A stretch of DNA of 64,000 nucleotides from Membranipora membranacea (lineage: Eukaryota > Bryozoa > Gymnolaemata > Cheilostomatida > Membraniporidae), in contig OU612072.1 of NCBI GenBank assembly GCA_914767715.1, forward strand, positions 26,598,001-26,662,000, in the 5' to 3' direction. Below the pieces are notes generated by a model, which was given only the letters and a program-made list of their open reading frames with translations, was not told the DNA's origin and made no database searches. The stretch's first letter is position 1; every line of letters starts with the position of its first letter. The position numbers were made by a program, and so were the translations under genes. This document shows, one piece after another, positions 1 through 64,000 of the stretch.

Positions 1-3000
1 TCGTGAAGAATGAGTAGACTTACAGAGTAGTGTGAGAGTAGCTTACCCCTTTATCTGATGAATACTTGTTCTTCCTACACTAACTGCCATCAAGTTGTTT
101 GACGCGGTAGTCAAATGTCAATAGATGCCAACATCCTGCTAATCCAATGCCTCAGGTACGTTCTAAAATGTAAGGTACAGTAATCAAAATCAAGCAGATA
201 CAATGTTCATAAAAAGTTCCATAGTATTCCAAGTATTCATAGGAGGAAATTTTCTTCATTTTGCGCAGGCTTGAAAAAGCTAACTTCAAGAGTAGCAAAC
301 ATGCACCCACCCTTTTTTTCTTTTTATGGACTTCAACCTTCACTAGCCAAAATTTAATGCTAGCTTACATTAAGTCATCTCAAGACTAGCTAAACTAAAC
401 TTTAGCTAATACTTACTCCCAAGGCTATACGTTTAGTTGACTATAAATTAGAAACAAGTTTTATGCTGTTTAATTTTTTTTAGGGCCTGTGACCTAGAAT
501 TACCCACACACCAACATATGTTGGGAAGTTAAATGCCCCATGATAACCACAATCGAACAATTGACAATACTTTAAGAGACAGATTTCATTATCATTTCAT
601 TCACCCCCCCCCCTTCCTTAACCTGCAATCTACCTTATCAATCTAATTAGTTAACCACTAATTAGGTTGATAAGGTAGATAGCAGGTGAAGGGAGGGAGG
701 GGGGTCTTTCAATGAGTATGAGATATGGTTACCAATTAGGCTACCGATGGTATCCTTGATTTGGACAATCAAATACAAATGATCACTGCGTCAGGGTAGC
801 GAAGAGTATATCATGACCCATCATGAATCATAATAATGTAACTATTTGACACTCAGACACTCACTCCGTACATCAAGATTTCTCAGGACAGAATTCAAAC
901 CACCAAAGGTTCTGATGCGTAACTCTGCCATTATCATGCCATACTGAATCAGTCTTTCTCCTGTATTCTCTGCAACAAATATTTAGTTGATGATGTGATA
1001 AAGTATGAATATAATACATTCCAATGTTCTAAGTACATTATTTGCATTCAAATTATTTGCAGTCTTATAACAAGGCTTTGCTGCTACAAGGTTCATCCCT
1101 GGACCCTTCAATTTTCTCTGCATTGAGAGCCTGATTCTAGCATGTTGCCAAATAACAAATAACACAACACTTAAAGACCTGGTTAAATCTACAATCCCTA
1201 GGATGGAAACAGATTTGCCAGCCGTTGGTGAAGAAGTTTGTGAAGTTTTATATCTGGTGTCTTGGAATGGAAACACTCGATCTACAGGTTTGATCAGCAC
1301 ATAACGCCAGCGAATTTGTAACTAAAATGATCATTCAAGATAATGAGCTGTGGCAAGGAGGGTGGAATATAGGGAAGAGGTGACTTGATGTTGCGAGATG
1401 GAATGAGTTGTTCCCTCCATGAAAAAAAGAGCACAACTCCGATAGTCACTGAACTCCTAATTACACTAACTGGCCGGTTTCAATGAAAAATTCTTGCTGA
1501 GGCCTGCCAGTGTTCAAGCAGTTTTACCAAATTTATGCCATGATACTTCAACGATTACACCGACGCAATTATCATCAGTTAGCCTACACATATCACCTGA
1601 CATTTATATCATTATATTACTAACGATGCTCGATGCAAGTGTAACAGTGGAGATATCGATGCTTATAACCCAAGCCATCTCAAGCCTTTCTGGGTCAGTT
1701 CCCTGCTGCAACTTAATCAAATTTTACAACCGAAATTGAAAATTTGATTCTCTGCTTACCTGTTTGAATTGAGTAAGCTGAACGACTATTGATACTACGA
1801 GTTGTATCACATCTGCTATAAACCACCCAAACACTCTCTTCTTCATTGTACTGTTCTCAGTACTATTCTGCGGTCTGTGTTGCTTTACAATGTAGACTAA
1901 AATACAAAAAAATCTGCAATCAAAAGGAGTCATTTCTTGTATCTAGGCCTATCTACTTTTTTCCCAAATTAACAAGACGAATAATGAAACCAGCGTTATA
2001 CTCTAGAGAGCTAGTACCTCTACAACACTTGAATACACCATTCTATTGATGAAGATTTACATTTGGGAAACTTTTGCAATTGTGTGCAAGCTGGCAATGG
2101 TCTAGTTTCTCTCAGTAACCAATTTCTCTACTCTCCAACTACAGACCACTATAACCAATGGCTGTCCGTGGTTGACCCTGAATTAAGGCAAAGTACATGC
2201 TTGCAACCCAAAGAGCCCACACATGTAATATTATATGCAATCCGCCCTTCTCCCCGATCACTGCTTATTATAATGAAATGACCACTGTGACGCAGTTGAG
2301 ACTCTGTACAGCCAACAAATTATTTGAATTCAATACCATTGGCAAAAGGCAAGGTCTGCACTGGTTTCCTTCCTCTGGTGATCGGGGTTGGTATATTCTT
2401 TATTACATTATAGACCAGGGAATATTTCAATTAGCATGAGCTGTGCTTTGTAAACCAAAAGATCATTACAACTTAAATGCTCAATATCCTCGCTCCTTAG
2501 ATAAATTTGTTCGCAAATAGTTCACACAAGAGTGAGCATAGTTCAATTGATAAGTGGCCAATTCTCGAACGAAGCTAAAAGCAGGTCTCGCCTACTAAGC
2601 TAGATGATGATGTACCACTTGGTCTTATATGCGCATGCTTGATCAGTAAATAAAGTGTATACTAATATGTATATAGTTTTGCTGTTTGTATTTAAGGGTG
2701 ACCCCACCAGTCTCAGACAGTTGGGAATGGTTGACATAAAGCAATAATGACCCGTCAGTTGCGCCGAGGCAAAGCCTATGCACACACTTTATACAAATAC
2801 AAGACCCAGCCTACATAGGCTGAGGTTGTAGTAAAGAGAGGGGGCATTTCCTTACAATGTAAAGTATGTAGGCCTACATGTAGCCATAGTTAGTAGATTA
2901 GCAATAACAGTTCTAGACAATTAGTTGCACGAGAGTTGCCCACCTAAACATGCCACCACCAACAAACAACAAAGCGAGGAGTAAGGAGTTAACTCCTTGG

Positions 3001-4533
3001 ACTTGTATGAGCCTTCCCCCCCCCCCCTCTTACAACTCTTATGAGTCCTTCTCCTTGCTTGATATTACACTGCACTGTACATTGGACTGGTACCATTGGC
3101 AAACTACAGAAAGCTACTAGTAGTGATAGTAACTAACAGTTACTAGCTAGACTTCTTAGTCTACTCATTTTTCACTCACAACTGAGTAGTAGAATAGTTA
3201 TAGTTACCTGAGAGCTACAACAAATTGATTCAATCAAGTCCATTCACAGCTGTTCTAATTTCATTCTTCTTCTTCTTGTGAAGCTGAGTTGGCTCATCAT
3301 CTCTTCATCGTGGTCTTATGTGTCTGTGAAGTAACTGATTGGTGCCACTGAGTCTGACTGCTGTTCAGAAAGTTGACTACTAGCAATATCGATAACTAAC
3401 TGAGTGTTCCCCAACACAGATATTGTAATCAGTATGAAGTTATTGAACAGGCCAATAAGAAAAAAGTAAGATGTAATGGGCCAATGATATCAAAGACTGT
3501 GAAAATTCGAAGAGAGAGGGCAACTCTTCATTTTTTAAGGTTTTAACGTGAGAGGGCAATTCCGAACCAATTACCTTATTACCCTGGAGATGCATTAATG
3601 GGTAGCAAATAATGTGCTGGGCAGCATCAGCTTTGTGCATTACGCGATGCAAAACTCAAAGTAGTTGCTGACTCTAAGCTGGGTGACACTTCAGTTTAGG
3701 GGAGGTTCCAAGACTTTGCTGTAATAATTATAGAGCACAGGCTAAATAATAACAGGAACAGGAAACTGCTATGTGGTATTCTCTTTTAGCTGAGTTTGAG
3801 TACTTGATGGAAGAAATGTTTCACAAGAATTCTGGCTGAATAATCATCCGAATTATATTTTGTCTTTTTCCCCATGCAGAAGGTGCAATCTGCTATTAAT
3901 CAATGGCCATCAATGAGAAGTTGTTTGAAACCTTGGTTGCCCTTTAATCAAGTTCAGGCTGTTTAATTTAATTATTCAGGTATGGCTTTGAATGAATCTT
4001 TATTTACCCCTTCATAAGCATACACCTGTGTTTGTTTGCTGACCTTTGGTGATTTGGTGGGTGATTTGGTGGGTGATTTTGTGGGTGATTTGTTACCAAA
4101 TAATCACTATCAAATTGCTCAAATATATCGCCAACTTGGTCTTTAGAATAGATAAAGTTTTACCAAGTCGCTCACAAAATTTACATCACTAAGTGAATGA
4201 TGTGTGAGCAACACCCTAGCTGGTCTTCCTCTATCACTAGGGAATATTTGTAAAATGAATGTCCATTTGGTTCAGGTAATTTTCTCTGGTTGGTGGAGTT
4301 GCCTTACACATGTTTAATGTTGGGATCAGTTGTGTTAGATGGCAACCATTTCCCTCTTCAGAAACAAGGGAAATCGGTTTATTAAGTTGTTCGACAACAC
4401 TTGATAACTACTGATTTAGGTCTGAGATTTGTAGCAGGAGCAGTTAGAACTGGAAGCTATCATTAGCTACTGCTCTTGTTGTTTCTTGTCTGCACATAGG
4501 ATATATATAATATCTGTTCTGTTCAAGAATTTA
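1..4533. other. Intergenic / upstream of lectin gene
   Basis: I see no supportable gene here. The block is AT-rich with homopolymer C runs (near 604-613 and 3007-3016), a strong inverted repeat at 602-713, and a short direct repeat of about 12 bp in three copies near 4050-4095. Several open frames of 60-105 codons occur on both strands, but none shows a recognisable domain or convincing splice context. Non-coding 5' exons of the downstream lectin gene could lie here; a possible acceptor precedes about 4499. Confidence 0.5.
602..713. repeat. Long near-perfect inverted repeat with G/C-rich flanks
   Basis: Arms 622-651 and 657-686 match at 28 of 30 positions around a 5-base loop. The complementarity continues outward into a C-rich left arm and a G-rich right arm. 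The right edge (699-713) reads GGGGGGTCTTTCAAT, the same sequence that begins the MITE at 6127. This is probably a small fold-back element or a remnant of that MITE family. Confidence 0.6.
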
Positions 4534-7776
<3,243 letters not shown>

Positions 7777-9262
7777 GCTGCTGACTACCTACTGCTTCAA
7801 GAAATGCCAGTAAATATGTAAATGATCAGGGTTGTTTGTTTTCTGTAACTGTTATAACCATGCATCACATGTTATGCAAACATTGAACACGTAGAACAGT
7901 TATAGCAATCCTATACATAAGTAACGTGTTTAGATATAAGTGGTGAGAAGACGATCGTTGTCATTCTCTGTGTCTTAATATCTGAACTTTCTCTGTTTTT
8001 GTTATGTCAAATATAATCCCCTTTTAAAAACTTTTTGGTAATGTTATGTAATTTTCTTCTGCCAACACTATTCTCAATGGTATCACAAGTCTTATCTATA
8101 ACTGACAATGACACATTGGCATTGCATTCCCATCACAGCACCTAGTGCATATTTTTTAGAAAAAAAAGATGATAGGATTAGGGAGGTCTTACTTTAGAGT
8201 ATAGGGCGCTACTGAAAGCTTGTACAGAATTATCACAAGCCTTACTCCGAGTTATCCGATAACTAGCAGCATCACATGCTGATTAGAGAAATAGAATAAT
8301 ATTAAATGTACCGCACAGAAATTTTCCATGGAGACTGTTTCATTCTTCAATTAAGGCATAATTGACTGCCAAAACTCTGCAGCAAGGCAAGTGACTCAAT
8401 AAAGACAATGATGTGGGGTGCCATGAATACTTAAGATATATGACATTGCTCTACTTATTTCCAATCAGGTTGGTGACTCTCAGTTAAATGATGTTGATAT
8501 ATATTATATTATTGCTTATTTCAAAAATTAATACTTTCAGCAATCGTCTTCTATTATGTAGCCTTTTGTCGCTGATTTGATTCCTGATACCATCATTCTA
8601 TGCAATATGATATCACTGTCTCCAGAAAATGCATGTGCATTGTATCACACTTCTTCGAGACTGTGCTATCATAATGTAGAGAATGGGAAATACCTTCCAT
8701 TATGGGAGGCACATTTTTTCCACCATCACCATCAATGATTCATGCCAAGAAGAGCATTGAATTTTCTTACAAAGCAAATCTGACACAACTTTATCATAAG
8801 TGACTGCCTGACTATAACCAACTTTGGGTAGGCTTCGAGGGTTAAATATCAGACCATCATGCCTGATAGCGGCAGTACTTGTGGACACAAATTGCTCTCT
8901 GCGACGAATAATGAAGAGAAGAGGGGAGAAAATAGGGAATGGGTGTTTATGCGGGCTTTAGAGTTCCTTGCAAACTAGGTGCAGTGGTACCCTTCAGTGT
9001 GACTGAATACGGATGTAAAGTTGCTGCATTTTTTCTTGCTTCAAAATCATTTATCGCCATATAATCTGAAATCCCAAATAGTTATCGGATCTACAAAACT
9101 ATTTCACCGACTGGACCCGATTTGCATACCTAGCTAGATTTCTGAAACATTGAGATTGTCTTCTGTGGTACCCCACAGGGGATTGGAGCATTTTTTGCTC
9201 TTGCCATTACAGTGATTACATAAAGGTATTATAATACTTTAAATTCCATTGTGATTTTCTTA
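7777..9262. other. 3' UTR / intergenic after lectin gene
   Basis: The block follows the lectin stop codon. The first canonical AATAAA on this strand that I noted is at 8398-8403. I found no coding region with recognisable motifs. The short frames seen lack splice or domain support. Confidence 0.5.
8398..8403 (+). terminator. Candidate polyadenylation signal for lectin gene
   Basis: A canonical AATAAA about 620 bases after the lectin stop codon. It is plausible as the 3' end signal; no transcript evidence is available. Confidence 0.3.
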
Positions 9263-9930
9263 CTTAAAGCCTTGGTTTGAGGCTGCTCTTTTGTATCACA
9301 TCTTATTCTCCATATTTTATTCTATCATGTGAGCAATTTTCAGCTTTATAATCCAAATATTGAGGAAGTTATGGCCTCTCAAACTTCCAACGTGACGGCA
9401 ATTTATCGGCAGTAAGAATCAGCCGGCAATCCCTAGGGTACGTCACTAATAAATAATAATATGTTGATGATCAAAATGTTCAAATCTGTAATGGTCTCCA
9501 ACCCAGGTCCTAATGGCTTTGCAGGCGACGCCGCTAATACTGAGCTATATTGTCTACTGGCTAACCCAGTTGGTACAAGTGGTGTGATGGTAGCGTAGTT
9601 GCCTATAGGTATGGGGACCCGGGTTCGATTCCTACCCAGGTCTGAATTTTGATCATCATCTTATCTGTGTGGTTATTTGTGTATTAACTAATAACTCATA
9701 ATGTCTATGTCACATGTCTATGTCACATGTCTATGTCACATGTCTGTGTCACATACCCCAGGGGAAACATCCCCTTATTCCCAATGCCGATTGAAGGCAA
9801 TCACCCTGGAAGTTTGAGAGGCCATAACTTCCTCAATATTTGGATTCTAAAGCTGAAAATCGCTCACAGAATAAAATATGGAAAATAAGATGTGATACAA
9901 AGGAGCAGCCTCAAACAAAGTCTTTAAGAC
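9263..9930. mobile_element. Fold-back element with long imperfect inverted repeats
   Basis: About 200-250 bases at the left end (9263 onward, containing GTTTGAGGCTGCTC) recur as the reverse complement at the right end (to about 9930). The arms include the shared words GAGGAAGTTATGGCCTCTC and TTTGTATCACATCTTATT. A second nested pair flanks the centre (GATGATCAAAA near 9468 and its complement near 9646). The loop contains a tRNA-like B-box (GGTTCGATTCC near 9622) and a 13-bp TGTCTATGTCACA direct repeat of about four copies near 9710-9755. There is no coding sequence. Arms and nesting suggest a non-autonomous DNA element with a SINE-like insert. Confidence 0.65.
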
Positions 9931-12129
9931 TTTTTTGAGACTTTGAAATTGAAGCTTTCATCTAGGGTTGTCCCAGATTTACTTTGTGGTTAACATTAGC
10001 AAACCAGCGCAGTAACAATTACCAGATTTGTAGGTATGGTAAGACCCTGATGCGTCTGGTGTACATGTGATATTCAGAAAGTTACTTGTCAACTTCCTTA
10101 TTTCCCTTTGCATCAATCAATCAGCTCTCTTCATCACAGTGATCATTGGGGCCGAACTCAAACATCTCAAAGAGCAGCTTAAGTAGCTCAATCAAATATA
10201 TCTTGTGACTCAAATCACTGAGCCAACCAAAGTTCAAGCGATCGGTAAGCTATCATCGATCACCAGATTTTTTGGTAGCCAATGTACATATTTCTCAATC
10301 ACAATTTCGTTAACACTTCCACTCCAACTTCAGGCAGTAGTAGTGGTGATCGTCAGCTATATACACAGGGTACTCAGTGTACTTTCACTAGTTTAGGTTT
10401 GCAGGGGGTAACATTTGGTACATAATAGAATGACACATACTGTTAAACAAATATTTTTTTCCTGTGAGCACCCTGATCCGCCTTAGTTCCCACTGTGAAT
10501 GACCAGGTTTTAAAGATGTGTGGCAAAATTATGCTTGTACCCATTATGATAATGAACTAGATTCTTGAAATAAAATGCCATTCTTGATCACGGTTCAATT
10601 CGATACTGAATTTGTATTTCTCTTCAGAATGAATAACAAGGTTAATATTGGTTCCATTTCTATTTCCTATTTGTTGGTTTACAGGTTTTATACGACAGCT
10701 TTCAACAAGTGAACATTTGACATATCACTGTAAAGATAAAAGACTTGAGTTACAGTGCCAAAAATGGGCCGGATAAATAGTTATCAAATAAAAGGTATTG
10801 GTTCAATGTTTTTTTAAATTTTTATGTTTTGAAAAAACAAAAGAGTACAGAGAAAAAATTATCAGTCTTATGTAATGGATGACTTTCACATCAAGTATGA
10901 CAGAGATTTGTTGAGATTCCAGTGGATCCTATACTTATCTGCAGCATTCCATCATATACCTCCAAGTTGGAACCAGAATGAAGCGTTCTATGCTGCGAAT
11001 GGAAACAACTAACTCAAAATCAACGTCACACCTCACAGAACTACATCAAGACTTTAAATGCAATGGCGTTTGCATTTCGACGAAAGCCTGACGCCTTTGC
11101 CACTACTTGGAACATTTTCACATACCAAGTATCTACTAGGTTCCATTTTATGCCCTGCCATTGCATTCCATTCCACTTCATTCCATTCCGGGCCATACCA
11201 CCGAAATGTGAATGTGATATACCCTAAGGTAGAGAACCCCTGACAAGAAAATAGGTCGACTTTTAGCACTAGTACGAATTTGTCAAACAGGCAACTGCTA
11301 GTTCATTTATAAACTCATTCCCTAATGAGCTAAAATAGTGCTATAATGCTATAGATAATATCAATACACTATAAAAAAACTGAACTAAATTGTAGAATTT
11401 ATCTTTTTCTTTATGATATTCCTCTGTGTCTACTCTTGTATTTGTTGTAACCTGATAACAACTGGTTATTTTATTTTTGGTGGTAAGTTCAGTGTCAAAT
11501 GGTAACAGAGACAGAGGCCAGACAACTCTGTGTCAGTCTGAATAAGAAAGAGCTTCTTCTTTCTCAGTTTCATTTCACTCCTAATGTATTTAGAGTTTTA
11601 CTTTCTCATATAACGAGAATCAAGTGAAAATAGCGTCCACACCCTCAGCTTGCTCCCCATACTTATTATTAATATGAAATATGAAATTAGTGCTTTTATA
11701 TATATGTGCGTTTATCATAACTACAAAACTGAAAATACATGGATACACAGCGCTATAGTTGTCACATTATTATGCTTAAATAGACTTTCATGGAGCACAC
11801 AGGCAAACTTTACTTATATTTACTGATATTGCTATCTCATCAACTTTTGCACGATAAGATCATCTTTACTTGGGATAAGCAGCACATGAATCTGATGTAC
11901 CCTGAAATTATTTAGAGGAAGCAACAATTTCTTTTCCTACATCTTTAAATGGGTCAAATTTGACAAGTTGTATTTCATTTAATTCATATCAACTACCAAT
12001 TTAGCTAACTAAATTTAATACTTGGTCTTATTGAGTCACTCTATTAAGTGCCCCTAACCAAGCTAAATTTAAATGCTAATTATCTACTCATACTTATAGA
12101 ATTTCTAGCCTTTTGCCCTTTTGCACGTC
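9931..12129. other. Intergenic DNA
   Basis: AT-rich, with no reconstructable gene. The only coding-like segment is the possible collagen-propeptide-like exon at 10685-10776. The frames on both strands near 11054-11269 overlap each other and lack motifs. Confidence 0.45.
10685..10776 (+). pseudogene. Isolated exon-like frame resembling a fibrillar collagen C-propeptide (COLFI) piece
   Basis: A good acceptor (…GGTTTACAG) precedes an open frame encoding FIRQLSTSEHLTYHCK and then a divergent tail to a stop at 10774-10776. The pattern FLRLLS…QNITYHCK is characteristic of the COLFI domain of fibrillar collagens, so the similarity is to a recalled motif of about 15 residues. I found no neighbouring COLFI exons. 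This may be an orphan exon, a pseudogene fragment or chance. Confidence 0.25.
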
Positions 12130-12303
12130 TTTCAGTTTCAGTTTCAGTTTCAGTTTCAGTTTCAGTTTCAGTTTCAGTTTCAGTTTCAGTTTCAGTTTCA
12201 GTTTCAGTTTCAGTTTCAGTTTCAGTTTCAGTTTCAGTTTCAGTTTCAGTTTCAGTTTCAGTTTCAGTTTCAGTTTCAGTTTCAGTTTCAGTTTCAGTTT
12301 CAG
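12130..12303 (+). repeat. (TTTCAG)29 hexanucleotide satellite
   Basis: 29 uninterrupted copies (174 bp). All three frames on each strand are open through the array, which produces several artefactual ORFs of alternating residues. On the + strand the unit equals a consensus intron 3' end. Confidence 0.97.
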
Positions 12304-12466
12304 CTTGTTTGTAAATTCGGTAACATGAGGATGATAAAATTGAACGTGTACATTAATTAATGTATGGACTAGGAAAACAGCGATAAAGTTCATAAACATA
12401 AAATGGTTAAGGTTGTATATTGTTAAAGTAAGACATTAATGTTGGAAAAAAAGATGTGGCACGTTT

Positions 12467-12718
12467 TTAAGTCGTGCAGGTCTTGGGTCGGAAAATAGTG
12501 TTTAGACGACAGGATGTTCTGTTATTGTTTTGTATTCCTCTAGTAAAAAGTGGATGCTCTGGATCACTCGCTATCTTATTAAAATGTCTCTCGCTCTGAT
12601 CAATAATAAAATCAGATAATGTTGGAAAACGTAAAAATAACAGTCTTTCTCCATAGCTATGATGTGGGAAATTAGTTCTTTTAGCAGACCTTTGAGCTGT
12701 ACTGATCGCAAGCTTCAT
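12467..12718 (-). pseudogene. Fragment resembling the C-terminus of a non-LTR retrotransposon ORF2
   Basis: An 83-codon frame includes HFNKIASDPEHPLF followed by RTSCRLNTIFRPKTCTT. This resembles the arrangement at the extreme C-terminus of Jockey/CR1-type ORF2 proteins, where 'SPSHPL' and a basic segment rich in R and T precede the end. It has no RT core and an isolated position. The identification rests on a short recalled pattern. Confidence 0.3.
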
Positions 12719-15317
12719 TATTTTTCCCTCTCATTTTTCCAATTGATTTTCAATTAATCTCAGCACTAATTGATTGATCGAATTGGTGGTTCATATTATT
12801 ATTATCATATTCCATTTATTGTCATCTTTTACTATTGAAAAACAGCTCTGATTGTTTAATCGCACATTTTTACTGGTCATACATGTGCCTTGTCACACAA
12901 AAACACTAATTATTGATGCAGCTCGCAGGAGAATAAAACCCAGGCAAGTCAACAAAGACAAGGCAAGAATGTTTACAGGGAAGTTGATCTGTACATCCGC
13001 CAAGATTATCAGACAAGGCTCACACCTCTGCAAAGAAAAAGATATCACATGTCAAATCCATAATCAGTTGGAATTGTTAGAGTTGTCTTGATTTACACTT
13101 GCATGCATCAAATTTATCAGAATATAGTTTTGGTTGGTAATGGCAGCCGAAATGAGTTGTGGACAACAATGTGTGTTCTTAGACTATTAATAAAAATTCA
13201 GGAGTTTGCAATTCAATTTGTGACACTCAACTGGGGCCCTGCTCACTGTTAGACATTTCACATTTGTGGGAATTAATCCCAGTTTGTCTCAAAATGTTTT
13301 CATCATCTCTGATAGTAAATTTCACCAAGTCAATATTTTTCAACTGTGTCACCTTTTTTAAAAGTTACTCATAAGCTATTTACTAACACATAATAGCTAT
13401 CTACTTTACTTCAAACATCACAATGGTAATCTCACCTCCGCCGATTAGGCGCATCACCAACAGGACACAAGTTATAATGATCAACACCCTCATTCTGGCT
13501 TCTGTCTTCAATATGTGCTGATTTTTTTATTTCTCTATCTTTTCCCATTGTGAATATAACATGACAAAGAGGTTAACATCCATGCATTTTAGGCTCGTAA
13601 AACTCAAGATGAAACTAGTTCTAGTGTTGTCTCTCCTGATGCCTAAAATATGAGAGCAGTTTCTCAAAACTATGTCATGAATGAAGAAACACTGTTTAAC
13701 AAAATGATATCAAAACTATACTAAGTTTGCTGACATGTTTGAATTGCAGCAGTATAACAAAGTGACAAACTAAATCTCAAATCTAAACGCTTCTCTTCAA
13801 ATTTGACACACATCAATTCTAGTTGAAGGTTGTGGGATTGTGAAATATACACAAAGTCATTGTTGGAATCAGTTCAACCAAGCGTCCTTGTAGAAGTTTA
13901 AGTTACAAGTTGAAACAAAGTTATGTACATGTGTAAAAATAAGTCTTCTGAGTAAGACCTCTCTCAAGCAGTTCTCATAATTTGTCCTCCTCCAGTTACA
14001 AAAAGTGAACAACAATAAAATTAGTTTCATCTAAGGAAAGCTGTTATGTGAATATTACCTTAAGGATATGCCAATCTCTGCAGGCTTCAGCACTGCACAA
14101 TATGTCAGATTGCTAATGGTGCAAGATAACGAAGTACTATATACTTCAATTCAAAACGGTATGCTAGGCCACACCTCTAAAATAATCATTCATCGATACG
14201 ATCTACACATTGAATTCCATTTCTGGAATAGCATCATTAGCTTTCTTTTGCAAAACAAAGGGCTTGCAAAAATAGCCAGTCCCTAGTAGCAATCTAGAAA
14301 TGCCCTAATCATCGACACTGTAGGGGTATAATTACTGTTGCAATTTTGTAAACAAGACAATTTCTCAGGCTAATTATTCATGCTACTAGGGACAGCCAAT
14401 CAGATAACAGTCAGATGGGTCCCTGTGTTTAGTGTCCTAACCGTATAACGCTATGATACTATTTCCATTCTAAGAGAAGAATCTAATTCAGCGGATCTAC
14501 ATGATTGGCTATTATAATATTATATTATATTATTATATATTACATTATCAAACAAAATTTACCTGTCAGGTTTATACACAGTGAGCAATCTCTAATGATC
14601 TTTGATGACATTATATAATTCCGATGGTATGCAGTAGCTCTTGAGTTGCACTTGATAATGGCTTTCAAAGGAAATTACAAAGTATAGATTGGAATGCATG
14701 GAGGTATGTTCTAGAGAGCAACAATTTGTGTGGTTTGAGTCTGTTTGATGGTTGTTACGTTGAGAAACTGGAAAAATCTAGAGTCGCATCAAAGGTAAGT
14801 GTAACTTTGAAGCCTTAAGATTGACGACGCAAAGGTATTTGAAGTATTGAACATCTTATCAAGAATAATAAGTAAAGATTTTTTTCTATTTTCCGGGTAT
14901 GGAAATGGGAATGAGCAAATTCTTAGCATCAAGATAAATAACTCGTTGTCTTTGAGATTCTTCATCATGTTCTGAGAGTCAGCAGTTGGATGCGGCTTTC
15001 CGAGACTCCTATGCCTCATTTCATCATGATATAAATTACTGTCATTTCATTGCTGTAATTCACCCTTGGATCTTTATTGGCCTGATACCCCACACAAAGT
15101 TATATCTGGTTCAATTGATCGACAAACCATGGGTACAGACAATCTAATCTAATCTAACTTAATTAGGCAAGACAACAATGAGAGAAGAATATTTTTGTCT
15201 ACCAGTGATGACTCAATTATTGCATGGCATTATATCTAAAAGATTTTTTTCATCTGTTGCAAAGTTCGCATTTGCAGCTGATATCGGGTATTGTGGTGTT
15301 GCGCCAACGATTTGAGT
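12719..15317. other. Intergenic DNA with a possible secreted-peptide first exon
   Basis: No complete gene is visible. The best coding signal is the minus-strand signal-peptide exon at 13436-13493. Downstream of it (about 12906-13030, minus strand) one frame is rich in cysteine (GGCTDQLPCKHSC). The remainder is AT-rich, with an ATATTAT-type low-complexity patch near 14510-14545 and ATCTA repeats near 15140-15165. Confidence 0.4.
13436..13493 (-). CDS. Possible first coding exon: signal peptide with splice donor
   Basis: On the minus strand an ATG opens MRVLIIITCVLLVMRLIGG, a textbook signal-peptide core, and runs directly into a strong donor (GGAG|GTGAGA) in phase 1. No matching downstream exon could be proven. 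The nearest strong acceptor (TTTCTTTGCAG near 13033) leads to a stop after two codons. An alternative AG 8 bases further on would open a frame of about 37 residues with five cysteines ending near 12906. The exon is short, so chance cannot be excluded. Confidence 0.35.
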
Positions 15318-15480
15318 TGGAGGTGGCTCAGTTGGTTAGAGCACCGGTCCTCCAGAATGCAAGTGATGAAGGTCATCCCACTGCAGGTCATCAACTACTG
15401 GGTTTTGGTTGGCCCCCAGGTGTGCTCTGACCTACCTACAAACAGAAAGCAACCTGGCACAGGCATTGCGGCCTAGACCT
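15318..15480 (+). mobile_element. tRNA-derived SINE-like segment
   Basis: GGTGGCTCAGTTGGTTAGAGCAC at 15322 onward is a tRNA D-arm/A-box sequence. It lacks a matching T-arm, so it is not a functional tRNA. Related D-arm segments occur at about 50203 (+) and 59515 (-), inside the two copies of WARS intron 7, which argues for a dispersed SINE family. Boundaries are not defined. Confidence 0.35.
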
Positions 15481-15799
15481 TAAGGCAATCAATATTTCGC
15501 CGCTCATGTTTCAAAACTTGGCATGTGATATGACAAACTTTTTTATCAACCATGAAATACCACATGGGGATAATTCAGAAAGGACCTCTAGCGTGATTTC
15601 CAAAATTCATTCGCTCTAATGTTAGTTGACTAGTCGAATTTTCAGTTGGGGTGTAATAATAAATAATTACTACACTGGTGTTATCTGAACCTTCTGAAAT
15701 TGGTAAAGGGGTGAAGGGTAGCTGCTGATGTCCTACCGTTGAAACCCTTATAGCATGGTGGGTCACGACTAATAAAGCTCATCTGTTGCCACTCCCAAA

Positions 15800-16276
15800 A
15801 ATTAATATCATCAACAAAATTCTTGAAAGCGGTCATTCCCAGCGCTTTGGAAAAGGGCAGATTTACTCAGTTTATTAGAGTGAAGACATATTCTATGTTC
15901 AAGAAGCATTGGCCTATATCCTTGCTTCTCAACGTTTCTGAGCTGAACAAGGCGAAATTCTCATACCTTGATGATCAGTATGCATATATGGATGAGCACC
16001 ACTGATGTCCTAGTGAAATTACACTACTGATTATAATGTAGTAGCCAGCTCAGAAATTTTCATAGGGAACTCCACATCTTATAAAGCATCTCTTGTATTA
16101 TGTGACAATCATTTACAGTCTGCAGCTGATTATACGGTGAGCTGGTGTGAGGATAACTCAGTGCTGTTGAACGTGACAAAGTCACAATCACTGACTCTTT
16201 CTCCTCTACACAATGTAATTTTTAATTGTCATCAAGATATGGTATTGTATGATAACATACGCATTGATTTTGATGT
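15800..16276 (+). pseudogene. Degenerate non-LTR reverse transcriptase fragment
   Basis: Two in-register remnants can be read. Near 15823-15960 a frame contains KHWPISLLLNVSE, matching the 'RPISLLPxxSK' motif of Jockey/CR1-type RTs. Near 16116-16280 a frame reads WCEDNSVLLNVTKS, matching the 'W..xNxLxLNxxKT' motif after the RT catalytic core. The FADD segment between them is deleted or scrambled, and stops separate the pieces. An old, inactive copy. Confidence 0.5.
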
Positions 16277-19014
16277 AAGTAAGTGGAGGCCATAAATTGA
16301 TACATGCTCATGTTTCTATGATGATGAAAATTCACAAAGGTTTGTGGCAGTCAGGATTTGAACCCGAGCCTCGGAGTCACAATGATGAAGTAGCACAAAA
16401 AACTAATGAGAACAAAAGTTGAACCAATGATATTGCAATGGTGCAATAAATCTTTGAAGCGATGTGGAAACGAAAACTTTAGTGACTTTAAGATGGAAAT
16501 TGGAATAATTAACAAAATAGCTTCAAATTCTTGTTTTATCATCATTGATTTTGCTGACGTTTGTGGTCAAACCTTTCTATGCGAATTTGGAGTGTCATTC
16601 AGGAAGAACTTTTCATAATATGGCTGTTTGGCTCAATTTCCAAAGGCTATGTTTTAGCAATACCAAATCTCCCCTTAATTATGCAGGGTTAAAACCCTGC
16701 CTTCTGCATCTTAGAGGGTTGCCCTCAGTTTTTTCATTCAAATTATTGATGTTGCAAATTCACCTTCCCAGGTCCCTCGCATTCTCCAACCCCTAATGCC
16801 ACCCACCCGTGCTAGGGGTGCGGGTGCCTCTGCATTTTGCAATTCTAGTCTAAAGTTCGCCACTAACTCGTATCTTAGGAACACAGGCTTTATAATGTGA
16901 GTTGCATCCCTTAGCATTATACTTCGATCATAGTCAATATCCGTTGAGAGTTATCTTCCCTTCTGTAAACTGATTTTATTAAACTTATGGTTTTCAATAT
17001 TCTACATCCATCAATCCTTCCCCAATTGAGAGAGAGCATGGTGGCCTTTATGCGTACCCTTCCCCCTTCAGTTCTTGTGTAGAACTCAGGTTAAATCTAA
17101 GTCATATTTTAACACAACATTTCAATCTGTCCTTGCACTAAACAATAAATACAAAGGTAAACAAGATTCAATCAAGCATGGCTGTGTACGGTCCTACAAA
17201 TACATTCAATCACTGATGTTATGCCAACCTTTTTAGAGCAATTCTAATTGTGACATTCTTAGTTTCATCAGCTTTATCAGATTGGTTTATCGCAGTTGGC
17301 TCGCTGTCGTCCTTTGATGCGATGTCTCGATAGGAGACAATAGTTGTAACGGCAAGAGTTCCCAATCTAGTCACATCGATGAGCAGATGAGTTTCATTGT
17401 ACATAATCATTGTCTAAACAAGGATGTCTATCACAAAGGGTTAATCCGGGCAGTTATTAGTTTAGGAGGCATATAGGGTGATACAGCGACGACTTGCCAG
17501 GGATACGCTAGGGGGCAGTTTTGATATCAGGCTTTCATTGAGTGGCCAGAAGTGGAGTGTTAGAGACATGATGGGTGGATTGAGGGTGAACCAAAAAAAA
17601 ATGTATTGAATCAGGATATTATGTTACGGTGTAGAGGATTTTGAGGGGGGTTACCCTAAGGCAGCGATATCCACCACTGCAACCACGCACATTGCCTATT
17701 TATGCTGAGTACGCCGACTCTCTAAAACGAGTACGCCAACTCTTTCTAAGGGGAAATGTATCAAGTACGCTGACTCTATCTGCCTGTGACTATACCGAGT
17801 ACGCCGACTCTATCTGAGGGGGAAGGTAAAGAGTATGCCGACTATATCTGGGCTGGGAATGTAATTGACCTGACCGTGGGGCTGGCCTTTTGGGGGGGGG
17901 GGGAGATGCGGACAAAGATAGTAGGCTTATTTGTCTGGAAAGACTTATTGGGGGAGGGATATGGACAACTATTAACTTATTTATCGGGCAAGATAAATGA
18001 GTGGGAGGGAATGGCTCTGAGTTTCAACTATCTTTGCAAGATAGCTTGTAGGAACTGGACTGGAATGGGAGGGGGGAAGGAATGGCTCTGGGTTTCCAAC
18101 TATCTTTGCGAGATAGCTTGTGGGAAGTGGACTGCAAATCAGGTCAATGGTTGCAGTGGTGCATTGGAGATTTTCACTTGGCTTCTACCTACTACCCAAG
18201 GGAGGCTAAAGTCTAACAACAGACTACACACACGGCAACATTATGTCAAGGCAGGGAGGTCTGCAAGCAGGCAGAACCCAAAAAACTTACTTCAGTTGGT
18301 TAAGTTGTAAGGCACTTTATTGTTTGCGGTAGACTAGCTAAAGATAGAGGTGTTGCTTCTTCAGCTGCAAAATACTAACTGACTCGACTCTACTCATGTT
18401 CAGTTATTAAAATAGTATATAATATGATTTTGGCTGATGAAACAGGAAACATGGGACATTCTAGATGGGTTTGCAAGAGTTAAAATCAATTATTAAAAGC
18501 ATATTATTATTAAAGTTAGAAAAGTTACTAAAAATGATAAAATGGGAAGACAATTCCAACTCTGATACATGAAATTTTATTTTGAATGTTCAGCTGTGGT
18601 GGAAAAACCACCACAAAGGCTTTCAAGAGTGGCTGATTGGTCCTGGTAATCTGATCCGCAGCAGCACAAGTACCCATCGCCAGCAATGCAGACAGTGAGA
18701 CCGCTCTGGGCAGCGACACCCGCCCCCAAGACAGTGGCTAGTGTGTGTTCCCCCGCTGCCACCGCACATATAGCAGCAAATAATTAACATTAACCTCCAA
18801 CCCGCCAGTACTAGATTGACAGATGCGACGTACCTGTTCTGAGTGCTGGAAGGATATGATATCAAAAACGTATTACGGGGGCTCTGAGTCAGTAAGTAAG
18901 TCAGTAGCTGGACATACTGTCAGGTCAGTCTAGTTAGGTCAGAGAATCTATGTGTACTCAGGTTGAAGTACCTGTGAACTCGATATTTGAAGGAGTACTT
19001 TTGCACATCAGTGT
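16277..19014. other. Intergenic DNA with degenerate repeats
   Basis: A minus-strand tRNA-like B-box (GGTTCAAATCC) lies at about 16352-16362. The region 17700-18135 is a repeat block (separate entry). At 18577-18780 (minus) a cysteine-rich open frame (CIAGDGYLCCCG) runs to a stop just before an AATAAA on that strand near 18579. It could be the 3' end of a small gene, but I cannot identify it. No other gene is seen. Confidence 0.4.
17695..18135 (+). repeat. Degenerate tandem repeats (GAGTACGCCGACTCT words; 71-bp duplication)
   Basis: Four diverged copies of GAGTACGCCGACTCTATCTG occur between about 17705 and 17845. At 18008 and 18079 a 71-bp unit is duplicated, each copy carrying a hairpin CTATCTTTGCAAGATAG or its one-base variant. 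The long open frame across this block (17786-18310) starts at a non-ATG codon and simply follows the repeats, so I do not treat it as coding. Confidence 0.6.
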
Positions 19015-20141
19015 TCACAAGATCCTGTACAGGCCTGACACGAGTGTCATGTTCTGATTTGTTGGTAGCCATTGCCTTCTCCTACTTGACCACAGCATTA
19101 CCTGGAAAAATATTGCAATATTTATTTTCAGATCAGCATGATGCCTTCGGTCAGCAAGGGTCTGCCATTCGGATTGATTCATCAGGTCTGATATTCTCTC
19201 CCATTTGTGTTTACTGAAGGTCCACCTATCTAAACGCTTTCCTGTTGATAGCCTCAAAAACATCAATATGCTTAGTCTTAAATGGTGACCATGAAGGGGT
19301 AGCATACTCAAGTATATGTCTACATCTGTTGTTATATAGGCTGTCATATGTGTTTTGAGTCTGGCCTTTTTTAAGTTTCTCATGAGCAGGTGTAGGACAT
19401 TTGTGGCTTTCTTGCCAACTTCCTGAATATGCCTGTCAAAGGATAAATGTGAATCAATTTGAACCACAAGGTACTCAACATTTGTAACTTGTGAGAGGTT
19501 ACTGACATTGAACTTTAAGGTTTGAGGTGTAGTGGTACTATTTCGAGTGATTCTCATGTGTTCACACTTCTACACATTGAAACACATCTGTCAAGTGTGA
19601 GCCCAGCCTGACAAGTTATGCAGATCATATTGTAGTTGAAACTCATCCAATGAGGTTTGCACCTGTTTGTAGATAAGAGCATCATCAGCAAATAAGTGAA
19701 GATAACATGAGTTTATACATGACGGCATATCGTTTATGAATATTAACATCAATAAGGAACCTAGCACACTACCCTGTGGCACTCCAGCGGTGACCTTTCT
19801 AGAAGAAGATTTAGACCCATCTACTGTCACTGAAAGTGACCTGTGGGATAACCAGTTTTCAATCCAGGTGCATGTGGTAGGGTGGACACCCATGGCCCTT
19901 ACTTTAATTATCAGTTGGGATTGAATACTATATCGAGAGCTTTGCTGAAATCAAGCACTCCAGCGTCAACAGAAATATCATTGTCAGATGAGTCAATAAA
20001 GTCGCTGACTGTGCTAAGTAGCTGAGTGTCGCAGCTTCGATGCTTTCTGAATTTGTGTTGGCAATCTGAAAGTAGATCATGACAGTCAAGGAAAATATTA
20101 ATATCAATGAGAGATAAAATGCTCCATAATTCTTTAATCAA
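19015..20141 (-). pseudogene. Non-LTR retrotransposon ORF2 (reverse transcriptase) fragment, Jockey/CR1-like
   Basis: Three consecutive minus-strand frames make up the RT palm and beyond. The first (19911-20141) has QHKFRKHRSCDTQLL and LDFSKALD. The second (19591-19893) has WIENWLSHR, GVPQGSVLG and the catalytic FADD. The third (19015-19557) has HLSFDRHI. Order and spacing match Jockey/CR1-class RT domains. The element is 5'-truncated (no endonuclease or first RT motifs) and broken between the frames. The usual P in GSVLGP and some other conserved residues are changed, so it is inactive. Confidence 0.85.
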
Positions 20142-20977
20142 TACAGGTAAGTGAAATAGGGTGGTTCTAAAAGCATTTACAGTTTATAATTATGAGAGTG
20201 TTTTACCAAATTGTAGATTGTAGCCTTGTAGCTTTGCAAAGACCAAAAGATGTTTACAATATCACCAGTGTAAGTAGAATGATCTCACCAACCAAAAACC
20301 AGGATATGTCTTGGGTGACATGTGATGGTTTTTGCCCGGTACCTTGTAAACAATTGACAAAAAGCAATACTGAAAGAATAACTTTACATGCTGTACTAGG
20401 TGCAATCGTTCATTTTTCCCTCTGCATGCCTATCTTTCGTGCAGGCGGTGCAGGGGCAGCAAGATTAGATGGGCGAAACGGAAAGCGCAGCAACGCCAAC
20501 AGGAAGGTATTTATCTTTTCCGGAATTTTGACATTTAAATATTCCGGTTGGCCAACAAAACTTTGTTTCCTGTCGAAAGACCTTGACATTTCGTTCCCTC
20601 TATCATAGTATATGCCAAAGACAAGTTTAACTTTGTATACCTCTACATTCTACCAGCTATTTCTTATCTAAAATGGGTGATTTAGACCTTTTCACCTGAG
20701 TAATAAGTAACATTGACCTGTGGTAGACATGCACTGTTCACTCATCAGGCTTACCATTACAAAGATTTGCCAGTATGTGCTCAGAATCATGTGCAATCTT
20801 GACTGTGTGTACATTTGGTTTTAATGTGGTGTGTGATATTGCATGTATATTTACAATACCATGCTATTTGCAGCCGATTCTCTGGAACAATACCCAGGAA
20901 GTGCAGCGCCAACTGTACCTAATGCGCGGCACCTAACTTAGGGTGATCCATCAAGGCCTAAGACAAGACCGGGACAA
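20142..20977. other. Intergenic DNA
   Basis: A 138-codon open frame (20192-20608, +) has no domain I recognise and contains what look like internal splice-like sequences. I see no other feature. Confidence 0.35.
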
Positions 20978-21922
20978 GTGATGGCGGTGGCTGAGTCGTC
21001 CATTCCGGATCATTCCGACAAAGATGCCTACTACCCTGCTCCTAACCAGCCGAACTCCGATCAATCCTCAGACTCTGAACCAGGTATATGCATTTGTATA
21101 TCTATGCTAGTAAATCATATTTATTGCAACCTGTTTTTGGATAGAACTGTTTCTTTTCAAGGCACTTATATTTGTGTTCTGCTTGCAGCAGAGGAGGGCA
21201 TACTGTCTGATCTAAACAAATAAGAGCAGGATGAAGTACAACCAGCTCAGAGAGACGCCTGTCCTCAACGTGCGGCTCGGGAACCTCTCCTTCTCAGAAA
21301 GGAGAAAACGCCAGCATGTTCTTGGCCCTAGTAAATGCCGCAGATATAACATTTAAACGATTACATTGAAATTCTGGGGCTGGCCATATTTTTATGGCAG
21401 CCGACTCTGTACATGCTGGGGCCGAGCGCTGTATGACCTGAATCAAGAACATAATCGACCCCGGCCACTTTACTGAGTGTGTGAGGCGGGCCACCACTAA
21501 CTCTTTTTTCATTCGAATGGGCCCAGCAGATTTTTTTTGACTTCTCATACCCGGCCTCCATAAGAAAACTTTCCCAGACGCTCATGAGGGATTTTGTGTG
21601 TGGTGGAGTTACGGGCTGGCTCAAACAGTGCATGGGTGAAGAGGGATTTTGATGGAGAGTTTGAAAGGTTCGACTACCTGCGAAGATATCTGAAAACCGA
21701 GGGACTAAATCTGGGGAGGTTGCAGGTTTCAGAGAGGGGAGAAGAGGCATCCCGCAAGACAAGTATAATGCTATCTTGCGGGATCTAGTGCCTCTGATCC
21801 TCGAGGTAGATAACGGCCGTCATTCCTGGCGCGCTGAGTTCTATCGAAACCTGCACCTGTCTGACGGTGCCGTAGACCTGGCTTCCGGTGATGACCCAGA
21901 TCCCGTCGACGAGCACAGTTGA
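20978..21922 (+). pseudogene. GC-rich decayed coding block, unidentified family
   Basis: The block is clearly richer in GC than its surroundings and keeps long coding-like stretches in shifting + strand frames. It opens with MAVAESSIPDHSDKDAYYPA (about 20981), rich in S/D/P, followed by a possible GT-AG intron (about 21083-21188). The continuation EEGILSDLNK is cut by a stop but resumes in the same frame. Further on, FERFDYLRRYLKTEGLNL (about 21660) and, one frame over, ILRDLVPLILEVDNG and WRAEFYRNLHLSDGAVDLA run to a TGA at 21920. The frame changes and stops mark it as decayed. It could be a transposon ORF or a host pseudogene; I recognise no domain. Confidence 0.4.
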
Positions 21923-22437
21923 ACCTTTGACTTCTCATTGTTGATCCCTTTTCTTTCTTGAACTGTTTGGAAATTCTCATGACAAAGCCTCATTTTTTAT
22001 GTGAACTGTGTACAATTATGTTATGTTTTTTTCTTTTGATTCTTTTTAAATGGAATTATTTGAATGTTATGTTAATAAAAATTGATTTGCTTACACACCT
22101 CAAACAACATCCTGTATCTGACTCTCCGCTTACAAACTAATTATGCTAGATTGTGATAGTTCAAATCGAAGCTATGTCTTAGTAATTAAATGCAATGATC
22201 AAGACAGACTGCCACTAAAACAAACACCAGTTGAGTGATTTTTTGGGTTCATATTGATGATGAGACACATGTGAATAATTGATGTTGATGTGACACTTAT
22301 ACGGGTTTTTGTCAAGCAAACCCATCTACATGAATTTGGTAAGTTAAAATATAATATATCTATACTGGTTTTTGCAAAGTGTGTATAATTGTGTTATGTT
22401 TTTCCTCTTGATTTTTATAATTGAATTAATGCACTTT

Positions 22438-22632
22438 GCATCAAAACATCTAGCCTAGCTGAGATCCAACATGTGTATTAGTGTTGGATCTCAGCTAGAT
22501 TTTAACGGCACCTGATTGGTCAACAACAACATTTGTCATCACTAACGGTGGATTGCTGGGGGAGAAGATACTCCCTACATTCTAAGAGGTCATATAACTC
22601 CATTGAAAGCTACTGGCTAGATGTTTTGATGC
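22438..22632. repeat. Nested inverted repeats, fold-back element of about 195 bp
   Basis: Outer arms 22438-22455 and 22615-22632 (GCATCAAAACATCTAGCC and its exact complement) enclose an inner perfect 15-bp hairpin (22456-22470 / 22483-22497, TAGCTGAGATCCAAC, 12-base loop). Non-coding, MITE-like. Confidence 0.65.
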
Positions 22633-25600
22633 CACAACTCACTATTTAAATTTTTGACTGGTTGCTCTGCTTGGCAAAGCCCGGCTGTTTCAGCAGTGGT
22701 TTAAGAAACTAAATTTGTCAGCAAAAGAAACAAGCATTTATAGAGCTGCTATATTTAATTCTTTAATTTAGTTATTTGCTACAAATCTTACAATACAATG
22801 CTGCCTTAATAATGAAAGTACTGGCAGCGGCATAACATAGTGTCGCACATTAACTAGTATGTATGAGACATTACTGAGGAGCACAGAAACGATTTGGCGA
22901 TAAGAAACTTTCTCTCATAAGCAAACTTTTGATATCTAAATTAGTTTTTCTTTGACGTTGTGTCATTGACAGTTCTGTCAACATTAATATGGGAATAGCA
23001 AAGCATGAGGGTACATGTATAATGGCGAAGGAGTCATCTGAGGGTGCTGGGTGCTGGTCTAATTCTTCATGAAAGCTCCCCAAGTAGGACTTGAACCAAC
23101 AACTTATGCGGCATCAACTGCATGGTGAATAGAAAGTGTGCTCACCAATATCACCATCTCACTTTCCTCAAACCATCATCCTAGCTGCATATGGTATACA
23201 AGTAGAACAAAGAGTTACGTTGTCAAAATTGCTTGACATAGAGTTATATATTACAAGCTAATATTTATTCATCATATATCCTTACCTTATATAGCCACAA
23301 TTTAATGCTAGCAAAGATTAAGTAACCCGCAACCTCTAGCCAAACATAGTATTGGTCATTGGTCATTCCCATCAGACATTCCTTTATATGGTCAGATACG
23401 TTTTATGAAAGTATCATTCATGCAAGCTGGTACCGATAGCTCAGGTTTTAGGGCTGAGTCAGGTTGGGGCGCTGTCCTACGTCCCTGTTATAACTGTGGA
23501 CACATGTATGCTGTTACATAAAGCAGGAGTCGGTAGGTATTAGCTAGGTTTAAGTTTAGCTAGCATGGGAGAGACCTACTGATGCCAGCTAGCAGCTGAT
23601 TTTATTAGCTAAATGGGGATGTGTTTTTCGGAGTAATCTCCCTTGATTATTTACAGATGAGACCATACTTTTGTAAAGTTTTACATAAGCCATAAAGGAT
23701 GCAGATGAGACCTTTTGCTGTAAAAATTCCTCGGTTTCTGCTATCTACAATTGATATTTTTATTCGGTAATCCAAAAATCTGATCTATATGCTGAAATAA
23801 AAAAGTATCGGAAAATCTTAATTTTAAATACAACTAAAATTAAATAATGATACATTAAAATATAAAAACTTGATCAATCACAATGAAATTCAGTGTCAGG
23901 GAGGAAGGTGTCATGAAATATACAGCTAAATTTGTTTTGCAAAACAAATCCATATATATATATTAAGTTATTGTATTAAATATAGAGTTGTTTGTATTAC
24001 AATAACATAAAATATATATATATGCTATTCTGAATTTTTTTTCTGCAATCAATATTTTCAGGTTGGATTTTATACAAAATTCAAAATTCAAAGCTGGAAT
24101 ATTATTAATTCTCTTTATTTTAATGATATATTTATTATTTTATATAATATAATAAATATAAAATTATATTCGCAGTCAATTTTTGTTTCATAAAGTGGGT
24201 CAGCATAATCTGCCTATGAAATTACCCTCACTTTGTTTTTATCTTGATTTCCCTGGCTGCCAGACCAAAAAGTGGGATCTGCTCCAATGATGGCTTTTAT
24301 AAAAAAGTGCCAATTTAATGTCTCATCTGTTCAGCGCCCCCTATAACAAGGGACAACTCCTGACGCAACCCCATTAAAAAGGTGAGTAAATACTGGTTAG
24401 CCATAAGTTTCACTATTCAACTCAGCCAAAAAAGGTGAACATATCCACTTGTGAATGTTTTATTACTCTAGTCGAGATCTCCTTAGTTACTCTTATAGAT
24501 AAAAAATTACAGGTAGAGGCAGTTTTTCATGCGCTGCCCGCTGTGCTTTATGACAGCTCTTGTTTTATCAGTTCATGTTTGTATGTTGGTTACAAGGTTG
24601 GGTTCTATTTACGTTTCTCACCAAAAGGTAATGAAATTATGATAAGTTTAGCCTGTAATATTGACGCATAGTCTGTAACCAACTCTATGTTCAATAGGGT
24701 TAGCATGTTACAGTTCTATGTGTGGTTGGCGCATCGAGTTAACATCCAGTCATGATAAGACAATGTATCCTGTGTTCTTGACACAAGCAATGAAATATTT
24801 CCCAAAAACCAGAATATAGGTAAGGTTAGCTTCGAATCATGATAAATACCACCTGCGTTCCTCCCACATGGTCTACAAAGTATTCTAATTCATAGCTTTG
24901 TGTGAGGGGGAATTATTGGAGGGGTTCCGGATGTGTAAAGCCTGTGTTCTCGACACATTTATTCCACCGTAATGGATTTAGAATTATTCTGTTTTCACAA
25001 CGGCTTACAAATCTTCTTTTTGACTACTTCCACAAAGAAACCTGAAGGGTAGGGTTGTCCTCGAATCTTGATGAATGTAGCCTAGGTTCATAACAAATAT
25101 TTTATTGGTTCAGGTCATAATAATACTTCACGAGGTGAAGAGAACTATACTGCCTTGTTGAAAATGCCGTCCAACGTAAACTGAATCTAATACATTTTTA
25201 AACACACAAGATAGTGCTGGGGGTTCCAACCAACTTCTCTGACCGATAGAGCATAGATTAATTTATTTGTTCATGTAGCCTTGGTATAATTCGCAAGGAG
25301 AGGGGTCGTGGTGCGGAGCACCAAGTTTAATCCTCAATCGAAAGGGAGGGGGCACACATTAGGTAAATAGGTTGAATTTGCTCTTATGATAAGATAAGAT
25401 ATACCCATGTAGTGTAGCTCCTCAACTGAAGCCAAAACAGTTGACAGGTTACAATAAGTTCCCTGTTACACCTTGGTTACAATTCACAACACAGAATACT
25501 CTTTATGAATATGGCCTGTGAATAATCTGGCTGTGTTTAACTTAACCTTACCTGTGAAGCATACTAACTTTACTAACTATACTAACCATACTAACTTCTT

Positions 25601-26029
25601 ACTAACTATGAGACCCAAACTAGTTTCAAATCTAGCAAATATCATTACAATTTGTTGATTGCTGTATCCTTTTTTCTCTGTGTACCTGTTGCTAAGTATA
25701 AGGTTCCGCGTTATCTCAGCACACTCAGTGTACCAACAGGGATATTGTGTTGTAAGAAACAGTCGTATTAGCCAAACTTCATCTAGTTTGCTGATAGGGA
25801 CTGTTGGATGTAAGTCCAAAGTTTTTGTTTGGGGGGGGGGGGGGGGAATTCTGGTCTAGTTGATTGGCCAGAAAGGTTTCAATTTCCACAAGTGCAATCT
25901 CCAAATGTCCTAAACACGGGTGTTGTTATCAAGAGCATAACTTTTACTCAAATTTGTAGTTTTCTTCCCTTTCTTCCGTTTTAAATAACCCCAAAGGGAT
26001 CTATGTCCTGTCCTGTCCTGAGTGATACG

Positions 26030-26253
26030 ACCATAGACATAGACATTAACATAGACATAAACATAAACATACACATAAACATGAACATGTACATGAACAT
26101 AAACATAAAAACATGAACACGAAAATGAACATGAACATGCACATGCACATGCACATGCACATGCACATGCACATGCACATGCACATGCACATGCACATGC
26201 ACGTGCACGTGCACGTGCACGTGAACGTGAACATGAACATGAACATGAACATA
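26030..26253 (+). repeat. ACATGC/ACGTGC hexanucleotide array
   Basis: Variable hexamers (ACATAG, ACATAA, ACATGA) grade into a pure ACATGC core and then ACGTGC and GTGAAC units. From 26135 to 26223 (89 bp) purines and pyrimidines alternate perfectly. The right part contains four overlapping CACGTG palindromes. Open frames across the array on both strands are artefacts of the repeat. Confidence 0.9.
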
Positions 26254-27950
26254 AGTTACACTCGGTACACAAAGTCTATCAAAGCAAAGATTATAAATAC
26301 TGATCAGAGTGATTAAAAAGTGTCAAGTAGGCTGTCACTAACAAACATCCAGAGATACTATGTCACATGATCACGAGATGATCAGGTTTATGACATGTTC
26401 CGCTGAAAAGCTTTGCTTGTGAACAAAAGCCCTGCCGTCTCCTCAGTATAATAGGATTACCTAACAATGAGACTCCATGAGGGTGGTGTTATGTCAGTTT
26501 CTGACCACAGAAGACTATTTCAGTGCTCTACATGGTCAGTTTGTCTATTAGAAGTTCCCTGCATAAACTGGTTATAATCTGTACGTTTCACCTTATTTGA
26601 GGTGGAAAGCTGTTGATCGTACAAAGGTTTGACTGCAATCTTGAAATATTTTGCAAAGTTTTGAGTCCAATGAAAAATGATGAGAAACAAAAACAGTTAC
26701 AAGCGAGCGATTCCTTCCGATATACAGCAAATATTCCACAAGGGCTCTATTTTATATTACAATTTTATTGAGAAATCTTAACCTTCTTTTGTAGCATTGA
26801 ACTACAACTCACCTAAAATATTTATCAAACCCCTGGGGTTGACAATGGACTTACTGTCTAACCAATCTCATTCAATTACATCCTTCAGGTCATCACTATG
26901 AATAAATGTGGACCTGGCACAGTGCGACAAACGACTAATTGGCACTATTGTCAAACCGATATAAATGGGCTTTTTATGGCCGAATTATACATATATTATG
27001 GTATAATGATAAACTAATATTTAACATTTACAATTTAGACATCAAATTTTCGACATATTATCCGAAACTGACCCAGATTCCTTTCAAGTCTGGCTTCTAT
27101 GTGAATACAAGATTGGTATGATCTGGGACTATATGGGACAGCCTAGCCATGTGAACGCATAGCATAACTAACCAAGAACTATCCAAACAAAACTCTTGGA
27201 TGAGTATACAAGTGAGCATAATACTGGAACCATCGGGTATCAGCATCTGGGATGGCAACCAAATTTCATCTGGGGCCATGTGGATTAGCTTAACTCACAC
27301 ACTAACACAAACACGCACTCACAGATATCAAGTGCATCAATCATTCCTGCCTGGGATAGCTTCGAACTTTTTCAATATGAGAATATTGCATAACTTTGAC
27401 ACAAGTATCTGCATGACTGAAAAGTCATATCATAGAGTAAGATTATACTCTCACTCTCTGACTCTATTATTTGGTAGAAAATAAATCAATGTTTCTTGTC
27501 AACAACGAGAAATATTTTCAATTGCTGATGTAAAATAGCAACATCAACCTCCCAATAGTAACAACCGCGACTCTTGGTCAGTCTCTGAAGCTCCAAAAGC
27601 ACAGCTGTTGCCCTTAGTCTTACACACTACTCTTGAACACTTGAAAATACACTTTAGGACAGGACAAGGCGTGTCATTGCTTAGGTCTTGAATTTGCTTG
27701 TCAACAGCAAATTACTAATGATGATTAAACCCCTTGCACCCCTCGCTCTGTGCCGTTTCAGTGTACTGAACGATCTAAACTAACAAAATGCTCTGTAAAC
27801 TTAGTTTCCAATATTCAATCCAGTAAAATATTCAAATGCAAATTGCGTTACACGTCATTGTGCGCACAGTTTGACCTAACAAGATACCAGCACTTAACAT
27901 TTCAATTTGCATTCAATCTATGTGATCATAATATTATTTCACCCTTCAGA

Positions 27951-27956
27951 TTTATT
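27951..27956 (-). terminator. Candidate polyadenylation signal for Kazal-pentraxin gene
   Basis: AATAAA on the minus strand, about 240 bases after the stop codon of the Kazal-pentraxin gene. Position and sequence are typical; untested. Confidence 0.4.
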
Positions 27957-28192
27957 AAAGCAGGCTGCATTTCAAATTATAGTTGTTGACTAAAACTATA
28001 AATTTACCACCCACAACAAATGGTATCAATCAATGCAGACTTTCGTTCTATTCATTTCATACAAATAATTATCCAAACACAATCATGATCACCGGTAAAT
28101 AATCCAACTATATTCATTGATAACATTTAATCATCCAAACACTGCATTGATGACAATTAGTTATCAAATCATTATTCATCAATGACAATCAT

Positions 28193-31100
28193 TCACCCAA
28201 TCATATTCATTGATGCAGGGCAGGCAAACATTTCTTCCTTCTTCTCCATTTCTCCTACAATAGTGAAGGTCTCATCGTTCACCAGGTTACCCTTCTCAGT
28301 ACAGAACATATTCATCTTCAGGACTTCAGCGTCAGGCATGGCGTAATCATACATATTATACTGGGCTATCCACCCAGGTGTCACCTGGTCTGCTGTATTA
28401 CCACCCCCTGTAAAAAACAAACAAAAAGTCACTAAGTTCTTATCAGATCTTTATTGTCAGGGCATGTTCTCGAAAATCAAAGGAATCTCATGGCATGGGT
28501 AAAACACAGCTTGTCGGAGGAAATATTTCACTCCAAAAACTTGTTATACAACCCAGAAATGACCTTCTAGGGTAGTTGCTATTGTGGTTTACATATTATT
28601 GTCTGTAATCTGCTGCAAAGTTGCGGTTCTTATAAAATAAATTGCGGTTAACAGCCGGCAAAACCTGGTGCCTAGGTTGTATCGCTACGGACCTTTAGGT
28701 CCAGTTGAAGAAGACAACCCTACTGCCAGATTTAAATTCCTAGTTAAGAGGTTATTGCTTTGCTATATGGAAGCATTGAAATAACATTATATCAGCCATT
28801 GTTATGAACAATAATGTAACCACTTCAGAAGAGACAGTGTTTATCTGGCTCATGTATTTTGTATATTGCTACTGTGTGTACAACTACATGAAAAACGAAA
28901 TAATGCAGTCTTTAGTAGCCAATGGGTAATGTTACCGAGTGCTGCCCTGTTTGGACATGTGTGCAAATTGCAGCGTGGAATTCAAGGGATGCTATGAAAC
29001 CTGTTGATTATAACAAATGATAAGTCATATAACCACTATACCTGTGGTATCCTGCTCCTGCAGGGCTTTAATTGTCCCTCCTGCTTTGATAGTCGTTACT
29101 TTATTACTGGATACTGTCCTGAAGAGAACCAGCTGTCCCGGCTTAGTCGGATCATTGTCAACAAACCACTAAAATAGACAATTGTAGATTGCATGTAAAA
29201 TTTGTCCCAAGTGACGCTGCATGTAAAATTAGTCCAAAGTTTTACTACATGTGAAGTGACAACGGCATCTATTTCTGTTTTATCCGTTATCTTCACAAAT
29301 TAAACATAATATATACATATATCACAACAGGGCCCTAAAATCCTATATGGTCAAACTTTCAAATTCATTCTCAAAAAAATATGTCACATGTCAATGTCAC
29401 ATGAATAATTTGTCTCATTTCAAATTCACAAGTCTTGCTCCATGCCCATTTTTTCTGGCTGCATTACTGATAAATTGGGGTAAATTGCCAGTACAGTACA
29501 AAGCTATTGTGAAAATTAGCAGATGCGACATTAAGCTATATTTTTCAATTTTAAATACATACATATATAAATGCATATAAGTTTCTACTTTTCACTTTCA
29601 GATTATTATTTGCAGATGACTAATCAATCTTCTAACCATGACAACAGGCAAAAGTCATGTTTCTTTTTCGTGAAGATGTCATCTCATGTCAGAATTATTA
29701 CTATGTCACATACATTGTATGTGACACGCCTAGGTGCATGACTCTAAATGAGGTTAGGCATTGTATATTGCACTGTCATGGTTGCCATGGTCCTAATCTG
29801 ATTAATTGTTATACTCTTCCGCATTTACTTCCATTTTTTGCCCATTTAGTTACCATCTAAATGCGGAGGTTGGCCATCAAAATAATGACATATCATCCCA
29901 CCGTTTCTATTTTTACGACCTATTTATACAGGTCAGTATAAAGAACAGTGGTTTTTGCTTTGAAGAATGAGTTACAATTGCGAGTTATAATTGGGAGTTA
30001 CGATCGGGAGTTACTTGTGATAGTTACAACTTGGCGTTGCAATTTATAAGTTGCCTGGGGCATTTGCCCCAGGGTGTAGTTCAGTAATAAAATCATCAAA
30101 CTGCCGAAAAACTGCATTCAGTATTGTAAAGTAATCTCATATGAACTCTGCCAGCAGTGAACTGTCGTGATCTTTCTCGATCCGACAACTATATTTGCTA
30201 TATTATAAGTCCACATGGCTCGAGCTTATATGGGGGCACAGCTACAGTTCATTCAAGTTTTTGATTGTGTTCTCTTGATCTTGATTGCAACAGACATTTT
30301 AAACCAGATATAATTTTTAGGCTACAATTGACGCCAACCACTCATTCCAGCGATGGGTATTCAAATCACAAGATATCCTTTTATGTTTTCCCTGAAAAAC
30401 AGAAGCGTTTCAAGCTGCATGGGGATTCAGATCCTCAAGTTTTGTTTGTTGACAGAGCAGAGCGCAAATTTGTCAAAGAGCAGTAGAATAGAGTTTATCC
30501 ATGATATCGGTCTTTATCTCCCCCTTAGTGCAGTGTTGATTAGTAGTGACTTACCTTAAATGGACCAGGTTTTCTTTGCCACACAAAGCAATGTTTATGC
30601 TCTTGTTTCCACAAGTCGTTCTCTTCTTCATTGTCTTCACCATCTGTAAAGTAACTGCTTGGTGAAATCCCAAACGCTAGTGCCGGGTTTGTCTTAATAC
30701 CAAGATTCCATCTTTTAGGTTTCACTGTAACAAGAATGGTCATAATCTCAGATACCGATGGATCAGATAATAGAATAAATAGTTTTTAAATCAAACTTGA
30801 AATTTTGTTGGTCACAATTCAAAGTTTGTAACCCACAGTGGTGTTTAGTTTAACTACACAGATGTCTGCATATACCTGGATCAGAGATGCTGGTGATATA
30901 CTTCTTGCCCTGTTTATTGTTATGATTAAGTACTAAAGGTTTGAATCTGAAGCACAAAGTCAGTGATGTCAAAGCCGTTAGATTATCCTGTCTGATATAC
31001 ATAGAGGTACTCTTCTCCTGTTTATACCATGTCACTGTAGTAACTAATCAAATACAGAATAAAACAATGTCACTTCAAATCACAGTAACAGCAGCTACAG

Positions 31101-32817
31101 GAAAAATATCCAACAAAAATGATGCTCCTATTTTACTTACTTAGGGACTTCCATTCCAGGTTTACTTTTGATGATATATTTACGACGTTATCATGCATAC
31201 ATAAACTACAAACATGCATTGTCAACATATGTAAGTAAATGAGACTGATTTTTAGTTTGTTGGAACTTTGAGCTATAAATTCAAAGTTTTTCAAACTAGC
31301 ATTACAATCCAACTTTTCATATTCCATATTCACTTGCACTGCAACAGAGCCTGCACTATAGGGATGTTTGCCTGTTGGCGAAATTTCTAACCGATTTGAG
31401 GGTTTTAAAGCATTCAAATAATAATTCAATTTGTTTATACAGTCCTCAAGCTGTATTTTAAGCTCCTTTAGGAAGACAAACAATAGGATAAGTTGCTCAC
31501 TTGGTGGCTGTGTACAGATATCACTAACAGGCGGTTGTTCACACTCAACACATCTACCAGCATGTTTTACAATGAGCTCTTTGCCTTCTTTCTTAGCTCT
31601 GCACACTGCTGCATCAAATGCACACTGTGTCTCTGTAAGACGTCAAATAGCACAAGTAGTATGCAACTAAAGAGTCATTGATCATGAGGAATGCAATTGT
31701 GGTTGGTAGATAGTCAACCCTCTCAGATGATTGTGGTCGATTGTAATACATATATGGTAACTGCATCAGACATTGCTTCAAAGGTTGTGATAATACACTG
31801 TCATTTTTGTATCGCATTTTCATTGTCTATGGCTCATGTTATGTCATATTTACCATAAGTTTGTAGATTTGTCCCACAGACGGAACCACAAGCTCCATAA
31901 TTTTTAAGCTGGATATGTTCCCTGTCCACAGCGGCATTGCAGGCAGCAGCTTCGAATGCACATTTGTTCACTGTACAAAGAAAACATTACCATGCATATA
32001 TACAAGGTCAGAAACAACATAAACACAAACTATAAGAGTTGCATTGCTTGTTGTATTCATGTGGTAACATCGATGAGAATTTTCTTGATGACAAATTGAA
32101 CCACAAAATGTAACTTTTTCATCAGATAAGATCTCACACAGGACAACTAGTTGTCAATGTTGCATTACAATAATTTATTTCAGATTGCAATGGCTTGAGA
32201 GGGAAACATTTTTGGAAGCCTCAGTACTCATACCAAAGGATTGTCAACAAAGTTTCATTGCAAAAAAAACACTCTGAAAAGTAATAGTAATTTTTTAAGA
32301 CTGCCTGACCTAGCAGAATAAACCCTAGATGAAGGTATAAATTGGTCAGAAAACACATAGAATGCGAACAGAAAACACATAGAAAGCAAGTAGAAAACAA
32401 GTAGAAAATAAGTAGAAAACAAGTAGATAGGGCAATCAACAGATTCTTTCTTACCATAAGTGTGACCATCGCTCCCACAGACAGGGTAATATAAAGAAGG
32501 GCAGTCAGATTTACAGATTATCTCCTCTGAGGAAGCAACAGCCGTCAGACTACACCACACAGCCAATATGGCCGCCAAGCTCCCTGCAAAAGAGACTACG
32601 GCGTATGATAATTATTAACACATTTGTTTCAACTATTCTTTTATAAGGGTACTAACAAAACCTCCAAGAATGGAGTGACTCAAATTCAAAATCAAAAATC
32701 AAATTCAATTAGAGTAGTTCTAGGAACATTATCATTTTATATCAACCAGTAGATATTTTTATCTAAATAAAACACGAATCCATAAGAGGGGGTAAGCTTA
32801 CCTGTAACGAAATTCAT
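28193..32817 (-). CDS. Secreted Kazal-pentraxin protein (8 coding exons, 354 aa)
   Basis: Exons in transcript order: 32802-32817, 32455-32583, 31854-31970, 31501-31632, 30876-31034, 30555-30724, 29042-29168, 28193-28407. All junctions are GT-AG and all phases agree, giving 355 codons with stop. Residues 1-24 form a signal peptide (LAAILAVWCSLTAVASS). Residues 29-76 form a complete six-cysteine Kazal domain (C29, C33, C41, C52, C59, C76; VCGSDGHTYVNKC) with Ser35 at the predicted P1 site. Residues 80-115 repeat the second half of a Kazal domain without the reactive-site loop. Residues about 133-346 are pentraxin-like: LTSLTLCFRFK, HCFVWQ, WFVDND, AGGTIKALQEQDTTGGGN and CTEKGNLV. C159 and C230 match the conserved pentraxin disulfide. 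E279, Q280, D281 and Q291 match calcium ligands, while the residue aligned with CRP Glu147 is not acidic. Likely an extracellular recognition or protease-control protein; function inferred. Confidence 0.82.
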
Positions 32818-34083
32818 CCTAGACCGAGCTAGCAGAACGCATGTCTGATTTTGATCTTAGATATGTTTGTGTTTGATTCAAAAACATCTTCATAAGCAAG
32901 AACTGAACTTCGGTTGCTGAGAAGAGATACGCACTAAAGCTATATATCATGATACACTCTTACTTTGGCTTGCAAATTTTTTTAAGCGTTATTAGGTATG
33001 TGATTATATGCTGGTTAGCAAGTTCATCTGATCCTTTCTCAAGCTAACCGATACAAACCAGATGTGCAAACAAAATACCAGCATAAATCTGAGGCAGCCT
33101 AACATCACAAGCTCCTTTTGGCACCCTGCACAGGGTGGTGAGGAGTTGTGAGCAGTTGATCAGTATATCCCTGGTAGCAACATCACTAACTATCGCTCGG
33201 AATTCTAAAGACTATTTTACTTGTTCAATCACGTTTACCTCTCAAACCAAAACTCTTTGTGCTCGACCCTCGCTTGAAATTAGCTTGATTCAGCATCTCA
33301 TCTTATGTAAAACTGCACCACCACTTTTTTCTGGCAGTTATTTTAACCACCAGAGATCAACTATTGGGCAATGTCAATCAAAAAGCTGCCATGCGCAAGA
33401 TAATCAATGATAAAACATCAATATTTCTATCAATGTTGTTTTTGAGCTCCTTTTCTTCACTGGTCAAAGGTTAAATGACCCTAGTTAAAGCCACAGCATT
33501 TTATATATGTTTTGTGGTGTGCTGAAATGTATAGATGCTGGTATTGTTGCCGCAAGCAAATAATAGTTAAACGTGATTATTCATCTCATCTCTCATAGAT
33601 GAATTAATATTTCTAAAACTCCATAGAAAATTTATAATAATTTTGATAGGACAGCATACAATGGGAGCGCATGGTTGATGAGGCGAATCACATTCAGTGT
33701 TCTCTGCTTGGTCAACTAATGTACTGCTGGGGAATGCTTTATCAATAGGCTGGATCATATGATGAGACAGAAACCCTCAATTTGGTCAAAGTACATTAAT
33801 ACCTGGCAGATATATTTTAATAGAACAATCTAATTTGACCAACATAATGAGTTCCACTTTGAAAACTTCCATTTGAGTCACATTTAATCAGTCAGCGGCT
33901 AAATAACTAAATATTTTCAATTGATACCATTTAACATTCACTACAGGCCGCAGACACTGCTTGGATGAAATTAATTTGGTGTGAAAACTGAATTTTCTTC
34001 AAAGACCCAACAGGGGGAAAATCATCAACAACGATCGGAGGTACAGTTTGGTTTTTTTCGGCTGTTTTATTTGCCTTACAGTA
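32818..34083. other. Upstream region of Kazal-pentraxin gene / intergenic
   Basis: Contains the putative minus-strand promoter near 32941. I see no gene. The frame at 33135-33410 (+) starts at a non-ATG codon and lacks motifs. Confidence 0.4.
32938..32947 (-). promoter_or_regulatory. Possible TATA element of Kazal-pentraxin gene
   Basis: The minus strand reads GATATATAGC about 120 bases upstream of the ATG at 32817. That would place initiation around 32910 and give a 5' UTR of roughly 90 bases. Weak evidence from sequence and spacing alone. Confidence 0.25.
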
Positions 34084-34156
34084 GCCTGGATTGCTCAGTC
34101 GGTAGAGCATCAGACTCTAAACCTGAGGGTCCAGGGTTTGAGTCCCTCTCCGGGCG
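34084..34156 (+). tRNA. tRNA-like gene with anticodon CTA (amber-reading type)
   Basis: The 73 bases fold as a cloverleaf. Acceptor GCCTGGA pairs with TCCGGGC (one T-G wobble). The D-arm is GCTC/GAGC, the anticodon stem TCAGA/CCTGA (one A-C mismatch), the loop CTCTAAA with CTA at positions 34-36, the variable loop five bases, and the T-stem CAGGG/CCCTC (one C-C mismatch) with loop TTTGAGT. The backbone resembles tRNA-Lys(CTT), whose loop would be CTCTTAA. The T-loop has T instead of the invariant C56, and two stems carry a mismatch, so a pseudogene or SINE head is more likely than a functional suppressor tRNA. No intron and no encoded CCA. Confidence 0.6.
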
Positions 34157-37100
34157 GAAGCGTAGTTTTGAGTCTATGAGTCTAGCACCATTGAGTAATT
34201 AAGCTATTTCAATGCAGCAAAAAGAGTGCTGTTCCCTAAGTTGACCTAAAGAGAATGCAGTGCGCCATCAACTTTCCCAGCACAACTAACATAGGTCGAG
34301 GTAGATAAAGGTATATGTCAAAGTGTGTGTGTGTGTGTGCAGCATATGGTGTTCCACAACACAACAAGAGGTTTTAATTGGCGTATTAGATTAGATTAAA
34401 GTGCTTGTAAAGGGAACAGGTTTTTGGTATCATTCTAGAGCTCTCAGTCTAGTTTAGAACATTATGCTATGTCCAAAAGCAGCCTGTGGCCCAGTTAAGA
34501 ATTATTTTCACTCAAATTTGGGATGAGAAGGTACTAAAAAGGTACTATTTTTCTCCTTTGGAGTTGTGATCACTTGTAGAAAATAGTACCTTTTTTGTAC
34601 CTTAGATTATAATGGGAATATACAGTATCTCGTAAATAAGACTTTTTGCTATGACACAGTGGTTTTGATATTCCCTGCATACAATATTAAACCGCACAGA
34701 ATTTATCTATTGAATGAATGAGTGAATACAATGCAAAGTTAATCTGTCCCATGTTATGTGGCTTTGCTGGTAAAATGGGATAGTGTATAAAAATTAATAA
34801 TTGAATGTTAAAGCAAACCATCGAAATCAAGCACAGCAAAAATTACAACTCTAGCTCATCCCACAGCGAGAGTGAAAATTATAGGGAGATTAACAGATCC
34901 AGTGAGAGCGAGATTGAATATCATTTAGGAGGCAATTGTAGCAAATCGACGTCGGGTCCATGTGATTATCATAGGGAAAATTTCCCTGAGGTAGTCACAC
35001 CACTCAAGTTTAAATCTGTATGATTTTGGCCAATTGAAATAACCCACAGTGCTTTGACAGATACAATATTTTCTGTTAACCATGGTTACTGTTCGAGATA
35101 GAAATTGGCAATATAAAGGCAGATCAATACATCGCTAAATGATTTCAAGGTTTTGTTTATATTTATTTGATGAATAAATGAGATTGTGGCTACATGGATT
35201 GTATTGAAGATTATAAATACTAAGGTATGACATTCCAATCAAACTCCGTCCTCAGCCGTTATGCTTTATGATTAGTGGCTTTCAATAGAATTTCTATGGA
35301 AGATACAAAATTTACACATGTAGACTGGATGTTTTTCTAATTTACACAAAAATCTAAAATAATTTGTTTTTAAATCTCGACATTTCAGGCATTAGGATGA
35401 TGTTAAAATCCAAAGCATGCGATGAATAATACTGAGTGATTTGAAGTTTTGAGAATCTTTACAACAATCTTTGCAAATATTCTGATGTTTGGACTCACAA
35501 GATTTTCTTGGGTAAACTTTGTTGCTTACATCAAAAACTGGAATTTACAAGTCACAAAGTAAATTGAAGTAAATGAAATTGTCATCTAGTTATTTCGGAC
35601 TTCAAGGTGATGAAAAATGTATAAATGAATTTTTACTGCCTCCTAAAGAGAGGAGTAATTGATAATCGTGTAAGCAGGGGAATACCTCAAGAAACTTTCT
35701 ATATAATTTTACATCAGATCTTGTCCATCTGTGCATCACAGATACTCAGCACTTCTAAACATGGACTATCAATATTACTGACTGAGTGCAGCAGGCCATA
35801 TGAGAACCACATCAGTCACTTAGGAAATTAATTTGTCGAGTTTTTGAGTTATTTCATCAGTATGGATCTTATTTGGGGGGCTAGTGTTGGATATTATCGC
35901 AAGATTTGGTACTAACCATAAAGCATTGGATGGACCATTTTTATAAAAAGCTGTGGACAGGGAATGGGTCATAGTCATTGATTGTAATGTACAGTCAGTA
36001 TTTATAATCTTTGGTACAGGGGTTCTTCTAATCTCTTCTTCAACATGGGCTCATAACAGAAATGAAGGTTGTTTTGATTAGCGGTCTCAACTCATTAAAT
36101 TTGAACTTTTTTGTCATCGACAGACTTGTGAGTGACCTTGTCATGTATTTGCAAAAGTTGTTATCTAACCACAATAATCACTAATATTACTGTATTTCCC
36201 CCATAATAGGCTCATTACAAATCGCCTGGACAAGTTGGGCTGTGCATGAGTAGGCAACTCAATATTGTTAACTTATAACCCCCAAACCTACCAGACCAAG
36301 TAACCCTGAAGACTTATTTATCATGTAAATGCATGTGTGATAGCTGTCTTGATCACATTTCAAGCTCAAAAATGATACCAAGAACCTTGTTCCTTTACAA
36401 ACACTTTGAAAGATGTCTAAGCCACTGTTCTATATGATGTGAGACACATAATTTTATGATCAACAAAATTAATTTTTTTTCTATTTTCTTTAAATGCTTC
36501 CTTCTACGAGCAATATAAAAATAGGTCCAATGCTTTCATATGTATTGCTACTACTTCAGACATATTAAAACAGGCTCATTTTTCTTCTATATCAACATAA
36601 AACAGCTTCGGGTACTTATAAATACACTTCAAAATTCACGATAGGATCATCAGCCACATGCAAAAAGTAGGACAACTCCCCCTTCTGCTCGTTGAACGAA
36701 CAGTGATTTGACATAAAACTCTGTGTACTACATTACATCAATGGAATTATTGTACTTCATGTAAGTTTACAACAAAACCGGCTTATTCAATTGAAAAGTT
36801 GCCCTTCTCAACGCTATCAGGGGACGTACTGTCATGCACAAGGTATTGCGTATTGTTACACCCAAAGCAGCTGAAGATGGATAGGGCGAGTAAAAAGTCA
36901 TTACTCGCAAGATAATTCTTCATTAATTGAATTATCAAAGTTTTTGAATCGTTGGCTTATGTAAGTAGCAGTCAATAGAAAGTCTTCTCTTCACTAATGG
37001 ACGAGGAAACTGCACTTTACACTGTACACTGTTTAATGGTTCAAAATGATACATCACATTACATTACTCTCTTAATTAATTAATTAATTAGTTAATTAAT

Positions 37101-37498
37101 TGATTGATTAATTAATTAATTAATTCAATTAATGAAGATATCTTTGGTGGGATGTACCCAGTGGGATGTACCACAGATATCTTATGACATTGTACACACG
37201 CTTTGTCGAGCTATAACAAAGGGTTGTGTGTTAGAGCTTTGAAAGAGAGGCTCAAAACCACCCAATAGTCAATGCATACTGAGTTGGCAGTATTCCTTTC
37301 ACAAGGAAAAAATAAGTTCTGTTGTAACTTTTTTTATGGATTATCCACACCCAGTAAGTTCTTTGGACAATATGGCTTCTAAAATCACACATAAATATGA
37401 ATTAAAATTAATCGGAAAACACAGCAGTCTTCTTCTATTAATATGATTTAACAAAAGCCTATCAAAATATGCTATTCTTTAGGTTTCAGCACTCAGAT
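34157..37498. other. Intergenic DNA
   Basis: Holds (TG)n at about 34324-34339, a TTAA-rich palindromic tract at about 37073-37128, and an open frame from an ATG at 34805 to 35023 encoding a serine/glutamate-rich 72-residue peptide. That frame has a reasonable composition but no homology I recognise. Nothing else can be supported. Confidence 0.4.
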
Positions 37499-38046
37499 CT
37501 TCCAACGGAGGCAGCAATGCAAACAAAAAAGAGGTGAAACCTGACAACCCTGTGTTCATTCCTGCCAGTATATCTGCTCTCATCAAAGCCATCTAGGCAG
37601 AGTCACCGAAATTCGGAATGAAGTTTGGTGAGCTGTGGATGAAAACTTATATTTGTTGAAATATATATTCTGGAAATAATTCGGTGAGAATTACTACACT
37701 GTTGCAAAGTTGATATAATGTCTAGGCTTTCTTCCATAACTTTCTAAAAATGTTGGTTTTTGGTAGAGTGAAAGAGAAGGCAATTGGTGAAGAAGTAAAT
37801 TTTTTTAAACTCAAGTGAAAGTGGAACTTATGAGTCTGTTGTTTATCATATTCACAGCCATGTACCTGGGCGCTCCTAGTTTGAAGATCATACAGCTGGT
37901 TGTTGAGTACAGCACAAGATGAGCAGATGAGCCGGGTAGGATGGGAGAGTTCTACTTCAGGGACTGGTACAACTGCAGAAAGAGAACAGCTGTGGAAGAG
38001 TTATGTGCTTTTGATATCATTGATATGATGATCATCTTTCTTGAAG
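37499..38046 (+). pseudogene. Two exon-like fragments with in-frame stops, unidentified gene
   Basis: The first fragment (37499 onward, after TAGGTTTCAG) encodes EVKPDNPVFIPASISALIKAI, then TAG, then further coding-like sequence in the same frame. The second (about 37857-38046, after TTCACAG) encodes AMYLGAPSLKIIQLVVEYSTR, then TGA, then EFYFRDWYNCRKRTAVEEL and FDIIDMMIIFLEG up to a possible donor. The conserved-looking amphipathic segments suggest a real protein family, but I cannot name it. Two independent in-frame stops indicate a decayed copy. Confidence 0.4.
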
Positions 38047-38522
38047 GTTTGATCTGCTCTGTTGGGATATTATGTACCAAATTAAGAGTGACTGACCTGC
38101 CTGTCTGTTCGGGGGGGGGGGCAGTAGTTCAGAATAAGAATAATCTGATGGTTGCCACACTCGGCCCTAACTACATGACCATACCACTGTCTGCATTAAG
38201 AGTTTGTCTGGATGCAGGGACCTAAAAACCAAAATCTTTAGTATAGCTGTAAGCTAACTGCCTGACTAACTTTCATACCAGGTCCATAACATATGACCCA
38301 TAGAGTTTGAGACAATCCATCGTAATTGGTTACCATCTAGTCTTACCATAGCTTTCATCCTCTCCGCCTGAATGCTGACTTTGCTCTCTAACTTCTCCTC
38401 TTGCTCAGAACTCAGGCTCATCGGATTTGAATTTCATCTAACCTTATCCAAAAATACCGATGTCCGATGTCAACATAAGCATCTAACAGTCATCATCAAT
38501 TAATTTCCAATTTCACCCCACC

Positions 38523-38637
38523 CAGGTGTATGAGTTACTGATACACAGGTGTTCGAGTTACTGACACACAGGTGTTTGAGTTACTGACACACAGGTGTTT
38601 GAGTTACTGACACAGAGGTGTTTGAGTTACTGACACA
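38523..38637 (+). repeat. 23-bp tandem repeat, 5 copies
   Basis: The unit CAGGTGTTTGAGTTACTGACACA is repeated in exact 23-base register with few substitutions. Each unit begins with CAGGTG, which is both an E-box and a donor-like sequence. Confidence 0.9.
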
Positions 38638-39420
38638 CAGTTGGCCATAAAACAGGGAAACCTAATCTTATGCTTTCTCTCATCCATAATCCATAATCAG
38701 CTCGAGTTAAAATATATTTATCCTTTACACATTTATTGTTGTGACCACAATGAGAGGATAACTTCAGTGTTTATGTTTCCTGCAGGTGAAGTATCAGACA
38801 GACATAAGGACATATACCTAGCTCTTACCGGATTAGCAGTCGTTTGGTGAGATCTTCCAGCAGAGATATTTGGATGAACAGCTGATGAAGTTTGAGGATT
38901 TTACTTCTGTTCTAATAGAGAGCCAAGCTCATAAACAATCTCAGCAGCATATCTGGTAGTATTATGTATTGTATTAGGTATTATTTATTGTATTAGGTAT
39001 TATTTATTGTATTGCATCATATATTGTCTTCAATATTGTATTGTGCATTGTATCATAGCCTACAGTCTCAAAGCACAAAACATTATGCACTATAATTTGT
39101 GCTTGACAAACCATATCATGCAATTTTCTGGTCAACTGTTATTTCATGTTACCTGCCTGTATAGAATTGTAATTTCCAGTGGTTCAATTACAATAAATGG
39201 GCAAAGTCTATTCTCCTCAATTGTTCTGTGAATATTTAACCTTATTATTTACTAGCATAATATACAATAAGTTATTCATACCCTTAATTCACATTCCCAT
39301 AGATGCATATATTATATGCATTGTATATATATATATATATACACACTTTTGTGCAATAAAGTGTCATATATTTATATATCCCACTATTTGGTACCCATAA
39401 AAACCCTGGACAATGAGTCA

Positions 39421-39457
<37 letters not shown>

Positions 39458-39682
39458 GAAATTGCCTAGTAGGGCACATCTTTGCATTGGAGTTGTCCGA
39501 CCAAGTCAGGCTATTTTATCTACCATTAATTACTATTGGGTTAAGGATGCCCAACATGATTATTTAAGAGGATTAAAGACATGATTTTTTTGTGTGTCAT
39601 ATAAAATGCCTCCTTATTTTTGAGTGACACTCATTTGGGGCCAAATACACACAGATGACACTTGAAGGCACAGATTTGAACC

Positions 39683-39714
<32 letters not shown>

Positions 39715-41408
39715 TAATTATGTCTGCTTCCGTATAATGATTATTATCATGATCATACATTGTCTTTTCAATTTCAATATTCTTTGTGAAAGATATGTCA
39801 ATAATTATTTTTTTCCTGTTTACTTCCAAGTGCTAATTTAGCGCTCCGAAGGTTATCACATATACAGGGTCAGCAAAGCAATCAGTATGAAGGACATTAT
39901 TAATCTCGGTGATATGAAAAATTCAATAACAAATTAACTTTCCTCATGATGAAAAATATTGAAAGACCTTTATTTTGAAGCTATCAATACATATACCTCT
40001 ATGCAATATGCCATATGCCTCTGATAAAATATAGAATGTTATGTCACAGGTTAATGTTATGATACTAACGCTCACCCAGTTGGATATTTTATATAATTTT
40101 GGAAAGCTTATTGAACACTGATTCAGAAAATATTTGTTTCAGCATGTTGTCAAGTCATGGCATTGAGCTATTTCATTAAAATGCAGGATGAGCGTCTTTG
40201 AGGGGCAATTTTTAGGACGAAGAAGTGCAGATACAATGGTTCATATCGGATTTTCAACTGAATATTTTATACAAAACAGGCCTCTGAAGCAACCTTGAGG
40301 GTCAATTCCTGGATCCTGTGGCATTACGTACCAGAGGATATTTAAAATGTGAAATTCGGACAACGTTGGTATCATAACTTTTAGTTAACAAGAGACATTC
40401 TTTGTATCAAAAGTGAATTATCAAAGCAGAAAAGCAGAAAAGCAGAAAATTAACACATAACAATACTACTACTTGGATTGGTTACTGAGCTTATTGCCGA
40501 GTAAGCTGAAACAGGAAGTAAATAATTCATGACCAATCAACACAAGCACACAACAAACAGAGACGTTTTTGTTAGTAGTTTATGTACCAAGCATCGTTCA
40601 GGTAGGCACAATACTCTAGAAGAACATGGATAATTTTTTGCATTCAAATGCTTGCAATCAACTATGAGATGTTAAAAGGTCGACATGGTGTTCATTCACA
40701 TGGTTTTCAATACTATATCGGAAATGCTTTGCTGCAATCCAATTAATTTCTCGGATACTGGGAGATTTGAAGGATCTTTTTCCATCATATTACCCTTTAG
40801 ATCTTTGCATTGAAGTGTAGATGTGAGTTAATTGTTCTTTTATACAAACTGATAGGTTATCTCCTGCGCATGAAGTGTTCCTACTTCATAACTACATCAA
40901 TATTATCCCATCATTAATTTTAAGTATATAACTCATTGACAAGATTTATCGATTATGACCTTTATATCTACAACAACAATACACTAATTGAAACTAGAAA
41001 TTCTGGCTTGATCTGGGGATGCATTGAGTTACAATATATTATAATCATGGTTTGAATTAATCGACAAGTTCTTACACTCAGATGCACCTGTCTGCTTGTC
41101 GTCACTGCTGGTAAATTGTGAAAGAAATTGTTCTGTGAAGATCATCCTTTGGCAGGTTGATTATGGTGACAATATAGTTTTATCATTTCTGTCATGGACT
41201 GATCACCGGTTAGGCTGACACTTCACTGAAACCTTCAACTGAAGAAGAAATAGCTTCCCTAGGATCAAGTATGTATTTAATTTTATATTTATTTTCCATG
41301 TTCTCCAAAGATCCTCAAGTGATGTGATATGATATTCTCTGAACTTGTGTTACAGATATTTGATGTGATCCTGATCAGATCTCATTCATATGAAACCTTC
41401 AGATCAAC
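38638..41408. other. Intergenic DNA upstream of GPCR
   Basis: Contains (TA)n tracts near 39324-39340, 39424-39455 and 39682-39710, and a TATTTATTGTATTAGG-type repeat near 38960-39020. A possible 5' UTR acceptor (GTGTTACAG at about 41348-41356) lies shortly before the GPCR start. I see no other gene. Confidence 0.4.
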
Positions 41409-42311
41409 ATGGATTCTGAAAAGAGGAATTTTGAAGTTGTCCTACCTTCTGAAGTCGGTTCTATGACTGCAATAATAATAGTTATGATTATGGTGACCAA
41501 CACTCTAACCTTGCTTACATTCAAACGTATGATGAGACTACAGTACCAGCACTATCTGATGATCTGCTTAGCTGTTGTAGATCTGTTAACGATGCTACCC
41601 TACTTCATATCACTGTATGGGTTCTTCAGAGGATTTCTAACATTGTCTGACAATTTTTGTGCAACAATAACTATATACAGTGTTAGTGTTATTGCTGAAA
41701 CGACATGGATCCATTGCATAATATGCATTGATAAATACTTATCCATTTGTAAACCAATTAAGCACAGGCAATTCACAACCAATCACAAAATGTCTCATGT
41801 AGCTGTAGGGTTATCTTGTAGTCTATTTGTTATCATTGTCGCCATCATGTTGATCTCAGTTGTGACTGAATTTATGAAGGCCCAATTCAGTCCTGTACTA
41901 GCTACTTGTATGTTTAGGATAGATTGGTCCTATGTTGTTCTAAGTGGTAGCCTATTCATTGTACTACCACTCTCTATCTCCTTTCTTACTCACTTTATGA
42001 TTATGAAAGAGGTGAGGGCTTCAGGAATGAGGCAGCAGAGAAAGATAAAAAGGTCCATGAGAACTGTCATATTTATAGTTGGAACTTATTATTTATGTTG
42101 GTCTCCATACTTGGTGTTTGTAACTTGGCAGATTCTTCCTTTTCTTAATCTGCGGCCACCAAGGATATTTGAATTAGTCGCTACATATTTTGTCATGGCA
42201 AATAGTGCAGTGAATTTTTTGATTTATTTCATCACCAACATTGATTTCCGGAAAAATTGTAAAACACTTTTGCATGTGTTTCCATGTATTAATAGAGTAG
42301 AGCCTCAGTAG
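41409..42311 (+). CDS. Rhodopsin-class G protein-coupled receptor, single exon (300 aa)
   Basis: A continuous frame encodes seven hydrophobic segments with class A landmarks. These are N31 (1.50, in VTNTLTL), D58 (2.50, in LAVVDLL), C84 (3.25) with its partner cysteine in the second extracellular loop (LATCMF), DKY108-110 in place of DRY, CWSP (C230-P233) in helix 6, and NSAVNFLIY (N269, F270, Y273) in helix 7. The N-terminus is short (about 18 residues), and the short tail has a cysteine (C294) that could be palmitoylated. Helix 7 has Phe where the NPxxY proline belongs. It is intronless in the coding region, as in many invertebrate GPCR expansions. The ligand cannot be predicted; it does not match a family I can name. 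Confidence 0.88.
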   Translation: MDSEKRNFEVVLPSEVGSMTAIIIVMIMVTNTLTLLTFKRMMRLQYQHYLMICLAVVDLLTMLPYFISLYGFFRGFLTLSDNFCATITIYSVSVIAETTWIHCIICIDKYLSICKPIKHRQFTTNHKMSHVAVGLSCSLFVIIVAIMLISVVTEFMKAQFSPVLATCMFRIDWSYVVLSGSLFIVLPLSISFLTHFMIMKEVRASGMRQQRKIKRSMRTVIFIVGTYYLCWSPYLVFVTWQILPFLNLRPPRIFELVATYFVMANSAVNFLIYFITNIDFRKNCKTLLHVFPCINRVEPQ

Positions 42312-45300
42312 TCATCAAGGTCGTACAGATGTTGTAAAAACAATCATGGTTATTGACATTCATATTCATCTAGCTGATCAAGTCTTAGGGCAGTGCTTTA
42401 GAACAACAAAAAGGCCATGTAAATCACAGTGAGTCCTGTTGTTTTCTGAGCGGGGCGTAACCTTGATAGCATAGATTTTTTATTTTCATCTTTGCAATCA
42501 TAAGAGTTGACGCTGAGTTTGTTTTCTATTTTCATGTAAGGAAACATTCATCTTATATTCCTATACTTTTAGGGCACACCAACTATCTACTGAACCCATA
42601 GACTTAATAATAAACCTAGACAGGACACCATATACAGCTGACATGAGGCACTTAATTTTCAAACTCAAAATCCGATTTAAATTGATGAAGTTATGAACAA
42701 AAAAACTGGATTTTGGAAAGTAACTCAATGATAGCATAATTGCTTCTACACCTTACAGTGTCGTTACTTCGCCGACAATCAAATGCCTCAGGGACTCAAT
42801 GCTAATGCTCCATATAGTCTCCTGTCTAGGTTTATACTAAGTCTACAACTTAACTTTATTACTCACACACTACCTGGTGTAGGTATGTTACTTGTATATT
42901 TTGTCTATATGGTCTTTTTCCTATATTTTCTTAACCAATGCCACTTGGCAACTCAAGAATACTTTGAAAGTATCATGCAAGATTTTGCTCGAATATGCGA
43001 TTTTTTTTAGAGGGATAAATATAAGTTGATTTCCTTTAGTCAAAGTGAAGACAATCCTTAAGCTTTCTTAAAACCAATATTCTAAATTGACAACTGTCAT
43101 TTTCCTATTGGATGGGGGATGAAAGCTTTCGCAGTTTCAGTCTCTCAGGAGTAACTACTGAAGGTTGATTGCACTATGCCAAGGGTAAGATTACCTTAGC
43201 TTATACTGTGAGGTAGTATATATTATGATAGTAGGTTTTTGATTAATCCTTGTTCAGATATAAATAGGCTTGTCCTAATGATATTGGCCGCTAGTGTAGG
43301 TTTGCACAACTGCTCAAAACACTTTGGTGATGACCAACTTTAAGCAAGCAAGTTGATTTTACATTGTTAACAATAAAGACTTGTGTTACAGGGCCCAAGC
43401 AGAAAACCAGGTATTTACCTACCTTGTGGTTAGAGGGGTGGCCATTTCACATATATTGCTGTTTGTTTACTAATTACCTCCATAGGATGATTACCACAAC
43501 CCTTGTCAGCAACGGACTTTTCATTCACACTTGAATATCTAGTGATGGCAGGCTATCGATAAGCGGAAGGCTGTTGCATTACTAATGAATTCGGAAGGGT
43601 TGTCAGCAAAATAATTTTTTAGTTGAATTTCTGAGTATTCATCCATCATGTTCTGACATCGACCAGACACAACATCACCAGGTAGATGAATATATAGAAC
43701 TTGCTGGAGTCAACGTGCAGGTGTAAGTTTGCGTTGATAAGACTAGATAATATAACACTACAGCCCGAAAATGTATGGTATGAGGTTTTTTTGGCCTCCC
43801 ATATTTATCTGACCACTGCCAAAAAGTTGTAATTGTTGTTGAGAGTTCTTAATTCGAAATGTCCTATGACTTCCGTGACTGGTTAGCACCTGTCAGTGTC
43901 AATCACCCCATAACAGATATTTTCTATGTGAGGTTGTTCAAGGCTCTTGATTTCTCATTGCATACAAAAAGCTCAAAATTTGAAATGTTCACAGGCTTCA
44001 ATGTTAAGACTGCTATCAATGCGATTCATGTCATCCACAAACACCTTGGGAAATAAACATTTAAATGCACCAGTCATTTTATTTTTGGCGGAAAAAATGC
44101 TCACTAATCAGCCTCTACAAACAAACAGGGACTGTTCTGTCAGCTGACGGTTGGATTAAGCATAACATAGGACTTGCAGGATGAACTCAAAACCTCCTTC
44201 CTCCTGTGCTGCGCTGACATACATTGTACTGGAATTAATGCTGTGGGCCGAATGATGGCAACAATAGCAGAGTGATGTGATTGCTTTTATTATTATTGTA
44301 CCCTGTATAATAAGGAAAGTATGATCAATGCATGTATGTAAATAGGTCAATTAACAAAATGACATGACATTGATAACAGTGTATATATAGAAGGCTTGTG
44401 ACATAAAAATAGAACAAATTGGATAAAAGCTGGCAATAATTATAAACTTAGCCGCTAAGTATTAATCAGATAGTATGTTATTGAGATCACAGAATCTGTT
44501 GTGAGTGATTTAATTGAGAAGTCATTGAGTGCGATTATCTACAAATTAATGAACAATTATGAGCATTGAACATTGAAAAGATTGCACTGCAGTGTTTACA
44601 TAATTAATGTTGTCATTAGAATTTTACATCAAATTGTAATAAAGTCAAGAATCATCTATATCAAATATAACAAATTTATCACAATAGTATTACTTACATG
44701 TTGTATCAAATAATGTAGGCTTAAAACTCCATAAAATAGAATAGGAGAAGGTGTAAAGGTATAAGGTATAAAGTTTGAGTTCTTTGTTACGGATGTGCCA
44801 GGTTGGCAACTCAAATGACACTGTTGTTTATAAAAATGGTATGATGGTCTGAGTTTAAATCTATTGTTATGCAAATAAGTATGGTTGGTTATTAAAAGCT
44901 GTACTGCAGCAATTATAGGATTAGTGCAGTTTAAAATAGAACATTTTGTAATACCAAAACATACATGCTAACCTCAGACTCGCCCAGCTCGCATGGTGAT
45001 GGTACTGACGATGACGCTGGTTTCTAACTGCTGGGCAATAATGGGCTTGTGGACCTCTCACATAAAGTCCTTCATACTGTTCCGCTACACTTCTCACAAA
45101 ATCAGCCGAGTCCTCCTACTCTTGTCATACAAACTGATAATCTTGTACTTGTGTCTCCTTTGACTAACATTTATGCCGCAAGTCAATTTATACCAGACTT
45201 GCCAAAAAAGTGCTGTTGCTCTCATGAACAATACACTAAAAAATGGAACACATCTTTTGAATAGGCACCATTATACACGATCATTCAGCTAGGTGCTGTG

Positions 45301-46514
45301 ATTGCTCTCTAGATTCTTTAGAAAGAAAGCTGTTGCTCTCTTTCCTTCTTCTTTTTACTTCTAGCCGCTCAACTACCTGCCAGTTTAGATTTAACAAAAG
45401 TCAAAAGTTATTGATAATTTCTTTTTTTCCTTTACTTTTTTAACATTTGCTTTGGTTGAACAAGTGGTTACAGTTTTTGGTATAAAAAATAACACACTTT
45501 AATTCATTCTTTGCAAAATAAAAAAGTGCTAGGATTCACTGATCATGTGTTGTGATATGTCCGATACTTGTCTATGGGCTTAGGTTAAGTAGTGCTACAA
45601 AGCTTAACTTCCATAAATATGAAAGCCAAAACTAGACAAAATCATGCCAAAAATCTTCAGAAATTGCCTAGGGTTGAACATTTCTTTAGATTATGGCGCC
45701 AATCATCGCCTTGTTTTTTACATGGTAGTGGTCGCTGGTTCTCTGGCAAGGCTCAGGTCTGAGGATCCAAATTATTCTCTGCGCTGGTCACGGTTGTGAG
45801 CCTGCTAACATTGGTAAGGGTCGACGACCATAGAAAAAGTGTGCCATGGGCTGCATTCCACTCCTGAAGTGGTAAAATACCACTGCACAATATCTGAATC
45901 TTAGCGCAGTGGTGATTTGTTCACTAAAACTGTCAGGGTACCATGCACCCTAATACTTTTATAACACAATTTATCTTTTTATTACCAAACGACTCTGAAC
46001 ATTTATCGCTGTTGTTCTGGAAGGCTTGAGCCAAACCTATTTTAATGTATATCAACTGTGTTCGAGGGGTGCCTACAATCTCTATGTAAAATGTCAACAA
46101 TTAGATTCCGCAGTGTGATATTTTCCCAAAAACTACTCAAGATGTGGATGATATTGATAAAAAAATTTCAAATGACGATTCATTCCATAAACCTTGTCAA
46201 GAGAAGTTTAATGGTGAAAAACTCCATATTTACCCCCTTCTCCCCATTTCTTACTTAGAACCACCCCTTTTGCCCCATTTGTGAATAAGCACATATACGC
46301 CATCAAAACGGCCAAAAAAAACACCAGACACAGTATTCAGTTTTTTTCTGTTCAAGACACTAACATGTTTGTCGTTTTCTAGTCCCTTTTAGGAATAGCC
46401 GCCGCTGGTCTAAGACAATGTGGTTGGTTATTGAGATAACACATACATTTCTATGGTTTTTACCCATAGAATATGTTTTGTGAAAGTTCATTTTATACGA
46501 CGTTATGTTAGAGT
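42312..46514. other. Intergenic DNA after GPCR
   Basis: AATAAA at 42609-42614 is the likely GPCR 3' end signal. Frames at 42783-43010 (one hydrophobic segment) and 43859-44056 have no recognisable motif. No further gene is seen up to the start of the inverted WARS duplicate near 46515. Confidence 0.4.
42609..42614 (+). terminator. Candidate polyadenylation signal for GPCR gene
   Basis: Canonical AATAAA about 300 bases downstream of the GPCR stop codon. Confidence 0.35.
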
Positions 46515-46913
46515 TAAGACTCTCACCTTCCTAATCTGTTCCAGTCTGTGATCATCGTCCGACATGAATTTGAGATACTGATAAGACATATCTACATCAC
46601 AGTCTCCGCCCTTTCCTTTGTGTTCCTCTACAATAGCTCCGCCCCCTGAGAATGCGTACTTGTTTATCTGTAACAAAAACAACATTAACAATAGTTCAGA
46701 TCTATTCCTGTCACAGCCTATCGGTTAAGGTTACTATAAATTATTTACATTTCAATATAGGTTAGGACGAGAAACGTAGCTTCCTTTTTATGAAGCCATT
46801 ATTTTCAAACGCATACAGCGGATTATTGCAATAAGCTCGACACAGAAATTAGTTACCAAATAAAATTCGACTACCAGAATAGGATAACCCATACCCTACC
46901 TGAACGCCAATAC

Positions 46914-49889
46914 CGTAGACAAATCAACAACACTAGACTGGACAATACACAGTAAAATCACTGTGTGTCCAATAATTACTGCATATTCTGTGACGCAACG
47001 ACATCTCACTGTGGTAGAAAAAGCAATGATGCATGTGTTTTTACGGAGTAAGCTTCCTTTGATTCAGATAATTTGATAGATTTTATAGAATTTGATACAG
47101 AATAGTAACAGCAACCTTCTGCAGCACAGGTAGCAGCTATGTCTATATTCTGTCTAACTCATCACTTATTTTGATTAAGCAAAAATGGCATAGAAATATA
47201 AGTTAAACAGCGTATCATACTTGCCAAGTAATGGCCAGTAATCAAAATTCAAAAGTGAGAGATTTCAATTTACACCGATACTGCACGTCATCGCAAAGCT
47301 TTGAAGGTGCCAAGTACCCAAGCGATTCACCTGGGGGTCTGAGGGCAGTGTGATCCCCCAACAGGGTCCAGGATAGAACCCGACCGCTGATGATCTGAGA
47401 GCGTTTCTAGCAACTAGGAAGGGCTAAAAACACATTTTTGACATATTGGTCTACATTCTCTCTAACTCATCACTTATTTTGATTGAGAAAAAATGACATA
47501 GAAATATTAGTTAAACAGTGATTGTAAATATAATGCGATACTTAGTACCCATTGGAGCCCAAATCATGGTACTTAACATAACGAATATGTAGATGAATGA
47601 ACATGCATACGCTACACCGTCTCGTCTCGAAGGCCATGATAACATATATAGCTATTTGCTCTTGGAATCAAACCGGGCATCGTTTTTTAAGGATTATCCA
47701 AGGTTATCGATTAAACACAATGAATTGAAGGATCGTTTGACATAATGCTTTAAATAAATTATTTGGTATGAATTCTTCATTTTATAAGACTGTCAGCGAA
47801 ACACCGGGTCACAAAAACCTTGCTGAAACATACCATCATACATACGTAGTGGTTTAATTCGATCATCAGTGTATAATCATTAAAGATTTTCTCCCAACCC
47901 CCTCAAAGGTCTTCACATTGTATTGTTGGCAGAATGTCATCTTCCCACAAAGCATTGCGGGGTATAATAGCCTTCCCGCTGATAGGTGGGATGTGTGTAG
48001 TCTGTATGTGGTCATTATTTCTGCTCAATCATCACGACTAACGATTGAAATTAAAAATTCAAGTATAGACTCAATTAAGGTTAAGGTTAGATGAGGATAA
48101 CATCTAGTAAAGGTATATTATCGATAGGCCACCAAAACGTTGAAGGCTTTGGATTTCCACACCATTATAGGGGATATTTGTCAGCTATTATGTACAGCCA
48201 GCCCTTAATGGTGTCCAGGATGGCGATCCCGGTCGTAGGCGGTCGATAAAGGGTTACGCGATAGTATGCTCAAATTGTTTCTTGAGTTAGTTTCAGGTTT
48301 TGCTGAAAGGATTTGATCTGCTAAAATTCTATGATAGATTTTAGGTAATAATCATTAACCATCAATTCTACATTTCATAACACAGCCACTGAAAACAGGG
48401 CCACAATCACCTTGCAGCAATATCCCACAATGCATTGTGGTTTGATCCCCATCAGTATTATAATAGGATTTGAGATTTTCTTCTGACTAACTTTAAAAAT
48501 TCCAAACTAGAATCGCATTGTGGGAATCGATCTTTCACCGTACAATGTTACAAGATTATCTTGTGTGTTGGATTAGTTGATGCATCAGTTTAATTTAGCC
48601 AAGAATCTTGTTTTTGAATGACCCCGACTATCCAGATAAGCTTGTTGACCCCCCTACCCCAACAAACAAGCTTGAGGTAACAGATCCAGATACAGACCAC
48701 CACATGCTATTTTTTACCTACAAAAATATAATTTGTATGGTTGGTATATATATGCCTGTTTTGATATCCCTAAGTGTATCAGGATGGCTGCTCATTATTA
48801 GTCATTATTATACGCAATTTCTAAGGTGAATACATTCTTAGAAGCCTAAACTAAACTGTCCTAGTGATCCCTCAGCATTGGACTGCTCTCTATTCGGCCG
48901 CAAGAATCGGCACATTTAAATGTGCATCCCACTGTACTTCACTCATTAAAACTCTTATTCTGCGGTATGCTCTGATTCGCAGCAATCACAAAATAACAAA
49001 GCTAGACCTAGAACAACGATGCTCGGTTTGATTCCAAGTGCAAATAGCTATATATGTTATCATGACCTTCGAGATGAGACAGTGTAGCGTGCAGGTTCAT
49101 TCATCTACATATTCAATATGTTAAGTACCATGATTTGAGCTCCAATGGGTACTAAGTATCGGCATTATATTTACAATCACAGTTTAACATATCTTGCCAG
49201 GTCTCCCTATTTAGGTGGGACCCTCCAGATTTCTACATACTTTTCTGCTTGCTTCCCACTTTTTGTAATTCTCATCTACTATTTCCTCCAGATTTGAGAG
49301 AATACAGCCCTATCACAATTTTCAATAATTTTCCAAGCACTAGAGTAACGGGTATTGATTAAAAATAATATCATCTTTCTCTGAATTTATATGCATTTTT
49401 AGCCCTTCCTGGTGGCTAGAAACGCTCTCAGAGCATCAGCAGCCACGTTCTATCATGGACCCTGTTGGGTGATCACACTGCCCTCAAACCCCTAGGTGGA
49501 TCGCTCGAGTTCTTCGCACCCTCAGAGCATTGCAATGACGTGCAGTATCGCTGTAAATTGAAATCTCCCACTTTTGAATTTAGATTACTTGGCAAGTATG
49601 ATATGCTGTTAACCTAATATTCCTATGTCATTTTTGCTCAATCAAAATAAGTGATGAGCTGGACAGAATATAGACAAAGCTGTTACCTGTGCTGCAGAAG
49701 ATTGCTGCTGCTATTCTGTATCCAATTCTATAAAATTTATCAAATTATCTGCATCGAAGGGAGATTACTCCGAAAAACACATGCATTCATTGCTTTTTCT
49801 ACCACTGTTAGATTACGTTGCGTCGTAATGATTATTGGACACACAAAAGGAGCCCTATTGTCCAGTCTAGTGTTGTTGTTTTGTCTATG
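46914..49889. mobile_element. DNA transposon of about 2.98 kb with very long terminal inverted repeats
   Basis: The left arm (46914 to about 47686) and right arm (about 49014 to 49889) are inverted copies over several hundred bases, with indels. The ends read C(A/G)TAGACAAA followed by CAACAACACTAGACTGG. GCCAATAC(C) flanks both sides (46906-46913/4 and 49890-49897/8), giving an 8- or 9-bp target duplication. The equivalent site in WARS intron 7 has the sequence once, so the insertion is directly visible. The middle (about 47690-49010) has only short frames and no recognisable transposase, so it is non-autonomous. An 8-bp duplication would fit hAT; 9 bp with long arms would fit Mutator-like or fold-back elements. 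The family is unresolved. Confidence 0.85.
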
Positions 49890-50194
49890 GCCAATACCAA
49901 GTCAGAACAATTCTTATTAAAAGGATAACCACATCAGCTTATAGGTTTGATATGCTATCTAACCAATGAACTAAACCTTTAGTTCATTGATCTAACAATG
50001 AAGGGAGGTGCGAAAGAGTTTGTGACAATCAACAGGACAACAGGGGAGTGGTGGTGGAATGCCTTGATATAAAACGACTGTCCAAGCTATGACACAAATT
50101 TGGCTACAATCAGTAAACGCTGAGTTAAAAACTATATTTAGGACATGGTGTGTGTAAGTGCTCCGATTGTTATTCAAAGAAGGAGTAAGCTTTT

Positions 50195-50335
50195 AGAGTT
50201 AGGAGGTGGCTTCGTTGATTGGAGCACAGATTCTTGGGTAATTGCAGCTTTTGCAGGAGGGAAACTGCTGCCTAACCAAACTGCCTAATGCCTGCTAATT
50301 CTTTTTCAGCATGGCCCATTCATCTTACATCCAAA
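50195..50335 (+). mobile_element. SINE-like segment in the duplicated intron
   Basis: A degenerate tRNA D-arm-like start (GGTGGCTTCGTTGATTGGAGCAC) is followed by AGATTCTTGGGTAATTGCAGC. The same sequence sits in WARS intron 7 on the opposite strand, so it predates the duplication. Boundaries are approximate. Confidence 0.35.
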
Positions 50336-51203
50336 CTTTAAAGTATCTTTATCTTTTGCTGTGCTTACTGCTGCAATATTAACTTATCCTTCGGCAGGTG
50401 GCTTGTGATATCATTCCTTATAATTACTAGCATATAACAGCACTACAGGCAGCGTACAAGTGTGATGCTCCAAACTTTAACCCCATAGAATGCCGGAATG
50501 TGAGTCATCTCCAAACTGCTGCTGCCACTCTGGGAAATGTTTGACCGATCAATTCTCTATGGCTCAAAGATATCTAATTGCGACTTCAATCTTAGCATGA
50601 AAATAGGGCATATGATTTGCTGTGACTGATTGTCAAATCAAGGATAGAAATAAATTGCCAACTGATGACATCAGTATTTCAACTTCAAGAAACACAGTCA
50701 AAACCGTTGTGCTGAGTGGTAGTGGTAGCCTCACCCCCTTACCTCATCTTTTATTTGTTTCTCAGTATATGTTAAGAATATTGATGTGTTTGGGTCACTG
50801 GCGGACATCTTAGTCTGAGCTCTCTGTAACGCTGGGAAGAATGAGTAGTGGAGTAGGGCGGGCTTACGGTACCCCAACATCGGTGCAACATCTCTTGTCA
50901 TTCTGAAGTATGGATCCTAGAAAAAAAAAATTACATCCTAATAAGTGAGTCGCATAAAGGAGATACTTGTATATTGATCAGCTGGATCCTGGATCAATTT
51001 TTTAAATGTGAGTCAAAACTTTAACAAGTCAACTATAGTAGCACCTTTCCATATTTAGTATTACATCTGAGATCTCAGTCTAATTAAGAGCTCTGTTGGG
51101 AAGTTTTGAATAGCGCTTAGACACAGTTGAGATTATGAGCTATACTGGAGAGAAAATTCTTCTAAACTTTTCTCAACCCCTAAAAGTCAGCCCCTCTTCA
51201 TCA

Positions 51204-52096
51204 CTTGTGACCGTGTTTTCGAGGGTACCCAGCCCCCTTCCCCGTGCGCAGCTCTCGGCTCCTGGTTGTGGTTGATTTTAGTGTATGGGCAAGGACTTGT
51301 TACCCTGATCTGGTCTCGTGTTCGGTGTGGCCTGGTGTCTGATAATCCACTGGAAACCGCTACAGTTTTGTCCCAGATTACTAACAAAAGTTGTCTGTCA
51401 ATTTTTCCTTATCCTCCCCCTTATAAGTTAACAACCCACTGCTGACAACCCTGCGATTGTGAATGTGACGCCAAAACCCCCTTGAATTGATCCCTTGCAA
51501 GTCGTGGCTGTGAAGCTTTACAAAATGCCTAACTGTTACATCTCCGATGACTGATATACTGTTATTTACATCCAGATAATCGAGTCTCACTCTGTTGTCA
51601 CTACACAGCATATCGCCCTTGAAAGGAGACAACTACTCCGACGGCGATCAACCTATTGGAAGAATCGGAAGAAACTTAATAAGCAGAATCTAACAAATAT
51701 GGGAGTTATCTTTCACCGTATGAGTAATAGACAACTCTCAAATATTTCCCCATCGTGTGGTGGCAAGAGACTCTGTTAATGATACCTTTTGATTGGACAA
51801 ATCTGGAAATACAGCTATATGATTGGTCAGACGTTTGTACTCATCTAATTGCCATAGTTCCAGTGCCACGTAGAAAGCTTAATATATTGGGCTTATCCGT
51901 TCCCTGCCTACATTGTGAAAGAACTGAGTATAACTGGTTCAAGGTCACAGAATTTTCTTTCCATTTCATCACTGAAAAATTGCCTTGCCTTGCCTTACCT
52001 AAGATTTCTCAAGGAGTGAGGCTCACTTACTCCTTGGTTGATTTACTTTTCAGCTAGAAAAGGGCCAGACTGAAATCGGCCTGAACATTGTATGAA
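51204..52096 (+). promoter_or_regulatory. WARS upstream region
   Basis: This segment between the inverted duplicate and the WARS start codon must contain the promoter. Two inverted CCAAT boxes (GATTGG at 51791-51796 and 51821-51826) are 30 bp apart, about three helical turns, and lie 270-300 bp before the ATG. A possible 5' UTR acceptor (TACTTTTCAG, about 52044-52053) precedes the start codon, so the first exon may be non-coding. A minus-strand open frame (51381-51632) has no recognised motif. Confidence 0.4.
51791..51826 (-). promoter_or_regulatory. Paired inverted CCAAT boxes
   Basis: Two ATTGG cores in the same orientation, 30 bp apart. Paired CCAAT boxes bound by NF-Y are common in promoters of widely expressed genes, and the location fits WARS. 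This is an inference from spacing. Confidence 0.35.
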
Positions 52097-55000
52097 ATGG
52101 AGAAGGAAATGGAGAAAGTTTCATTGGAAGAAGATCCTCCTGTCAACAAATCTGAAGGTAGATACTAACTAAGATAGATCAGTCAGTTACTGGTAACTGT
52201 TAGCTTTACAGTAACAATGATGATATGATGAATATCACTGTGAGCAAAAGGAGTAACTCATTGCTTCCAGCATGTTTATAGGCACCCTCCACCTCAGCAC
52301 TCTCCTTTCTCCCTGTTTACTGGTACATACTTTAAATGAGCAGGTAGAGCAGAGTCTTGAGATCGGTCATCTAAAAAATAGGATAGAGAATATCACCTGC
52401 CATTAAACAGAGGCATAGAGCAGTGCCTGGGCCAGGAACCTGCTAGGTTGACTGCTCTCTAATGTATAGTATGTTTAGTTTACATATGTAGGCCATATGT
52501 GAGGCCATATGCGATGGTTCAGTCTCAAAATCTTACTCCAAGCTGTGTTAAATGTTCATTCTCACAAAAAAACAAGAAATCAAGATGTTAGCCCATTGTA
52601 TAATGTAGGACTAAGCCTACCATTAGCCTAAGTAATGTGGTTGTCTTGTTAACTAGTAAACATATAGTTCTATTGAAGGTAACGGCGTCATGTCATAAGT
52701 TGAATGTAGAATGTTTACCCAAGCCCTGTACGAGGTAATCAAGTTCTATGGGCCTAGTATGCTCATGCAACTTCAAAGTAATTCAATGGTAGCATTAGTT
52801 GGAAGCGCCTACCATCATCTCTATCACCCTTCTGAAGCACTGAGTGACTTAATTGAAGCTACTCTACTGTTTATTTTGTAGCTGAAGCTAGCAGCAGTGA
52901 GCAAGCTAAGAAAGGAGATGATATTGTAGATCCGTGGTCTGTGTCAGCAGCAGCCGACACTGGGATAGACTATGACAAACTGATCAGTAAGTTATCCAGT
53001 GTATATCAATATTACTACATCGGAACTGGAGGCTATTCTACAGTGTCCTCTTTGGAATAGTAACTTCTTCCAATGATTTCATGGAGACATAGGCCTAATG
53101 AAGGTTATGGGGTCTATAAATCGCCCTTTGTGATTGTCATGGAACTGATTTTCATTCTGTGACATGGATTATTCTGCTATATGTGACATGACATTGAAGA
53201 ATCTAACCGTCGATTTGAATTGGGATTAGTTAAACTAGGAGTTCTGTTTGCTTCAGCGCCCTGACAGGCTGCAGTTTGGTACACCTGGACACTAAATCAA
53301 AGAAAATTTAGAATCGTTTATCCAGTTGCCTGTAAAACGTAGGATTGTTTCGCTGACTGATGTTCTCTTCCTTGACCTATGCCATACCTTCTATAGTGAG
53401 CACACTATTATCATTTGTTGTATTTTAACTAACCAAACACTTATCACTTATAACTAATATGGTTTCTGTCTTGTAGAAAGATTTGGCAGCTCTAAGATAG
53501 ATGATGCCTTGATTTCCAGGTTTGAAGCTGTGACAGGAAAAAAAGCTCATCATCTACTTAGACGTGGTATCTTCTTCTCCCATAGGTCAGTATTATATTC
53601 TCTTCTTCTCCCATAGGTCAGTCTTATATTCTCTTCTTCTCCCATAGGTCAGTCTTATATTCTCTTCTTCTCCCATAGGTCAGTATTATATTCTCTTCTT
53701 CTCCCATAGGTCAGTATTATATTCTCTTCTTCTCCCATAGGTCAGTATTATATTCTCTTCTTCTCCCATAGGTCAGTATTATATTCTCTTCTTCTCCCAT
53801 AGGTCAGTCTTATATTCTCTTCTTCTCCCATAGGTCAGTATTATATTCTCTTCTTCTCCCATAGGTCAGTCTTATATTCTCTTCTTCTCCCATAGGTCAG
53901 TCTTATATTCTCTTCTTCTCCCATAGGTCAGTCTTATATTCTCTTCTTCTCCCATAGGTCAGTCTTATATTCTCTTCTTCTCCCATAGGTCAGTCTTATA
54001 TTCTCTTCTTCTCCCATAGGTCAGTATTATATTCTCTTCTTCTCCCATAGGTCAGTATTATATTCTCTTCTTCTCCCATAGGTCAGTATTATATTCTCTT
54101 CTTCTCCCATAGGTCAGTATTATATTCTCTTCTTCTCCCATAGGTCAGTCTTATATTCTCTTCTTCTCCCATAGGTCAGTCTTATATTCTCTTCTTCTCC
54201 CATAGGTCAGTCTTATATTCTCTTCTTCTCCCATAGGTCAGTCTTATATTCTCTTCTTCTCCCATAGGTCAGTCTTATATTCTCTTCTTCTCCCATAGGT
54301 CAGTATTATATTCTCTTCTTCTCCCATAGGTCAGTATTATATTCTCTTCTTCTCCCATAGGTCAGTATTATATTCTCTTCTTCTCCCATAGGTCAGTCTT
54401 ATATTCTCTTCTTCTCCCATAGGTCAGTATTATATTCTCTTCTTCTCCCATAGGTCAGTATTATATTCTCTTCTTCTCCCATAGGTCAGTCTTATATTCT
54501 CTTCTTCTCCCATAGGTCAGTATTATATTCTCTTCTTCTCCCATAGGTCAGTATTATATTCTCTTCTTCTCCCATAGGTCAGTCTTATATTCTCTTCTTC
54601 TCCCATAGGTCAGTCTTATATTCTCTTCTTCTCCCATAGGTCAGTATTATATTCTCTTCTTCTCCCATAGGTCAGTCTTATATTCTCTTCTTCTCCCATA
54701 GGTCAGTATTATATTCTCTTCTTCTCCCATAGGTCAGTATTATATTCTCTTCTTCTCCCATAGGTCAGTCTTATATTCTCTTCTTCTCCCATAGGTCAGT
54801 CTTATATTCTCCATACATCAATCATACCTATAATAGGGCTGTGATTGTGTGTATGACCCCTCCTATGATACTTTGTCGACTATTTATTTAATATATTGTT
54901 AGGAATTGTCTCTAAAAATTGGAAATGAGCTCAGAATTTTTTTATGCAATTTTTTCTAGACATGATTGAAAGCAAAGAAAGTTTCTATGATCCAATAAGA

Positions 55001-58000
55001 TGTTACATTTGATAATCTGCAAATTATTGGCAATGTCATTTAAACTCACAGTAGGCAATGTTAGCTCCATGACTTTCCCCGAGTTCCCAGGCCAAATAAT
55101 ATCATTTGTTAACAAATCTCCAGGTTACATTAACTGCGGTACAATCATCATGGCCTGGACTCAGTGTCACTGTCAGACAGCTCTTAGTGTTTGTATTCAA
55201 TCCCTGATGTATCTTGTGTTGTTTACAGGGAGTTTGATATGATACTGACTCTACATGAGAAAGGGAAGCCATTTTATCTGTACACCGGCAGAGGGCCGTC
55301 CTCGGAGGCAATGCATCTCGGTCACCTAATACCCTTCATATTCACTAAGTAAGTAGAGTATCCTCCGGTGTCTCCTCACTAAGTAGCATTCTGACCTGCT
55401 ACTGACATGATAATTCAAGGCTGGTTGTATTTGTATAGTTGTATTTGTATAGTTGTATTTGTATAGTTGTATTTGTATAGTTGTATTTGTATAGTTGTAT
55501 TTCCTCAGATGGCTCTGCAGCTCTAAGCTCTGGAGTTGTAAGTCTTGCATTGTTTTGTATTATGACAGATGGTTACAGGAGGTGTTTGACGTTCCGCTCG
55601 TTATTCAGCTGACGGATGATGAGAAGTTTTTATGGAAGGATCTGAAGATAGAGGAATGTCGGAGATTAGCTCAGGAGAATATTAAGGATATCATAGCCAT
55701 AGGCTTCGATCCTAGAAAGACTTTTATATTCACAGATATCGACTACATTAGGTGAGAGGTAGTCTGAGCCCCCCAGACTTTGCCCCCCTCCCGGCGGCCC
55801 CCCGGTGAGAGGAAGCTGACATTCAAATATCAACCACCTCTATGCTGAGGAAATGTCTATGTCACAGAATTGTGCTCCACTTTGCAAGAAATGTCAGATA
55901 GAGGACAGGACTCAGAATTGCCAAATACGAGAATTAATTTACCTCAGATTTTTACTTTTTACTGGATTTTTTAAACACGATCTGTTCTAATACAATGTGT
56001 CACTTTTTACCTAGCGAGGCTTTTAAAGGTTTCACACTCTGTGTGAAAATCAATAGGCTGACTAAAGATAATAATGATAATAATTATAGTAAAATTGATC
56101 GTTTTATAGTGATTATGTAAGGTAGGTTTCAGGTGCGATGACTGATTTATTGTTACTGTCGTTTTACGATCCACCTCACCCTTATATTCTATCTTGTATT
56201 TCAGCTCAGTACCAGAATTCTACATGAATATAATCCGAGTATCTAAATGTGTCACATATAACCAAGCTAAGGGGATATTCGGGTTTAATGACAGCTCATG
56301 TATAGGGAAGATATCATTCCCCGCCATCCAGGCCGTGCCGTCGTTTAGTAGCTCCTTCCCTCATATATTCGCTGGAAAGAAGGACATTCAGTGTCTCATA
56401 CCCTGTGCTATTGATCAGGTATGTATAGTAAATATATTCACGTAGTCAAGCGTCTAAACTTTGACATGAGAGCTGGCTGTAGTATATCATTATCAACCAC
56501 TGGGATAGTGGATAGTGGATAGTGGATATCTGCAGCCAGCTATAGATAAAATTAGTTAGTTAGTGTTTGAATTTAGTTTGTAGGACCTTTATCTAGTGTT
56601 AGTGAGGGATATATACACTTGTGTTTGGTAGCTCTCAATAATATCACATTGTTTGTCCATTATATTAGTTACAGGGGAGTTAATACCAGTCTAACAAGTA
56701 GATTGTTAGAGTGATCTCTTGGTTTCGCCTCATCATTCTACAGTTCCCAAGGCTCCACGCATTATCTAGAACACTAGAACACACTCAGCAGTGGTGGGGC
56801 AAAATGATAAAGCTTGGAGCTAGACAGATATGATCATAAGCACTTATGTCATATTTTATAGTTGCTTGAGTGTCATTTAGATAGAACCTGTTTCTTTATA
56901 GCTCATCAAAGCTATAGTAGCCGAGCTGCTGGGCTTGTGCTTTTCTCGGGAAAACAAAATATATATTTAAAATTTTTTCCATGATCTATAATTTGAGCAT
57001 TAAAGATATTACATAGGGGAAGGCGGGGTACATTGAGCCAGTTTTTACAGTTTTGATTGTAACATGCAGTTGAATTGTGCCAGGTTAACAAAACTTGGCA
57101 CTGAAATTGTTCATCATGTCTTCCATCAACATGAGTGAGGTCAGAAACCTATTGCAGCAAGAAGAGGAAATATTGCTGTTTCAAAAAAAATCGGAAGCGG
57201 CTCAACGTGCCCCAAGCACGGGGCACGTTGAGCCGGGTCTGCATTTTGTATGGGGCACGTTGAGCCACTCTGTTATGGTCATCTCTTTGCTGGTAATAAC
57301 TTTTAAATTCATTGCAACCATAAGAAATAAAGAAAAGCAACCAAATTCATTGCCACAGCACATTTTTTTCACTCGATTGAACTATAAAATAAAATAAAAT
57401 TCGCAAAACAAAATAAATTTCGGAAACATTTGCGGTAGAAGAAAACTTGCACACGCAAACTTGATGATAAGTGAAGGGAAAAGTTAACTCAGAGTAATTG
57501 CTAATTTCATTAAAGAAATATCAATTCCAATGTTTTCGTTTTTGTGTCTATAAGTGTTGTCAAACAGTTTCAAACATATTTCATATACACTTTCATCATA
57601 TAACATTCATACTGGCATGGCTCAACGTGCCCAAACAGCCTGTTTCTCACTTTCAACTCGAGTTAAACAAAATCTCTCCATTAGAGATAAGTTTAGATTA
57701 TGTGAAATTGAGACTAAATATGATGTTATCACATAATAAAAGTTGCAACTTCTCAGTCACACCTTGTTGGGAATAGGTGACATTTCCGTCGATTAGCTCA
57801 TTATTTACTTTTTACCCTTGAAACGATGAAAAACTAAATAATTATCTCCCCTTAGTAGCTATCTTTCTTTTTGTCTGCTCAGAAAGGGTGCCTTTGGTCT
57901 CATGACCTCTGATGGAGGGGAAAACTCAATACATAAAATGGTATTTAAAAAAAGTGGGGTGGATGAACGTGCCCCGCCTTCCCCTATATCTTATAAAGTG

Positions 58001-61000
58001 ATGAAGAGGGGACGACTTTAAGGGGTTGAGAAAAGTTCAGAAGAAATTTCTTTCCAGTATAGCTAATATTCCCAACTCTGTCCAGACGATTTATTTAAGA
58101 GTTTACAACAGTGCTCTTGATCAGAGTGAGACCTTCAATATAATACTAAATATGGGGAGGCGCTACTACAGCTGATCAATATAATACTAAATATGGGGAG
58201 GCGCTACTACAGCTGATCAATATAATACTAAATATGGGGAGGCGCTACTACAGCTGATCAATATAATACTAAATATGGGGAGGCGCTACTACAGCTGATC
58301 AGTATAATACTAAATATGGGGAGGCGCTACTACAGCTGATCAATATAATACTAAATATGGGGAGGCGCTACTACAGCTGATCAATATAATACTAAATATG
58401 GGGAGGCGCTACTACAGCTGATCAATATAATACTAAATATGGGGAGGCGCTACTACAGCTGATCAATATAATACTAAATATGGGGAGGCGCTACTACAGC
58501 TGATCAATATAATACTAAATATGGGGAGGCGCTACTACAGCTGATCAATATAATACTAAATATGGGGAGGCGCTACTACAGCTGATCAATATAATACTAA
58601 ATATGGGGAGGCGCTACTACAGCTGATCAACATACGAGTATCTCCATGATGTTACTCACTAATTAGGATGTGATCTTTTTATTCTAGGATCCATACTTCA
58701 GAATGACAAGAGATGTCGCGCCGAGGTTGGGGTACCGTAAGCCCGCCCTACTCCACTCGTCGTTCTTCCCAGCGTTACAGGGAGCTCAGACTAAGATGTC
58801 CGCCAGTGACCCAAATACATCAATATTCTTAACAGACACCGACAAGCAGATAAAAAATAAGGTAAGTGAGCAGAGCTACCACTGATAAAGTTACTGCTAC
58901 AGATACTGCTACTGCTGCCACTCAGGAAGTTGTGTGCTCATTGAATTCTGTACTTATCAGAGCTGACTAATTGACAATTTTATAACCTATCCAGCGGATA
59001 ATTTGCCCAATCTAATTGTCAGAATCAGGTTACAATTAAGTGACCTAAGTGAAATGGCGACGGTTTTGTCTGCGTTACTCATTTAAGATACTGATGTCAC
59101 CAGTAAGCAATTTGTTTCACCTCTTGATTTTGACAATCAGTTACTGAGAATCATATGCCCTTCTTTTGGTGAGATTGAAGCCGCACTTTGATATCCTCGA
59201 GCTATAGAGAATCAATCGGTCACACATTTCCCTGAGTGGTAGCAGTAGTTTAGAGATGACTCACTCTCCGGTTACTCTATGAGATTTAAGTGTGGAGCAC
59301 CAACTTTTATGCTGCTTACAGTGGATTTATATGCTAGATAAATCAAGGGGTTGTATCACAAGCCACTCGGAAAGTTGAAATTTAAGATGAATGTACCATG
59401 CTGAAAAAAAATAAGCAGGCATTACGCAGTTTGGTTAGGCAGCGGTTTCCCTGCTGGCATAGCTGCAATTACCCAAGAATCTGTGCTTCAACCATCTGAG
59501 CAACCTACTAACTATAATAGCTTACTCGTTCTTTGAAATACTATCGGAGCACTTTCTTACACCATGTCCTAAATGTATTTTTAAACTCAGCGTTTACTGA
59601 TTGTAGCCAAATTTGTGTCATAGCTTGGACAGTTGTTTTATATCAAGGCATTCCACCACCACTCCCCTGTTGTCCTGTTTATTGTCACAAACTCTCTCAC
59701 ACCTCCCTTCATTGTTAGATAGCATATCAAACCTATAAGCTGATGTGGTTATCCTTTTAACCTCAAACCAAAGAGTTAATAAGATTTTTTCTGACTTGGT
59801 ATTGGCGTATTGGCTCATTTCTGTGTCGACATTAATGCAATAATCCGCTGTATGCATTTGAAATTAATGGTTTCATAAAAAGGGAGCTACATTTCTCGTC
59901 CTGCCCTGTATTGAAGTGTAAATAGTTTATAGTGACCTTAATCGATAGGCTGTCACAGGAATACCTTTGAACATTATTCTAATGTTGTTTATTACAGATA
60001 AATAAGTATGCATTCTCAGGGGGCGGGGCTACTGTAGAGGAACACAAAGAGAGAGGCGGAGACTGTGATGTAGACATATCTTATCAGTATCTCAAATTCT
60101 TATTGGACGATGATGACAGGCTAGAACAGATTAGGAAGGTGAGAGTCTTATAGACATTGTGCCATTGTATCATGACATTTCCAATTGGTCACCACAGCTG
60201 CTACGCACTGCTAAGCCATTAATCTGAGCCCCCAAACTATCGCCTCCCGCCCGACGGCCCCCCGAAGAGGGAGTAGCAATAGCATTAGGTGCCAGGGGTG
60301 TCAACATAGTCCGATTGTTGGTAGATATATTTACCATCGATTGTTCCCACCCCAAATCCCCATGGTGTTTATTCATTGCTCCCATATTGTAGTATACTAA
60401 ATACCAACTACAATTTGGTCACGGGTTACAAACATGAATCTATCCATCATTTGACTTGGACTCACCTGGTGAAATAGTCCACTCAGGGAGTTATATACCA
60501 AACTCCCTGGTCCTTGGATAGGAACGAAGGTGGCTATAACTGTCAAGAGTTGTCAACTCATGTGGATAAGACGCATCTCGTTGAGGGCTTTTTGATAAGG
60601 TCTCAATGTTTTGTATCTGATTTGCTGGTGTCTTGATCAATCAGCTTCAATATACTACAAGAGCACAAGCTCATAATAAAAAAAAAATATTAAAAATAAA
60701 ACTGAACAGCTTACGATTCGGTGATGATTTGAGCCCTTTAAAAGTTATGGGGCTCCTGAATTTCAGTGATGTTTGATCTAGCATATGATATATCATTAGC
60801 ATTCACACAAAACAAGGCTCAATATTCAGGAGGGTCTGCCTAACTGTAGAATTTATACGTTCATCGCTGAAGTGTAGCATAGACTCTTGCCAGTTCTACA
60901 TCCCATTGGTCGTGCTGATCACAATACTCTACAATCTTTGCCGATCCCCATTTGTAGCACTAATCAGATCTGTTCGGCTCAACGAGTATGCATGCAATAA

Positions 61001-61312
61001 CTGGGACTATCCAGACAATCCATCTATTGGGTTGTCCGTATCTAATGATCATTTCATAGTTTTGTTGACTTTATATTTTAGGACTACACATCTGGTGAGT
61101 TACTGACCGGTTATTTAAAGAAGGAGTTGATAGAACTTCTGCAGCCTCTAGTAGCCGGACACAGGGAGAGACGGAAAGAGATCACTGACGAAACGATACA
61201 GTTATTTACCACTCCTAGAGCCCTTAACTACACACCCCCTCCTGCCTCTGCCCCTGCTGAGGGGAGCGGAGAGAAGAAAGGCAAAAAGAAATCTAAGAAG
61301 ACAGACTCATAG
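52097..61312 (+). CDS. WARS1: Cytosolic tryptophanyl-tRNA synthetase (9 coding exons, 445 aa)
   Basis: Exons: 52097-52157, 52882-52986, 53477-53585, 55229-55348, 55569-55751, 56205-56418, 58688-58861, 59998-60138, 61082-61312. They join in phase to 446 codons with stop. The enzyme charges tRNA-Trp using ATP. Visible landmarks are VDPWSV and IDYDKLI, the [14 protein letters not shown] stretch (residues 111-124; HLGH is the HIGH motif), [34 protein letters not shown], the KMSAS loop (300-304) and [15 protein letters not shown]. All are typical of the eukaryotic cytosolic, class Ic enzyme. The N-terminus is short and acidic with no WHEP domain. The C-terminus extends beyond the usual end with a proline-rich then lysine-rich tail ([11 protein letters not shown]). 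The start has G at -3 and +4; an overlapping out-of-frame ATG begins at 52092 in a weak context. Introns 3 and 6 carry large minisatellites. Confidence 0.97.
53570..54813 (+). repeat. 31-bp minisatellite, 40 copies, spanning exon 3/intron 3 of WARS
   Basis: The CATAGGTCAG core recurs 40 times at exact 31-base spacing (first at 53581, last at 54790). The first unit includes the last 16 bases of exon 3 and the authentic donor. Each unit contains TTCTTCTCCCATAG|GTCAGT, a pyrimidine-rich 3' splice-site-like sequence joined directly to a 5' splice site. Only one position varies regularly (A or C after GTCAGT), about half the units each. Because 31 is not a multiple of 3, reading through the array hits a TAG in the second unit. 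Confidence 0.97.
55425..55502 (+). repeat. 14-bp tandem repeat in WARS intron 4
   Basis: Five copies of TTGTATTTGTATAG plus a partial sixth, in the short intron between exons 4 and 5. Confidence 0.9.
57014..57986. mobile_element. MITE-like DNA element in WARS intron 6, about 973 bp
   Basis: The ends are perfect 15-bp inverted repeats TAGGGGAAGGCGGGG (57014-57028 and 57972-57986), with similarity continuing inward. Terminal TA could be a TA target duplication, as in Tc1/mariner-like families. The words GGGCACGTTGAGCC and complement recur inside (about 57197-57267, 57619-57632), including a strong hairpin at about 57198-57235. No transposase frame is present. Its right end lies within about 10 bases of the breakpoint of the inverted WARS duplication. 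Confidence 0.75.
58135..58626 (+). repeat. 41-bp minisatellite, 12 copies, WARS intron 6
   Basis: 12 near-identical copies of a unit containing AATATAATACTAAATATGG and AGGCGCTACTACAGCTG, in exact 41-base register. One unit has a single substitution (CAG for CAA near 58301). The inverted duplicate at about 51030-51060 has just one diverged copy of this unit, so expansion happened in one arm only or contraction in the other. Confidence 0.95.
59395..59520 (-). mobile_element. SINE-like segment in WARS intron 7
   Basis: The minus strand has a tRNA D-arm-like start (GGTTGCTCAGATGGTTGAAGCAC) and continues as in the inverted duplicate at 50195-50335. No T-arm is recognisable. It is shared by both intron copies, so it is older than the duplication. 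Confidence 0.35.
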
Positions 61313-61675
61313 TCAGCTCTACTGACTGCACAGTTAGGATAATTTTGGCCTGCGTGGTATTATATTGCTTATTGAAACATCAGATTGCTTTTGTTGATGC
61401 ACACCTTTTGGCTTCTCGTAAACACTGGATTTTACATACATTGTCCAACTTGATTTTTCTTTTATGGACATATTGCGAGTTCTCAGTCTGTTGGTCATGA
61501 TGCTGCAATGCACCTGGTGTAAGTTGAGGAATAATTTTGTGACAGTATTACAAATTATAGCTGGCTCATTACCAATATATCTTCTTTTCTCTTCATAACT
61601 TTGTGTGATCATTATGGGTTTGTGGTTGACAGATAATCTTGAGCTCCAATGATCAGTTGATTTGAGTACCGACCC

Positions 61676-61681
61676 AATAAA
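61676..61681 (+). terminator. WARS polyadenylation signal
   Basis: Canonical AATAAA about 365 bases after the WARS stop codon, a normal 3' UTR length. No transcript evidence is available here. Confidence 0.5.
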
Positions 61682-63961
61682 AATTTGCAATCTGAAATTG
61701 TAAGTTATTTCCACTTTCTACAGTATTTATGATATGTAGTGATGACTTTAACAGATCAGCTCAGGTTGTACCTGATATATATATAATGGTAGACAGATCG
61801 CTCAGCTCAGGTTGAAGCCAAATGGTCAAGATAATTATCTTAGTATAGTGTGGCAATGGCACTTAAGAACGTAACTACCTCCGGAAAAGATCTTACTTAA
61901 AAATTCTGTCTTGTTCTAACAGATTAATGTCTTACATGGAATGCAATATTTTTGTCTCATCTCAATTGCCAAGAGGAAACATGACTGGATTAATTCAAGT
62001 TGTAAATAACACCATGAATCAATTTTTTGGTCGAAAAAATGTTGATTTGGCATCACAGTCGTTTAACATTCCGTGTACACAAACAGTGCCACGATACAGG
62101 AGGTACTAGGCTCCAGGCGGTCTGATGATGATGGATAAACCTGCAGTGGGTTGTGATAGGTCACTTGACCGATTCGGAATCATGACTTTAACAGTCTGCT
62201 GCCTAATCTTTCTTCACCGATGTTTTCCAAATAAGGAAGATAGTAATGGGGGACAAATGTGCTAAATATAATATTGATGTGCGAATATTGATGTGACATC
62301 GCTGAGTGATTTATGGGTCAAGAGAACTAGTCAAAACATAAATTATATTTTATTACCTCCTATTTTTGTTATATGTGAGTATTGGCAGCACACACGTAAT
62401 TTCACTTGTACCACTTACACTCACTGAATAGGGAACATGGAAATAGAACACATGGAACCTGATGTTGCTTATCGAGATTTTGATGCAGTTATGAATGTAT
62501 TTATCAATGGAAATGTGGAAAAACACTACCGAAGACAATCCTGTTAGGGGCAACCAAATCAGCAGGCAAGCAGTAGGGATCCTTCCAAACTTATACTGGC
62601 TTGTGTACATAGCTGCAAATGATATATCGCTATTTTTAAGTGTCTGCTGATTTTTTTTTCCTTCAACAATTCATTGTTATTAAAATAAATGAACTAGAAT
62701 GGTGCAATAAAACAAGGCAGCGGCATGGTCCAGCACTAGTGTAGCGACCATCCGATTGATGGGACAATGAAAGCTACTGTCCACACGGCCAGACACGCAG
62801 CCTACACGCAAACCACACCCAACGCAAAGCAGAAGAAGCCTCCCCCAGTAGGTATGAATTCCACAGGTTAACACCTGTGGTTAACAGTGACCTCTCCCCT
62901 TTACAGTTGTTGGCTCTCTCAGGGGCAAATTTCTCTCTTGACCAATAATTCTCTCTCCTTGGTTAATCCATGAATTGATCATTGTAACCCGCTCATCCTC
63001 CACAACAGTCAGACTGCTGTTAGTTTTACACAATACTGTAGCATCACATAGCCGTTATAAATTTATTCGGATGAATATTTTGCTATACACATTCGGATGA
63101 TATCATTTTTATGGTCCATATCAGTTAATCATCTAAATTCTATCTTTTTCCAAGTCTAAAATTAAAAAGAGGGGGGGGGGGGCATTGAGGAATTCAAAGG
63201 ATGGTCATTGAAGTTGTCAACTGGGGAAAAAAATAATTAACAAAATATTTAAACCCTACATCACTCTTTTCCATTCTAGAAGAGATGTGGAGACTATGTT
63301 TGTGATCTGTTGTTTGAAAGGAGGAAGATATAAATCTTGTGCCTGACAGCTCCTGCTATCTTCAATGAGTAATATTCATTCTTTGGGCTAATGGTGGTCC
63401 AATCACAGCATCTACCGACTTCATAATATAGCGTAAAATGAATCAAACAATTTTTGGAAGCTTATTTATGGCTTTCCTAGTTGTGGTTGTTGTTTATGAA
63501 GTTGGCAGTCGATGACATAAGGTAGTTTACTCGGGATGCATTTGATGTAGATTTACTGTGACAGCAGTCTCAGAGGAGGCTCTGAGCCACCTGGTAGTAA
63601 CAGATAAATAAACATCAATGGAGAAACAATGAACTAAAATATCATATAATAGATGGATTGCCATCTTTGAATTCTAAGATGTTCCCTTTGAAACGAGCTT
63701 CCTATGAGCGGAGTTACTCAGTTTGTTCTTTGAAAACTGTTTGTGTTACTCAGGTAAAGCCACCAATTTATTGATGAGGTATATGTGTGCAGTGTTTGCC
63801 AAATTCGTGACACACAACCATCCTTTTCATTCTGAGGGTGCCGCTTCCTTTCCCTCATCTATGGATAACATAAATTTGTTTTTCCCCTAAAATGGGAAAT
63901 GATTTAACCTAAACTGATATTGATTGATGGTATTACGTGTGCCATCCTGCTAGCCAGGTGG

Positions 63962-63970
63962 TATATAAAG
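63962..63970 (+). promoter_or_regulatory. Possible TATA box at window edge
   Basis: GTATATAAAGC is a good TATA consensus. If functional, transcription would start near 63990-64000 and the gene would lie beyond this window. Confidence 0.25.
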
Positions 63971-64000
63971 CTGATCGGATGAGGAGTTAAATATCATTCA

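Follow-up and report, generated by a model that had tools for sequence, protein, structure and literature searches.

The third intron of a predicted tryptophanyl-tRNA synthetase (WARS) gene in the bryozoan Membranipora membranacea opens inside a minisatellite that repeats the border between exon 3 and intron 3 forty times, which raises the question of how an intron with so many apparent beginnings could be cleared from the transcripts of an essential gene. The locus lies in a 64,000-nucleotide stretch of genomic DNA, called the window below and numbered from its first letter. A preliminary description of this DNA had interpreted the repeats as recursive (ratchet) splicing sites grown from the authentic donor of exon 3.

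The WARS gene and the array at its third intron

The window contains a complete nine-exon gene model for WARS, the splice junctions of which are predicted; the frame is intact over the nine exons, the introns are of the GT-AG type and the product has 445 amino acids. The features of the gene and of the array are as follows (a slash marks a splice border or the equivalent place in a repeat unit).

52097..61312, + strand: WARS gene, coding exons 1-9
52097-52157, 52882-52986, 53477-53585, 55229-55348 and 55569-55751, + strand: WARS exons 1-5, predicted from the sequence
56205-56418, 58688-58861, 59998-60138 and 61082-61312, + strand: WARS exons 6-9, predicted from the sequence
53477..53585, + strand: exon 3 of WARS, 109 nt, the final 16 bases of which form the exonic half of repeat unit 1
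53586..55228, + strand: intron 3 of WARS in the gene model, 1643 nt, phase 2, GTCAGT ... TTTACAG
55229-55348, + strand: exon 4 of WARS in the gene model
53570..54809, + strand: array of 40 x 31-bp units, TCTTCTTCTCCCATAG / GTCAGT(A/C)TTATATTC, delimited with Tandem Repeats Finder and by direct splitting
53570..53600, + strand: unit 1 of the array, its likely founder, with the authentic exon 3/intron 3 junction at 53585/53586
54795..54796, + strand: GT of the donor copy in unit 40 (the last), 434 nt from the end of the real acceptor
54810..55228, + strand: tail of intron 3, 419 bp, unrelated to the unit, with the real acceptor ending at 55228

Among the 120 matches listed for the WARS protein (of 8000 scored), animal tryptophan--tRNA ligases have 68-77% identity, 77% being the best value, and the one named plant match has 52%. 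A tree of 40 rows (the query and 39 proteins chosen by hand from 122 proteins) gave the query no placement among the animals. The predicted junction between exons 3 and 4, CAT AG/G GAG, preserves the conserved H/Q-R-D/E.

Tandem Repeats Finder, run on the window, reports a period of 31, 40.1 copies, 98% matches and 0% indels over 53570-54811, and direct splitting yields exactly 40 full, gap-free units (53570-54809). The count of forty given in the preliminary description thus stands, whereas the end that it had assigned to the array (54813) lies four bases beyond the last full unit. A 41st unit opens with TC and then diverges. Each unit consists of 16 exon-type bases ending in CATAG and 15 intron-type bases starting with GTCAGT, and just two types of unit are present, with A or C at unit position 23 (20 A-type, 20 C-type). 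The order of the two types forms 18 runs, against the 21.0 expected if it were random (P 0.21). A search for higher-order structure among the A-type and C-type units found a longest repeated word of 9 (P 0.33 by shuffling, 0.48 by run permutation) and no sign of block duplication.

The 419-base tail that follows the array includes CTGAT, a candidate branch point that precedes the real acceptor by 21 nt. The length of intron 3 (1643 = 53 x 31) had prompted the idea that the tail is a decayed extension of the array. This was rejected, as the tail bears no trace of the unit in register: its 13 in-register blocks match the unit no better than shuffles do (P 0.35), and the same is true of the best offset (P 0.79). 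The agreement between intron length and unit length appears to be coincidental.

The origin of the unit can be approached through its exonic half, which comprises the end of an I codon, the codons F-F-S-H and two bases of an R codon. The last codons of exon 3, encoding FFSHR, read TTC TTC TCC CAT AG, and so make up a polypyrimidine tract followed by AG. The peptide motif FFS(H/Q)R is strongly conserved: among the 120 WARS homologues listed, those that keep the residue number 119 and 118 for the two F positions, 118 for S, 120 for H or Q and 119 for R. Unit 1, which the WARS gene model confirms to be the authentic exon 3/intron 3 border, as had been proposed, is most likely the founder of the array, because constraint on the protein accounts for its exonic half, whereas an existing array could have reached a conserved exon end with every letter in place only by coincidence. 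A conserved peptide that chances to spell a splice acceptor would tie protein constraint to intron evolution.

Splice-site character of the units and products of splicing in silico

Donors and acceptors were scored with simple, coarse matrices of the vertebrate type. On this scale, the acceptor of the unit scores 10.24 and tops all eight WARS acceptors (3.78-7.33), and its donor scores 6.97, ranking sixth of the eight WARS donors, its own included; the donor score is low because of the C at position +3. The pyrimidine run that crosses the border between two units is 15 bases long and leads into ATAG/GTCAGT. The preliminary description had spoken of an apparent acceptor abutting a donor in each unit, and this arrangement is indeed seen in all 40; it is the layout of a recursive ratchet point, in which a polypyrimidine, acceptor-like sequence directly abuts a donor. 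On the + strand, all 40 AG/GT sites that equal both scores of the unit are inside the array, and none was found outside it on either strand of the window. When the thresholds were lowered (donor by 1 or 2 bits, acceptor by 2 bits), the + strand yielded a single outside site, whereas the - strand yielded none. The pairing of acceptor and donor in the units is not due to chance. Elsewhere in the window, at 12130-12303, there is a perfect hexamer array, (TTTCAG)29, each copy of which resembles the end of an intron.

The C-type units carry CTTAT, a match to YTNAY, and its A precedes the G of the next AG by 21 nt, a spacing equal to that of CTGAT at the real acceptor. Such a candidate branch point is available for 19 of the 39 steps between units; the other 20, of the A type, are without one. 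The donor and the candidate branch-point A are just 9 nt apart in a single unit, against about 40 nt over two units and about 71 nt over three. Minimal intron size would require internal steps of two to three units. The splicing of a single 31-nt step is very unlikely because the donor sits 9 nt from the candidate branch point. The ratchet reading is therefore kept in part: the layout, the border and the probable founder role of unit 1 agree with the sequence, and single 31-nt steps would give way to steps of two to three units. The possibility that RNA structure hides or aligns the sites was considered and rejected. The RNA of 13 of the 40 units was folded and proved less structured than dinucleotide shuffles (z 2.31; 99 of 100 shuffles equalled or surpassed it), and folding is therefore unlikely to hide the sites.

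When exon 4 is joined in silico to donor 1, the full frame results, with its stop at codon 446; when it is joined to donors 2-40, translation ends at codon 102 in 39 of 39 cases. A leftover of 1-39 units always terminates at this codon, with TAG, in agreement with the earlier claim that the retention of any unit brings such a stop. In the upstream-first direction, the joining of exon 3 to any later AG restores the GT at once, and a second step yields the reference mRNA (39/39). In the downstream-first direction, donor i is joined to exon 4, and donor 1 is then spliced to the AG at that junction, again with the reference mRNA as the product (39/39). The two-step routes thus bear out, in both directions, what had been claimed of the rebuilding of the donor and of the identity of the mRNA after one step or many. 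Longer series should also lead to the reference mRNA, because each removal takes whole units.

The self-correction that had been attributed to the array holds in silico, and extends to its 3' side through re-splicing, with the exception of one probable dead end: a late donor joined to exon 4 with one or two units left over, a remainder that would be too short to splice. Exon 2 might, in addition, be spliced to an internal acceptor, and exon 3 (109 nt) would then be skipped with a frameshift.

The growth of the array was explored with a toy Markov model comprising three worlds and 24 parameter rows, in which the rates were assumed and the shortest intron allowed was 2 or 3 units; exon 3 skipping, the timing of transcription and decay were left out of it. 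When the copies act as donors only, the modelled share of correct mRNA declines with copy number (as 1/n at equal rates), to 0.01-0.20 at n = 40. With active internal acceptors and a blocked junction acceptor, the modelled share is 0.07-0.93 at n = 40, and up to 0.19 is lost between 20 and 80 copies; when ratcheting and re-splicing are both allowed, the corresponding values are 0.41-0.95 and 0.00-0.09. The first duplication has a cost in the model, with a correct share of 0.5 at n = 2 and equal rates, and early growth of the array would therefore have needed tolerance. The model suggests that units combining an acceptor with a donor let correct mRNA reach a plateau as an array grows, and that donor-only repeats drive it towards zero. 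A rule for the invasion of gene borders by repeats may be proposed on these lines: a repeat that multiplies only a donor should be eliminated, and one that multiplies acceptor and donor together should expand freely.

Routes of intron removal and rival readings

The minisatellite may have grown through successive tandem duplication of a 31-bp stretch straddling the exon 3/intron 3 junction of WARS. Each copy would be a potential dual-specific splice site, with its acceptor abutting its donor, because the end codons of exon 3 happen to spell a polypyrimidine tract and AG. The removal of intron 3 could then be direct, with donor 1 spliced to the real acceptor, or stepwise, by upstream-first ratcheting, by internal trimming, or by re-splicing after a later donor has been joined to exon 4, and all complete routes would converge on the same mRNA. 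Probably, a mixture of these routes is used, and the incompletely trimmed products (+31, +62 nt and so on), bearing TAG at codon 102, would mostly be destroyed. The array would be a nearly neutral passenger that persists because each new donor supplies an acceptor for its own removal. We lean slightly towards this account, with its mixed routes of removal, its leftovers as poison transcripts and its near neutrality. The further conclusion, that this is a self-cancelling splice-site minisatellite in which the intron border of an essential gene has been multiplied forty times and interchangeable routes lead to one mRNA, leaving copy number beyond the reach of selection, is put forward tentatively, with confidence a little short of even.

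Use of the internal sites would make the locus a natural experiment on spliceosomal choice, with forty identical donors and thirty-nine intronic copies of the acceptor presented in a fixed order, and it could tell whether the array is cleared by 5' recursive splicing or by 3' re-splicing. If the array is indeed self-cancelling, it would have evolved naturally as a set of forty donors and acceptors, identical and in competition, from which the order of splicing could be read.

Several observations weigh against the use of mixed routes. The donor is weak at +3, and the 20 A-type steps are devoid of a YTNAY match. In Drosophila, the exon junction complex (EJC), positioned some 20-24 nt upstream of splice junctions, is reported to keep these from being spliced again (PMC8184009), which would hinder the 3' re-splicing route. 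In the model, a blocked junction acceptor brings the yield at forty copies into the wide range of 0.07-0.93, and half of the mRNA is already lost at n = 2 under equal rates. Dual-specific sites are reported to be 2.7-fold (5') and 4.7-fold (3') under-represented among annotated human splice sites, as if they were avoided at true borders (PMC10809524). The joining of exon 2 to internal acceptors, with its frameshift, would be a further cost.

The internal sites may also be hardly used at all, in which case intron 3 would leave in one step and the array would be an ordinary intronic minisatellite that starts at a donor. We give this reading substantial weight, although clearly less than an even chance. 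It might be explained by exon definition over the 109-nt exon 3, which favours donor 1, together with coating of the CU-rich array by PTB-type repressors, a rationale that is plausible and held with the same reserve. The array is dense in CU motifs: TCTT occurs in it 100 times, or 80.6 times per kb, whereas the + strand of the remaining window has 5.5 per kb. Such a density could recruit splicing repressors and thus also tells against mixed routes. Multivalent CT-rich sites are described as recruiting PTBP1 and MATR3 and as repressing splicing in and around mammalian LINE repeats (PMC6108849), and a tenfold weight on the first donor increases the modelled yield in every world. Donor 1, however, has thirty-nine further competitors, identical to it in their first six intron bases, and the toy model, when internal removal is excluded, yields only 0.06-0.20 productive mRNA at n = 40 even with a tenfold first-donor advantage. 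Repression along the whole array would, moreover, be expected to reach donor 1 itself, as its first 15 intron bases belong to unit 1.

A tunable element, in which copy number or the level of a repressor or of the EJC determines what fraction of the transcripts is poison (+31k) and hence how much WARS is made, seems improbable to us; this regulatory role is possible, and is the least supported of the mechanisms weighed. It would be in keeping with the stop at codon 102 in every leftover of 1-39 units and with the dependence of the modelled yield on re-splicing and on the balance between internal and final splicing, as well as with the loss of up to 0.19 between 20 and 80 copies when the junction acceptor is blocked. 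Published RS-exons are also described as responding to donor competition and, in mammals, to the EJC (PMC8605326). The UBC arrays, the closest case to have been studied, are on the other hand presented as being without tissue or feedback regulation (PMC10809524), and tuning by copy number fits poorly with a modelled yield that shifts, over the 24 rows, by only 0.00-0.09 between 20 and 80 copies once re-splicing is allowed.

Near-perfect arrays of more than 1 kb are prone to mis-assembly, and the array is known here from one assembly, so its copy number or homogeneity could in part be an artefact and the real array shorter. This we hold to be very improbable, since both flanks of the array are clean and the A and C variants are interspersed irregularly, unlike the regular pattern of a stuttered contig.

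Related systems and other features of the window

The array multiplies an authentic splice donor, as another minisatellite is said to do: Turri, Cuin and Porter reportedly described, in 1995, multiple splice donor sites in a minisatellite of the human gene 6-16 (G1P3/IFI6). It is said to lie at an exon-intron border and to have a 12-bp unit with a donor and no acceptor. The extra donors of 6-16 reportedly alter the mRNA, whereas the WARS copies would cancel out.

The novelty of the present reading is not complete, as tandem dual-specific splice sites have been described in human UBC and VCX3A (PMC10809524, Duan et al. 2024). According to this paper, each tandem unit contains an AGGT that can be used as a 5' or a 3' splice site, the UBC units are spliced stochastically, and the removal of whole units leaves a valid array. 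The same source counts 77 human introns whose length corresponds to a whole number of the repeat units around them, and proposes that repeat expansions with dual-specific sites are less deleterious, being spliceable out (PMC10809524). The WARS array resembles UBC in that the AGGT core is at an identical place in all 40 units and that whole-unit removal in silico leaves both a valid array and the mRNA (39/39 in each direction). The UBC units are reported to be 228-nt and in-frame coding, with a weak paired 3' site (-0.21) and a unit number that is visible in the product (PMC10809524). In contrast, those of WARS are 31 nt long, do not keep the frame and bring a stop, and they consist of exon and intron in about equal parts, with a strong-looking acceptor; all complete routes would give one mRNA.

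Short repeated AGGT units (24 bp) are also described in the fission yeast genes SPOG_01682 and SOCG_00815, in which an intron spans four or two duplicates (PMC4974935). There, by that account, exonic repeats created the intron, whereas the WARS intron has its own unrelated 3' end and it is the border itself that has been multiplied. Intron 3 likewise departs from the Rogers model, in which a new intron is built from duplicated exonic sequence: it has an independent acceptor and a tail of 419 unrelated bases, and 15 of the 31 bases of the unit are intronic, contrary to that model.

Recursive splicing is described as relying on tandem SA-SD pairs and as requiring an RS-exon with a competing downstream donor, donor strength deciding the outcome (PMC8605326). 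The likeness to ratchet points consists in the juxtaposed SA/SD, the donor rebuilt after the first step and the downstream competing donor that delimits a short RS-exon (PMC8605326). Units 2-39 have such a donor, identical to their own, 31 nt downstream in the next unit; unit 40 is without one in the array. With an identical competing donor in each RS-exon, which would consist of one or more units, donor strength alone therefore cannot favour the ratchet. Fly ratchet points are characterized as well conserved and mostly located in long introns, with a donor usually stronger than that of the RS-exon (PMC8605326), whereas the WARS array has forty identical sites with identical competing donors in an intron of 1.6 kb, which is not a long one. 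The features of human recursive splicing given in a 2026 preprint, from which the word 'tandem' is absent, are CG-rich flanks and first introns (PMC13105047). A search of the openly licensed literature, judged by title and the start of the abstract, found no acceptor/donor minisatellite across an exon-intron border among the matches listed. What is new in the WARS array is its position across this border, its poison unit and its copy number.

Other repeats are present in WARS. At least one tandem array was found by Tandem Repeats Finder in each of four of its eight introns (1, 3, 4 and 6), that of intron 1 being short (52483-52511). The 220-nt intron 4 houses a perfect 14-bp x 5.6 array (55424-55502). 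Intron 6 contains a second near-perfect minisatellite (58135-58634; 41 bp x 12.2, 99% matches), the unit of which includes TACTAAAT, a branch-point-like word, and straddles no splice junction. The same intron has an element of about 1 kb (57006-57994) with 35-nt terminal inverted repeats that are 80% complementary (core AGGGGAAGGCGGGG / CCCCGCCTTCCCCT) and with repeated internal GGGCACGTTGAGCC motifs; it looks like a non-autonomous DNA transposon.

Outside WARS, ARAGORN reports a tRNA with the anticodon CTA, named tRNA-Pyl, on the + strand at 34084-34156; the program was run with bacterial settings on this animal genome, and the call may be an artefact, a pseudogene or a suppressor-like tRNA. 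A GPCR-like open frame of about 300 aa occupies 41394-42308, and a word-based protein search gave only two matches for it at E <= 0.001 (61% and 46% identity), both with the Pfam domain PF00001.
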